Below are positions 1 to 38,336 of a stretch of DNA of 38,336 nucleotides, piece after piece. A program made the position numbers and the translations under genes. The stretch covers positions 1-38,336 of the forward strand of contig JAKMGP010000011.1 of assembly GCA_022424905.1 (NCBI GenBank), read 5' to 3'. The notes beneath the pieces were generated by a model. It saw nothing but the letters and a program-made list of their open reading frames with translations, was not told the DNA's origin and did not search any database. This DNA is from Akkermansiaceae bacterium (GTDB lineage Bacteria; Verrucomicrobiota; Verrucomicrobiia; Verrucomicrobiales; Akkermansiaceae). Each line of letters starts with the position of its first letter. Within the stretch, counting starts at the first letter, position 1.

Positions 1-398
1 CGATTTCCTTCGGCCTCTGCAACCTCGCGTATCTCAGGGTGGCTGGCATTTGGGTTTTTGGTTAAAAAGTCGAGTGTCTTTTGGGTGACTCGGGCGACTG
101 CCTCTCTTCGGCCGTGACAGTAGCCGACGAGTCCCAGATAATCGCGCTTTCGAATCATGGCCTCCGAGGCATTCATGAAGCGATTTGAAACAACTGAGCT
201 GCGACGAAGGGTCAGGAAATAAAGAAGAATGAGAATCGCTGTGAAGATTGAAAGAATGACGAGCGCTCCCATGACCCAGCCGCCCTTCTTAAGAATCTCA
301 ACCAAGGTGATATCTTTGGTCAATTCTGCAACCTCTTGGGCAGATGCGACAGATGGAATCAGCGCCAAAATAAGAGCGAGGATAAAAGTGGTCTTCAT
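1..398 (-). CDS. MotA/TolQ/ExbB-type proton channel protein, N-terminal part (gene runs off window)
   Basis: About 132 residues are visible from an ATG at 398 reading leftward; the C-terminal part lies outside the window. The protein starts with a Sec-type signal peptide (hydrophobic core ending in an Ala-x-Ala site near residue 20), then a short periplasmic stretch, then a long membrane helix at about residues 40-63. After the helix come the RRSS segment and a helical cytoplasmic region containing EAVARVTQKTL and a Glu-rich EVAEAEG stretch. This matches the ExbB/TolQ family, whose members form the proton channel that energises TonB- or Tol-type envelope work. Family members with an extra N-terminal signal peptide are common in Gram-negative bacteria. 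Whether it is ExbB or TolQ cannot be told without the downstream partners. The family call is fairly secure. Confidence 0.8.
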   Translation of the reverse strand, partial: MKTTFILALILALIPSVASAQEVAELTKDITLVEILKKGGWVMGALVILSIFTAILILLYFLTLRRSSVVSNRFMNASEAMIRKRDYLGLVGYCHGRREAVARVTQKTLDFLTKNPNASHPEIREVAEAEGN

Positions 399-522
399 GA
401 ACTAGTTGGTCGGAGTCTAGCGGGAGATTATTCAGGTGCAAGTGCAGGAAAACCCACCGTAATCTCCTAATTGCCTATAAAAGCGATATCAATTACAGGT
501 TTTGTGCCTAGAATCTAAGGCG

Positions 523-2085
523 ATGTCCGACCTTCCGTTACTTCGAGCAAGGCTCTCACAGGTCTCCCATAAACCGGGTGTCTACCTGCATAAAGACCGG
601 TTGGGCTCGATTATTTACGTCGGAAAAGCAAGGGATCTCCGGAAACGACTGAGCAGCTACTTTATGCCATCGGGCAAAAAGCGGGCGGATCGAAAGACCA
701 GAGCCCTGATCGACTCGATCTGTGACTTTGAAGTCCATGAAGTTCGAAACGAGCAAGAAGCTCTGCTTTTGGAGGGAAAGCTCATCAAGCAGTATCGGCC
801 CCGCTACAACGTAAGCTTTCGTGATGATAAGCGATTTCTCCTAGTAAAAGTGAATCTCAATGATCCGTGGCCGAAGTTTCAAACAACGCGTCTCAAGAAG
901 GGCGATGGAGCGCGATATTTCGGTCCATTCGCACATTCGGGAGCGCTTCGAGCTACCGTTGCTTGGTTGAACAAAGAATTTGGACTTCGGAGTTGTCGGC
1001 CTCGAAATCCAGGAGAAAAAGATTACAAACACTGTAATGCCGATGTCATTCGGAATTGCATGGCTCCTTGTGTCGCGAAGGTCAGTCGTGAGGGATATTT
1101 GGAACAATTAGAGCAGGCTTGTGAATTGCTAAGTGGGAAAGGAAAGGGGGAGCGCCTCAAGAGTCTGAAGGTCGAAATGGAGCAATCAGCGGTAAAATTA
1201 GATTTCGAGAAAGCCGCAAGGCTTCGCGATGTAATTGTGAATCTTGAGCGCGCGTTGAGCCCGACAAGGCAGTTTACGCGCGGACGGGGAGTGCCGACGA
1301 CTGTTAAACCAACTGAGGATTTAGCTGAATTGGGCGATTGGCTCTCACTCAGTGGCCCGCCAACGATTATGGAGTGCTTCGATATTTCCAATATCTCGTC
1401 GACTCATATTGTGGCCTCAATGGTAAGATTTAAGAATGGGTTGCCGGACAACCAAAACTATCGGCAATATAGAATTAGAACAGTGGACGGACAGGATGAT
1501 TTTGCGAGTATGGCCGAGGTGGTTCGGCGTAGATACGGTCGGATCTTACAAGAAAACATGGAGGCTAATCCTGAAGTGGCGGAAAGCACCCAGGAAACTC
1601 ACGTCGAGACTCTTCGGCGACTTGCAGCGGAGGGCAGGAGTCCGGTCACGCTGCCTGATTTGGTGATCGTGGATGGCGGGAAAGGGCAACTCAGTGTTTC
1701 AGTGGCAGAGTTACAGAGGCTTGGGTTGGGTGGCCTGCCGATTTGTGGCTTAGCAAAGCAGCGAGAGGAGATCTTTTTTCCGGGCGAATCCGAGCCCGTA
1801 ATTATTCCACATGATCGGGGGGCCCTTAAGTTGATGCAGCGGATTCGTGACGAAGCACACCGTTTTGCAAATCGCTATAACGAGTTGTTGCTCCGAAAAC
1901 GAGTGAAGGAAAGTTTGTTAGATGATTGTCCCGGTGTGTCTCCGGCAAAGAAGAAAGCACTCTTAAAACGTTTTGGGTCAGTGGCGCGAATTAAGGAGGC
2001 AACGGTAGATCAAATCGCTGAGCTTACGGGATTTTCGGTGAAATCAGCTAACGACATTTTAGAATTTCTGACAGAGAGATCCTAG
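523..2085 (+). CDS. uvrC: UvrABC excinuclease subunit C
   Basis: UvrC makes both incisions around DNA lesions in nucleotide excision repair, loaded by UvrA/UvrB. With the ATG at 523 the protein is 520 residues. Visible domains: GIY-YIG nuclease (GVY at 19-21, YVG at 32-34, R40); four cysteines at 158, 171, 179 and 183, matching in spacing those that bind the [4Fe-4S] cluster in E. coli UvrC; a UVR helix (about 214-243) that contacts UvrB; the RNase H-like second nuclease (ECFDISN at 284-290, VIVDGGKGQL at 381-390); and a C-terminal helix-hairpin-helix pair (about 466-516). A TTG at 502 is in frame, but the ATG at 523 has AAGG just upstream and leaves the expected short N-terminus. It converges on the next gene with a 30-base gap. 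Confidence 0.97.
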   Translation: MSDLPLLRARLSQVSHKPGVYLHKDRLGSIIYVGKARDLRKRLSSYFMPSGKKRADRKTRALIDSICDFEVHEVRNEQEALLLEGKLIKQYRPRYNVSFRDDKRFLLVKVNLNDPWPKFQTTRLKKGDGARYFGPFAHSGALRATVAWLNKEFGLRSCRPRNPGEKDYKHCNADVIRNCMAPCVAKVSREGYLEQLEQACELLSGKGKGERLKSLKVEMEQSAVKLDFEKAARLRDVIVNLERALSPTRQFTRGRGVPTTVKPTEDLAELGDWLSLSGPPTIMECFDISNISSTHIVASMVRFKNGLPDNQNYRQYRIRTVDGQDDFASMAEVVRRRYGRILQENMEANPEVAESTQETHVETLRRLAAEGRSPVTLPDLVIVDGGKGQLSVSVAELQRLGLGGLPICGLAKQREEIFFPGESEPVIIPHDRGALKLMQRIRDEAHRFANRYNELLLRKRVKESLLDDCPGVSPAKKKALLKRFGSVARIKEATVDQIAELTGFSVKSANDILEFLTERS

Positions 2086-2115
2086 TTTAGATTTCCCCCA
2101 ACCGGAGAAGAGTAG

Positions 2116-3339
2116 CTACTTTTGGAGGCAATAGAGGAACTCTTGGCGTTCTCCCCGGTCAACTTTACCAACCCGCAGGAAAAGCTGGTTGTCTAGAGCA
2201 ACTGGACTCGCATAGGTGTCATCTCCAAGCTTGTTTTCCGCGAGCTTTTCAAAGCGATCTCCCGATGCTTTGAAGATCACGGTCGTGCCATTTTTAAGGG
2301 TGGCGTAAATGTGGTCGCCGACCGCTAGTGGTGAAGCCATCACGCCCCGGCGACCAATTTTTGTGGACCATTTTTTCTCTCCAGTTTTAGCATCCCAGCA
2401 ATAAGCTCTGCCATCGTCAGCGATGGCGTAAATCAAGTTGTTGTGTGAGAGGAGAGATTGTTCATAACAGACGACTTTATTTTGCCAGACCTTAATGCCG
2501 GTTCCATCGGCTTTGACTCCGGCGGTTTCTTTTTCGGGAAAGCCACCGCTCGCAAAGATCATATCGTCCGTCCATACAATAGTCCCGCACATCGATTTGG
2601 CTCCCGCTTCGACTTCCCAGTTTAGGTTGCCGGTGGTGGGTTCATAGCTCGAAAATTTATTGATACCGGAAATGAAGAGCTGCTCTTTGCCCCCAACAGT
2701 TGCAACGACAGGAGTGGCCCAGTAGTCATGACCGGCTCTCGGAGTCTTCCAAACTTCCTTGCCATTGGAGGATTTTAATGCTGTTAGGAATCCCCCTTTT
2801 TCAGTTCCAATTACGACAATGAAAATCTCTTTGTAGAGGATTGGAGTGGAGCCAAATCCGAATGGGTAAGATGGGAGATAATTCCCCACGGCTTTAGACC
2901 AGATGATTTTTGCATCGGGCGAAATAGCTGTGACTTTTATTTTTTTATCGTTTTGGAAAGTGACGAGGATGTTTTGGCCATCCCACTGAGCAGATGCTGA
3001 AGCAGGAGAGTTTTCCGAATGGAGCGGTGTTGGGAAGCCACCTTGGTGAACCACCTTTGACCAGATCACTTTCCCAGTTTTTCGATCAAGGCAAAGGAGT
3101 GACTGAGTTGATTTTTTTTGGTCAGCGGAAGTCAGATAAATTCTTCCTTTAACAAAAATTGGGGTGGAATGGCCGCGCCCAGGAATAGCGGTTTTCCAGC
3201 CTACATTTTTGTCTTCTGACCACTCGATAGGCGGCTTGGCTGTGCTCGGAGCATGATTGTTTTGGTCCGTGCCGCGCCACTGGGGCCAATCGGCGGCTTG
3301 GAGTGGGAAGAGAAAGGAAAGCAGGATAAGTCGCTTCAT
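2116..3339 (-). CDS. Secreted PQQ-like beta-propeller protein
   Basis: A 407-residue protein with a short signal peptide (hydrophobic core after MKR, likely cleaved near QAA) followed at once by the WPQWRG motif typical of secreted PQQ-like propellers. The rest is a chain of repeated beta-blades of the type 'GxxYxxSADQ...LLCLDRKTGKVIWSK', including LNWEVEAG and AYCWDAKTGEKKW. These are WD40/PQQ-like repeats, related to BamB and to the quinoprotein dehydrogenases. I see no clear catalytic residues or haem motif, so a scaffold or substrate-binding role in the periplasm is as likely as an enzyme. Such proteins are numerous in Planctomycetes and Verrucomicrobia. It is divergent from the transporter gene at 3423, leaving 83 bases for both promoters. 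The specific function is unknown. Confidence 0.85.
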   Translation of the reverse strand: MKRLILLSFLFPLQAADWPQWRGTDQNNHAPSTAKPPIEWSEDKNVGWKTAIPGRGHSTPIFVKGRIYLTSADQKKSTQSLLCLDRKTGKVIWSKVVHQGGFPTPLHSENSPASASAQWDGQNILVTFQNDKKIKVTAISPDAKIIWSKAVGNYLPSYPFGFGSTPILYKEIFIVVIGTEKGGFLTALKSSNGKEVWKTPRAGHDYWATPVVATVGGKEQLFISGINKFSSYEPTTGNLNWEVEAGAKSMCGTIVWTDDMIFASGGFPEKETAGVKADGTGIKVWQNKVVCYEQSLLSHNNLIYAIADDGRAYCWDAKTGEKKWSTKIGRRGVMASPLAVGDHIYATLKNGTTVIFKASGDRFEKLAENKLGDDTYASPVALDNQLFLRVGKVDRGERQEFLYCLQK

Positions 3340-3422
3340 CGGTCTAAGTATGGAGGCTTTTGTGATCCAGGCAACGGGAGAATAAGGTATTCAGAATAGA
3401 GGAAATTGTTAAGAATTCTGCC

Positions 3423-4379
3423 ATGCTCGCTCGCATTGTGAATTTTTTTTGGTTGTGGACCTTCTTGGGGACTGGGTGGGCTTGGTTTGTTCCGGAGCAT
3501 TTCACGTGGTTTCTTGGGGTGATTCCTGGAACGGAACTAAAGTGGATTCCAGTCGGGTTGGGGATCATTATGCTTGGAATGGGGATGACTCTGACTTTTG
3601 CAGATTTCCGCGAGGTTTTGACAATGCCGAAGTGGGTTCTACTTGGGATTATTGCCCAGTTTTTGATCATGCCGTTGATTGGGTGGGGCGTCGCCACAAT
3701 CTTTTCGCTGCCGGCCCAGTTCAAACTTGGGATCATCTTAGTGAGTTGCTGTCCGGGAGGAACGGCGTCGAATGTGGTAACTTATCTGGCCCGCGGTAAT
3801 CTCGCGTTGAGCGTTATGATGACAATGTGCTCCACTCTCTTGGCAATAGGATTGACTCCGTTGCTGACGAAGACCTACGCGTCAGCGATCCTTGAAGTTG
3901 ATGCATGGAGCATGGTCGTCTCGATGGTGATGATTGTTCTTCTGCCCATTATCATTGGTTTGGTTTTAAATTCGCTTGCAGGCGAGAAACTGGAAGCGAT
4001 CAAGAAGGGATCACCTCTAATCTCGGTTTTTGTAATTGTGCTGATCGTTGCTGCGGTGGTCGGCGCCACGAAACCAAATATTCAAGCGCATTGGGAAACC
4101 TTGCTTCCTGCAGTCTTCCTAGTGCATGCTTTTGGGTTCGCCTTGGGATATCTTTGGGGAAGAGTTTTTGGTTTGAAGGAAAAGGAATGTCGGACGTTTT
4201 CGATTGAGGTTGGAATGCAAAATTCCGGTCTTGGCTCACAATTGGCAAAGACGCATTTTACGTTGATGGCAGCGGCACCGTGTGCAATTTCGGCTTTTTA
4301 CCACTGCATGATTGGGAGTTTCCTTGCGAGTCTTTGGCGGCGATGTGCGAGGAGTGAGCAACCATCAGACGATTGTTAG
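3423..4379 (+). CDS. Bile acid:sodium symporter family transporter
   Basis: A 318-residue very hydrophobic protein with about nine to ten membrane helices. The segment around residues 104-127 contains CCPGGTASN followed by VVTYLARGNLALSV, the hallmark of the bile acid:sodium symporter (BASS) family, where the broken helix binds sodium and substrate. A second conserved segment, IEVGMQNSGLG, lies near residue 262 and matches the second crossing helix. Bacterial BASS proteins move organic anions such as pantoate, pyruvate or 2-keto acids with sodium; the substrate here cannot be read from sequence. It converges with the peroxidase gene, 69 bases apart. The family is clear, the substrate unknown. 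Confidence 0.9.
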   Translation: MLARIVNFFWLWTFLGTGWAWFVPEHFTWFLGVIPGTELKWIPVGLGIIMLGMGMTLTFADFREVLTMPKWVLLGIIAQFLIMPLIGWGVATIFSLPAQFKLGIILVSCCPGGTASNVVTYLARGNLALSVMMTMCSTLLAIGLTPLLTKTYASAILEVDAWSMVVSMVMIVLLPIIIGLVLNSLAGEKLEAIKKGSPLISVFVIVLIVAAVVGATKPNIQAHWETLLPAVFLVHAFGFALGYLWGRVFGLKEKECRTFSIEVGMQNSGLGSQLAKTHFTLMAAAPCAISAFYHCMIGSFLASLWRRCARSEQPSDDC

Positions 4380-4448
4380 GCCGGAATTAAATGGCGCGAT
4401 GATAAGAGTCCGTTCATCTTCCCTTCTTTTGCGGAATCCGGGGGGGGA

Positions 4449-5582
4449 TCACTCGTGCTCAAAATTTGGATCGAGACGATGGGTGTGGTCAGGAAAATTG
4501 AGTTTGATGCTTTCGGTGGAAGGCGTGCCCTTCGGGGGAGTAGGTAAAGTTGTCTTTTTCTTTGTAAGACTGTCGTCGGTGAAGGCGCGAAGAAAATCGA
4601 GAAGGTTGCTGATTTCTTCATCGGTTAAGCCCAGATCACCTAGGTCGTCGTGGTTAACTGTTTCTGGGTAGTCCGTGACGCCCCAACGTTCCGGTTCGAG
4701 GTCGCGCTTGTTATAGAATTCAAGAACTTCGCGGAGTGTTTTAATTGAGCCGTTGTGGAGATAAGGGGCAGTGAGTTCGATGTTTCGGAGGCCTGGAGCG
4801 CGAAATTTCCCGAAGTCTTCCGGGTTACCAGTGACAGTGAAGAGGCCAGGGTCCTTCCTGCCAGAGGCGGGTCCTCCGAGATTGTCGTATCCAAAGTCGG
4901 AGAGGAGTGGTTTGCTCCAGTTTTGAGGTTCTAGGAGGTGGCAGTCGGCACAGCCACCCGAAGACTTGAAGATATCGAGCCCTCGCTTTTGAGATAGCGA
5001 TAGAGCATCTTCGTCTCCTGCTTGGTATCGGTCGAAGGGAGAATCGAAGGGGCGGAATGATGGGGACTTCAGGAATTCAACAAGCGATCGAAAAACAAGA
5101 TAAGTGAGTTGCTCGTTATCTTTGAGAGCGCTTCTTGGGAATTTTTCTTTGTAGGTTGATTTTCGTATTTTCTGAGCGAGCTCTGCCTTGTTTTTGAGGT
5201 TCATTTCATGGCTTTCGAAAAAGGGTTTGCCCACTTGTTCAAAAAGATCTTTGGCCCGTCCGTCGTAAAAAAGACCGCCTTCCCACGCGAATATTTCGGT
5301 CCCATTTGGGAGTAGGACATCTTCGTATGCGAAGGCAGGAATGAGAGCTGCATACATAAGAGACGGAGCGTTTCGATTACCTGAGAAGGATGGGTTTGCT
5401 CCGGGAGAGACGCGTCTGGGGTCGGCAAATGCGTGGTTGGGATTGTGGCAAGTCATGCATGACTGGCCGGGAGGATTTGAAAGGTTTTTATCGGTGAACA
5501 CAGAACGCCCGATCTCAGCGAGACCGGGCGCAGCTTGAAGTGTAGTGGACCCGCAGAGTAATGAAACGAGGAGACGGAACAT
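4449..5582 (-). CDS. Diheme cytochrome c peroxidase (CcpA/MauG family)
   Basis: A 377-residue exported protein: signal peptide ending near QAA (residue 18), first c-haem site CMTCH at 42-46 followed by the NHAFADPR motif, second site CADCH at 211-215. The conserved C-terminal block FRAPGLRNIELTAPYLHNGS (about 260-279) is typical of diheme cytochrome c peroxidases. These periplasmic enzymes reduce hydrogen peroxide to water with electrons from a small cytochrome or copper protein; MauG relatives oxidise protein side chains instead. About 35 extra residues at the C-terminus are Pro/Lys/Thr- and His-rich and look like a flexible tail. The gene follows sodN on the same strand after only 32 bases, suggesting one transcript in which the SOD product is the peroxidase substrate. 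Confidence 0.9.
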   Translation of the reverse strand: MFRLLVSLLCGSTTLQAAPGLAEIGRSVFTDKNLSNPPGQSCMTCHNPNHAFADPRRVSPGANPSFSGNRNAPSLMYAALIPAFAYEDVLLPNGTEIFAWEGGLFYDGRAKDLFEQVGKPFFESHEMNLKNKAELAQKIRKSTYKEKFPRSALKDNEQLTYLVFRSLVEFLKSPSFRPFDSPFDRYQAGDEDALSLSQKRGLDIFKSSGGCADCHLLEPQNWSKPLLSDFGYDNLGGPASGRKDPGLFTVTGNPEDFGKFRAPGLRNIELTAPYLHNGSIKTLREVLEFYNKRDLEPERWGVTDYPETVNHDDLGDLGLTDEEISNLLDFLRAFTDDSLTKKKTTLPTPPKGTPSTESIKLNFPDHTHRLDPNFEHE

Positions 5583-5614
5583 TAAAGGGTGAAGTCAGAG
5601 GTAATGTGGCTCTC

Positions 5615-6070
5615 CTACTTCTTTTTAGTGCCGAAATGTTTCTCGAAATCGTGCATCAAGTCATGAAGTTTGGCAACGTTCGCCGCGTCGGTGGACTGTT
5701 TGCACTTCATGGCCGTAACGATGATCTGATGGCAGAGTTGGAGTTTGGCCATGTAGGCTGCTTTGTCAGATTCGGCTTCAGCGAGTTTGAGGCGTTGGGC
5801 GAGGAAGTAGTTGAGGGTTTTGTCTTGGATCGCTTGTGCGTGGGACTCTTTATTCGTGATCCACCGGGTTAGTTGGTGGGCGTTTTTTGAAGGGTTCTTG
5901 GAAAGCTCGATGATCTGTTGGGAGGCTTTTTCGATGGTCTCAAAGTCTGTGTGCATTGACTCGATGACGTTGTCATCGTTATAGATACCACAGGGAACCT
6001 GGCAGTGAGCTGAGATCGTTGCAGGAGCGAGGAAAGAAAAGGCGCAGAGGGCGAGGATTGATTTTTTCAT
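5615..6070 (-). CDS. sodN: Nickel superoxide dismutase, exported form
   Basis: A 151-residue precursor. Residues 1-21 form a Sec signal peptide (KK, hydrophobic core, ISA at the end). The next residues are HCQVPCGIY: the nickel hook H-C-x-x-P-C-G-x-Y that defines Ni-SOD. In this enzyme nickel is bound by the free N-terminal amine and side chain of His1, by Cys2 and Cys6 and by a backbone amide, so cleavage exactly before His22 is needed for activity, and the Ala-x-Ala site is placed to do that. The mature part (130 residues) is all-helical as expected for the four-helix bundle, slightly longer than the 117 residues of the Streptomyces enzyme. No sodX-type maturation peptidase gene lies nearby. 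The cytochrome c peroxidase gene follows in the same direction. Family call is strong; export by Sec is inferred. Confidence 0.92.
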   Translation of the reverse strand: MKKSILALCAFSFLAPATISAHCQVPCGIYNDDNVIESMHTDFETIEKASQQIIELSKNPSKNAHQLTRWITNKESHAQAIQDKTLNYFLAQRLKLAEAESDKAAYMAKLQLCHQIIVTAMKCKQSTDAANVAKLHDLMHDFEKHFGTKKK

Positions 6071-6121
6071 ATCGACGAAACGTTAACTGATTGGGCTAAA
6101 GGCGCAAGAAACGAAAAAGCA

Positions 6122-6165
6122 ATCAAACGACGAAGAAAAGACGAAAATTCAGATTCTCGTTTGAT
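6122..6165. repeat. Inverted repeat upstream of sodN
   Basis: ATCAAACGA at 6122-6130 is perfectly inverted as TCGTTTGAT at 6157-6165, with 26 bases between. It lies 52-95 bases before the sodN start, so it would be in the promoter or 5' leader. It could be a hairpin or a looped operator; no factor can be assigned. Confidence 0.45.
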
Positions 6166-6188
6166 GCAACAAGAGTTACGGGCTTTTT

Positions 6189-6200
6189 AGTGAATTCACT
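6189..6200. promoter_or_regulatory. 12-bp perfect palindrome between the SpoU methyltransferase gene and sodN
   Basis: AGTGAATTCACT is a perfect palindrome about 120 bases upstream of the sodN start. It may be an operator for a dimeric regulator, but a 12-mer palindrome can also occur by chance, and it contains a simple EcoRI site. Confidence 0.25.
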
Positions 6201-6280
6201 TTTCAGTAAATGGTCTCACAGCATTTATCCCGCAGCACACTGCCTTAGGGTTTTGGTGAAAGGAACGATCAGCCTGTTTA

Positions 6281-6967
6281 TCAGGGAAGATTTTGCTGGA
6301 GTTTTTGCAGAAATATCGCTGAGGCCGAAGCAACATTGAGTGAGTCTGTCCCTCGCGACATTGGGATATGAATGAGCTGATCACAATAGGATTCAATGGT
6401 CTTGTTGAGACCGAAGTCCTCCGGTCCCAGAAGGAGGGCGATTTGATCGGGAATTGGTTGGTAGTCGTTGATGGGAACGGAAATTCCAGAAAGGCTCGCA
6501 CCCAGAATATGGTGGGTTTTTTTAATCTCGGCGAGATCTGAGATGAAGTCTGAAGCGCGTCGGACTGGCAGGTTAAAAAGGTTGCCAGCGGAGGCTCGAA
6601 TAGCTTTGGCATTAAATGGGGAGGCGCCCTTGCCTAGAAGGATACCCTCTCCACCCAATGCGGCAGTGTTACGAATAATTGTCCCTAGGTTTCCGGGGTC
6701 GGCAATCTCGGGGAGAACAACGAGGGTCCCTTTCGTTACCTCAGAAAGAGGCGGGTTCATTGGTTTGCGAGCAATCGCGAGATAGCCGCGGTGGAAATGA
6801 AAACCGAGAAGAGATGACGCTTCGTCACGTGAGAGATCCTTTCCAATACGAATGATTTTATCTATTGAATATGAAGAATCTTGGAGGCGCTCAACTGGAA
6901 TTTGGCCTTCTACGATAAAGTGAGTTTCGGTTTCCCCTTCTTGAAGGAGCTTACGCCAATTGATCAT
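6281..6967 (-). CDS. SpoU/TrmH-family RNA 2'-O-methyltransferase
   Basis: A 228-residue protein with the three SpoU motifs in order: DPGNLGTIIRN at about 90-100 (catalytic Arg and Asn), LLLGPEDFGL at 178-187 and IPMSRGTDSLNVASASAI at 201-218. These build the deep trefoil knot that binds S-adenosylmethionine. The N-terminal 70 residues look like the L30e-like RNA-binding domain found in RlmB and TsnR relatives. The enzyme would methylate a ribose 2'-OH in rRNA or tRNA in the cytoplasm; which nucleotide cannot be told. It is last in a same-strand run after metH and the lipoprotein, 56 bases after the latter. Its SAM cofactor derives from methionine, so the location behind metH may be meaningful or coincidental. 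Confidence 0.88.
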   Translation of the reverse strand: MINWRKLLQEGETETHFIVEGQIPVERLQDSSYSIDKIIRIGKDLSRDEASSLLGFHFHRGYLAIARKPMNPPLSEVTKGTLVVLPEIADPGNLGTIIRNTAALGGEGILLGKGASPFNAKAIRASAGNLFNLPVRRASDFISDLAEIKKTHHILGASLSGISVPINDYQPIPDQIALLLGPEDFGLNKTIESYCDQLIHIPMSRGTDSLNVASASAIFLQKLQQNLP

Positions 6968-7023
6968 AGTATTTGGATCCAGGTCAGGTCAGGTCGTGAC
7001 GTGATGAGGAAAAAGGAAAGAGG

Positions 7024-7785
7024 TTACGGACGGGCCTTGATCTTACAGGATTGAGAGATCTGTCGCCATGTGAAATCCTTGCGGAGCATGTCTTCAAGAA
7101 ATGCGTCCCTAGGAGCAAGGAGATGGGCGTTAACGAGTTTGGCTGGATTGGTGAGGCGGGAAAAGAGGACATGCTTAATTTTTGATTTAGCTACCGATTT
7201 ACAACCATATCCTTTGGGGTGGTTTGCGGACCAATAGTGGATCTGATCTCCATAAGAACCAAGGTAGATGACTGAGTGGCCTCGTTCTTTTTTGCCAATG
7301 GCATTAGTCCACCACATCTTCATGAAGTCTCCGGGGTATGCGTGATCATACGAGGTGAAGTTGATTCCACATTTGAGATCGGCAAAAAGCTTTGCCGTGC
7401 CGGGTCCATTGGCATTCCATCGTCCGAAAATTTCCTCACCATCTTTGGCTCCTAGCTTGGCGAAGCGAGCATATTTACCTTCAGGTAGGAGGGTGGAATT
7501 ACGGAGGCGAAGTTGCTCAATCGTACGGAGGAAGATGAGATAAGTGGCGCCGGAGCAGAAGGTAGACTTGGCCGCTTTGAGATCCTGTTTAATAATTCCA
7601 TTTTCTAGAGAGACACTGGATGCGAGTCTATCGACCGCAGCTTGGGAGGCATCATAGCCATATCCTTTTGGCATCGACCTTACAGAGGTGAGGATGAGTG
7701 AGTTGATGGAGGTATCCGTTACTTGCGTTCGAACCTGGGAACAGGAGGGCAGAGCGGCGGCTAGGATAATGCAAGTCAATCTCAC
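7024..7785 (-). CDS. Putative lipoprotein with papain/NlpC-like catalytic pattern
   Basis: A 253-residue protein with a GTG start and a very short signal peptide whose end, ALPSC (Cys15), resembles a lipobox; proline at -2 is unusual. I do not recognise a named family. The order STFCSGATYLIF (Cys77), then ERGHSVIYLG (His170), then HYWSANHPKGYG (Asn188) resembles the Cys-His-Asn order of papain-fold, NlpC/P60 and CHAP hydrolases, with Cys at a helix start and His on a strand. A cell-wall amidase or peptidase role is therefore possible but unproven. Its start is one base after the metH stop codon (TAG at 7789-7787, GTG at 7785), so its translation is probably coupled to that of metH. Confidence 0.6.
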   Translation of the reverse strand: MRLTCIILAAALPSCSQVRTQVTDTSINSLILTSVRSMPKGYGYDASQAAVDRLASSVSLENGIIKQDLKAAKSTFCSGATYLIFLRTIEQLRLRNSTLLPEGKYARFAKLGAKDGEEIFGRWNANGPGTAKLFADLKCGINFTSYDHAYPGDFMKMWWTNAIGKKERGHSVIYLGSYGDQIHYWSANHPKGYGCKSVAKSKIKHVLFSRLTNPAKLVNAHLLAPRDAFLEDMLRKDFTWRQISQSCKIKARP

Positions 7786-7786
7786 G

Positions 7787-10525
7787 CTAGTAACCTAGCC
7801 ACGGCCCTAGCCACTTTTCAACTTCTTCAATACCTAGTTCTTTCCGCGCCGAGTAGTCTTTAATCTGATCTTTTTGTAGATTATCTATCATGAAATAGTG
7901 CGAGTCGGGATGAGAAAAGTAGAGTCCGCAAACCGCTGAGCCAGGATACATCGCACAAGATTCAGTAAGTTCGACCGCAGTTTCTTCTTTGGCTTTGAGA
8001 AGCTCAAAAAGGATGCGTTTCTCTGTATGGTCGGGTTGGCTGGGGTAGCCTGGAGCAGGACGAATTCCTTGATATTTCTCGTGGATGAGTTCCGACTGAC
8101 TGAATTGTCCCGGGCGTTCGATTCCCCAAGCGATACGGGCTCGGTGATGTAAGAGTTCAGCAAAAGCTTCAGCAAGGCGGTCAGCAAGGGCTTGGACCAT
8201 GAGCGCTTCGTCGATGTCGTTCTGTTCACGAAGTTCTGATGCCCATTCATCCGCCCCATGAATTCCAACGACAAAGCCCCCGAGGTGGTCTTGCTTTGGT
8301 GAAACGTAGTCGCTGAGGGCATAATTAGGTTTTCCAGACTTCTTATTTTGTTGGCGAAGGGTATGGAAAGTGACGTTTTGATCGGGTAGATGGATGTCAT
8401 CTCCAACTGCTTTGGCGGGGAAGAAACCGTAGATTCCGGAGGCAGTGAAACGCTTTTCGATAATGATTTTCTCGAGAAGCTCTTTAGCTTCACTGTAGAG
8501 TTGTTTTGCGACCTTTCCTCCTTCCTTATTCCGGGTTTTGAGTGTTTCAGTTTCGGGGTTCCAAACGCCACGTAGCTCCCAGGTATGGAAGAAGGGGGTC
8601 CAGTCGATGTAGTTTGCGAGCTCCCGCAGCGATTGGGATTTGATAGTGCGAGTCCCCGTAAATTCAGGAATGGGTGGGTTGTAGTTTTCCCAGTTTATCG
8701 TGACCTTATTAGCGCAGGCCTGTTCGATGGAGAGAGCTGCCTTCTTTTTGCCTCCGTTAAACTTCTCTCGAGCTTTTTGATGGTTTTCCTGATTGGTGTT
8801 GATGAAAATTTGGCGATCTTCGGACAGAAGGGCGGTTGTGACCGGGACAGACCGAGAAGCGTCGAGGACGTGAACAAGTGGACCTGTGTAATGTTCTGCG
8901 ATTTTGATGGCGGTGTGGGCGGCGCTGGTCGTGGCTCCGCCGATAAGGATTGGAATATTTTTATTTCCGAAGCCTCGTTTTTCGGCCTCCTTGGCGACGG
9001 TGATCATTTCGTCGAGCGAAGGGGTAATGAGCCCGGAAAGGCCGATGATGTCGGCGTTGTGTTCTTCAACTGCATCTAGGATCTTATCGCAGGGGACCAT
9101 TACCCCCATATCGACAACGTCGAATCCATTGCAGGTGAGGACTACTCCTACGATGTTTTTTCCGATGTCGTGAACGTCACCTTTGACGGTAGCCATAATG
9201 ACTTTACCGTTCGAAAAGGATTTAGTGGCAATAGCGCGCGCTTCTGATTGGGAGAGTGCAGAGTTTTCCGAACAGAGGAGGGCTGCTTGCATTACAATTT
9301 TTGCTTCGCGTTCCTCTTCCATAAGCGGCTCGAGCCATGCGACGGATTTCTTCATAACTCGGGCGGATTTTACAACCTGAGGAAGAAACATTTTACCAGC
9401 TCCAAAAAGATCACCCACAATCCCCATGCCATCCATTAGAGGCCCTTCAATGACGCTAAGGGGTTTCTCGTACTTGGCGAGTGCCTCTTCAGTGTCCTCA
9501 TCAATAAACTTATCGATACCTCTTAAGAGAGAGTGCTCGAGGCGTTTTTCGATGGATTGTTCACGCCAGCTAAGATCTTCAACGAGCTTTTTGGCTCCTT
9601 GACCTTTGAATTCCTCAGCGAGATCAAGAAGGCGTTCAGTTGCCCCGCGGTCCTTGTTGAGTAGGACATCTTCAACTGCAGTGAGAAGGTTTTTCGGGAT
9701 CTCGTCGTAAACCTCAAGCATGCCGGCATTTACAATACCCATGTCCATTCCAGCTCGAGTAGCATGATAAAGAAAAGCCGAATGCATGGCTTCGCGAACG
9801 GCATTGTTACCTCGGAATGAAAAAGAGATATTGGAGACGCCTCCGGAGACTTTTGCGAAGGGGAGATTGTCTTTTATCCAGCGGGTGGCGTTGATGAAAT
9901 CGAGGGCATAGTTGTTGTGCTCTTCGATGCCAGTAGCAACAGTGAGAATGTTAGGATCGAAGATGATATCTTGGGGAGGAAACCTAACCTCATCAACAAG
10001 GATGTCGTAGGCGCGTTTGCAGATACGACATTTGTCTTCGTAGGTGGCCGCTTGGCCTTGTTCATCGAAAGCCATCACAACAACGGCTGCTCCGTAGTTT
10101 AAAATATGTCTCGCATTATTTCTAAAAGCTTCTTCGCCTTCCTTGAGCGAAATGGAGTTGACGATCCCTTTTCCCTGAAGGTGTTTGAGGCCTTCCTCGA
10201 TGATTTCCCACTTTGAGGAATCGACCATGATAGGGACGGCTTGAATGTCGGGTTCAGCCTGAATAAGATCGAGGAACTTAGCCATCATGAGCTTCCCGTC
10301 GATGAGGCCATCGTCGAAGCAAATATCGATGACGTTTGCTCCATTTGCGACCTGCTGGCGAGCGACTTCGAGAGCGTCTTCGAGCTTGTCTTCTTTAATC
10401 AATTTTCGGAAGCGAGGAGAACCGGCAACGTTAGTTCGTTCTCCGATCATTAGAAAATTTTTGTCAGGAGTGTGATTGTAAGCTTCGGTGCCTGAGAGCC
10501 GGAGGAGACGAGGGAGTGGGGACAT
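7787..10525 (-). CDS. metH: Methionine synthase, folate-, cobalamin- and SAM-binding part
   Basis: A 912-residue protein that corresponds to E. coli MetH without its first (homocysteine) domain. In order: interdomain linker ([11 protein letters not shown]); pterin-binding barrel ([16 protein letters not shown] at about 27-42, [37 protein letters not shown]); cobalamin cap helices; cobalamin domain with GDVHDIGKN (His about 452, the lower ligand of the cobalt); and the C-terminal reactivation domain ([15 protein letters not shown] and [14 protein letters not shown]). It takes a methyl group from 5-methyltetrahydrofolate onto cob(I)alamin and passes it to homocysteine held by the neighbouring gene product. 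The linker is complete, so this looks like a designed gene split rather than a broken gene. It lies 52 bases after the first part. Confidence 0.95.
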
Positions 10526-10577
10526 TTGGAATTTGAGCAGTAAGATTTTAACTGTAAATCAGGCAGGTAAAGGGAAT

Positions 10578-11666
10578 CTAGGCGGTGGTAAGAGAGGGGA
10601 CGGGACGGGGGGCTTTTCCTTGGACTGATTTGGCGATAGCTGCGATGTGTTCGGGAGTGTTGCCGCAACAGCCGCCGGCCAAATTGAGGAGTCCAGCATC
10701 GGCAAACCCGGCGATGTAATTGTGCATGTCTTTTGGTTCAAGGTCGAATCCTGTTGGAGCAAGCGGGTTGGGAAGTCCAGCATTGGGATAACACGAGATG
10801 TGAGTAGTGGCTGCTTTTCCGAGATCGCGGAGAAAGGGCTCCATTAGATCTGGGCCAAGCGAGCAGTTGAGGCCAACAGCGAGGGGGTTAATGTGAGCGA
10901 AGGTGTTCCAGAGAGCCTCGACTTTTTGGGCAGAGATCATGGTTTCACCGCCACGACCAACGGCGGCGGAAATAATAACAGGTGCTGCGGTTTTTGATTC
11001 ATTGATCGCGACTAGAGCTGCTTTGGCATTCAGAGAATCAAAAATGGTTTCAACCATGAGAATATCGCAGTCTTCTTCTAAGAGAGCATCGATTTGGTGG
11101 CGGTAGGTTTGTTTGACTTGATCGAAGGTGACCGGGCGGAATGAAGTGTCGTTTGGGTCGACGACGTTGGTGAGAGAAACAGTCAGGGGGCCTATGGCCC
11201 CGGCGACATAACGCTTTCGCCCGTCATTTTGGGAAGCTCGGTCGGCTTGCTCTTTGGCGAGTCGGACTGATTTCACGTTAAGCTCGTGGACTAGATCCTG
11301 AAGTTTGCTGTTGTTGAGAACCTTTTTCTCAAAGAATTCGGGATCTTTAGTGCCGCCAGTTTTTCGTGGATCTTGGACAAAGAATTCAGATTGAGCTAAA
11401 ACCGTTCCAGAAAAAGTATTGGTTTCACAGATGTCAGATCCAGCCTCGTAAAACCGTTTGTGGATGTCACCGATCACCTTGGGCTGAGTGATGGAGAGAA
11501 TATCGCCGTTATTCAAAAGGTCTTCGTTATTATCCTGAAAACGTTCGCCACGGGCATCTGATTCGCAGAGTTCGTAACCGCGGATAGTCGTCCCCATAGC
11601 TCCATCTAGGACTAGGATGCGCTCGCCGAGGGCTGACTTGAGTTCTTCGCTAAGGTTAGGTGTCAT
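10578..11666 (-). CDS. metH: Methionine synthase, homocysteine-binding part
   Basis: A 362-residue protein matching the N-terminal homocysteine S-methyltransferase barrel of MetH: ILVLDGAMGTTIRGYEL near the start, the ETNTFSGT motif, and the zinc cysteines at 268 (GLNCSLGP) and 333-334 (GGCCGNTPEHI). It binds and activates homocysteine as a zinc thiolate. In most bacteria this is fused to the cobalamin part; here the frame ends at a TAG about 28 residues past the zinc motif, and the rest is a separate downstream gene. Single-domain relatives such as BhmT or MmuM exist, but position directly before the rest of MetH makes a two-subunit synthase far more likely. The start at 11666 faces a divergent infA region containing a promoter-like sequence and a perfect palindrome. 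Confidence 0.94.
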   Translation of the reverse strand: MTPNLSEELKSALGERILVLDGAMGTTIRGYELCESDARGERFQDNNEDLLNNGDILSITQPKVIGDIHKRFYEAGSDICETNTFSGTVLAQSEFFVQDPRKTGGTKDPEFFEKKVLNNSKLQDLVHELNVKSVRLAKEQADRASQNDGRKRYVAGAIGPLTVSLTNVVDPNDTSFRPVTFDQVKQTYRHQIDALLEEDCDILMVETIFDSLNAKAALVAINESKTAAPVIISAAVGRGGETMISAQKVEALWNTFAHINPLAVGLNCSLGPDLMEPFLRDLGKAATTHISCYPNAGLPNPLAPTGFDLEPKDMHNYIAGFADAGLLNLAGGCCGNTPEHIAAIAKSVQGKAPRPVPSLTTA

Positions 11667-11721
11667 TGGCTTGTCTTGCGCGGACTTTCGGAAGAATTAA
11701 ATGATTTTCAAGTTCAAATCT

Positions 11722-11737
11722 ACATATCGCGATATGT
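11722..11737. promoter_or_regulatory. 16-bp perfect palindrome upstream of metH, candidate operator
   Basis: ACATATCGCGATATGT is perfectly self-complementary over 16 bases. It lies 56-71 bases before the metH start and just downstream of a promoter-like pair, where a bound dimer would block transcription. Methionine-cycle genes in other bacteria are often controlled by ArsR-type regulators (such as SahR) that bind AT-rich palindromes. Linking this site to such a regulator is inference. Confidence 0.55.
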
Positions 11738-11742
11738 TGATA

Positions 11743-11770
11743 AGTTTAGTTAAGGCTATCTTGTCTTCAA
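11743..11770 (-). promoter_or_regulatory. Possible sigma-70-type promoter for metH
   Basis: Reading the minus strand, TTGAAG (11770-11765) and TAAACT (11748-11743) are separated by 16 bases, resembling -35 and -10 boxes. The expected transcription start would fall inside the palindrome at 11722-11737, giving a leader of about 65-70 bases before the metH start. Consensus matches are moderate, so this is tentative. Confidence 0.35.
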
Positions 11771-11817
11771 GAAACAGGCCATTAAATCACCTTTTTTTCC
11801 ATTGCTAAGCAAGTTTT

Positions 11818-11854
11818 GAGGGCACATAGTTCGCCAGAGGCGCGTTTCGCCCTC
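11818..11854 (+). promoter_or_regulatory. Structured leader before infA with competing hairpins
   Basis: GAGGGC (11818-11823) can pair with GCCCTC (11849-11854). Inside, GGCG (11839-11842) can pair either with CGCC at 11832-11835 (3-base loop) or with CGCC at 11848-11851 (5-base loop); the second choice uses bases needed for the outer stem. Such exclusive pairings are typical of leaders that switch state. The element ends 22 bases before the proposed infA start. No run of T follows, so control of translation is more likely than termination. Confidence 0.35.
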
Positions 11855-11876
11855 ACTAATTCAACAATTTTAAGTT

Positions 11877-12188
11877 ATCGCTAGACCAAGAAATTTTCGA
11901 AGAGGCGGCGGCGGTGGCCGGCGGCGGGGTCGTCGTAATGTCGACAAGAGCAATCGTGATTCGGATGAAGGCAGTGAGCAGAAGTCTGTCGAAATTGAAG
12001 GCACAATCGCAGCCGTTTTAGCCGGAACAATGTTCAAGGTGGCTCTTCCGAGTGGTCATGAGGTTCTCGCGCACATCTCCGGAAAGATGAGAAAGCGGTT
12101 TATTCGCCTCGTTGTTGGCGACCGTGTCAAAATGGAAATGTCACCCTACGATACTACGAAGGCGCGAATTGTATTTCGTCTTGGTTGA
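11877..12188 (+). CDS. infA: Translation initiation factor IF-1 with Arg/Gly-rich N-terminal extension and apparent AUC start
   Basis: Residues from about 40 to the end form a complete IF-1: VEIEGTIAAVLAGTMFKVAL, then GHEVLAHISGKMRKRFIRL, then GDRVKMEMSPYD and ARIVFRLG before TGA at 12186. IF-1 is an OB-fold protein that sits in the 30S A site and assists IF-2 and IF-3. Upstream, the frame stays open to a TAA at 11871-11873, yet contains no ATG, GTG, TTG or CTG before the core; the only in-frame ATG (codon 54) is inside the OB fold. The plausible start is ATC at 11877, two codons after that stop, giving 103 residues beginning (M)ARPRNFRRGGGGGRRRGRRN. IF-1 is normally about 72 residues, so the tail is extra. 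An assembly error at the start codon is the main alternative. Confidence 0.85.
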   Translation: MARPRNFRRGGGGGRRRGRRNVDKSNRDSDEGSEQKSVEIEGTIAAVLAGTMFKVALPSGHEVLAHISGKMRKRFIRLVVGDRVKMEMSPYDTTKARIVFRLG

Positions 12189-12280
12189 TTTCCACTTCCT
12201 CGCCGAGTCCGGCGGGGCTTAATCTTCTTCGTCCTTGCGGGGGCTAGCCGAGAGGACTATACCCTTCCAGCGCCATTGAC

Positions 12281-13933
12281 GTGGCAGGCTACTTAACCAG
12301 AATCGTTATTTTGGGACTTGTTGATCAAATTAGACGCTGGAGATTGGTCCAGAAGGGGCTTTCTTCTGGTAAGAAGCGTCGCACCAGCACTGATGGTGGT
12401 GCTTTGGCTGCAATGGACAGTAGCCTGATCGTTCGTGGGGCACTGTATGCGGGGTTCAGTCTCGGTATGTTCGCTTTGTTCTCTGGTGTTCAATATATTG
12501 ATTCTCGAGCTGCCGAAGCGGTCGTCATTCTGGTGTGTGGCCTTGCCATTTTCCATCTTAACCATCAACGGTCGGCCCAAAGGAACGGTAGCGTGTTACT
12601 GGTCTTCGGTGGTATCTTGATTCATCTATGGGTGGTCAAATTGGCCAATGGAGTGGCTTTGCAGTCTGACCTAGGGGAGCACTATGAGTTTTTGGTGATG
12701 CCAATCGCGCTCGCCCCGATGGTGCATTCGGTCTTACTTGGCCAGCGTGCCGGGGTTTATTCCTCGGTCTTCGTAAGCCTCTTTGGGGCATTGACGATTC
12801 CAAGTGATGATCGCTGGGCTTTCTTTGCGATTAGCTTAATCTGCGGCCTGACGTCGGTCTTTGCTACGAAGCGAGTGAGTAAGCGGGGGCGTCTCCTGCG
12901 AGCTGGTTTTTGGGTTGGTGTTATGGCGCTTTTGGTCGACTTAGTTTTCGCCAAGATTTCGGTGAGTGGTCTTCAAATGTTTAGCGGCGAAAGTTGGACA
13001 ATTTTTGGGAAAGCCTGTTTGGTTGCGCTTTCGACCGGTCTACTAACCGGCCTGTTCGTCGGTGGGGTGCTTCCTTTGCTCGAAGGTCTGTTTGGTTTGA
13101 CGACTGAGATCTCGTGGCTGGAGCTTAGTGATTTGAATCATCCGCTGCTCCGGAAAATGCAGATTGAGGCACCGGGAACATTTCATCATAGTCTAATTGT
13201 GGCTTCGTTAGCGGAAAGTGCCGCGGAGGCGATCGGGGCAAATGCGGTAATGAGTCGTGTTTGTGCTTATTTTCACGATATCGGGAAACTGAATAAGCCC
13301 GAGTATTTTATTGAGAACCAGGGGGGCATGAATCCTCATGACGGCCTGACTCCGACTATGAGTGCGCTCATTATTGTTGCGCACGTCAAAGATGGCGTGG
13401 ATCTGGCGATCAAGAATAAACTGAACCCAAGAATTCTTGACGTGATTCAAGAGCACCACGGCGATTCGTTGGTCTACTATTTCTATCGTAAGGCTCAGGA
13501 GCGGCTTCAGAAGCACGAAGTTGACGAGGATCATGGGACGACTGATTCCGATGATCTTCCTAAAGTGGATGAGAAGAGTTTTCGCTATCCGGGGCCGATT
13601 CCTCAGACCCGTGAGAGTGGGATTATTTCGCTTGCAGATGCTATTGAAAGTGCCTCGAGAACCATTTCCAAGCCCTCTCCGAGCAGAATCCGGGCTTTGG
13701 TGGACGAGATTGTTTTTAAAAGGGTGCGCGATGGTCAGCTGGATGCGACTGGTCTCACTATGACCGATTTAACAATGATTCGGAAAATTTTTGCATCGAC
13801 TCTCAGAAGCATGTTGCACGCGCGAATCGAGTATCCCAAAGAGCAGATTGAAGATGCTCCTTCAGATCTTTCTAGGAAGGGTGGTAAATTGGTTTCAGCG
13901 GAGGAGATAGAAAAGGTGCGCCGCCGGCGGTAG
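12281..13933 (+). CDS. Membrane HD-domain phosphohydrolase, PgpH-like (7TM-HD)
   Basis: A 550-residue protein. About seven to eight membrane helices span residues 50-270, followed by a cytoplasmic HD domain: FHHSL at 301-305, YFHDIGK at 330-336 (metal-binding His-Asp), GGMNPHD at 348-354 and EHHGDSLVYYFY near 395-406. This is the arrangement of PgpH, which degrades the second messenger c-di-AMP, but the large extracellular sensor domain that PgpH carries before its helices is missing here. The N-terminus instead has a short basic segment (IRRWRLVQKGLSSGKKRR). A GTG at 12281 is the chosen start because the basic segment is typical of relatives; an ATG at 12413 is the alternative. ybeY follows after 11 bases, the same pair seen in Firmicutes. 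c-di-AMP as substrate is inferred. Confidence 0.85.
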   Translation: MAGYLTRIVILGLVDQIRRWRLVQKGLSSGKKRRTSTDGGALAAMDSSLIVRGALYAGFSLGMFALFSGVQYIDSRAAEAVVILVCGLAIFHLNHQRSAQRNGSVLLVFGGILIHLWVVKLANGVALQSDLGEHYEFLVMPIALAPMVHSVLLGQRAGVYSSVFVSLFGALTIPSDDRWAFFAISLICGLTSVFATKRVSKRGRLLRAGFWVGVMALLVDLVFAKISVSGLQMFSGESWTIFGKACLVALSTGLLTGLFVGGVLPLLEGLFGLTTEISWLELSDLNHPLLRKMQIEAPGTFHHSLIVASLAESAAEAIGANAVMSRVCAYFHDIGKLNKPEYFIENQGGMNPHDGLTPTMSALIIVAHVKDGVDLAIKNKLNPRILDVIQEHHGDSLVYYFYRKAQERLQKHEVDEDHGTTDSDDLPKVDEKSFRYPGPIPQTRESGIISLADAIESASRTISKPSPSRIRALVDEIVFKRVRDGQLDATGLTMTDLTMIRKIFASTLRSMLHARIEYPKEQIEDAPSDLSRKGGKLVSAEEIEKVRRRR

Positions 13934-13944
13934 GAGAATAGCGA

Positions 13945-14376
13945 ATGGTTGAAATTTATCCGAAATGCTTGTCACGGAGTTTTTCAGTCGAGTTCCTAAA
14001 GCGGTTGGAATCTGGTTGGCGTGAGATCTTTGAGATTCTGCATAAAATCGGGAAAGGCGTCATTTCTGATATAGAGCACATAGAGGTAACTTTTCTTGAT
14101 GACGATGAGATGGCTCGCTTACATGGTGAGTTCCTGGGAGATGCCACAACAACTGATGTAATCACCTTTGATCATGGCGAACTCCTGATTGGGGTCGAGA
14201 CTGCTAAAAGACAATCCCTTGAATTTGAGACGAGTATCCATCGGGAGATCGCACTTTATGGCATTCATGGGATGCTTCACCTCGCCGGCTTCGATGATAG
14301 AGACTCTCCCGAAGCCAAATTGATGGAAAGACGTCAAAAAGACCTTTTTAGTAAGGTATTTGCCGATCTTGTCTAA
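13945..14376 (+). CDS. ybeY: Endoribonuclease YbeY, 16S rRNA maturation factor
   Basis: A 143-residue protein with the UPF0054 pattern: TFLDDDEMARLHGEFLGD at 49-66, TTTDVITFDHGE at 68-79 and the metal site HGMLHLAGFDD at 108-118. YbeY is a metal-dependent RNase needed for 16S rRNA 3'-end maturation and 70S quality control. The usual metal signature is H-G-x-L-H-L-x-G-x-D-H; His108 and His112 are present, but the third ligand is Asp118. Variants at this place are known in other phyla, and Asp can bind zinc, so activity may be kept. The gene sits 11 bases after the HD phosphohydrolase and is probably co-transcribed with it. Confidence 0.92.
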   Translation: MVEIYPKCLSRSFSVEFLKRLESGWREIFEILHKIGKGVISDIEHIEVTFLDDDEMARLHGEFLGDATTTDVITFDHGELLIGVETAKRQSLEFETSIHREIALYGIHGMLHLAGFDDRDSPEAKLMERRQKDLFSKVFADLV

Positions 14377-14412
14377 TTGACAGATTTTTTTACCCGATTC
14401 GGTTCCGACTGG

Positions 14413-14441
14413 TTGACACCTTAGTCTCATTTCCGCAATGT
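14413..14441 (+). promoter_or_regulatory. Possible promoter for the secretion operon
   Basis: A perfect -35 box TTGACA (14413-14418) is followed after 17 bases by CAATGT (14436-14441), which keeps only the key A and last T of a -10 box. It would give a short leader before the ATG at 14460. A second TTGACA at 14377-14382 has no fitting -10 box. Tentative. Confidence 0.25.
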
Positions 14442-14459
14442 CATTCAGACAGAGGGTCA

Positions 14460-16178
14460 ATGGTGGTCAAACCGCCCGCTGTCACACACCTAAAAACGCA
14501 CACCGAATATTACACCGTGTATTCCAACGAAGATTATTTGATTCAGTTATTGACCGAAGGAGGGCACTTGACCTCCGAGCATGTGGCCGAGATCCGGGGA
14601 AAGCTCGGAGACGATGGCTTGATCCAACATTTCCTTGATCATGGAGATGTTACCGAGACTGCCATTGCCGAGGTTTCCGCGGCAAATGTCGGGACCCATG
14701 TTGCTGATCTTGCCAATGGATTCATTGATCCAGCCTTCAAGAGCTTTCTTAGCTTGGCCGATTGTCGGCGCTTTAATGCTGTGCCGTTTTATGATGATGG
14801 TTCTTACCTCAGTATTGCCCTTGCAGATGTGTTGGATTTTGAATCTCAGGATGCAATTCCGCACATTGTAAATCGTGAGTGTCAATTCTACGCAGCACCG
14901 CTGAAGGGCATTCAAACTGCGTGGGAACAGATTTTTGGAGATGAAGTTGGTCAGGCTGATGCTAGCGAGCTTCAGGTAGTGGGGGACATTGGTTCGGACG
15001 ATTCAGATGCACCAGTCATCAAATTGGTCTCGGGGATTTTGGTCGACGCTTTCAAGATGCGAGCGAGTGATATTCATATTGAGCCTCTTGAAACCTCGCT
15101 ACGGATTCGAAATCGCCTGGATGGTAAGCTCATTGAGGTCGCTAGTCATCCTAAGAAGCTTTTGCCGGCAGTCATTGCACGTCTCAAGGTGATGAGTAGC
15201 TCAATGAGTATCGCGGAGAAACGGATTCCTCAGGATGGTCGGATTCAGATTAAAATGGGGGGTAAAGAGGTTGATCTTCGTGTTTCGTCAGTTCCATCTA
15301 ACCATGGAGAGAGTATTGTTATGCGAATCCTCGATAAGTCAGCCCTGAGCCTTGGACTACCGCAGTTGGGATTCCTTTCTGATGACCAGGCAGTTTTTGC
15401 AAAATTGCTCAGACTTCCAGATGGTATCATTTTGGTGACTGGCCCGACTGGATCAGGTAAGACCACGACTCTCTATGCTTGTTTGAACGAGATTAACAAG
15501 CCGGACAAGAAGATCATTACGGTGGAGGATCCCGTGGAATATGAGCTTGCTGGAATCAATCAAGTAATGGTGCGGGCCGACATCGGGATGACCTTTGCGG
15601 CGGCTCTTCGTTCAATGTTGAGACAGGCGCCAAACATCATCATGGTGGGTGAGATCCGAGATGGTGAAACTGCAAATATTGCGATTAATGCGTCGCTGAC
15701 CGGTCACTTGGTGTTCTCTACCCTCCACACCAATGATGCTCCCAGCTCAGTGGCCCGACTGGCAGACATGGGAATCAAAAATTTCCTAATCGCTTCTGCG
15801 GTCCGCGCAATTCTTGCTCAACGATTAGTTCGTAAGCTTTGCGATAAGTGCAAGGCCCCTGCAACTCTCGACGAGAAGGAGTTGCGTATGCTGAATATTG
15901 ATCTCTCCCAGATAGCTGAGTCCAATATCATGGGCCCGGTGGGTTGCGAAGCCTGCCGTGATACTGGTTATCGCGGTCGAATTGGCATCTTTGAGATCTT
16001 CCTCGTTGATGACGAAGTTCGTCATCTGATTAATCAGGATCTGAGTAGTCCACAACTCCGTCGCCGAGCGCGGGAATTAGGGATGCGGACACTTCGAGAA
16101 GACGGGATTCGAAAGGTTCTCGTTGGGATGACTTCGGCGTCCGAAGTCATCGGGGTCACAATGTCTGATGCCGATTAA
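14460..16178 (+). CDS. Type II secretion/type IV pilus assembly ATPase, first copy
   Basis: A 572-residue GspE/PilB ATPase. An N-terminal MshEN/GSPII_E_N domain spans about 20-160 (YLSIALADVLDFESQDAI). The ATPase core holds Walker A GPTGSGKTT near residue 328, the Asp box ITVEDPVEYEL, Walker B NIIMVGEIRD and the His box TGHLVFSTLHTNDA. A four-cysteine zinc site follows (LCDKCKAP and GCEACRDTGYRGR). The enzyme hydrolyses ATP at the inner membrane to drive pseudopilus or pilus extension. The ATG at 14460 has AGAGGG just upstream. A second GspE/PilB gene follows after 41 bases, then gspF and gspG, so this is the first gene of a secretion operon. Relative to the second copy the sequence before Walker B is RQAPN instead of RQDPD, a small change in a conserved loop. 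Confidence 0.93.
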   Translation: MVVKPPAVTHLKTHTEYYTVYSNEDYLIQLLTEGGHLTSEHVAEIRGKLGDDGLIQHFLDHGDVTETAIAEVSAANVGTHVADLANGFIDPAFKSFLSLADCRRFNAVPFYDDGSYLSIALADVLDFESQDAIPHIVNRECQFYAAPLKGIQTAWEQIFGDEVGQADASELQVVGDIGSDDSDAPVIKLVSGILVDAFKMRASDIHIEPLETSLRIRNRLDGKLIEVASHPKKLLPAVIARLKVMSSSMSIAEKRIPQDGRIQIKMGGKEVDLRVSSVPSNHGESIVMRILDKSALSLGLPQLGFLSDDQAVFAKLLRLPDGIILVTGPTGSGKTTTLYACLNEINKPDKKIITVEDPVEYELAGINQVMVRADIGMTFAAALRSMLRQAPNIIMVGEIRDGETANIAINASLTGHLVFSTLHTNDAPSSVARLADMGIKNFLIASAVRAILAQRLVRKLCDKCKAPATLDEKELRMLNIDLSQIAESNIMGPVGCEACRDTGYRGRIGIFEIFLVDDEVRHLINQDLSSPQLRRRARELGMRTLREDGIRKVLVGMTSASEVIGVTMSDAD

Positions 16179-16219
16179 ATATTTTCACACCTTAATAAAC
16201 TTAAACTCTTTTTATCACG

Positions 16220-17893
16220 ATGGATAACAACCAAATCCTCGATCTCTTTGTCAGTCGCAGTTTGATCGACGGTGCCCTCAAGGCTGACGTGCTCGCGGAA
16301 GTCGAAAACAGCGGAAAGGAAGCCGCTGAAATTCTTGTTGATTACCAAGTCGTCAACTCGCGTGACGACATCTGGCCGATCATTGCCCAGGAACTCGGAG
16401 CCGAGTTTGTGGATTTCAGCGATTTTGAGCCCCCCGAAGCGCTGCTTTCGCTAGTTCCTGCCGGACTTGCTCGACTTCACGGCGCTTTGCCAGTTGCTTA
16501 TAACGAAGGCAATATTTCAGTCGCCCTAACGGACCCACTTAACCCCCAAATACTTGAGGATCTTCGCTTCGCTGTTGGTCATGAACTTACCTTGATTGTG
16601 GGTGCTGATCATCTCGTTGAGCAAAAAATCAACGAGCTTTACGGAGGAGAAGAGAAAGCGATGGATGATATTCTTGGCCAGCTTGACGGCGGGCTGAAAT
16701 TCAAGGGTGGCGAAGCAGAGATGGAGGATGAGGCTAACTCGGCCCCCATTATGCGCTACGTAGATCTTGTTCTCTATCAGGCCATCAAAGAAAAGGCTTC
16801 CGATATTCACTTCGAACCTTTCGAAACTGAGTTTAAAATTCGCTACCGGGTTGACGGGGCGCTTTACGAGATGACTCCGCCGCCGGTTCACCTCGCCCTT
16901 CCGATCATTTCTCGTGTGAAGGTGATGGCGAACATGAACATTGCAGAGCGCCGTGTTCCTCAGGATGGACGGATCGTGAAGCAGGTTGGAGATCAATCTG
17001 TTGATATGCGTGTTTCATCGCTTCCGACACAGTATGGGGAGAGTGTTGTGCTTCGTGTCTTGGACCGGAACTCCGTGAACCTTAATCTAGATAATCTGGG
17101 GCTGCCGCAGCATATCCATGAATACATCCACGATACGATCCGGATGCCGAATGGGATTTTTATTGTGACAGGACCAACTGGTGCGGGAAAAACTACGACT
17201 CTGTATGCGGCTCTCCGCGAGATTAACACGATAGATACCAAGATTCTGACGGCAGAGGATCCAGTAGAATACGATGTAGATGGGATCGTTCAGGTTCCGG
17301 TTAATGACGCTATTGGAATGACTTTCGAGAGGGTGCTTCGGGCTTTTCTTCGTCAGGATCCTGATAAAATTCTGGTGGGAGAAATGCGAGACCTCGATAC
17401 CGCGAAAATTGCGATTCAAGCTTCATTGACCGGTCACCTTGTGCTCTCCACTCTTCACACCAACGATGCTGCTGGAGCGGTGACTCGACTGGTTGATATG
17501 GGAACTCAACCATTCTTGGTTGCCGCTTCTCTGGAAGGAATTTTGGCTCAGCGACTCTTGCGAACGATTTGTCCTGATTGTAAAGCTCCCTACGAGCCGA
17601 GTGAAGCTATTCTCACTCAACTTGGGGTGGCTCCACACGAACTTGGAGACAAGAGCTTTTTCACCGGTAAGGGCTGTAAATCTTGCGCTGATTCTGGGTA
17701 TAAAGGCCGCGCTGGTTTATACGAGCTTTTGAATGTCAGCGATCCTATGCGTGAGCTCATTATCGACAGGGCGCCGGCAGTGGTGATCAAGCAAAAAGCA
17801 ATTGAGCTTGGCATGACGACACTCCGTGAAGACGGTCTTCGTTGTATTTATGAAGGTCGCACGACAATCGAGGAGGTTTTAAAGTATACCTAA
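16220..17893 (+). CDS. gspE: Type II secretion/type IV pilus assembly ATPase, second copy
   Basis: A 557-residue ATPase homologous along its full length to the product of the preceding gene. N-terminal MshEN domain (ALPVAYNEGNISVALTDPLN at about 89-108), Walker A GPTGAGKTT near residue 318, Asp box LTAEDPVEYDV, Walker B KILVGEMRD, His box TGHLVLSTLHTNDA, and zinc cysteines ICPDCKAP and GCKSCADSGYKGR. All catalytic parts are intact in both copies, so neither looks like a relic. Two different ATPases beside a single gspF suggests a mixed hexamer, or extension and retraction (or alternative) motors on one platform. True PilT retraction ATPases lack the MshEN domain, so both belong to the extension class by structure. 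gspF follows after 106 bases. Confidence 0.94.
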   Translation: MDNNQILDLFVSRSLIDGALKADVLAEVENSGKEAAEILVDYQVVNSRDDIWPIIAQELGAEFVDFSDFEPPEALLSLVPAGLARLHGALPVAYNEGNISVALTDPLNPQILEDLRFAVGHELTLIVGADHLVEQKINELYGGEEKAMDDILGQLDGGLKFKGGEAEMEDEANSAPIMRYVDLVLYQAIKEKASDIHFEPFETEFKIRYRVDGALYEMTPPPVHLALPIISRVKVMANMNIAERRVPQDGRIVKQVGDQSVDMRVSSLPTQYGESVVLRVLDRNSVNLNLDNLGLPQHIHEYIHDTIRMPNGIFIVTGPTGAGKTTTLYAALREINTIDTKILTAEDPVEYDVDGIVQVPVNDAIGMTFERVLRAFLRQDPDKILVGEMRDLDTAKIAIQASLTGHLVLSTLHTNDAAGAVTRLVDMGTQPFLVAASLEGILAQRLLRTICPDCKAPYEPSEAILTQLGVAPHELGDKSFFTGKGCKSCADSGYKGRAGLYELLNVSDPMRELIIDRAPAVVIKQKAIELGMTTLREDGLRCIYEGRTTIEEVLKYT

Positions 17894-17999
17894 TCACCTT
17901 AATTTGGGGGGTAATTCGGCGGATTCATTTAAGATTTCGTCATTTGGAGCTTCCCCAACCTTTCTCTAAATCTTTAGAACTAACCACACACAATATCTC

Positions 18000-19292
18000 A
18001 TGGCTAATTTTCAATACATTGCACTCGATTCCAAGGGGGAACAGAAGACCGGAATCAAGCAAGGCAATTCGGATGCGGAAGTGATTCAGGCCCTTCGAGG
18101 AGAAGGTCTTTACCCTACCCAAGTGGTCCCTGAAGGGCAGGGGGCGATTGCTGCAACTCCTGGCAAGAAGGGGAAGAAGAAGACCAAGCGTAAAGCCAAA
18201 GGTGGCAAAGCTAGTAAAGTAGGCGGTAAGGTTAAGCCCAAGATTCTCATGATCTTCACCCGTCAACTGGCGACTCTGATTGACTCCGGACTTCCTCTTC
18301 TTCGTGGCTTAAATGTTCTTGGTAAGCAGGAGCCTAATCCTGTTCTTCAGGCGACGATCAATAATATTGGGGAGTCTGTCCAAGGAGGTTCGACCTTCTC
18401 GGAAAGCCTAGGTCAGCACCCTAAGATGTTTAACAAGCTCTATGTGAACATGGTGAAAGCTGGTGAACTTGGCGGTGTTCTTGAAGTGGTTCTCACTCGC
18501 CTGGCCGAGTATCAGGAAAAGGCCCATAAGTTGAAGGGTAAGATCGTTTCAGCGATGGTCTATCCGCTAATCGTGATGTTTATCGCGGTCGCAATTATGA
18601 GCTTCCTGATGTTGTTCATTGTTCCCAAGTTTCGCGATATGTTTCGCGACATGGGAGATGGGGCTCAGCTTCCCTTAATTTCACGTGTTGTCTTCGGATT
18701 CTCGGATTGGATGTTGGCCCGCCCTCTCGTCCTCCCGAATGCGGTGTGGATTCTTTTCATCGCAGTAGGAAGTTGGACTGCCTTTGGGGCCTGGGCTAGA
18801 ACGGTTAAAGGTCGAAATATAGTCGATGGTCTCAAACTTAAGATTCCAATCTTTGGTGATATCCAACGGAAAAGTGCAATCGCCCGCTTCAGCCGGACAC
18901 TCGGAACCTTGGTAACCTCTGGTGTTCCAATTCTTCAGGCTCTTAATATTACGAGGGACACCGCGGGTAACGTGGTTGTCGCCGAGGCGATCGATAAAGT
19001 TCACGACGCGGTGAAAGAGGGTGAATCAATTGTGACGCCAATGACAGGATCAGGAATTTTCCCCAACCTCGTGGTGTCGATGGTCGACGTGGGGGAGGAG
19101 ACTGGGCAATTGCCCGAAATGCTCTTGAAGATTGCAGATGTCTATGATGATGAGGTTGATGGTGCGGTGACTGCGCTGACCTCAATTCTTGAACCAATTA
19201 TGATCGTTATTCTCGCGCTCGTTGTGGGTGCGATTGTTTTCGCCCTCTTCCTCCCATTAATCAGCGTGATTCAGAAGATGCAGGGAGGCTAG
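18000..19292 (+). CDS. gspF: Inner-membrane platform protein GspF/PilC
   Basis: A 430-residue protein with an N-terminal YIALDSKGEQKTG segment typical of GspF, two homologous T2SF domains and three membrane helices (about 190-215, 245-262, 402-425). Conserved pieces include IFTRQLATLIDSGLPLLRGL in the first domain and RFSRTLGTLVTSGVPILQALNI in the second, and the closing EPIMIVILALVVGAIVFALFLPL. GspF is the membrane platform that the GspE ATPase turns or pushes against. Odd: residues about 55-82 are an extra Lys/Gly-rich linker (GKKGKKKTKRKAKGGKASK) between the N-terminal strand and the first T2SF domain; it may bind nucleic acid or acidic lipid heads, or is just a flexible hinge. Confidence 0.94.
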   Translation: MANFQYIALDSKGEQKTGIKQGNSDAEVIQALRGEGLYPTQVVPEGQGAIAATPGKKGKKKTKRKAKGGKASKVGGKVKPKILMIFTRQLATLIDSGLPLLRGLNVLGKQEPNPVLQATINNIGESVQGGSTFSESLGQHPKMFNKLYVNMVKAGELGGVLEVVLTRLAEYQEKAHKLKGKIVSAMVYPLIVMFIAVAIMSFLMLFIVPKFRDMFRDMGDGAQLPLISRVVFGFSDWMLARPLVLPNAVWILFIAVGSWTAFGAWARTVKGRNIVDGLKLKIPIFGDIQRKSAIARFSRTLGTLVTSGVPILQALNITRDTAGNVVVAEAIDKVHDAVKEGESIVTPMTGSGIFPNLVVSMVDVGEETGQLPEMLLKIADVYDDEVDGAVTALTSILEPIMIVILALVVGAIVFALFLPLISVIQKMQGG

Positions 19293-19341
19293 GCGTCAAG
19301 ATGCAATTTGATTCCTACTAACTAACCAGCTATAAAAACTG

Positions 19342-19905
19342 ATGAACTTCGTAAAAGATCCCAAGCTAAAGAGGCTTCATAAATCTGGATTCTCACTTAT
19401 TGAGCTTCTCGTTGTTGTTTCGATTATTGTGATTCTCGCCGGAATTACGATCGGCGTCATGAGCTCGGTGAACGCAAAACGAGATATCTCAACAACTTCA
19501 AAAAACATTTTGATGGTGAGAACTAAACTCGAGGCCTTTTATAATGAACAGGGTTATTACCCGGTGGGACAGGATGCCACAAGTGCATGCGTTTATAAGG
19601 CTCTTTCAGGTGATCCGACGGGACAGGGAGCAAATCCGACTGGAACGATTTACTGGCCAGAGCTTAATGATGACCGGAATCCGGCCCTTGTGAGCACTTT
19701 TCAGGGTTTCCGAGTCATTCTTGACGGTTTTGGAGAATCACTTCGCTATCGTTCTGCAACTGATGCTGATGGAAATCCGGTTCAGAATGTGAGAAATGAT
19801 GGCGATTTCGACCTTTGGTCGATTGGTCCTGATGGTGAGCCTAGCGACATTAACGTGAGTGGGCTTCTCAATAACGAACAAACACAGGATGATATCTGGC
19901 AGTAA
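19342..19905 (+). CDS. gspG: Type II secretion major pseudopilin GspG-like
   Basis: A 187-residue prepilin. The cleavage motif is KSG|FSLIELLVVVSIIV: the prepilin peptidase would cut after Gly16, Phe17 would be methylated and Glu21 (position +5) is the assembly residue. A hydrophobic helix covers 17-40. The C-terminal half has LEAFYNEQGYYPVG and FDLWSIGPDGEPSD, which match the GspG globular domain and its calcium-binding loop. It would polymerise into the short pseudopilus pushing substrates through the outer membrane. The 16-residue leader is longer than the six or seven residues usual in Proteobacteria but normal for this group. It is the last gene of the cluster; other parts (gspD, C, L, M, prepilin peptidase) are not in the window. 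Confidence 0.92.
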   Translation: MNFVKDPKLKRLHKSGFSLIELLVVVSIIVILAGITIGVMSSVNAKRDISTTSKNILMVRTKLEAFYNEQGYYPVGQDATSACVYKALSGDPTGQGANPTGTIYWPELNDDRNPALVSTFQGFRVILDGFGESLRYRSATDADGNPVQNVRNDGDFDLWSIGPDGEPSDINVSGLLNNEQTQDDIWQ

Positions 19906-19941
19906 TTCCTGCCTGATCTCATTCTCATAAGTAATCATAAG

Positions 19942-19969
19942 CAGGCGGAGGATAATGATCTTCCGCCTG
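19942..19969 (+). terminator. Strong hairpin between gspG and the basic-protein gene
   Basis: CAGGCGGAGGAT (19942-19953) pairs with ATCTTCCGCCTG (19958-19969) around the 4-base loop AATG: 12 pairs with one G-U. It lies 17 bases before the ATG at 19987 and is followed by TTCTAATC, not a clean T run, so it could be a weak terminator, an RNA-stabilising 3' end for the secretion operon or a leader element of the next gene. Confidence 0.55.
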
Positions 19970-19986
19970 TTCTAATCAAAAAAGAC

Positions 19987-20721
19987 ATGTCCGAAGAGAC
20001 ACAACCAGCCAAGAAGGCTGCACGTAAAACAGTGCGGAAAAAGAGCGCTGCCAAGCGCGCTCCTAAGAAGAATATTAAGTCAGCAAGCTCTGACGATCGG
20101 GAGAAAGAGCTTCCTCTTGGAGAAAAGCCCGCGAGCAAGGCTTCGATCAATGATAAAGACTCAAGTGGGCCGAAAAATGAAGTGGAGCCAACCCGCAAGG
20201 CTCGCGAGCCTAAGTCGGGTGTTCGCGATGCCCGCCGCGAGGTTGGCGATGGTCCCATTCTTGATGAAGTTTCCGAAAAGCTTGTTCCCGATCTGGATGA
20301 TTCGACAGAAGCCAAAGAGAAGGGTGGCCCGAAGAAGCAAGCCCGAAAGAATGACTCTTCTGCACCTTCAAAGGAACAAGGTCAGGTCCGACAGGAGTCC
20401 GGAGAGCGCCGGGGCCGTGGACGCGGACGCAGGGAACGGGGTGAAAAGCGCGAAGGAAAGCCAAGGGTTGCCGTGGATTCAAAAGATCTTGCCAAAAAGG
20501 CCTGGAAAATTTTCGAGTCCGAAGTCACCGAGGAAGGGCTAGCTCTGCTTGATGATAATGGTCTCCGTGATTATGCCCGGAGTAGCTTTAATGCTGCGCG
20601 TCTTTTTCTCGAAGAAAAGGAGAGAGTCATTGGTCGCGAAAATAGAGCCAATGCTGGAAACAATGGGCGCGAAAAGGAAGCGAAGGTTGAAAACGATAAG
20701 TCGCAAACCGACGAGGAATAA
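19987..20721 (+). CDS. Lys/Arg-rich protein: histone H1-like tail, RG repeats and C-terminal helical domain
   Basis: A 244-residue protein I cannot name. Residues 1-33 are Ala/Lys/Arg-rich in the style of histone H1-like bacterial proteins (AKKAARKTVRKKSAAKRAPKK). Residues 34-130 are charged and disordered-looking. Residues about 138-157 are RG-rich (GERRGRGRGRRERGEKREGK), as in RNA-binding RGG boxes. Residues 163-220 look like a compact helical domain (AKKAWKIFESEVTEEGLALL, LRDYARSSFNAARLFLEEKERV). The tail is charged. There is no signal peptide, so it should be cytoplasmic; binding to DNA or RNA is the likely role, by composition only. It follows a strong hairpin after gspG and ends just before a clear terminator, so it may be its own transcription unit. 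Confidence 0.85.
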   Translation: MSEETQPAKKAARKTVRKKSAAKRAPKKNIKSASSDDREKELPLGEKPASKASINDKDSSGPKNEVEPTRKAREPKSGVRDARREVGDGPILDEVSEKLVPDLDDSTEAKEKGGPKKQARKNDSSAPSKEQGQVRQESGERRGRGRGRRERGEKREGKPRVAVDSKDLAKKAWKIFESEVTEEGLALLDDNGLRDYARSSFNAARLFLEEKERVIGRENRANAGNNGREKEAKVENDKSQTDEE

Positions 20722-20753
20722 GATCTTCACTCACTTCTCGAAAGTATTTCAAG

Positions 20754-20785
20754 CCGGCCCACGCAATGACGTGTGCCGGTTTTTT
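20754..20785 (+). terminator. Rho-independent terminator
   Basis: CCGGCCCAC (20754-20762) and GTGTGCCGG (20771-20779) form a stem with one internal C-T mismatch and an 8-base loop, followed by six T. It ends the basic-protein gene and touches the stop codon of the convergent metG. Confidence 0.85.
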
Positions 20786-22349
20786 ATGACTCTTTTTCTT
20801 CGATTTGAATTCTAGGGAAGACAGGCTTAGGTTTTCCGGTCTTGTGTCCAGCTTCCAAGAGCCCCCATTTGAGGTCGCCGAGGGTGAGTTTTATTAGATC
20901 GTCCTTTTTTAATTGGCCAAAAATCTTGGCAGCCGCGTCTGGAAGAATTGGTCGGAGAAGAACAGCGAGCTGGGCGCAAGATTCTGCGGTGTGAGATAGG
21001 ATCTCACCAACTCGAGAGAGCTTAGATTCGTCTTTTTTCATCTCCCAGGGTTTGTGTCTTTCTAGGTACCCATTGCAATGAGTGACATGGTCATTGATAG
21101 CTTGCAGGGCGACACTGACCTCGCAGTTATCCATCGCTTCGCGATAGGTGGAAACTGACTGCGCCAAGCATTCACGAAGGGCTAGATCTTCAGCATTATC
21201 AGTATTAGTGACACTGATGGTGGAGTTACAGAAGCCCTTGGTCATATTGATTGAACGATTGAGTAGATTCCCTAGATCGTTTGCGAGTTCGGTATTGAAA
21301 AGCATGACAAGCCGCTCGATATCAAAGTCGCTATCTTTTCCCGAGCGAATATCGCGGCAGAGATAATAGCGAAGAGTGTCAGGTCCAAATTTTTCGGCAA
21401 GTTCATCTGGGTCAACGATGTTGCCTAGGGATTTCGACATTTTGTCGCCCTTTACATTCCAGAACCCGTGAACGAGGAGGGTGGGCATTTCGGAAGCTTC
21501 AAAACCCATGGCGTGGAGCATACAAGGCCAGTAAACCGCATGAGCTGGCACGAGAATATCTTTTCCAATGATTTGGAGGTCAGCGGGCCATAGCGAATCG
21601 AATTTGGGGAGTTCGGAGCCCTCTGGTTTTTGGTATCCCGCGAAAGAGATATAATTGATAAGCGCGTCAAACCAAACATAGGTCACAAAATCCGGATCAA
21701 AGGGGAGGGGGATTCCCCAAGACATCCGTTCCTTCGGGCGTGAAATACAGAGATCAGTGTCGCCGGCTCTTTCAATTGCGTTGAGGACTTCATTTTTCCG
21801 AAATTCTGGAATGATTTTGAGATCATCATTCGCAACCGTAGAGCGGAGCCACTCGGCGTGGTCGGAGAGTTTGAAATACCAGTTTTCCTCTTCGATTTCC
21901 ATGATCTCACCCCATTCATCACCGAAATCACCGTGATCGTTACGATCTCGGTCAGTGAGGAATTGCTCTTGTCGGACGGAGTAGAATCCAGCGTAGGATT
22001 TTTTGTAGAGAGCTCCCTCCTTTTCAAGTTTACCTAAGATTTTCTGAACACAGGATTTGTGCCGTTCGTCGGTCGTTTCTGCCCAGCTATCATACTCAAC
22101 CCCGAGTTTTTCCCAGAGACGGATAAATCCTTTTGTGTTTCGTTTGGTAAGGGTCGCCACGTTGACACCTTCGGTTTCGGCGGTTTTGACCATCTTCTGG
22201 CCATGCTGGTCAACGCCGGTGAGGAAGAATGATTCGACACCCTTGAGGCGCTGGTAGCGAGTTAGGACGTCGGCGAGAATTTTCTCGTAGGCGTGCCCGA
22301 TATGCGGTTTGCCGTTTGGGTAGTCGATGGCAGTAGTGACGTAGAACAT
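20784..22349 (-). CDS. metG: Methionyl-tRNA synthetase
   Basis: A 521-residue class I synthetase that charges methionine onto initiator and elongator tRNA. Visible: the HIGH-type motif PHIGHA at 15-20, GVDQHGQKM, the anticodon-side WFDALINYISF motif and KMSKSLGN near residue 303. The zinc-knuckle region after FYSVRQEQFL has no CxxC pairs, so this is the zinc-free knuckle type. The protein ends shortly after the anticodon-binding helices and lacks the C-terminal EMAP-II-like tRNA-binding domain present in E. coli and Bacillus MetRS. It is the last of three same-strand genes, 91 bases after the TPR gene. Confidence 0.96.
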   Translation of the reverse strand: MFYVTTAIDYPNGKPHIGHAYEKILADVLTRYQRLKGVESFFLTGVDQHGQKMVKTAETEGVNVATLTKRNTKGFIRLWEKLGVEYDSWAETTDERHKSCVQKILGKLEKEGALYKKSYAGFYSVRQEQFLTDRDRNDHGDFGDEWGEIMEIEEENWYFKLSDHAEWLRSTVANDDLKIIPEFRKNEVLNAIERAGDTDLCISRPKERMSWGIPLPFDPDFVTYVWFDALINYISFAGYQKPEGSELPKFDSLWPADLQIIGKDILVPAHAVYWPCMLHAMGFEASEMPTLLVHGFWNVKGDKMSKSLGNIVDPDELAEKFGPDTLRYYLCRDIRSGKDSDFDIERLVMLFNTELANDLGNLLNRSINMTKGFCNSTISVTNTDNAEDLALRECLAQSVSTYREAMDNCEVSVALQAINDHVTHCNGYLERHKPWEMKKDESKLSRVGEILSHTAESCAQLAVLLRPILPDAAAKIFGQLKKDDLIKLTLGDLKWGLLEAGHKTGKPKPVFPRIQIEEKES

Positions 22350-22440
22350 AGTTTTAAATCGTTCAGGGTTGCAAAGTGTCGAAGAAATGTTCCGGCTGGC
22401 GCAAGACTAGGGGTGATGAATGAAGCGGCCTAGTAGAGGT

Positions 22441-22782
22441 TCAGAGTTTGGTGACTTTCCCTCCCATAGAGAGAATCCGCGCGTTTCCCTTCGCGTGTTC
22501 GGCCTCGGCGATTTGCCCATCCCGAACATACATTTGAGAGAGCCCCGTCCACGCGAGGAGGTCGTCGGGTTCAAGAAGAGTTGCTTTGATCCCACAACCG
22601 ATTGCTTCTTTTACTTTTTCGAGTTTGAGAAGAGTCATGCCGAGGGCCTGCCATCCATCGAAAAAGCGATCATCAAATTCTACCGCTTCCCGATAGGCGC
22701 TTTCGGCTTTCTCGAGCTCTCCTAGAGCAAGGTTGGAATTCCCCCGCTCGAAGGCATTGTCTCGCGCGGAGTGATTAGACAT
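22441..22782 (-). CDS. Small TPR-repeat protein
   Basis: A 113-residue protein made of about two and a half to three tetratricopeptide repeats: FERGNSNLALGELEKAESAYREAV, then GWQALGMTLLKLEKVKEAIGCGIKATLLEP, then AWTGLSQMYVRDGQIAEAEH. There is no signal peptide, so it is cytoplasmic and probably an adaptor for protein contacts. It begins 14 bases after the stop of the PpiD/SurA-like chaperone gene and is almost surely on the same transcript. Partner unknown. Confidence 0.8.
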   Translation of the reverse strand: MSNHSARDNAFERGNSNLALGELEKAESAYREAVEFDDRFFDGWQALGMTLLKLEKVKEAIGCGIKATLLEPDDLLAWTGLSQMYVRDGQIAEAEHAKGNARILSMGGKVTKL

Positions 22783-22796
22783 TTCCTAGGTTGGAT

Positions 22797-24950
22797 CTAT
22801 TGTTGACCTTCCCTTTCAGGAGGGATAACTCCGCTCGCTATGTAACTGTCATAGAGCCAGTTCGATAGAGCAACGAATCTTATGCTACTAGTTGTGGACT
22901 CGTAAAGCGTGCCAAAGTCAGTCTCAAATTCATCTTTCTTTGCGAGCTCACGTTTTTCGACGAAAATGATTTGAGCCTGAGTTGCCTCTTCTTCTGATGG
23001 GGAAAAGTAGACGGGAGCGATTTCGCCGGGGTTTGTGTATTGGGTGGCAAGAAACTCGGGAGGGTCTGGTAATTTTTGACTTCTTTGTCCAAAGTTGAAG
23101 GTTTGGCCTTCCGCAAGCCCGGTGACTTCTGTGACCTCTTTGTCTAGCTCTTTAGCTGCGTCCGCGAAGGGCTTTCCTGCTTTGGTTTTCTCAGTGAGCT
23201 GTTCGAAGAGTTCGTTTGCTTCTTTGATCATTTGCTCACGAGCCATTTTTTTCTTTAGGTCCACTGTAACTTGGACCTTTGCTTGCTCGAAGGTGAGGGG
23301 TAAGGATTCCTCGACTTCGTCGAGGCGAATCAGGAACCAACCATCAGAGGTGCGGTAGGGGTCGCTGAGTTTTTCATCAGAGTCTCCGTTTTCGGGAAGC
23401 TCAAATGCGGCATCGGAAATTTTTCCGATTTGGAGGCTGTCGATCACACCTGAAAGCTCTTTTGGTGGATCAGCCTTTGAGAAGAATTCAGAGTTCTTGA
23501 TTTCGTAGCCTGAGTCTTTTGCGATCGCTTCGAAGTCCTTACCCTCGTTGTCTGCCAGCTTTTGATAGAATTCCTCGAAGCTGCTGCTGAGCGCTTCGAC
23601 GGCTTCCTGTTTTTCCACGCCGTTGAGTTGCTCTTTGGCAGTCTGAGGTTTTGCAGCCGTTTCTTCTGTGACAGGATTGAGAGGGGCCGGAGTGGGGTTC
23701 AGTGTGTCAACGCTTGTTTCTTTAGAAAGAGCGTTTTCAAGGGCTTGACCGATTTCTCCAGTGGCAGGGTCCTTCTGAGTTGTATCTGATTCTAGGATGG
23801 GATCAGTTGAGTCAGAGGGAATTGGTTTTGGAGCAGGCTCACCTGATTCTCCCGGGTCACCCTGTGATCCTTCGGTCGCCGGAGGACTAGAGGTCTCTGT
23901 TTCAGTTTTTTCTTCGGCGCTGTTGTCCGTTTCAATGGTGGATTCCTCCGTTGGAGTAGTTGTCTCGATCTTAGATTCTGCTGTTTCGTTGGCAGGTTTT
24001 GGCTCTTCAGTCGTTTTGGCAGCCTCATTTGCCTTGCGGGCAGCCTCTTCAGCTTTTTTCTTGGCTTCTTCAGCTTTCTTTAAGCGCTCAGCTTCTTCCG
24101 CATCGGCTTTTGCCTTCGCATCTTTTGATTCTTTTAGAGCTTTATCCCAATCTGGCTCGATTGAAACGTAAGTGATTTTACGAAGCTCATCAGAATTATA
24201 GTTCTGACTGTTTTCCTCGTAATATTCCCTGATTTGTTCTTCAGTCGGCTTAACGAGTCCTTCGTAGACTCCGGATTCGAGGGTGATTTTTGAGCCGAAA
24301 ATTTCCTGCTTTTGAACATCGAAGAGTTCACGCTCGGTATTCTTTTCGGTCGAAATACCGCCACCGAGGACCTTGGAAAGGTTTTGTGCAGTTAGGAGGT
24401 CACGAATGTAATTGTTGAATCCAGGAATGCCCCCAATATTACCGAGTCGAGATTTTGTGAACTTATCGTAAGCTTCCACGTCAAAGTTTCCATCCGTATC
24501 CGTAAAGATTACGGTTTCGACGAAGTTTTCTACTTCATCATTGCTGGGAGTCACTCCAAATTTGATGCCACCTTTTTGGATGTTGATACGGTTTGCGATG
24601 AAGCGCTCTGGTTCTCCGGCCGAAGGCTGAAGGTAGCCCGCCATAATTCTGACAATGAGAGAGGGGGTTTTGGGTATTTGACTCTCCATGAAAGTTTCCC
24701 CGAGATAATGGGTTGCGAGCGATCGCGAATTATCTGGGATTTCAATCGCCGCAGGTAGGAGATTCGGGAGCTGCATCAAGGCGAGCTGGCGTCTAAATTC
24801 TTTTTCTGAAATGGAACGATCGCCAACCTCCATCACGGGCTTGCCGTTAAAGGCTTTGGAGATTCCTCCGTCGAGGAAGACAAGCCCTACGAAGAGAAGA
24901 ACTAGAACGACGACCATAAGGCCGGTGTATTTGCGGATATTTTCAATCAT
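22797..24950 (-). CDS. PpiD/SurA-like membrane-anchored peptidyl-prolyl isomerase/chaperone
   Basis: A 717-residue protein from the ATG at 24950; an upstream in-frame ATG at 25085 would add 45 residues without homology, so the internal start with its clean membrane anchor is preferred. Residues 10-30 are the single helix (KYTGLMVVVLVLLFVGLVFL), as in PpiD. A SurA_N-like helical chaperone domain follows (about 38-250; EFRRQLALMQLPNLLP, FNNYIRDLLTAQNLSKVL). A parvulin-like segment starts at RKITYVSIEP (257) and resumes at about 450-545 (ISDAAFELPENG, YRTSDGWFLIRLDE), interrupted by about 170 residues of Lys/Ala/Glu then Pro/Thr/Ser/Glu-rich sequence. It would help fold exported proteins at the periplasmic face of the inner membrane. 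Isomerase activity is uncertain; many PpiD domains are inactive. Confidence 0.85.
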   Translation of the reverse strand: MIENIRKYTGLMVVVLVLLFVGLVFLDGGISKAFNGKPVMEVGDRSISEKEFRRQLALMQLPNLLPAAIEIPDNSRSLATHYLGETFMESQIPKTPSLIVRIMAGYLQPSAGEPERFIANRINIQKGGIKFGVTPSNDEVENFVETVIFTDTDGNFDVEAYDKFTKSRLGNIGGIPGFNNYIRDLLTAQNLSKVLGGGISTEKNTERELFDVQKQEIFGSKITLESGVYEGLVKPTEEQIREYYEENSQNYNSDELRKITYVSIEPDWDKALKESKDAKAKADAEEAERLKKAEEAKKKAEEAARKANEAAKTTEEPKPANETAESKIETTTPTEESTIETDNSAEEKTETETSSPPATEGSQGDPGESGEPAPKPIPSDSTDPILESDTTQKDPATGEIGQALENALSKETSVDTLNPTPAPLNPVTEETAAKPQTAKEQLNGVEKQEAVEALSSSFEEFYQKLADNEGKDFEAIAKDSGYEIKNSEFFSKADPPKELSGVIDSLQIGKISDAAFELPENGDSDEKLSDPYRTSDGWFLIRLDEVEESLPLTFEQAKVQVTVDLKKKMAREQMIKEANELFEQLTEKTKAGKPFADAAKELDKEVTEVTGLAEGQTFNFGQRSQKLPDPPEFLATQYTNPGEIAPVYFSPSEEEATQAQIIFVEKRELAKKDEFETDFGTLYESTTSSIRFVALSNWLYDSYIASGVIPPEREGQQ

Positions 24951-25163
24951 GGCTGAGAGGTTGCAGAAAGCGGAAAAGAAATCTCTCCCGCAGAGCCGGA
25001 GAGTTAAGGTGGAATCCTGCCTTGGGGCAAGCCTGATGGATGGAATTCCGCACAAGTTTTTAAGAACGAAAATCTTGATTGCCACCGGAAAGACCGAGAT
25101 GAAAGAGTCGGGGCGAGAGAGTTTCGGGTTTCGTTTTTATGAGGAGAAGCTATTCTTTCGCCC

Positions 25164-27293
25164 ATGACTTTGCGATTACGTCGGACGTGCTTGTTTCTAG
25201 CCTTGTTGGGAGCAGTAGCTTCAGGGGCAGAAAAGACTGGTAAACCTAATCGTTTGGCCAAGGAAAAATCCCCCTATTTACTTCAGCATGCCTATAATCC
25301 CGTCGACTGGTATCCGTGGGGTGAGGAAGCCTTTGAAAAGGCTCGCAAAGAAAAGAAACTGATCCTCCTAAGTGTCGGATACTCAACCTGCCATTGGTGT
25401 CATGTAATGGAGCGTGAATCCTTTGAAAATAAAGATGTCGCTGCGTTTTTAAACAAAAATTTTGTCTCGATTAAGCTAGATCGAGAAGAACGACCGGACG
25501 TGGATCAGGTTTACATGACAGCATACCAAGCAATGACAGAGCAGTCTGGAGGATGGCCGCTTAACATGTTTTTGACTCCCGATCTAAAACCTTTAACGGG
25601 AGGAACTTATTTTCCCCCGGAAGATAGGGATGGTCAGCCCGGTTTCCCAACAGTTCTGAAACAGATTCACAATGTTTGGGACAAGAATCAGGAACAGGTT
25701 TTGAAGCAATCAGTCGAAATGCACGGACAAATGAAAGCCTATTTTGAGAAGCTGCAGTCCCAAGGTGGAGGCAAGTTGAAGCCGAGTCGCTCAGTTATTG
25801 ATCAGTCGATTCCGAAGATCTTGGCACAGCTTGACCCGGTTTGGGGCGGGCTGGGGACAGGAATGAAGTTTCCTCAGGTGAGTGTGTTTCGCTTTCTTCT
25901 TCAATCGGGTGATCCGAAAGCGATTGAAGCTGTCCTAAAGACCTGCCGTCATATGATGGATGGGGGAATTTATGATCAGGTGATGGGTGGTTTTCACCGT
26001 TATGCGGTGGATAGAGAATGGTTAGTGCCTCATTTTGAAAAGATGCTTTATGATCAGGCCCAGCTCATGGATCTATATCTTGATGCGTGGCAGATGACTG
26101 GGGAGGAGAAATTCCGTGACGTTGTAGAGGGTATTGCCGATTACGTGCTGCGCGAATTGACGCATCCCGAGGGTGGTTTTTACTGTGCACAGGATGCGCA
26201 GAGCGAAGGGAAAGAAGGGAAGTGCTTTTGTTGGACGGAAAAGGAGTTAGTGGCCCTCCTGACTCCCGAAGAGATGAAGGTGGCGCGTGAGATTTTAGGG
26301 GTCAGCGAAAAGGGGAATTTCATTGACCAGAGTGATCCCGAGCCTTTACCCAATCAAAACATTCTTTCGTTCAAAACCCCCCGGCAAGATCTGAGTGCAA
26401 GCGACAAAAAGTTGGTTGCTGGGATCTTTAAAAAGCTGGCCGTAGTGCGTGGAAAAAGAGTTCCACCAGCAACCGATGATAAAATTCTCGCGTCTTGGAA
26501 TGGCCTTATGATTGGGGCGATGGCTCGGACGGGAAGGGTGTTAGATGAGCCCAAATATTTAAAGGCCGCCCGGAAGGCGCACGATTTCATCAAGAGAAAG
26601 TTTTGGGATGCAAAGTCGAAGCGTTTGGCTCATCGCTGGCGGGAAGGGGATCGAGACGATTCAGCTCAAGCTCAAAGCTATCTCTTGTTGTTGGCTGGGA
26701 CGAGAAAGCTTTATGAGGCTAGCCTACAGAAGGAAGATTTAGACTTGGCGATCGGGCTCGCTGAAAGTGCAGTGGAGCTCTTCTATGATGAAAAAAATGG
26801 AGGGTTTTATCAGGGCGAAAAACGGGACGATTTGGTTCTTCGTCTAAAGGGGCAGTTTGACGGGGCCATTCCAGTCGAGAGTTCAATCGCGGCAAGAGAA
26901 TTTGGGATATTATCTCAGATCACTGGCCGTAATGATTTTTCAAAGGTTTCGGAAGCTACAATTCGGTCCTATTTAGGGCTGATCAAAGAATCCCCTGCGG
27001 GGATGGGCGAGATGTTGATGAGTCTATGCTTCTCGCTTGAGAAGCCCGGAAGGTTGGTGATTGCCGGGGAAAAAGGGCGTGAAGAATTGCTAAAAGCTGC
27101 CACGAAAACCTTTGATCCTAACAGAATTACTTTGGGTAACGAAGGTCCGGTAAGTGAATTTACGTTGGGCTTAAAATCAACCGAAGGTATGGCGACAGCA
27201 TTCTACTGTGTAGGTCAGACCTGCCAGTTGCCGGTGGTTGACGCGAAGGAGCTTTCTTCGATGTTGGTTAGGTTGAGCGAAGAGTCAAAATGA
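25164..27293 (+). CDS. DUF255 thioredoxin-fold/glycosidase-like protein (YyaL, SPATA20 type)
   Basis: A 709-residue protein with a signal peptide (ending near residue 21, VASGA). The N-terminal domain is the DUF255 thioredoxin fold: [24 protein letters not shown], then [16 protein letters not shown] with C76 and C79, and [23 protein letters not shown]. The remainder is an alpha/alpha-barrel related to N-acylglucosamine 2-epimerase and six-hairpin glycosidases ([37 protein letters not shown]). The family occurs from bacteria to humans without a firm reaction. Most bacterial members are cytoplasmic, so the apparent export here is a difference worth noting. The 3' end overlaps the convergent phosphoesterase gene by 26 bases. 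Divergent from the PpiD-like gene with 213 bases between, in which I see nothing specific. Confidence 0.9.
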
Positions 27294-28125
27294 CGAGCTC
27301 GGGCCGGCATGCAAAACGAACCCGAATCCCAACAGTTCCAATCCCGCGACCTACGAAAAGCTGTGAGTTGTTGTCCTCAAAATGGCCGTAGATGTAATTC
27401 CGGCCGAATTTGACCTTGGCTGGTGTATAGTTGACCAGAGGGAGACGGCATTGGCCGCCGTGGGTGTGGCCAGAGAGTTGGAGGTCAAGTGGTTTGGCAG
27501 AACGGAGTTCATCGAAGAAGTCGGGTTCATGAACCATTGAGATAACCGGTGTGTCTTTTTGGTGGCCATTCCAGGCCCGGTTCGGTGCAGGGAGTCCACC
27601 CCAAACGGAATCGAGGCCGTTAATGAAAAATTTTTCGCCCTTGATATTGATATTGGTTCCGTTGTTTTGGAGATAGGAAATTCCGATGCTTTCAAGTTCC
27701 TTTTTAAGGTTACTGACAGTGCAGTGCCAGCGATCGTGATTTCCAGGGCTGGCAAAGATACCGTGTGGAGCTGAGATTCCCTTAAACGCCCTTGCAAACT
27801 CAGGAAGGGAAGACGGATCATTGATGACGAAATCTCCAGTTATGGTTATGCAGTCAGGTTTTTCTGCTTCCACAGCTTTTCGAAGTTTAGCGACCAATTC
27901 TTCGTCAGTGCCCGGCCGATAGTGGACGTCGGTAATCTGGGCGATTCGAAATCCGTCGAGCGATTTTGGCCACCGAGGAAGGAAGAGGTGTTTTCGGGTG
28001 ATCGATAGCAAATTCGGCTCGATTCCTGATGCCCAGATTACGCAGGGAACCCCGATGCTAGCGAGGCCAATCACCGAACGCCGTGTCATTTTTTGAAGGT
28101 TGAATTTGGGACTGTTACTCGACAT
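27268..28125 (-). CDS. Metallophosphoesterase (YkuE/YaeI type) with Tat-like signal
   Basis: A 285-residue calcineurin-like phosphoesterase. Metal ligands appear in order: ITDVHYR (D66, H68), TGDF (D98), GNHD (129-131), VHEPDFF and [12 protein letters not shown]. The N-terminus has [14 protein letters not shown], a twin-arginine signal, which fits YkuE-type enzymes exported folded with metal in place; members of this group act on phosphate esters such as UDP-diacylglucosamine or lipid-linked phosphates at the membrane. The substrate here is unknown. The start codon is 29 bases from the divergent dCMP deaminase start, so the two promoters must overlap the genes or each other. The 3' end overlaps the DUF255 gene. 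Confidence 0.88.
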
Positions 28126-28154
28126 CGAAAAGAGAGCTTTGTAGGATACAGCGA

Positions 28155-28574
28155 GTGAGTGATTCGAGATTGTCTATTCCCGAGTATGCGATGGCTTTGG
28201 CAGAGGTTGCGAGTTTGCGGTCGGAGGATCCTTTTCGTAAGGTGGGAGCGGCAGCTCTGGATGCCGATAACCGGGTGATTGCTACTGCCTATAATGGTTT
28301 AGCTCCTGGTTTCGATGCTCCATTGGGTTTTTGGGATGATCGAGAAGGTCGCCAAAAGTTCATGCTGCATGCTGAGGTGAATTTATGCAGTCTTTTCAAG
28401 CGGGGAGAAGCGAAACTAGTCGCGACCACAACGATGCCTTGCACCTCCTGTATGCAGACGCTCTGCGCCTATGGGATCAAGGAAATATACTTCCGAGAAA
28501 TCTACAAGGAGTCAGATGCTCCCGCGATAGCGAAGGTTTACGGAATCAAACTTGAGCAGATTCAAGCGCCATAG
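28155..28574 (+). CDS. dCMP deaminase-like cytidine/deoxycytidylate deaminase
   Basis: A 139-residue zinc deaminase. The HAE motif at 72-74 gives the zinc histidine and the catalytic Glu, and MPCTSC at 95-99 gives the two zinc cysteines (96 and 99), as in ComEB/DCTD deoxycytidylate deaminases that make dUMP for thymidylate synthesis. The N-terminal half (SLRSEDPFRKVGAAALDADNRVIATAYNG) matches the dCMP deaminase pattern 'RSKDPxTKVGA'. The start is GTG with AGGA eight bases upstream. Related families act on other pyrimidines or on tRNA, so exact substrate is inferred. Confidence 0.85.
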   Translation: MSDSRLSIPEYAMALAEVASLRSEDPFRKVGAAALDADNRVIATAYNGLAPGFDAPLGFWDDREGRQKFMLHAEVNLCSLFKRGEAKLVATTTMPCTSCMQTLCAYGIKEIYFREIYKESDAPAIAKVYGIKLEQIQAP

Positions 28575-28585
28575 GGGGGCGAAGC

Positions 28586-29383
28586 TTACTTTTCTTCGCT
28601 GCCAGTTGAGATCCCACTCTCGACCTCAAGATCTCCCCCGTAAAAGCTTTTGATGTAGCCAAATTCGATCAGGGTGTCTTGCCAAGGTGCGAGAAGGGCT
28701 CCATTGGCTGAGCGGAAAATCCGAGTGGCCCGGGCCAGCCATTGCTCTGCCCCTTTTCCGTCATCTTTAGCATAACTGAGGGCGGCCTTGCCAAAGTAGA
28801 AGAGAGGCGAGTCATCGAGAAAATCGGTCTCGGCTACGATCGCTTCGGCTCCAGGTAGATCTCCTGTTTTGATTTTGCAGAGGGCAATCTTGAATTTAAT
28901 CAAGGGAGTCATTGACTCTGTTGCTTTGTTTTTTTTAGCTTCAAGAAGAAGGGGCTCTAAAATCCCTAGCGACTTCGCATAGTTTTTCGTCACGAATTCA
29001 ACTTCTGCAACGTTAAAACGGACGTTAAAGTTCCCTGGGCTAATCTTCAGGGATTTGGCGAAGACCATGCGGGCCTTATCGAAGGCACGAAATTCGACGT
29101 AGCACGCCCCACGGAGAGTCAGTGAGGCCGGATTTTTTGCATAAATTGCATCCACTTCTTCGAGCGCTTCAAGAGATTCGAAAATTCGTTTTTGCTGAAA
29201 AAGTGAGTTGGCCCGTCGAAAAGCATTTGAGTAAGCAACTGTGTCCTCTTTGGACAAGGCTTCGAGATCGATCACAAATTGAGGTTTTTCTCCCTTTTTT
29301 GGACTCTTGGTTTCAGCAGTAGGCTCATCTTGGGCAGAGACCAACAGGGTAGTGGCAAGGAGTGAAGTGATGAATATTCTCAT
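28586..29383 (-). CDS. Secreted TPR-like protein of unknown function
   Basis: A 265-residue protein with a Sec signal peptide (residues 1-17, VSAQ) followed by a charged segment and then helical repeats of TPR type: AFRRANSLFQQKRIFESLEALEEVDAIY, SLTLRGACYVEFRAFDKARMVFAKSLKISP, FNVAEVEFVTKNYAKSLGILEPLL. The last repeat set is followed by a Gly/Ser/Glu tail. It should be periplasmic and may serve as a scaffold. It is convergent to the deaminase gene (11 bases apart) and lies 51 bases after nadD on the same strand. Confidence 0.8.
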   Translation of the reverse strand: MRIFITSLLATTLLVSAQDEPTAETKSPKKGEKPQFVIDLEALSKEDTVAYSNAFRRANSLFQQKRIFESLEALEEVDAIYAKNPASLTLRGACYVEFRAFDKARMVFAKSLKISPGNFNVRFNVAEVEFVTKNYAKSLGILEPLLLEAKKNKATESMTPLIKFKIALCKIKTGDLPGAEAIVAETDFLDDSPLFYFGKAALSYAKDDGKGAEQWLARATRIFRSANGALLAPWQDTLIEFGYIKSFYGGDLEVESGISTGSEEK

Positions 29384-29434
29384 GAGATAAGGTTGCTGGT
29401 GGAAAGAATAGGAAATGAAATCGGTTAGGGCAAG

Positions 29435-30019
29435 TCAGCTAACCGGGGAATAGAGATCTTTTTCGCCGATATAGGTGGCAACCTTGTCAGGGAGCCATTG
29501 ATTTGTGCGGCCTTCTCGTATTCTTTTTCGGATTTCGCTGGCAGAGGCAGGATGGTTTCCTTCTATGAAGTGCGCCTCGAAACCACTACGAGGCATTGGT
29601 TGTTGGGATCTCCCAACTACAATAAACTGGAGATTGCGTGCCAGCATTTCGATATTTTTCCAACTTGAGAGTTTTTCCCATTGATCAAAGCCAAGGATGA
29701 GGAACAGGGCTGCAGATTCGCCGAGTTGCCGCTTAAAATACTTAATTGTATCCCAAGTGAAGGACGGTGGGTCCCTCTGAAGTTCGTAGTCACTCACTGC
29801 CGCCCATGGGAATTTCTCGATGGCCAGCTTAAGCATTTCAAAGCGATCGATGTCTTTTGCTTGAGGGGCGTCTGGCTTGTGGGGTGAGCGCCGGCATGGA
29901 ATAAAAATAACGCGTTCCAAACCAAGTTGGTCGACTGCCTTTTGTGCGATTTCCAGATGACCTTGGTGAATGGGATCAAAAGTCCCTCCGAAAAAAGCGA
30001 TTTTTGGGCCTACGGTCAT
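29435..30019 (-). CDS. nadD: Nicotinate-nucleotide adenylyltransferase
   Basis: A 194-residue enzyme that joins ATP and nicotinate mononucleotide to make deamido-NAD in NAD synthesis. The nucleotidyltransferase motif GGTFDPIHQGH is at 11-21 (H18 and H21 of the HxGH site), followed by PCRRSPHKP, the FILGFDQWEKLSSWK segment and SASEIRKRIREG from residue 159 (the SxTxxR-like ATP motif). The frame is open upstream to an ATG at 30094, but that would overlap scpA by 59 bases and add 25 residues before the family's normal start; the ATG at 30019, 16 bases after the scpA stop, is chosen. Co-transcribed with scpA. Confidence 0.95.
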   Translation of the reverse strand: MTVGPKIAFFGGTFDPIHQGHLEIAQKAVDQLGLERVIFIPCRRSPHKPDAPQAKDIDRFEMLKLAIEKFPWAAVSDYELQRDPPSFTWDTIKYFKRQLGESAALFLILGFDQWEKLSSWKNIEMLARNLQFIVVGRSQQPMPRSGFEAHFIEGNHPASASEIRKRIREGRTNQWLPDKVATYIGEKDLYSPVS

Positions 30020-30035
30020 TTTACGGATTGAGATA

Positions 30036-30773
30036 TCATTCAGGGGTAGTCCGCTCAATGTTGATCTGTCCGAGAAGTCCGGACTGCCTTGCACAAAACT
30101 GATTCATTTTCATGAGTTCAAGGAGGGCGAGAAAGGTTACAATCACTTCGACTTTCGATGTCGCTTTCTCAAAGAGGCTTTGTAGGGAAAGAGATTCGCC
30201 TGGCTCGATCTTGTTGATGAGGAATTCAATCTTGTCGCTGACCGTGAAGCGGTCGTCTACGATATCTCCGAAGGCCCTAGCTTCGTCAAAGCGCTTAAGG
30301 ACGTTTTGGAAAGCGCGGATCAGATCAAAAATCGAGGCTTCTGCGAGGGGCACTGGTTCGTCGTCATCTGGTCTGGGGTCCTTTAGCGGAGTGTGAGCAA
30401 AGATCTGTTCTTGTTCAATTTCGCGTCGATGGAGAAAACCTGCGGCATCTTTGAATTTCTTATATTCGATCAACTGACGGATTAATTCCCAGCGCGGATC
30501 GTCCTCTTCGGCATCTTCTTCCGGAGGTTGCTCTCTTTTTGGAAGAAGAGTTCGGCTTTTGATATACATCAGATTCGCCGCCATTGAGATGAATTCAGAA
30601 GCGAGGTCGATATTGAGGAGCTTGAAGGTCTCGATGTAGTCGAGGTATTGCGTGGTGACTCGCTCGAGCGAGATATCGTAGATGTCTACCTCATCTTTTT
30701 TGATGAGATAAAGAAGGAGATCAAGAGGGCCCTCAAAGATTTCCAGACTGACCTTGTAATCTGTCGATTCCAC
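30036..30773 (-). CDS. scpA: Segregation and condensation protein A (kleisin)
   Basis: A 245-residue ScpA: N-terminal helical domain FEGPLDLLLYLIKKDEVDIYDISL at 14-37, which binds the Smc neck, then AANLMYIKSRTLLPKR, an acidic linker (EEDAEEDDPRWELIRQLIEYKKFKDAA), and a C-terminal winged helix (VIVTFLALLELMKMNQFCARQ) that binds the Smc head. With ScpB and Smc it forms the bacterial condensin that compacts and segregates the chromosome. scpB is not in this window. It is divergent from the AsmA-like gene at 30880 with 106 bases between. Confidence 0.95.
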   Translation of the reverse strand: MESTDYKVSLEIFEGPLDLLLYLIKKDEVDIYDISLERVTTQYLDYIETFKLLNIDLASEFISMAANLMYIKSRTLLPKREQPPEEDAEEDDPRWELIRQLIEYKKFKDAAGFLHRREIEQEQIFAHTPLKDPRPDDDEPVPLAEASIFDLIRAFQNVLKRFDEARAFGDIVDDRFTVSDKIEFLINKIEPGESLSLQSLFEKATSKVEVIVTFLALLELMKMNQFCARQSGLLGQINIERTTPE

Positions 30774-30879
30774 GGGGATGGTGAATATCGTCTAAAGTTG
30801 GATTCTGCGAGGGAAATACCTCGCTAGTGGGTGATTATTTGCAGTGGCAAATTATTGAAACTGGATGTAAATTCCTCCC

Positions 30880-32538
30880 GTGGGGGATCCTGTCGACCAG
30901 CAACGGCTCAATGAATATCAAAGCAAAGTCACCGATTGGATTGGCCGCCAAGGTGTTTTGTTTCAACTTCGCTATGCCCGAACGGTTGGGGCGGTTAGCC
31001 TTGGGAGACATTTAAGTGGACTTCTTCTTAAGTTAGTTCTTTTCCTGATTTTTGCCGGAGTCTTTGGGTTTTTCGTCTTAAAGCGGCATTTTGATAGTCC
31101 TGAATATGGAGAAAAGGTAGCGGGCCAGGTTGCGAATGCGTTGGGAGCTGGAGAAGTTGAAGTTACAGGTTTTTCTCGGAATTTTGGGAAAGGTGATTTC
31201 CAGTTTTTAGAGTTAAAGGGAGGGGAAGAAACCTTTTTCTACGAAGCTAAATTCGAGAAGCTTAGGGGCGAGTTTTCTGTTTTGACTGGAATAACTGACT
31301 CTTGGCACCCCTCTGCGATCAGCATAAAAAAGGCTGATCTGAGGCTTAAAGCAGGGGGAAGCGAAGACGAGATGAAGCTCGGATTTTCTTTGGTAATAGA
31401 GAGTCTTAAAGGTCAAGGGATCTCTCAAATTAAGATTGAGGATTGCTCTTTTAGTTGGGGCTACTCCAAGTTGACGTTTGGTATGGTTCGAAATGCGAAT
31501 TTTCGGGCTATTTTACATGAAGGTGTCTGGGAAGTGAATTTGTCCGGTGGGTCTTTTCAGCAGAATTGGTTAGGTCCCTTGGCAATTAAGTCGGCGAACT
31601 TGAAGATTGGTGAGGGTGGAATCAAGGTCGAGTCCCTAAACTTGTTGGCGGACGTTGGAGGTGCGGATCTAAAGGGGGCGATTTCTGGGCCTGTCAATAT
31701 GCCAACTTTTGATTTAGCGGGTAATTTCAAGTCCCTGCCGATTGAGAAGCTAATTAAAATTGAAGGTGTAAATGAACGCGAATATATCGAGGGAACGATT
31801 TCTGGCAATTTAGCGATTGGCGGGTCAAGTAATCGACAAGTCGAGATGTCAGGCCAAGTGAAGTTGGATGAAAATGATAGTGTGACGATCCGGGAGCGTT
31901 GGTCACTTCTCCGAGCTCTATCGATTTTGGATAATGAACGCACTTATTTGCGGATTGATTTTAAGAAAGGTGGCTTTGCTTTTTCCACCGGGGGTGGAGG
32001 GATGGAGGTCAGTGAAATCAATCTAAATGCTGGGAATAAGGCCCGTTTATTGGGCGGATTTAAGACCCGTCTACCCACTCAGGCGGAAGCAGCGGAAACT
32101 CTGGGCATCAAATTAACAAATAATTTTTCGCTTGATTACACTGATTCTTCGGCTGCTCAAGAACTCGAGAATGACCGGTTGAGAATAGACTCGCGTGATG
32201 ACGAGCTTGGTTTCGGTGTTGATATTGAGCGATCGATAGAAGATGGGGGGCTTGAGGTGTCCGAAGCCCAGTTGAGTGTGAAGGAACTCGAGGCTCTTAG
32301 AATTAGGCAAGAAATGGAAATTCATCGGATCTCGGGGGATCTAAAGCTCGCGGTTCCAGCTTCCAGTTTCAATAGCAGTAGAGCCTTGGTTGAAATCTAT
32401 CCCAAAGATGAGCTTGGTTGGCGGTGGTTCCCTATCGAGCTTCGTGATACCAATTTTATGAACCTTAGCGATAAGGCCAATGGGCTTTTACTGAAACAGG
32501 CTCGACTGCGGGTGAGTGGGCCAGTGAAAGAGGATTAG
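30880..32538 (+). CDS. AsmA-like membrane-anchored periplasmic protein
   Basis: A 552-residue protein with GTG start, a cytoplasmic N-terminus of about 45 residues, one membrane helix (about 46-67, LSGLLLKLVLFLIFAGVFGFF) and a long beta-rich region. Repeats of the type 'SANLKIGEGGIKVESLNLLADVGGADLKGAISG' and 'GTISGNLAIGGSSNRQVEMSGQVKL' match the AsmA/TamB/DUF3971 group, long beta-groove proteins that bridge the inner and outer membranes and are linked to lipid transport. No domain boundaries can be set by eye. The 3' end overlaps metF by four bases, tail to tail. Family assignment is moderate. Confidence 0.65.
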   Translation: MGDPVDQQRLNEYQSKVTDWIGRQGVLFQLRYARTVGAVSLGRHLSGLLLKLVLFLIFAGVFGFFVLKRHFDSPEYGEKVAGQVANALGAGEVEVTGFSRNFGKGDFQFLELKGGEETFFYEAKFEKLRGEFSVLTGITDSWHPSAISIKKADLRLKAGGSEDEMKLGFSLVIESLKGQGISQIKIEDCSFSWGYSKLTFGMVRNANFRAILHEGVWEVNLSGGSFQQNWLGPLAIKSANLKIGEGGIKVESLNLLADVGGADLKGAISGPVNMPTFDLAGNFKSLPIEKLIKIEGVNEREYIEGTISGNLAIGGSSNRQVEMSGQVKLDENDSVTIRERWSLLRALSILDNERTYLRIDFKKGGFAFSTGGGGMEVSEINLNAGNKARLLGGFKTRLPTQAEAAETLGIKLTNNFSLDYTDSSAAQELENDRLRIDSRDDELGFGVDIERSIEDGGLEVSEAQLSVKELEALRIRQEMEIHRISGDLKLAVPASSFNSSRALVEIYPKDELGWRWFPIELRDTNFMNLSDKANGLLLKQARLRVSGPVKED

Positions 32539-33404
32539 AAACTCAGGGCTTTTGCGATTTCACGAGTCGCGCTGCTTTTATTGAGTGTGTAAAGATGCAG
32601 TCCCGAGACATTTTGTTCGATGAGTTCCTGACATTGCTCGATCGCATGGTCAATACCGGCCTGCCGGATTGCTACTGGATCATCTTTGGCATCGGAAAGC
32701 CGTTTTAAAAGTCTTGCAGGGAAACGACTGCCGGCTGCTAAGTCAGCCATGCGCTTCATGCTCGGAATGGTCGTGATGGGCATGATTCCCGCTACGATTG
32801 GGAGGTCAATCCCTGCCAATTGACACCTCTCTCGGTAGTCAAAGAAATCGTGATTATCAAAAAATAGTTGGGTGCAAATGTAGTCGGCACCTTGAGCTAC
32901 CTTGGATTTAAAATAATCCATTTCGGTGAGCCGGTTCTGCGTCCCCGGATGCCCTTCTGGAAAGCCGGCCACCCCGATTTCAAATTCATTAGAATATTCT
33001 TTGATAAAAGCCACCAAATCACCGGCGAATTTAAAATCATCTGTCCCCCGGTCATAATCTGGTTGATCGCGCGGGGGATCACCTCGAAGTGCAAGGATGG
33101 TTCCAACTTGATCTGCGCTATATTGGGAAAGAATTTCTGACATTTCACTCTTGGTGTGTCCAATACAGGTAAGGTGAGGGATCGTTGGGACATTTGTATC
33201 TTGAATAATCCGCTGGACTATCTCCCGAGTCCTTTCGCGAGTGGTTCCACCTGCTCCGTATGTCACGCTAACAAACGCTGGATCTAATTCCCCCAACTCG
33301 GTGACGGTCTTTAACAAGTCTCCGGATCCGCGGTCATTTTTCGGTGGGAAAAATTCAAAAGAAAGGGTAGGCCGGGACGCACGCAGTGACGGGAGAATTG
33401 CCAT
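32535..33404 (-). CDS. metF: Methylenetetrahydrofolate reductase
   Basis: A 289-residue FAD enzyme that reduces 5,10-methylene- to 5-methyltetrahydrofolate for methionine synthase. Motifs: TLSFEFFPPKND at 13-24 (Glu17 the catalytic acid), VSVTYGAGGTTRERT, PHLTCIGHTKSE, ILALRGDPPRD (folate-binding Asp) and GVAGFPEGHP. The frame is open upstream to 33518, but the ATG at 33404 has AGGA eight bases before it and places the protein at the family's normal start, so it is chosen. Its product feeds the two-part MetH encoded 21 kb away, so the pathway is dispersed here. The C-terminal end overlaps the AsmA-like gene by four bases. Confidence 0.95.
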   Translation of the reverse strand: MAILPSLRASRPTLSFEFFPPKNDRGSGDLLKTVTELGELDPAFVSVTYGAGGTTRERTREIVQRIIQDTNVPTIPHLTCIGHTKSEMSEILSQYSADQVGTILALRGDPPRDQPDYDRGTDDFKFAGDLVAFIKEYSNEFEIGVAGFPEGHPGTQNRLTEMDYFKSKVAQGADYICTQLFFDNHDFFDYRERCQLAGIDLPIVAGIMPITTIPSMKRMADLAAGSRFPARLLKRLSDAKDDPVAIRQAGIDHAIEQCQELIEQNVSGLHLYTLNKSSATREIAKALSF

Positions 33405-33506
33405 TGATAAAATCCTAGATTTTTGATCTCCTAGGTCGACGTAAAACCGATAATTTTTCTGCAACTTTCGTTGGTTTTTGGGGTTAATCCTAATTGAAGA
33501 CAACCT

Positions 33507-34223
33507 GTGAAGATTCAAACGACCACTATCTTGCTCATTTCCCTATTTTCCGTCGCATTTGCGGAAGAAAGGATCGAAGGCGGGCCCAAGCAGAAGAAAA
33601 AGCGACCAGATCAGGGGCGTGCTGCTGATTTCTTCAAACAACTTGATTTGGATTCCGATGCCAAGGTCTCTCGTGAAGAGTTTGCCAAAGGAAAGCGTGC
33701 CTCCCAGCTTCCTGCAGAAGCGCGCATTAAGATTTTTGACCGTCTAGATAAAAATAATGATGGTTTTATTACCGCTCGGGAATTCAAGGGCGCTTCAGGT
33801 GACTGGCCTAAACGATACTTAACGAGAGCTGATAAGGACAAAAATGGTAGAGTCAGCTATGATGAGTTCTTGGCAACTCCCCCTTCTTCGCAGGCTGATC
33901 CGGAGAGGTTAAAGAAGATGTTTGATCGAATGGATCGGAACTCAGATGGTTTTTTGGACCGGAAAGACCAGAGCCCAAGTGGAGGGCGGAAGCGGTCTCC
34001 AAGAATGGAATTTTCAAAATTAGATCTCAATCAGGATGGTGCCGTGAGTAGGGCAGAATTTCGAAAGCACCCTGGACACCAGCTACTACCTGAGCAAGAG
34101 CGTCGGCAGCGTTTTGATAGGATTGATGGAGATGAGAATGGAAAGCTTTCGGCAAGTGAGGTGAGAAAGCATTTCGAGAAGTGGTCGGAAAGAAACCCGC
34201 GGCGTCCGACCCCTAAAAAATAA
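33507..34223 (+). CDS. Secreted protein with six EF-hand calcium-binding loops
   Basis: A 238-residue protein with GTG start and Sec signal peptide (cleaved near AFA, residue 19). Six EF-hand loops of the D-x-[DN]-x-D/N-G type start at about 47, 81, 109, 143, 173 and 207 (for example DKNNDGFITARE and DLNQDGAVSRAE); loop one has Ala where Gly is usual (DLDSDAKVSREE). Linkers are Lys/Arg- and Pro-rich. Such proteins are frequent in marine Planctomycetes and Verrucomicrobia, where they bind calcium in the periplasm or at the surface; a defined partner is unknown. The last codons overlap the convergent barrel protein gene by 11 bases. Confidence 0.88.
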   Translation: MKIQTTTILLISLFSVAFAEERIEGGPKQKKKRPDQGRAADFFKQLDLDSDAKVSREEFAKGKRASQLPAEARIKIFDRLDKNNDGFITAREFKGASGDWPKRYLTRADKDKNGRVSYDEFLATPPSSQADPERLKKMFDRMDRNSDGFLDRKDQSPSGGRKRSPRMEFSKLDLNQDGAVSRAEFRKHPGHQLLPEQERRQRFDRIDGDENGKLSASEVRKHFEKWSERNPRRPTPKK

Positions 34224-34911
34224 CTTCGAACCAAAGCCCTCCGTATAAAAGATCGTCGTTGTCCTTGTCTTCGATTTGGATGCTCGTTCCGATAAAAGGG
34301 GTGAAGGAAACTTGGTCAGAGATTGCGTAGGTGTAGGTTAGCCTTGTGTGAAAATCATTGAGCCCGTCCCGTTCAAGGTATTCGGAGACCCAGCTAAGCC
34401 CCGCCTTTATAGTAACGAATGATTTTTCGGAAATGATTTGGCTCCATTCTAGTTCGCTGTTGAGGTAAATCCCATCTACTCCTAAATCGAAGTTTAATTC
34501 GTTCCGCCAACGCCAGACGTCGCTTATCGAATAAGACGTAAAAAGGCCCAAATCGAAACCGCCTTGGAGGATGCTCTCATCTCGGTCGCGATAAGTGAAT
34601 GATGCTCCGCCAGTAAAATTTTTGTTAAACGAATGTGCTAATTCGAGATAACTCCATGTTTCATTGAAGTCTCCATCACTTTCGGAAAGGTGGGCAAACC
34701 CAAGGAAGAGTGAATTATTACCCGAAAGTGTGATTTCCGCTTCCAATTGAAAGTCGAGTGCCGACTCGGCAAGTTGAAAACCGCGATGAATGTAATCGGT
34801 TCGCAAGCCGGTGACGGCCTCGATTCCGAGTGGAATTTCAGAATCGACTTCGGCAAATGCCATTGAACTGCAGGCACAAAAAATCCCGCCAAGACCTGCC
34901 AAATATTTCAT
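34213..34911 (-). CDS. Predicted outer-membrane beta-barrel protein
   Basis: A 232-residue protein from the ATG at 34911 (an upstream in-frame ATG at 34947 gives no proper signal peptide). It has a Sec signal (residues 1-20, MAFAEVD) and then alternating polar/apolar strands rich in aromatic residues: TGLRTDYIHRGFQL, NSLFLGFAHLSESDG, WSYLELAHSF, GGASFTYRDRD, and so on, ending with LWFEVIF, a terminal Phe typical of barrel proteins recognised by BamA. I cannot name a family; relatives are listed as hypothetical proteins, some similar to the TorF/'hypothetical TonB-free' small barrels. It lies just upstream of aspS in the other direction of reading order, 39 bases after that gene's stop. Confidence 0.7.
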   Translation of the reverse strand: MKYLAGLGGIFCACSSMAFAEVDSEIPLGIEAVTGLRTDYIHRGFQLAESALDFQLEAEITLSGNNSLFLGFAHLSESDGDFNETWSYLELAHSFNKNFTGGASFTYRDRDESILQGGFDLGLFTSYSISDVWRWRNELNFDLGVDGIYLNSELEWSQIISEKSFVTIKAGLSWVSEYLERDGLNDFHTRLTYTYAISDQVSFTPFIGTSIQIEDKDNDDLLYGGLWFEVIF

Positions 34912-34950
34912 GGCACAGAATGTGCGGGATTGCCTGAAGGAGGTCAAACT

Positions 34951-36750
34951 TTACTCTTCCTTTGGCTTTTCAACATAGGTCGATTTGATCCTGAGGTCAC
35001 GCAGAGCGACCGGTGTTGCGGTGCCCGGACTTGAGGTCATGATTTCAGCTCCCTTATTGTTTTTTGGGAAAGCAATGACCTCCCGAATTGAGTCTTCCTG
35101 ACATGCGAGCATTACGACCCGGTCGAGTCCTAAGGCGATGCCTCCGTGTGGGGGGGCTCCAAACTTAAAGGCCTCAAGTATATGAGCAAATTCCGTATTC
35201 GCCTCTTCTTCGGTGATGCCAAGAGCTTTGAACATTGAGCTTTGGAGATCTGACTCGTGAATCCGGATCGACCCGCCTCCAAGTTCGTATCCGTTCAGAA
35301 CGACATCATAAGCTTGCGCTCTCAGGTCATCGAGTTCTCCGTTGCGAAGCTTTTCCTCGTCCTCTTTGAGGGGGCGGGTAAAGGGGTGGTGAACTGCAAC
35401 GTAGCGACCCTCTTCTTCATCGAAAGCAAGGAGAGGAAATTCGGTAACCCAAAGGAAATCGAGTGCGCTATTTCCTTCGAGAAGGTTTTGATACTCGGCG
35501 ACTTCAAGCCGAATTCTACCGAGGACATCACAAGCAGGTTCCCACTTATCGGCAGCGAAAAGAATTAAATCACCCGGCTCGATATTAAGCTTCTTACGGA
35601 GAGCCTCGACTTCGTCGTCGGTCATACGCTTCACGAAGGGTGAGCGCCAGGTCGAGCGATCGGTGTCACGCGCCTGGATATAAGCTAGTCCCTTCGCTCC
35701 CGCTTCTTGGGCAAGCTTGGTAAGCTTGTCAACTTGGCCCACCGAAATGTTAGCGAAGCCTTTTGCATTGATTGCTTTCACCACGCCGCCGTTTGCAACG
35801 GTTCCTGAGAAAACTCGAAACTCGCAATCTTTGAGCTCTTCTGTGAGGTCAACCATCTCCATTCCAATCCTTCGTTCGGGCTTGTCCGAGCCATAGCGGT
35901 TCATTGCATCGTGCCAGGTCAGGCGTTCGAAAGGAGTGGGGACTTCGACACCACGTGCTTGTTCGAACATTGAGGAAAGCATTCCCTCAATCAGCCCAAT
36001 GATGTCGTCTTGGTGCACGAATGATGCTTCGATATCGATCTGCGAGAACTCAGGTTGACGATCTGCGCGAAGATCTTCATCTCGAAAGCATCGGGCAACT
36101 TGGAAATATTTTTCGACACCGGCCACCATGAGCATTTGCTTGTATTGCTGGGGGGCTTGCGGAAGTGCGTAAAATTTGCCGGGATTAATGCGACTTGGGA
36201 CAAGGAAGTCTCTCGCACCCTCAGGAGTTGCCTTGGAAAGAATAGGTGTCTCAACTTCGATGAAACCATCGTCAGAAAGGTAATCGCGAGCCGCCTTGGT
36301 AATGATGTGACGCTGGCGAAGATTACGTGTGAGACGAGGACGACGGAGATCGAGGTAGCGATGCTTGAGGCGGAGATCTTCGTTGGATAATTCCTTGTCG
36401 AGCTGGAAGGGTAGCACCTCGGCCTTATTTACAATGGTCAACTGGGCTGCCGCAATTTCCACTTCACCCGTTTCAAGGTTGTCGTTCTTAGTGTCGACTT
36501 CATCAGTCTTGAGACGCTCCTCAACTTTCCCTGTGACCTGGACGACGTCTTCCGAACGGAGTTTGTGTGAAAGCTCAGCTGCTTCTGGTGAGACTTCGGA
36601 GCGAAACACGCATTGGGTAATGCCTTCACGATCACGAAGGTCGATAAAGATCACGCCACCTTGGTCTCGGACGGTATTAACCCACCCGATGAGGGTGACG
36701 GTTTCTCCGATATGGCCAGGACGGATTTCGTTGCAGTGGTGTGTTCTCAT
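34951..36750 (-). CDS. aspS: Aspartyl-tRNA synthetase
   Basis: A 599-residue bacterial-type AspRS: OB-fold anticodon domain (GWVNTVRDQGGVIFIDLRDREG at about 22-43), class II motif 1 (RYLDLRRPRLTRNLRQRH), motif 2 (FRDEDLRADRQPEFSQID), the inserted GAD domain (about 290-420) and motif 3 (GGIALGLDRVVML). It charges tRNA-Asp, and in organisms without AsnRS also tRNA-Asn for later amidation by GatCAB. Residue 30 is Gln where E. coli's discriminating enzyme has Leu and the non-discriminating Pseudomonas enzyme has His nearby in the same loop, so substrate range is open. Its ATG overlaps the hisS stop by four bases (ATGA), showing translational coupling. Confidence 0.96.
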   Translation of the reverse strand: MRTHHCNEIRPGHIGETVTLIGWVNTVRDQGGVIFIDLRDREGITQCVFRSEVSPEAAELSHKLRSEDVVQVTGKVEERLKTDEVDTKNDNLETGEVEIAAAQLTIVNKAEVLPFQLDKELSNEDLRLKHRYLDLRRPRLTRNLRQRHIITKAARDYLSDDGFIEVETPILSKATPEGARDFLVPSRINPGKFYALPQAPQQYKQMLMVAGVEKYFQVARCFRDEDLRADRQPEFSQIDIEASFVHQDDIIGLIEGMLSSMFEQARGVEVPTPFERLTWHDAMNRYGSDKPERRIGMEMVDLTEELKDCEFRVFSGTVANGGVVKAINAKGFANISVGQVDKLTKLAQEAGAKGLAYIQARDTDRSTWRSPFVKRMTDDEVEALRKKLNIEPGDLILFAADKWEPACDVLGRIRLEVAEYQNLLEGNSALDFLWVTEFPLLAFDEEEGRYVAVHHPFTRPLKEDEEKLRNGELDDLRAQAYDVVLNGYELGGGSIRIHESDLQSSMFKALGITEEEANTEFAHILEAFKFGAPPHGGIALGLDRVVMLACQEDSIREVIAFPKNNKGAEIMTSSPGTATPVALRDLRIKSTYVEKPKEE

Positions 36751-38021
36751 TGATTCAGATATTGGAAAATAGTTTCGACGATTGAATCGTCAGCGCTCAG
36801 CTTGACTTCCTCGCGGGTGGCCAAGACTTTGAGGGAAATTTCAGGGAATTCATTCCCGATGACGATCGCTAAAGGTGCTTTGGATTGTTGGGCAGCCTTG
36901 AATTGTTTGTTGAATTTCGCGGAGGTTAAGGAATAGGAAACAGCGATTCCGTTGGAGCGAAGTTTGGTCGCTAGACTGAGGGCCGCTCGTTGTTGCTCGG
37001 GATCAGCGACCACGACGAAAACGTCGCAAGTGGTTTCGGAATCTAGGACGGCCTGCATTTTCTCCAGTGCACTTGGTGTATCTTCGATCAAGTTACGGAT
37101 CACAACATCACCAATGGCGAAACCGACCGCAGGAAGATCCACCTTGCCGTCGGAAAGCGCGGCCACGAGTGTGTCGTAGCGACCGCCACCAGCGACTGCG
37201 CGTTTCTTCTTCTGAGCATCAAAAATCTCGAAAACTATTCCAGTGTAGTAGGCCAATCCACGCACGATGGAAAGGTCTACTGCTACATCGTCGCGCATAC
37301 CTCGAGCCTCAAGGTTATCGAGCACCACTTGAAGATCCTGGCTGAGCGCCGAGGGAGAATCAATGGCCTCTCGGACTTCCTCGAGTGAAAGTCCAAGCTT
37401 TTCTAGCTTGGGGCCACATGCCCCATCTTTATCTCGCTCTAGTTTATCAATAATACTCAAAAGCGCTTCCGCTTGCTCGTCGTTTAGGCCTTTTAAGTTT
37501 GCAAAATTCTGCCAGTAGCCACGATCAGAGAGACGGATGACAAAGTCACCTTGCTTGAAGCCAAATTCACGCATCAGCTCGATGGTGAGAGCAATCAACT
37601 CGGCATCAGCAGTTGGCTCAGCTTCTCCAATCAGGTCGACGTTAAATTGGTAAAATTCCCTGGTGCGACCTGCTTGAGGCGCTTCATAGCGGAAACATTG
37701 TCCGATCTCAAACCAGCGCATCGGCTTCTGGTAGGCCCGCTGGCTTTCAATAAGAACTCGGCCAAGAGAGGCGGTGACTTCTGGGCGAAGTGTGACATCG
37801 CGACCACCTTGGTCTTCGAATCGGAAAAGCTGTGTCCCAAGTTCTCCACCGGTCTTTTTTAGGTAGAGTTCAGTGGCTTCGACGATGGGGGTTTCATACT
37901 CCAAAAAGCCATAGCGCCTTGCCACTTCACGAAAGGTCCTGAAGAGGTAATTTCGCACTGCACAGTCTTCGGGACGGAAGTCTCGAAAGCCGGGAAGGGT
38001 CTGAAATGCGCCTTTAGCCAT
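36747..38021 (-). CDS. hisS: Histidyl-tRNA synthetase
   Basis: A 424-residue class IIa synthetase. Motif 1 region LPGFRDFRPEDCAVRNYLF, the TLRPEVTASLGRVL segment, motif 2 QCFRYEAPQAGRTREFYQFNVDLIGE, the histidine-binding signature RGLAYYTGIVFEIFD and motif 3 GGGRYDTLV are all present, followed by a HGTP anticodon domain near 325-420 (CDVFVVVADPEQQ). The upstream leader contains two copies of CCGCGGGC. It is the first gene of a two-gene operon with aspS. Typical in length and complete. Confidence 0.96.
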   Translation of the reverse strand: MAKGAFQTLPGFRDFRPEDCAVRNYLFRTFREVARRYGFLEYETPIVEATELYLKKTGGELGTQLFRFEDQGGRDVTLRPEVTASLGRVLIESQRAYQKPMRWFEIGQCFRYEAPQAGRTREFYQFNVDLIGEAEPTADAELIALTIELMREFGFKQGDFVIRLSDRGYWQNFANLKGLNDEQAEALLSIIDKLERDKDGACGPKLEKLGLSLEEVREAIDSPSALSQDLQVVLDNLEARGMRDDVAVDLSIVRGLAYYTGIVFEIFDAQKKKRAVAGGGRYDTLVAALSDGKVDLPAVGFAIGDVVIRNLIEDTPSALEKMQAVLDSETTCDVFVVVADPEQQRAALSLATKLRSNGIAVSYSLTSAKFNKQFKAAQQSKAPLAIVIGNEFPEISLKVLATREEVKLSADDSIVETIFQYLNQ

Positions 38022-38028
38022 GGAAATA

Positions 38029-38048
38029 CCGCGGGCTTTTCCGCGGGC
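38029..38048 (-). repeat. Repeated CCGCGGGC in the hisS leader, hairpin-forming
   Basis: CCGCGGGC occurs at 38029-38036 and 38041-38048. The core CCGCGG is self-complementary, so the two copies can fold into a six-pair stem with a six-base loop, ending 7 bases before the hisS ATG. It could hinder ribosome access. Confidence 0.5.
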
Positions 38049-38145
38049 GCGCGAGATTAAGTATCGTTCCTTCGATGTCGAGGCGGGATTCCTTGAATTA
38101 CCAAAGATCTCAAGGGGCTAAATGGCCCTTCGAAAATGTCAGGAA

Positions 38146-38173
38146 TTGTTCAATTAATTCTTGATGATATTCT
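38146..38173 (+). promoter_or_regulatory. Possible tRNA-Asn promoter
   Basis: TTGTTC (38146-38151) and TATTCT (38168-38173) with a 16-base spacer resemble -35 and -10 boxes about 38 bases before the tRNA. Tentative. Confidence 0.35.
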
Positions 38174-38210
38174 GATCTCTGGACAAATTCCGCCCGCACC
38201 GAAAGGAGCA

Positions 38211-38285
38211 TCCGGCGTAGCTCAGCGGTAGAGCGGGTGGCTGTTAACCACTAGGTCCTTGGTTCGAACCCAAGCGCCGGAGCCA
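38211..38285 (+). tRNA. tRNA-Asn (anticodon GUU), CCA encoded
   Basis: The 75-base cloverleaf has a 7-pair acceptor (TCCGGCG with CGCCGGA), D arm GCTC/GAGC, anticodon stem GGTGG/CCACT with loop CTGTTAA (GTT in the middle), and T arm CTTGG-TTCGAAC-CCAAG. Discriminator G and CCA are encoded. It decodes AAC and AAU. It is divergent from hisS-aspS. Whether this tRNA is charged by an AsnRS or by AspRS plus GatCAB cannot be decided here. Confidence 0.97.
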
Positions 38286-38287
38286 TT

Positions 38288-38327
38288 GAAGGCCCTGATC
38301 CATAACGGATTAGGGCCTTCACCTTTT
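38288..38327 (+). terminator. Terminator after tRNA-Asn
   Basis: GAAGGCCCTGATCC (38288-38301) pairs with GGATTAGGGCCTTC (38307-38320) around a 5-base loop: 14 pairs with one G-T, followed by ACC and four T (38324-38327). It starts two bases after the CCA end. Confidence 0.85.
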
Positions 38328-38336
38328 CTAGAGATA

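Follow-up and report, generated by a model that had tools for sequence, protein, structure and literature searches.

The gene for initiation factor IF3, infC, begins with AUU, AUC or AUA (together called AUH below) in many bacteria, with ATT in E. coli and ATC in Streptomyces (PMC5472188). Streptomyces sigR has a conserved non-canonical GTC start that is repressed by IF3 and had been missed by annotation (PMC5472188). Conserved AUU and AUA starts with an extended Shine-Dalgarno (SD) sequence are also described, with an output of about 10% of that of AUG in poor medium (PMC13009471). AUH codons are non-canonical, and both IF3 and IF1 act against locking when the ligands are non-canonical (PMC4611024). 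Regarding infA, the gene for IF-1, a UUG start is known from chloroplasts (Hirose et al. 1999, cited in PMC9845219).

The infA gene of Akkermansiaceae resembles each of these systems in part. Like infC, it encodes an initiation fidelity factor and very probably begins with AUH, but its product, IF-1, is not the main discriminator. Like sigR, it has a conserved non-canonical start, but sigR encodes a sigma factor, its codon is GUC and its start was shown by experiment, whereas that of infA comes from comparison of sequences (PMC5472188). The cvfC1 (AUU) and ccpN (AUA) genes of Staphylococcus and its relatives share with infA a conserved AUH codon and, with about half of its AUH loci, a strong SD; they do not encode initiation factors, and their initiation was mapped by Ribo-Ret (PMC13009471). 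The chloroplast infA likewise has a non-AUG start that limits its expression, but UUG is canonical for IF3 and the gene belongs to an organelle (PMC9845219). Conserved AUH starts with a strong SD are already known from infC, ccpN and cvfC1, next to the GTC of sigR, and infA would join them. An AUH start of a bacterial infA was not reported among the literature matches listed, and it is surprising for both the gene and the organism. IF-1 is essential, and it is not known to be regulated through its start codon. In eukaryotes, eIF1 is autoregulated through the poor context of its AUG; it is likewise a fidelity factor that controls the strength of its own start site, but by AUG context and a scanning mechanism, and without homology. 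If the reading proposed here is true, autocontrol of initiation factors would extend from IF3 to IF-1, in most genera of a family that includes the heavily studied gut commensal A. muciniphila. The annotated start sites of infA in this clade are probably wrong, because gene finders depend on ATG, GTG and TTG (PMC5472188).

The window, which is the whole stretch of 38,336 nucleotides analysed, carries the infA frame on the forward strand at positions 11874-12185, with its stop codon at 12186-12188, as identified by reading-frame analysis. Read from AUC and with the stop included, the CDS spans 11877-12188. The product was assigned to IF-1 by TIGR00008 (90.4 bits, cut-off 61.15), which matches residues 36-103, the OB fold, and by PF01176 (77.6 bits, cut-off 30.2). 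It is composed of a basic, Arg/Gly-rich N-terminal tail (11880-11978) and the OB-fold core (11979-12182). An in-frame TAA (11871-11873) is followed by GTT (11874), ATC (11877-11879) and then GCT AGA CCA. As this TAA lies two codons upstream of the ATC, in-frame initiation further 5' is excluded in the window. The earlier note on this DNA had claimed that infA lacks an ordinary start codon and that AUC at 11877 is the only near-cognate start keeping the whole tail. Both claims are borne out: ATG, GTG, TTG and CTG are absent from the frame between the TAA and the OB core, and the only AUN codons from the TAA to the core glycine are the ATC at 11877 and an ATT directly before that glycine. The first in-frame ATG, at 12030, is inside the OB fold, as had been said. 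The ATG at 11938 is indeed in the wrong frame, offset by 61 from the ATC, and was therefore rejected as a rescue of the gene; of 20 genomes of the same genus, some have an ATG with this offset and others do not.

In the family, the window IF-1 was matched in 192 of 195 genomes, at least eight of which have only weak, paralog-like matches, and three genomes have no match. The 5' ends were read for strong infA matches with retrieved coordinates, and genomes with a weak match or none lie outside the counts. A search of 27 genomes of the window's genus gave a strong match in 21; the homologous codon is ATC in 20 of these 21, the window's own genome included. The remaining genome, G126 (L015/L039), lacks both AUH and ATG at the corresponding position. 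The sequence 5' of its IF-1 core is GC-rich, possibly a misassembly or a divergent tail.

Once identical stretches from -60 to +60 were removed, the family and its sister family f6 together have 83 unique AUH loci (72 ATC, 8 ATT and 3 ATA) and 83 unique ATG loci. At the level of genomes, 82 have AUH and 50 have ATG, a duplicate G010 row having been taken out of the ATG set. L015 and L039 (neither codon) and L102 (contig end) are left out of the tallies. L177 and L197 were assigned by hand to ATG, and L106 and L187 to AUH; two Akkermansia sequences (L106/L187 and L160) have a tandem ATT, and which AUU is the start there is uncertain. AUH loci were chosen partly by their second codon (GC, CC, AGC or AAC), so counts of second codons are biased. 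The AUH genera are g1, g2, g4, g5, g6, g8, g9, g11, g12, g14, g15 and g16, and the ATG genera are g7, g10 and g13. Akkermansia (g3) has both, with AUH in 14 and ATG in 27 of the 41 genomes read, and all three genomes of f6 have AUH. Named strains are found on both sides: A. muciniphila CSUN-56 (ATC), Roseibacillus persicicus (ATC) and Persicirhabdus sediminis (ATA) have AUH, and A. glycaniphila, Haloferula luteola, Haloferula rosea and Luteolibacter marinus have ATG. In further families of the order and in other classes (6, 18 and 30 loci; L224, L231-L235 and L268-L315, read separately and outside the AUH/AUG tallies), each locus has ATG, GTG or TTG at a plausible place.

The earlier note had named a conserved ATC, ATT or ATA in related genomes as support for its reading, and this is what was found, in 12 genera, part of Akkermansia (g3) and the sister family. 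It had also named, as grounds against it, ATG in close relatives and a base error or indel near 11877. The near relatives lack ATG, which does occur in other lineages of the family. The assembly of the window genome (4.05 Mb) is fragmented into 347 contigs, which could favour a base or assembly error in this MAG as the origin of the ATC, but independent assemblies have the codon in common: it is the same in 19 others of the genus, and AUH is found in named strains of other genera. This explanation was rejected, and its probability is negligible.

The AUH loci of the relatives were also used to locate the start. In 53 of the 83, the frame from the upstream stop to residue 36 holds no canonical start, and 50 have an in-frame stop at most 10 codons 5' of the AUH codon. 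A canonical in-frame codon that keeps part of the tail is present in 29 loci (23 only upstream, five only downstream and one both); 13 of these have an upstream ATG, and in L013 and L017, of the window's genus, and in L122 the upstream TTG or ATG has its own SD of at least 5 nt. Among 20 same-genus genomes, aligned without gaps, differences at -30 to -1 have no codon rhythm (0.53/0.53/0.50 by codon position). In codons 2-9 they fall to 0.05/0.05/0.24, and in the rest of the N-terminal tail they are 0.29/0.21/0.56. Two other genera, g12 and g16, agree: upstream they give 0.46/0.47/0.36 and 0.45/0.44/0.36, opposite to the rhythm of coding sequence, and in codons 2-9 the figures are 0.05/0.08/0.20 and 0.06/0.02/0.18, respectively. 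Judged by these patterns, coding constraint in infA begins at the ATC codon. The codon itself is ATC in 20/20 of these genomes, whereas three Ile codons of the same gene are mixed ATC/ATT (7/13, 4/16 and 8/12); the 20 genomes are related, and the fixation of ATC does not amount to 20 independent events.

An internal start, for instance at the GTG of the VEVEG motif, would leave the N-terminal tail unmade. Many relatives have a GTG two or four codons before the core glycine, and to our knowledge E. coli IF-1 has no such tail. However, the window has GTC and ATT at these places, and the relatives do not retain the GTG consistently. Coding constraint on the tail reaches up to codon 2, and the SD sequences stand 5' of the AUH codon, which makes an internal start very unlikely. 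The comparisons suggest instead that infA very likely starts at the AUH codon, and it is there that we infer actual initiation.

Of the 83 AUH loci, 42, A. muciniphila included, carry 5' of the AUH codon an SD that is at least 5 nt long; the same search shifted 45 nt upstream, used as a control, gave 3/83. The spacing is 6 nt in 26 of the 42 loci, 7 in seven, 5 in six, 9 in two and 4 in one, that is, 5-7 nt in 39 of 42. Examples are locus L026, caacaaaggagcacactATCGCAGG, and the A. muciniphila locus L051, ttacaaggagaatcctATCAGC. Only one of the 83 ATG loci has such an SD, at a spacing of 16, and none has one at normal spacing; the Fisher p-values near 1e-14 in the AUH/ATG comparison ignore shared descent. 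By genus, the SD is present in g2, g3, g9, g11, g12 and g14, as well as in f6, and absent in g1, g4, g5, g6, g8, g15 and g16. The window's genus has it in 0/20 and g16 in 0/12, which counts against the reading for these two genera. The base at -1 is T in 81/83 AUH loci against 37/83 ATG loci, and the base at -2 in 60/83 against 41/83. In the window's genus U is at -1 in 20/20 and at -2 in 17/20, and in the window the TT directly 5' of the start codon is at 11875-11876. The ATG genus g13 keeps T at -1 in 6/7 genomes. The relatives, the SD spacing and the -1 U context thus support the AUC start as the best reading of infA.

The leader was analysed for structure as well. In the window, a hairpin is predicted at 11817-11855 by the minimum-energy fold. 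A stem at about that position recurs in the genus while its sequence changes: across 20 genomes the place is fairly constant, with the apex at about -33 and a mean z of 2.1. The corresponding figures are 0.76 in the other AUH loci and 0.91 in the ATG loci, and the stem is therefore at most a feature of the genus. Folding of -70 to -15 differs little between the two sets (mean z -1.33 for AUH and -0.78 for AUG), and in both sets -18 to +30 shows less folding than its shuffles (+0.99 and +0.88, respectively). Rfam gave no match up to E 1 on 11600-12300, and a promoter scan of 11600-12350 gave a single site, which lies downstream of infA; shuffled sequences yield as many.

In order to identify how the AUC would be decoded, the initiator tRNAs were searched. 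The anticodon arm AGG-CTCATAA-CCT was found in 27/28 genomes, and ARAGORN places a tRNA-Met (CAU) there in 26/28. With a CAU anticodon, AUC would be read with a third-position mismatch, the case discriminated against by IF3 (PMC4611024, PMC5472188). If the initiator tRNA were instead a special one whose anticodon is GAU or modified, it would read AUC fully, and the start would not be weak. The preponderance of AUC (72/83 AUH loci) over AUU and AUA would fit such a tRNA, but the initiator-type tRNAs found have CAU, and a pattern left open at anticodon position 34, with two mismatches allowed, gave in 10 genomes a single G34 match (G014), where ARAGORN has no tRNA. On these gene sequences, which cover tRNAs of this stem type, we rejected the special tRNA as extremely improbable and take the ordinary CAU initiator as the probable decoder. 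Two further features of the initiator tRNA were observed. Its anticodon stem normally has three G-C pairs, of which one is here replaced by A-U (L380 = G000:C21:1302-1314; L364-L391, L403), and this AGG/CCT stem also occurs in other families of the class and shows no link to the AUH infA clade. The initiator tRNA of the window genome has the C1:A72 mismatch typical of initiators, and a few others differ at pair 1:72. A U at -1 or -2 is said to have been described by Esposito et al. in 2003 as extended pairing with A37/A38, and the TT at 11875-11876 could in principle extend pairing with the CUCAUAA anticodon loop.

Taken together, we propose that the ordinary CAU initiator tRNA would read the AUC at 11877 to give fMet-Ala-Arg-Pro-Arg-Asn-Phe-Arg..., with the Met probably removed. 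Owing to the third-position mismatch the start would be poor and discriminated against by IF3, and its strength presumably reduced. A usable level may be kept by upstream help, which would come from a strong SD where there is one, as in about half of the AUH loci, and from the U at -1, often also at -2; in the window's genus, which lacks the SD, the leader hairpin could perhaps be the helper. IF3, with IF1 as its helper, rejects AUH starts, so IF-1 output would fall when fidelity factors are plentiful and would rise when they are scarce, as for infC. The AUH start thus probably makes IF-1 output sensitive to the start-codon proof-reading in which IF-1 itself takes part. From the published biochemistry, we consider it fairly likely that IF-1 is in this way under IF3/IF1-dependent feedback. 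The account as a whole, with AUC read by the CAU initiator, discrimination by IF3 and an infC-like feedback on the level of IF-1, seems to us the likely explanation of these sequences. Such feedback, if it exists, can be dispensed with, since AUG is found in part of the family.

The main alternative accepts AUC as the real start, which would only set a constant low level of IF-1, or low noise, without feedback. AUH starts lower output (PMC13009471), the SD and the -1 U resemble a tuning of strength, and the AUG lineages have no SD, all in its favour. Against it, the published mechanism makes AUH starts sensitive to IF3, so that some coupling is hard to avoid, and a start needed only for its weakness could equally be GUG or UUG, yet the clade keeps AUH. 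We regard a constant level without feedback as rather unlikely.

The start of infC was also read by eye, in 30 loci of the same clade. AUH was found in 23 of the 28 resolved (16 ATA, 6 ATC and 1 ATT), and the support for an AUH start of infC in this clade appears good but not certain. An ATG lies 13-15 codons downstream of the infC AUH in 21 of the 23, the other two being L258 and L259. In five Akkermansia (g3) loci (L236, L240, L244, L247 and L250) the infC start seems to be GTG. The two genes differ in their starts, infA being mostly AUC with U at -1 and infC mostly AUA with C at -1. The base 5' of the infC ATA is C in 15/16 loci, so a U at -1 is not required for an AUH start. A tentative extension of the feedback account is that infA (AUC) and infC (mostly AUA), whose start codons their own products would reject, could form a two-factor fidelity rheostat in Akkermansiaceae, and that in Akkermansia IF-1 might have become the stringency sensor. 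The latter idea is based on the GUG of infC there and on the AUC of A. muciniphila infA with its strong SD. We would put this below an even chance.

Regarding the evolution of the AUH start, on an rpoB tree of 30 genomes AUH needs three changes, and 0/500 shuffles were as low. With the tree rooted on a single f4 row, the distribution reads as one AUH gain before the f1/f6 split and two returns to AUG, in the g7/g10/g13 clade and in the G002 line of g3. The G002 branch is long. The tree includes one of the 27 ATG genomes of g3 and lacks A. glycaniphila, and further AUG returns are therefore possible.

Some other loci deserve mention. Weak second IF-1 matches occur in many genomes of the family. 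One of them, a second and distant IF-1-like frame at about 1473-1694 of L002 (G000:C16:8061-8234; PF01176 29.7 bits, below cut-off), stands directly upstream of what reads like selB. In the window, methionine synthase appears as two adjacent separate genes, at 7787-10525 and 10578-11666, which from reading of the frames we take to be MetH, and which are divergent from infA.
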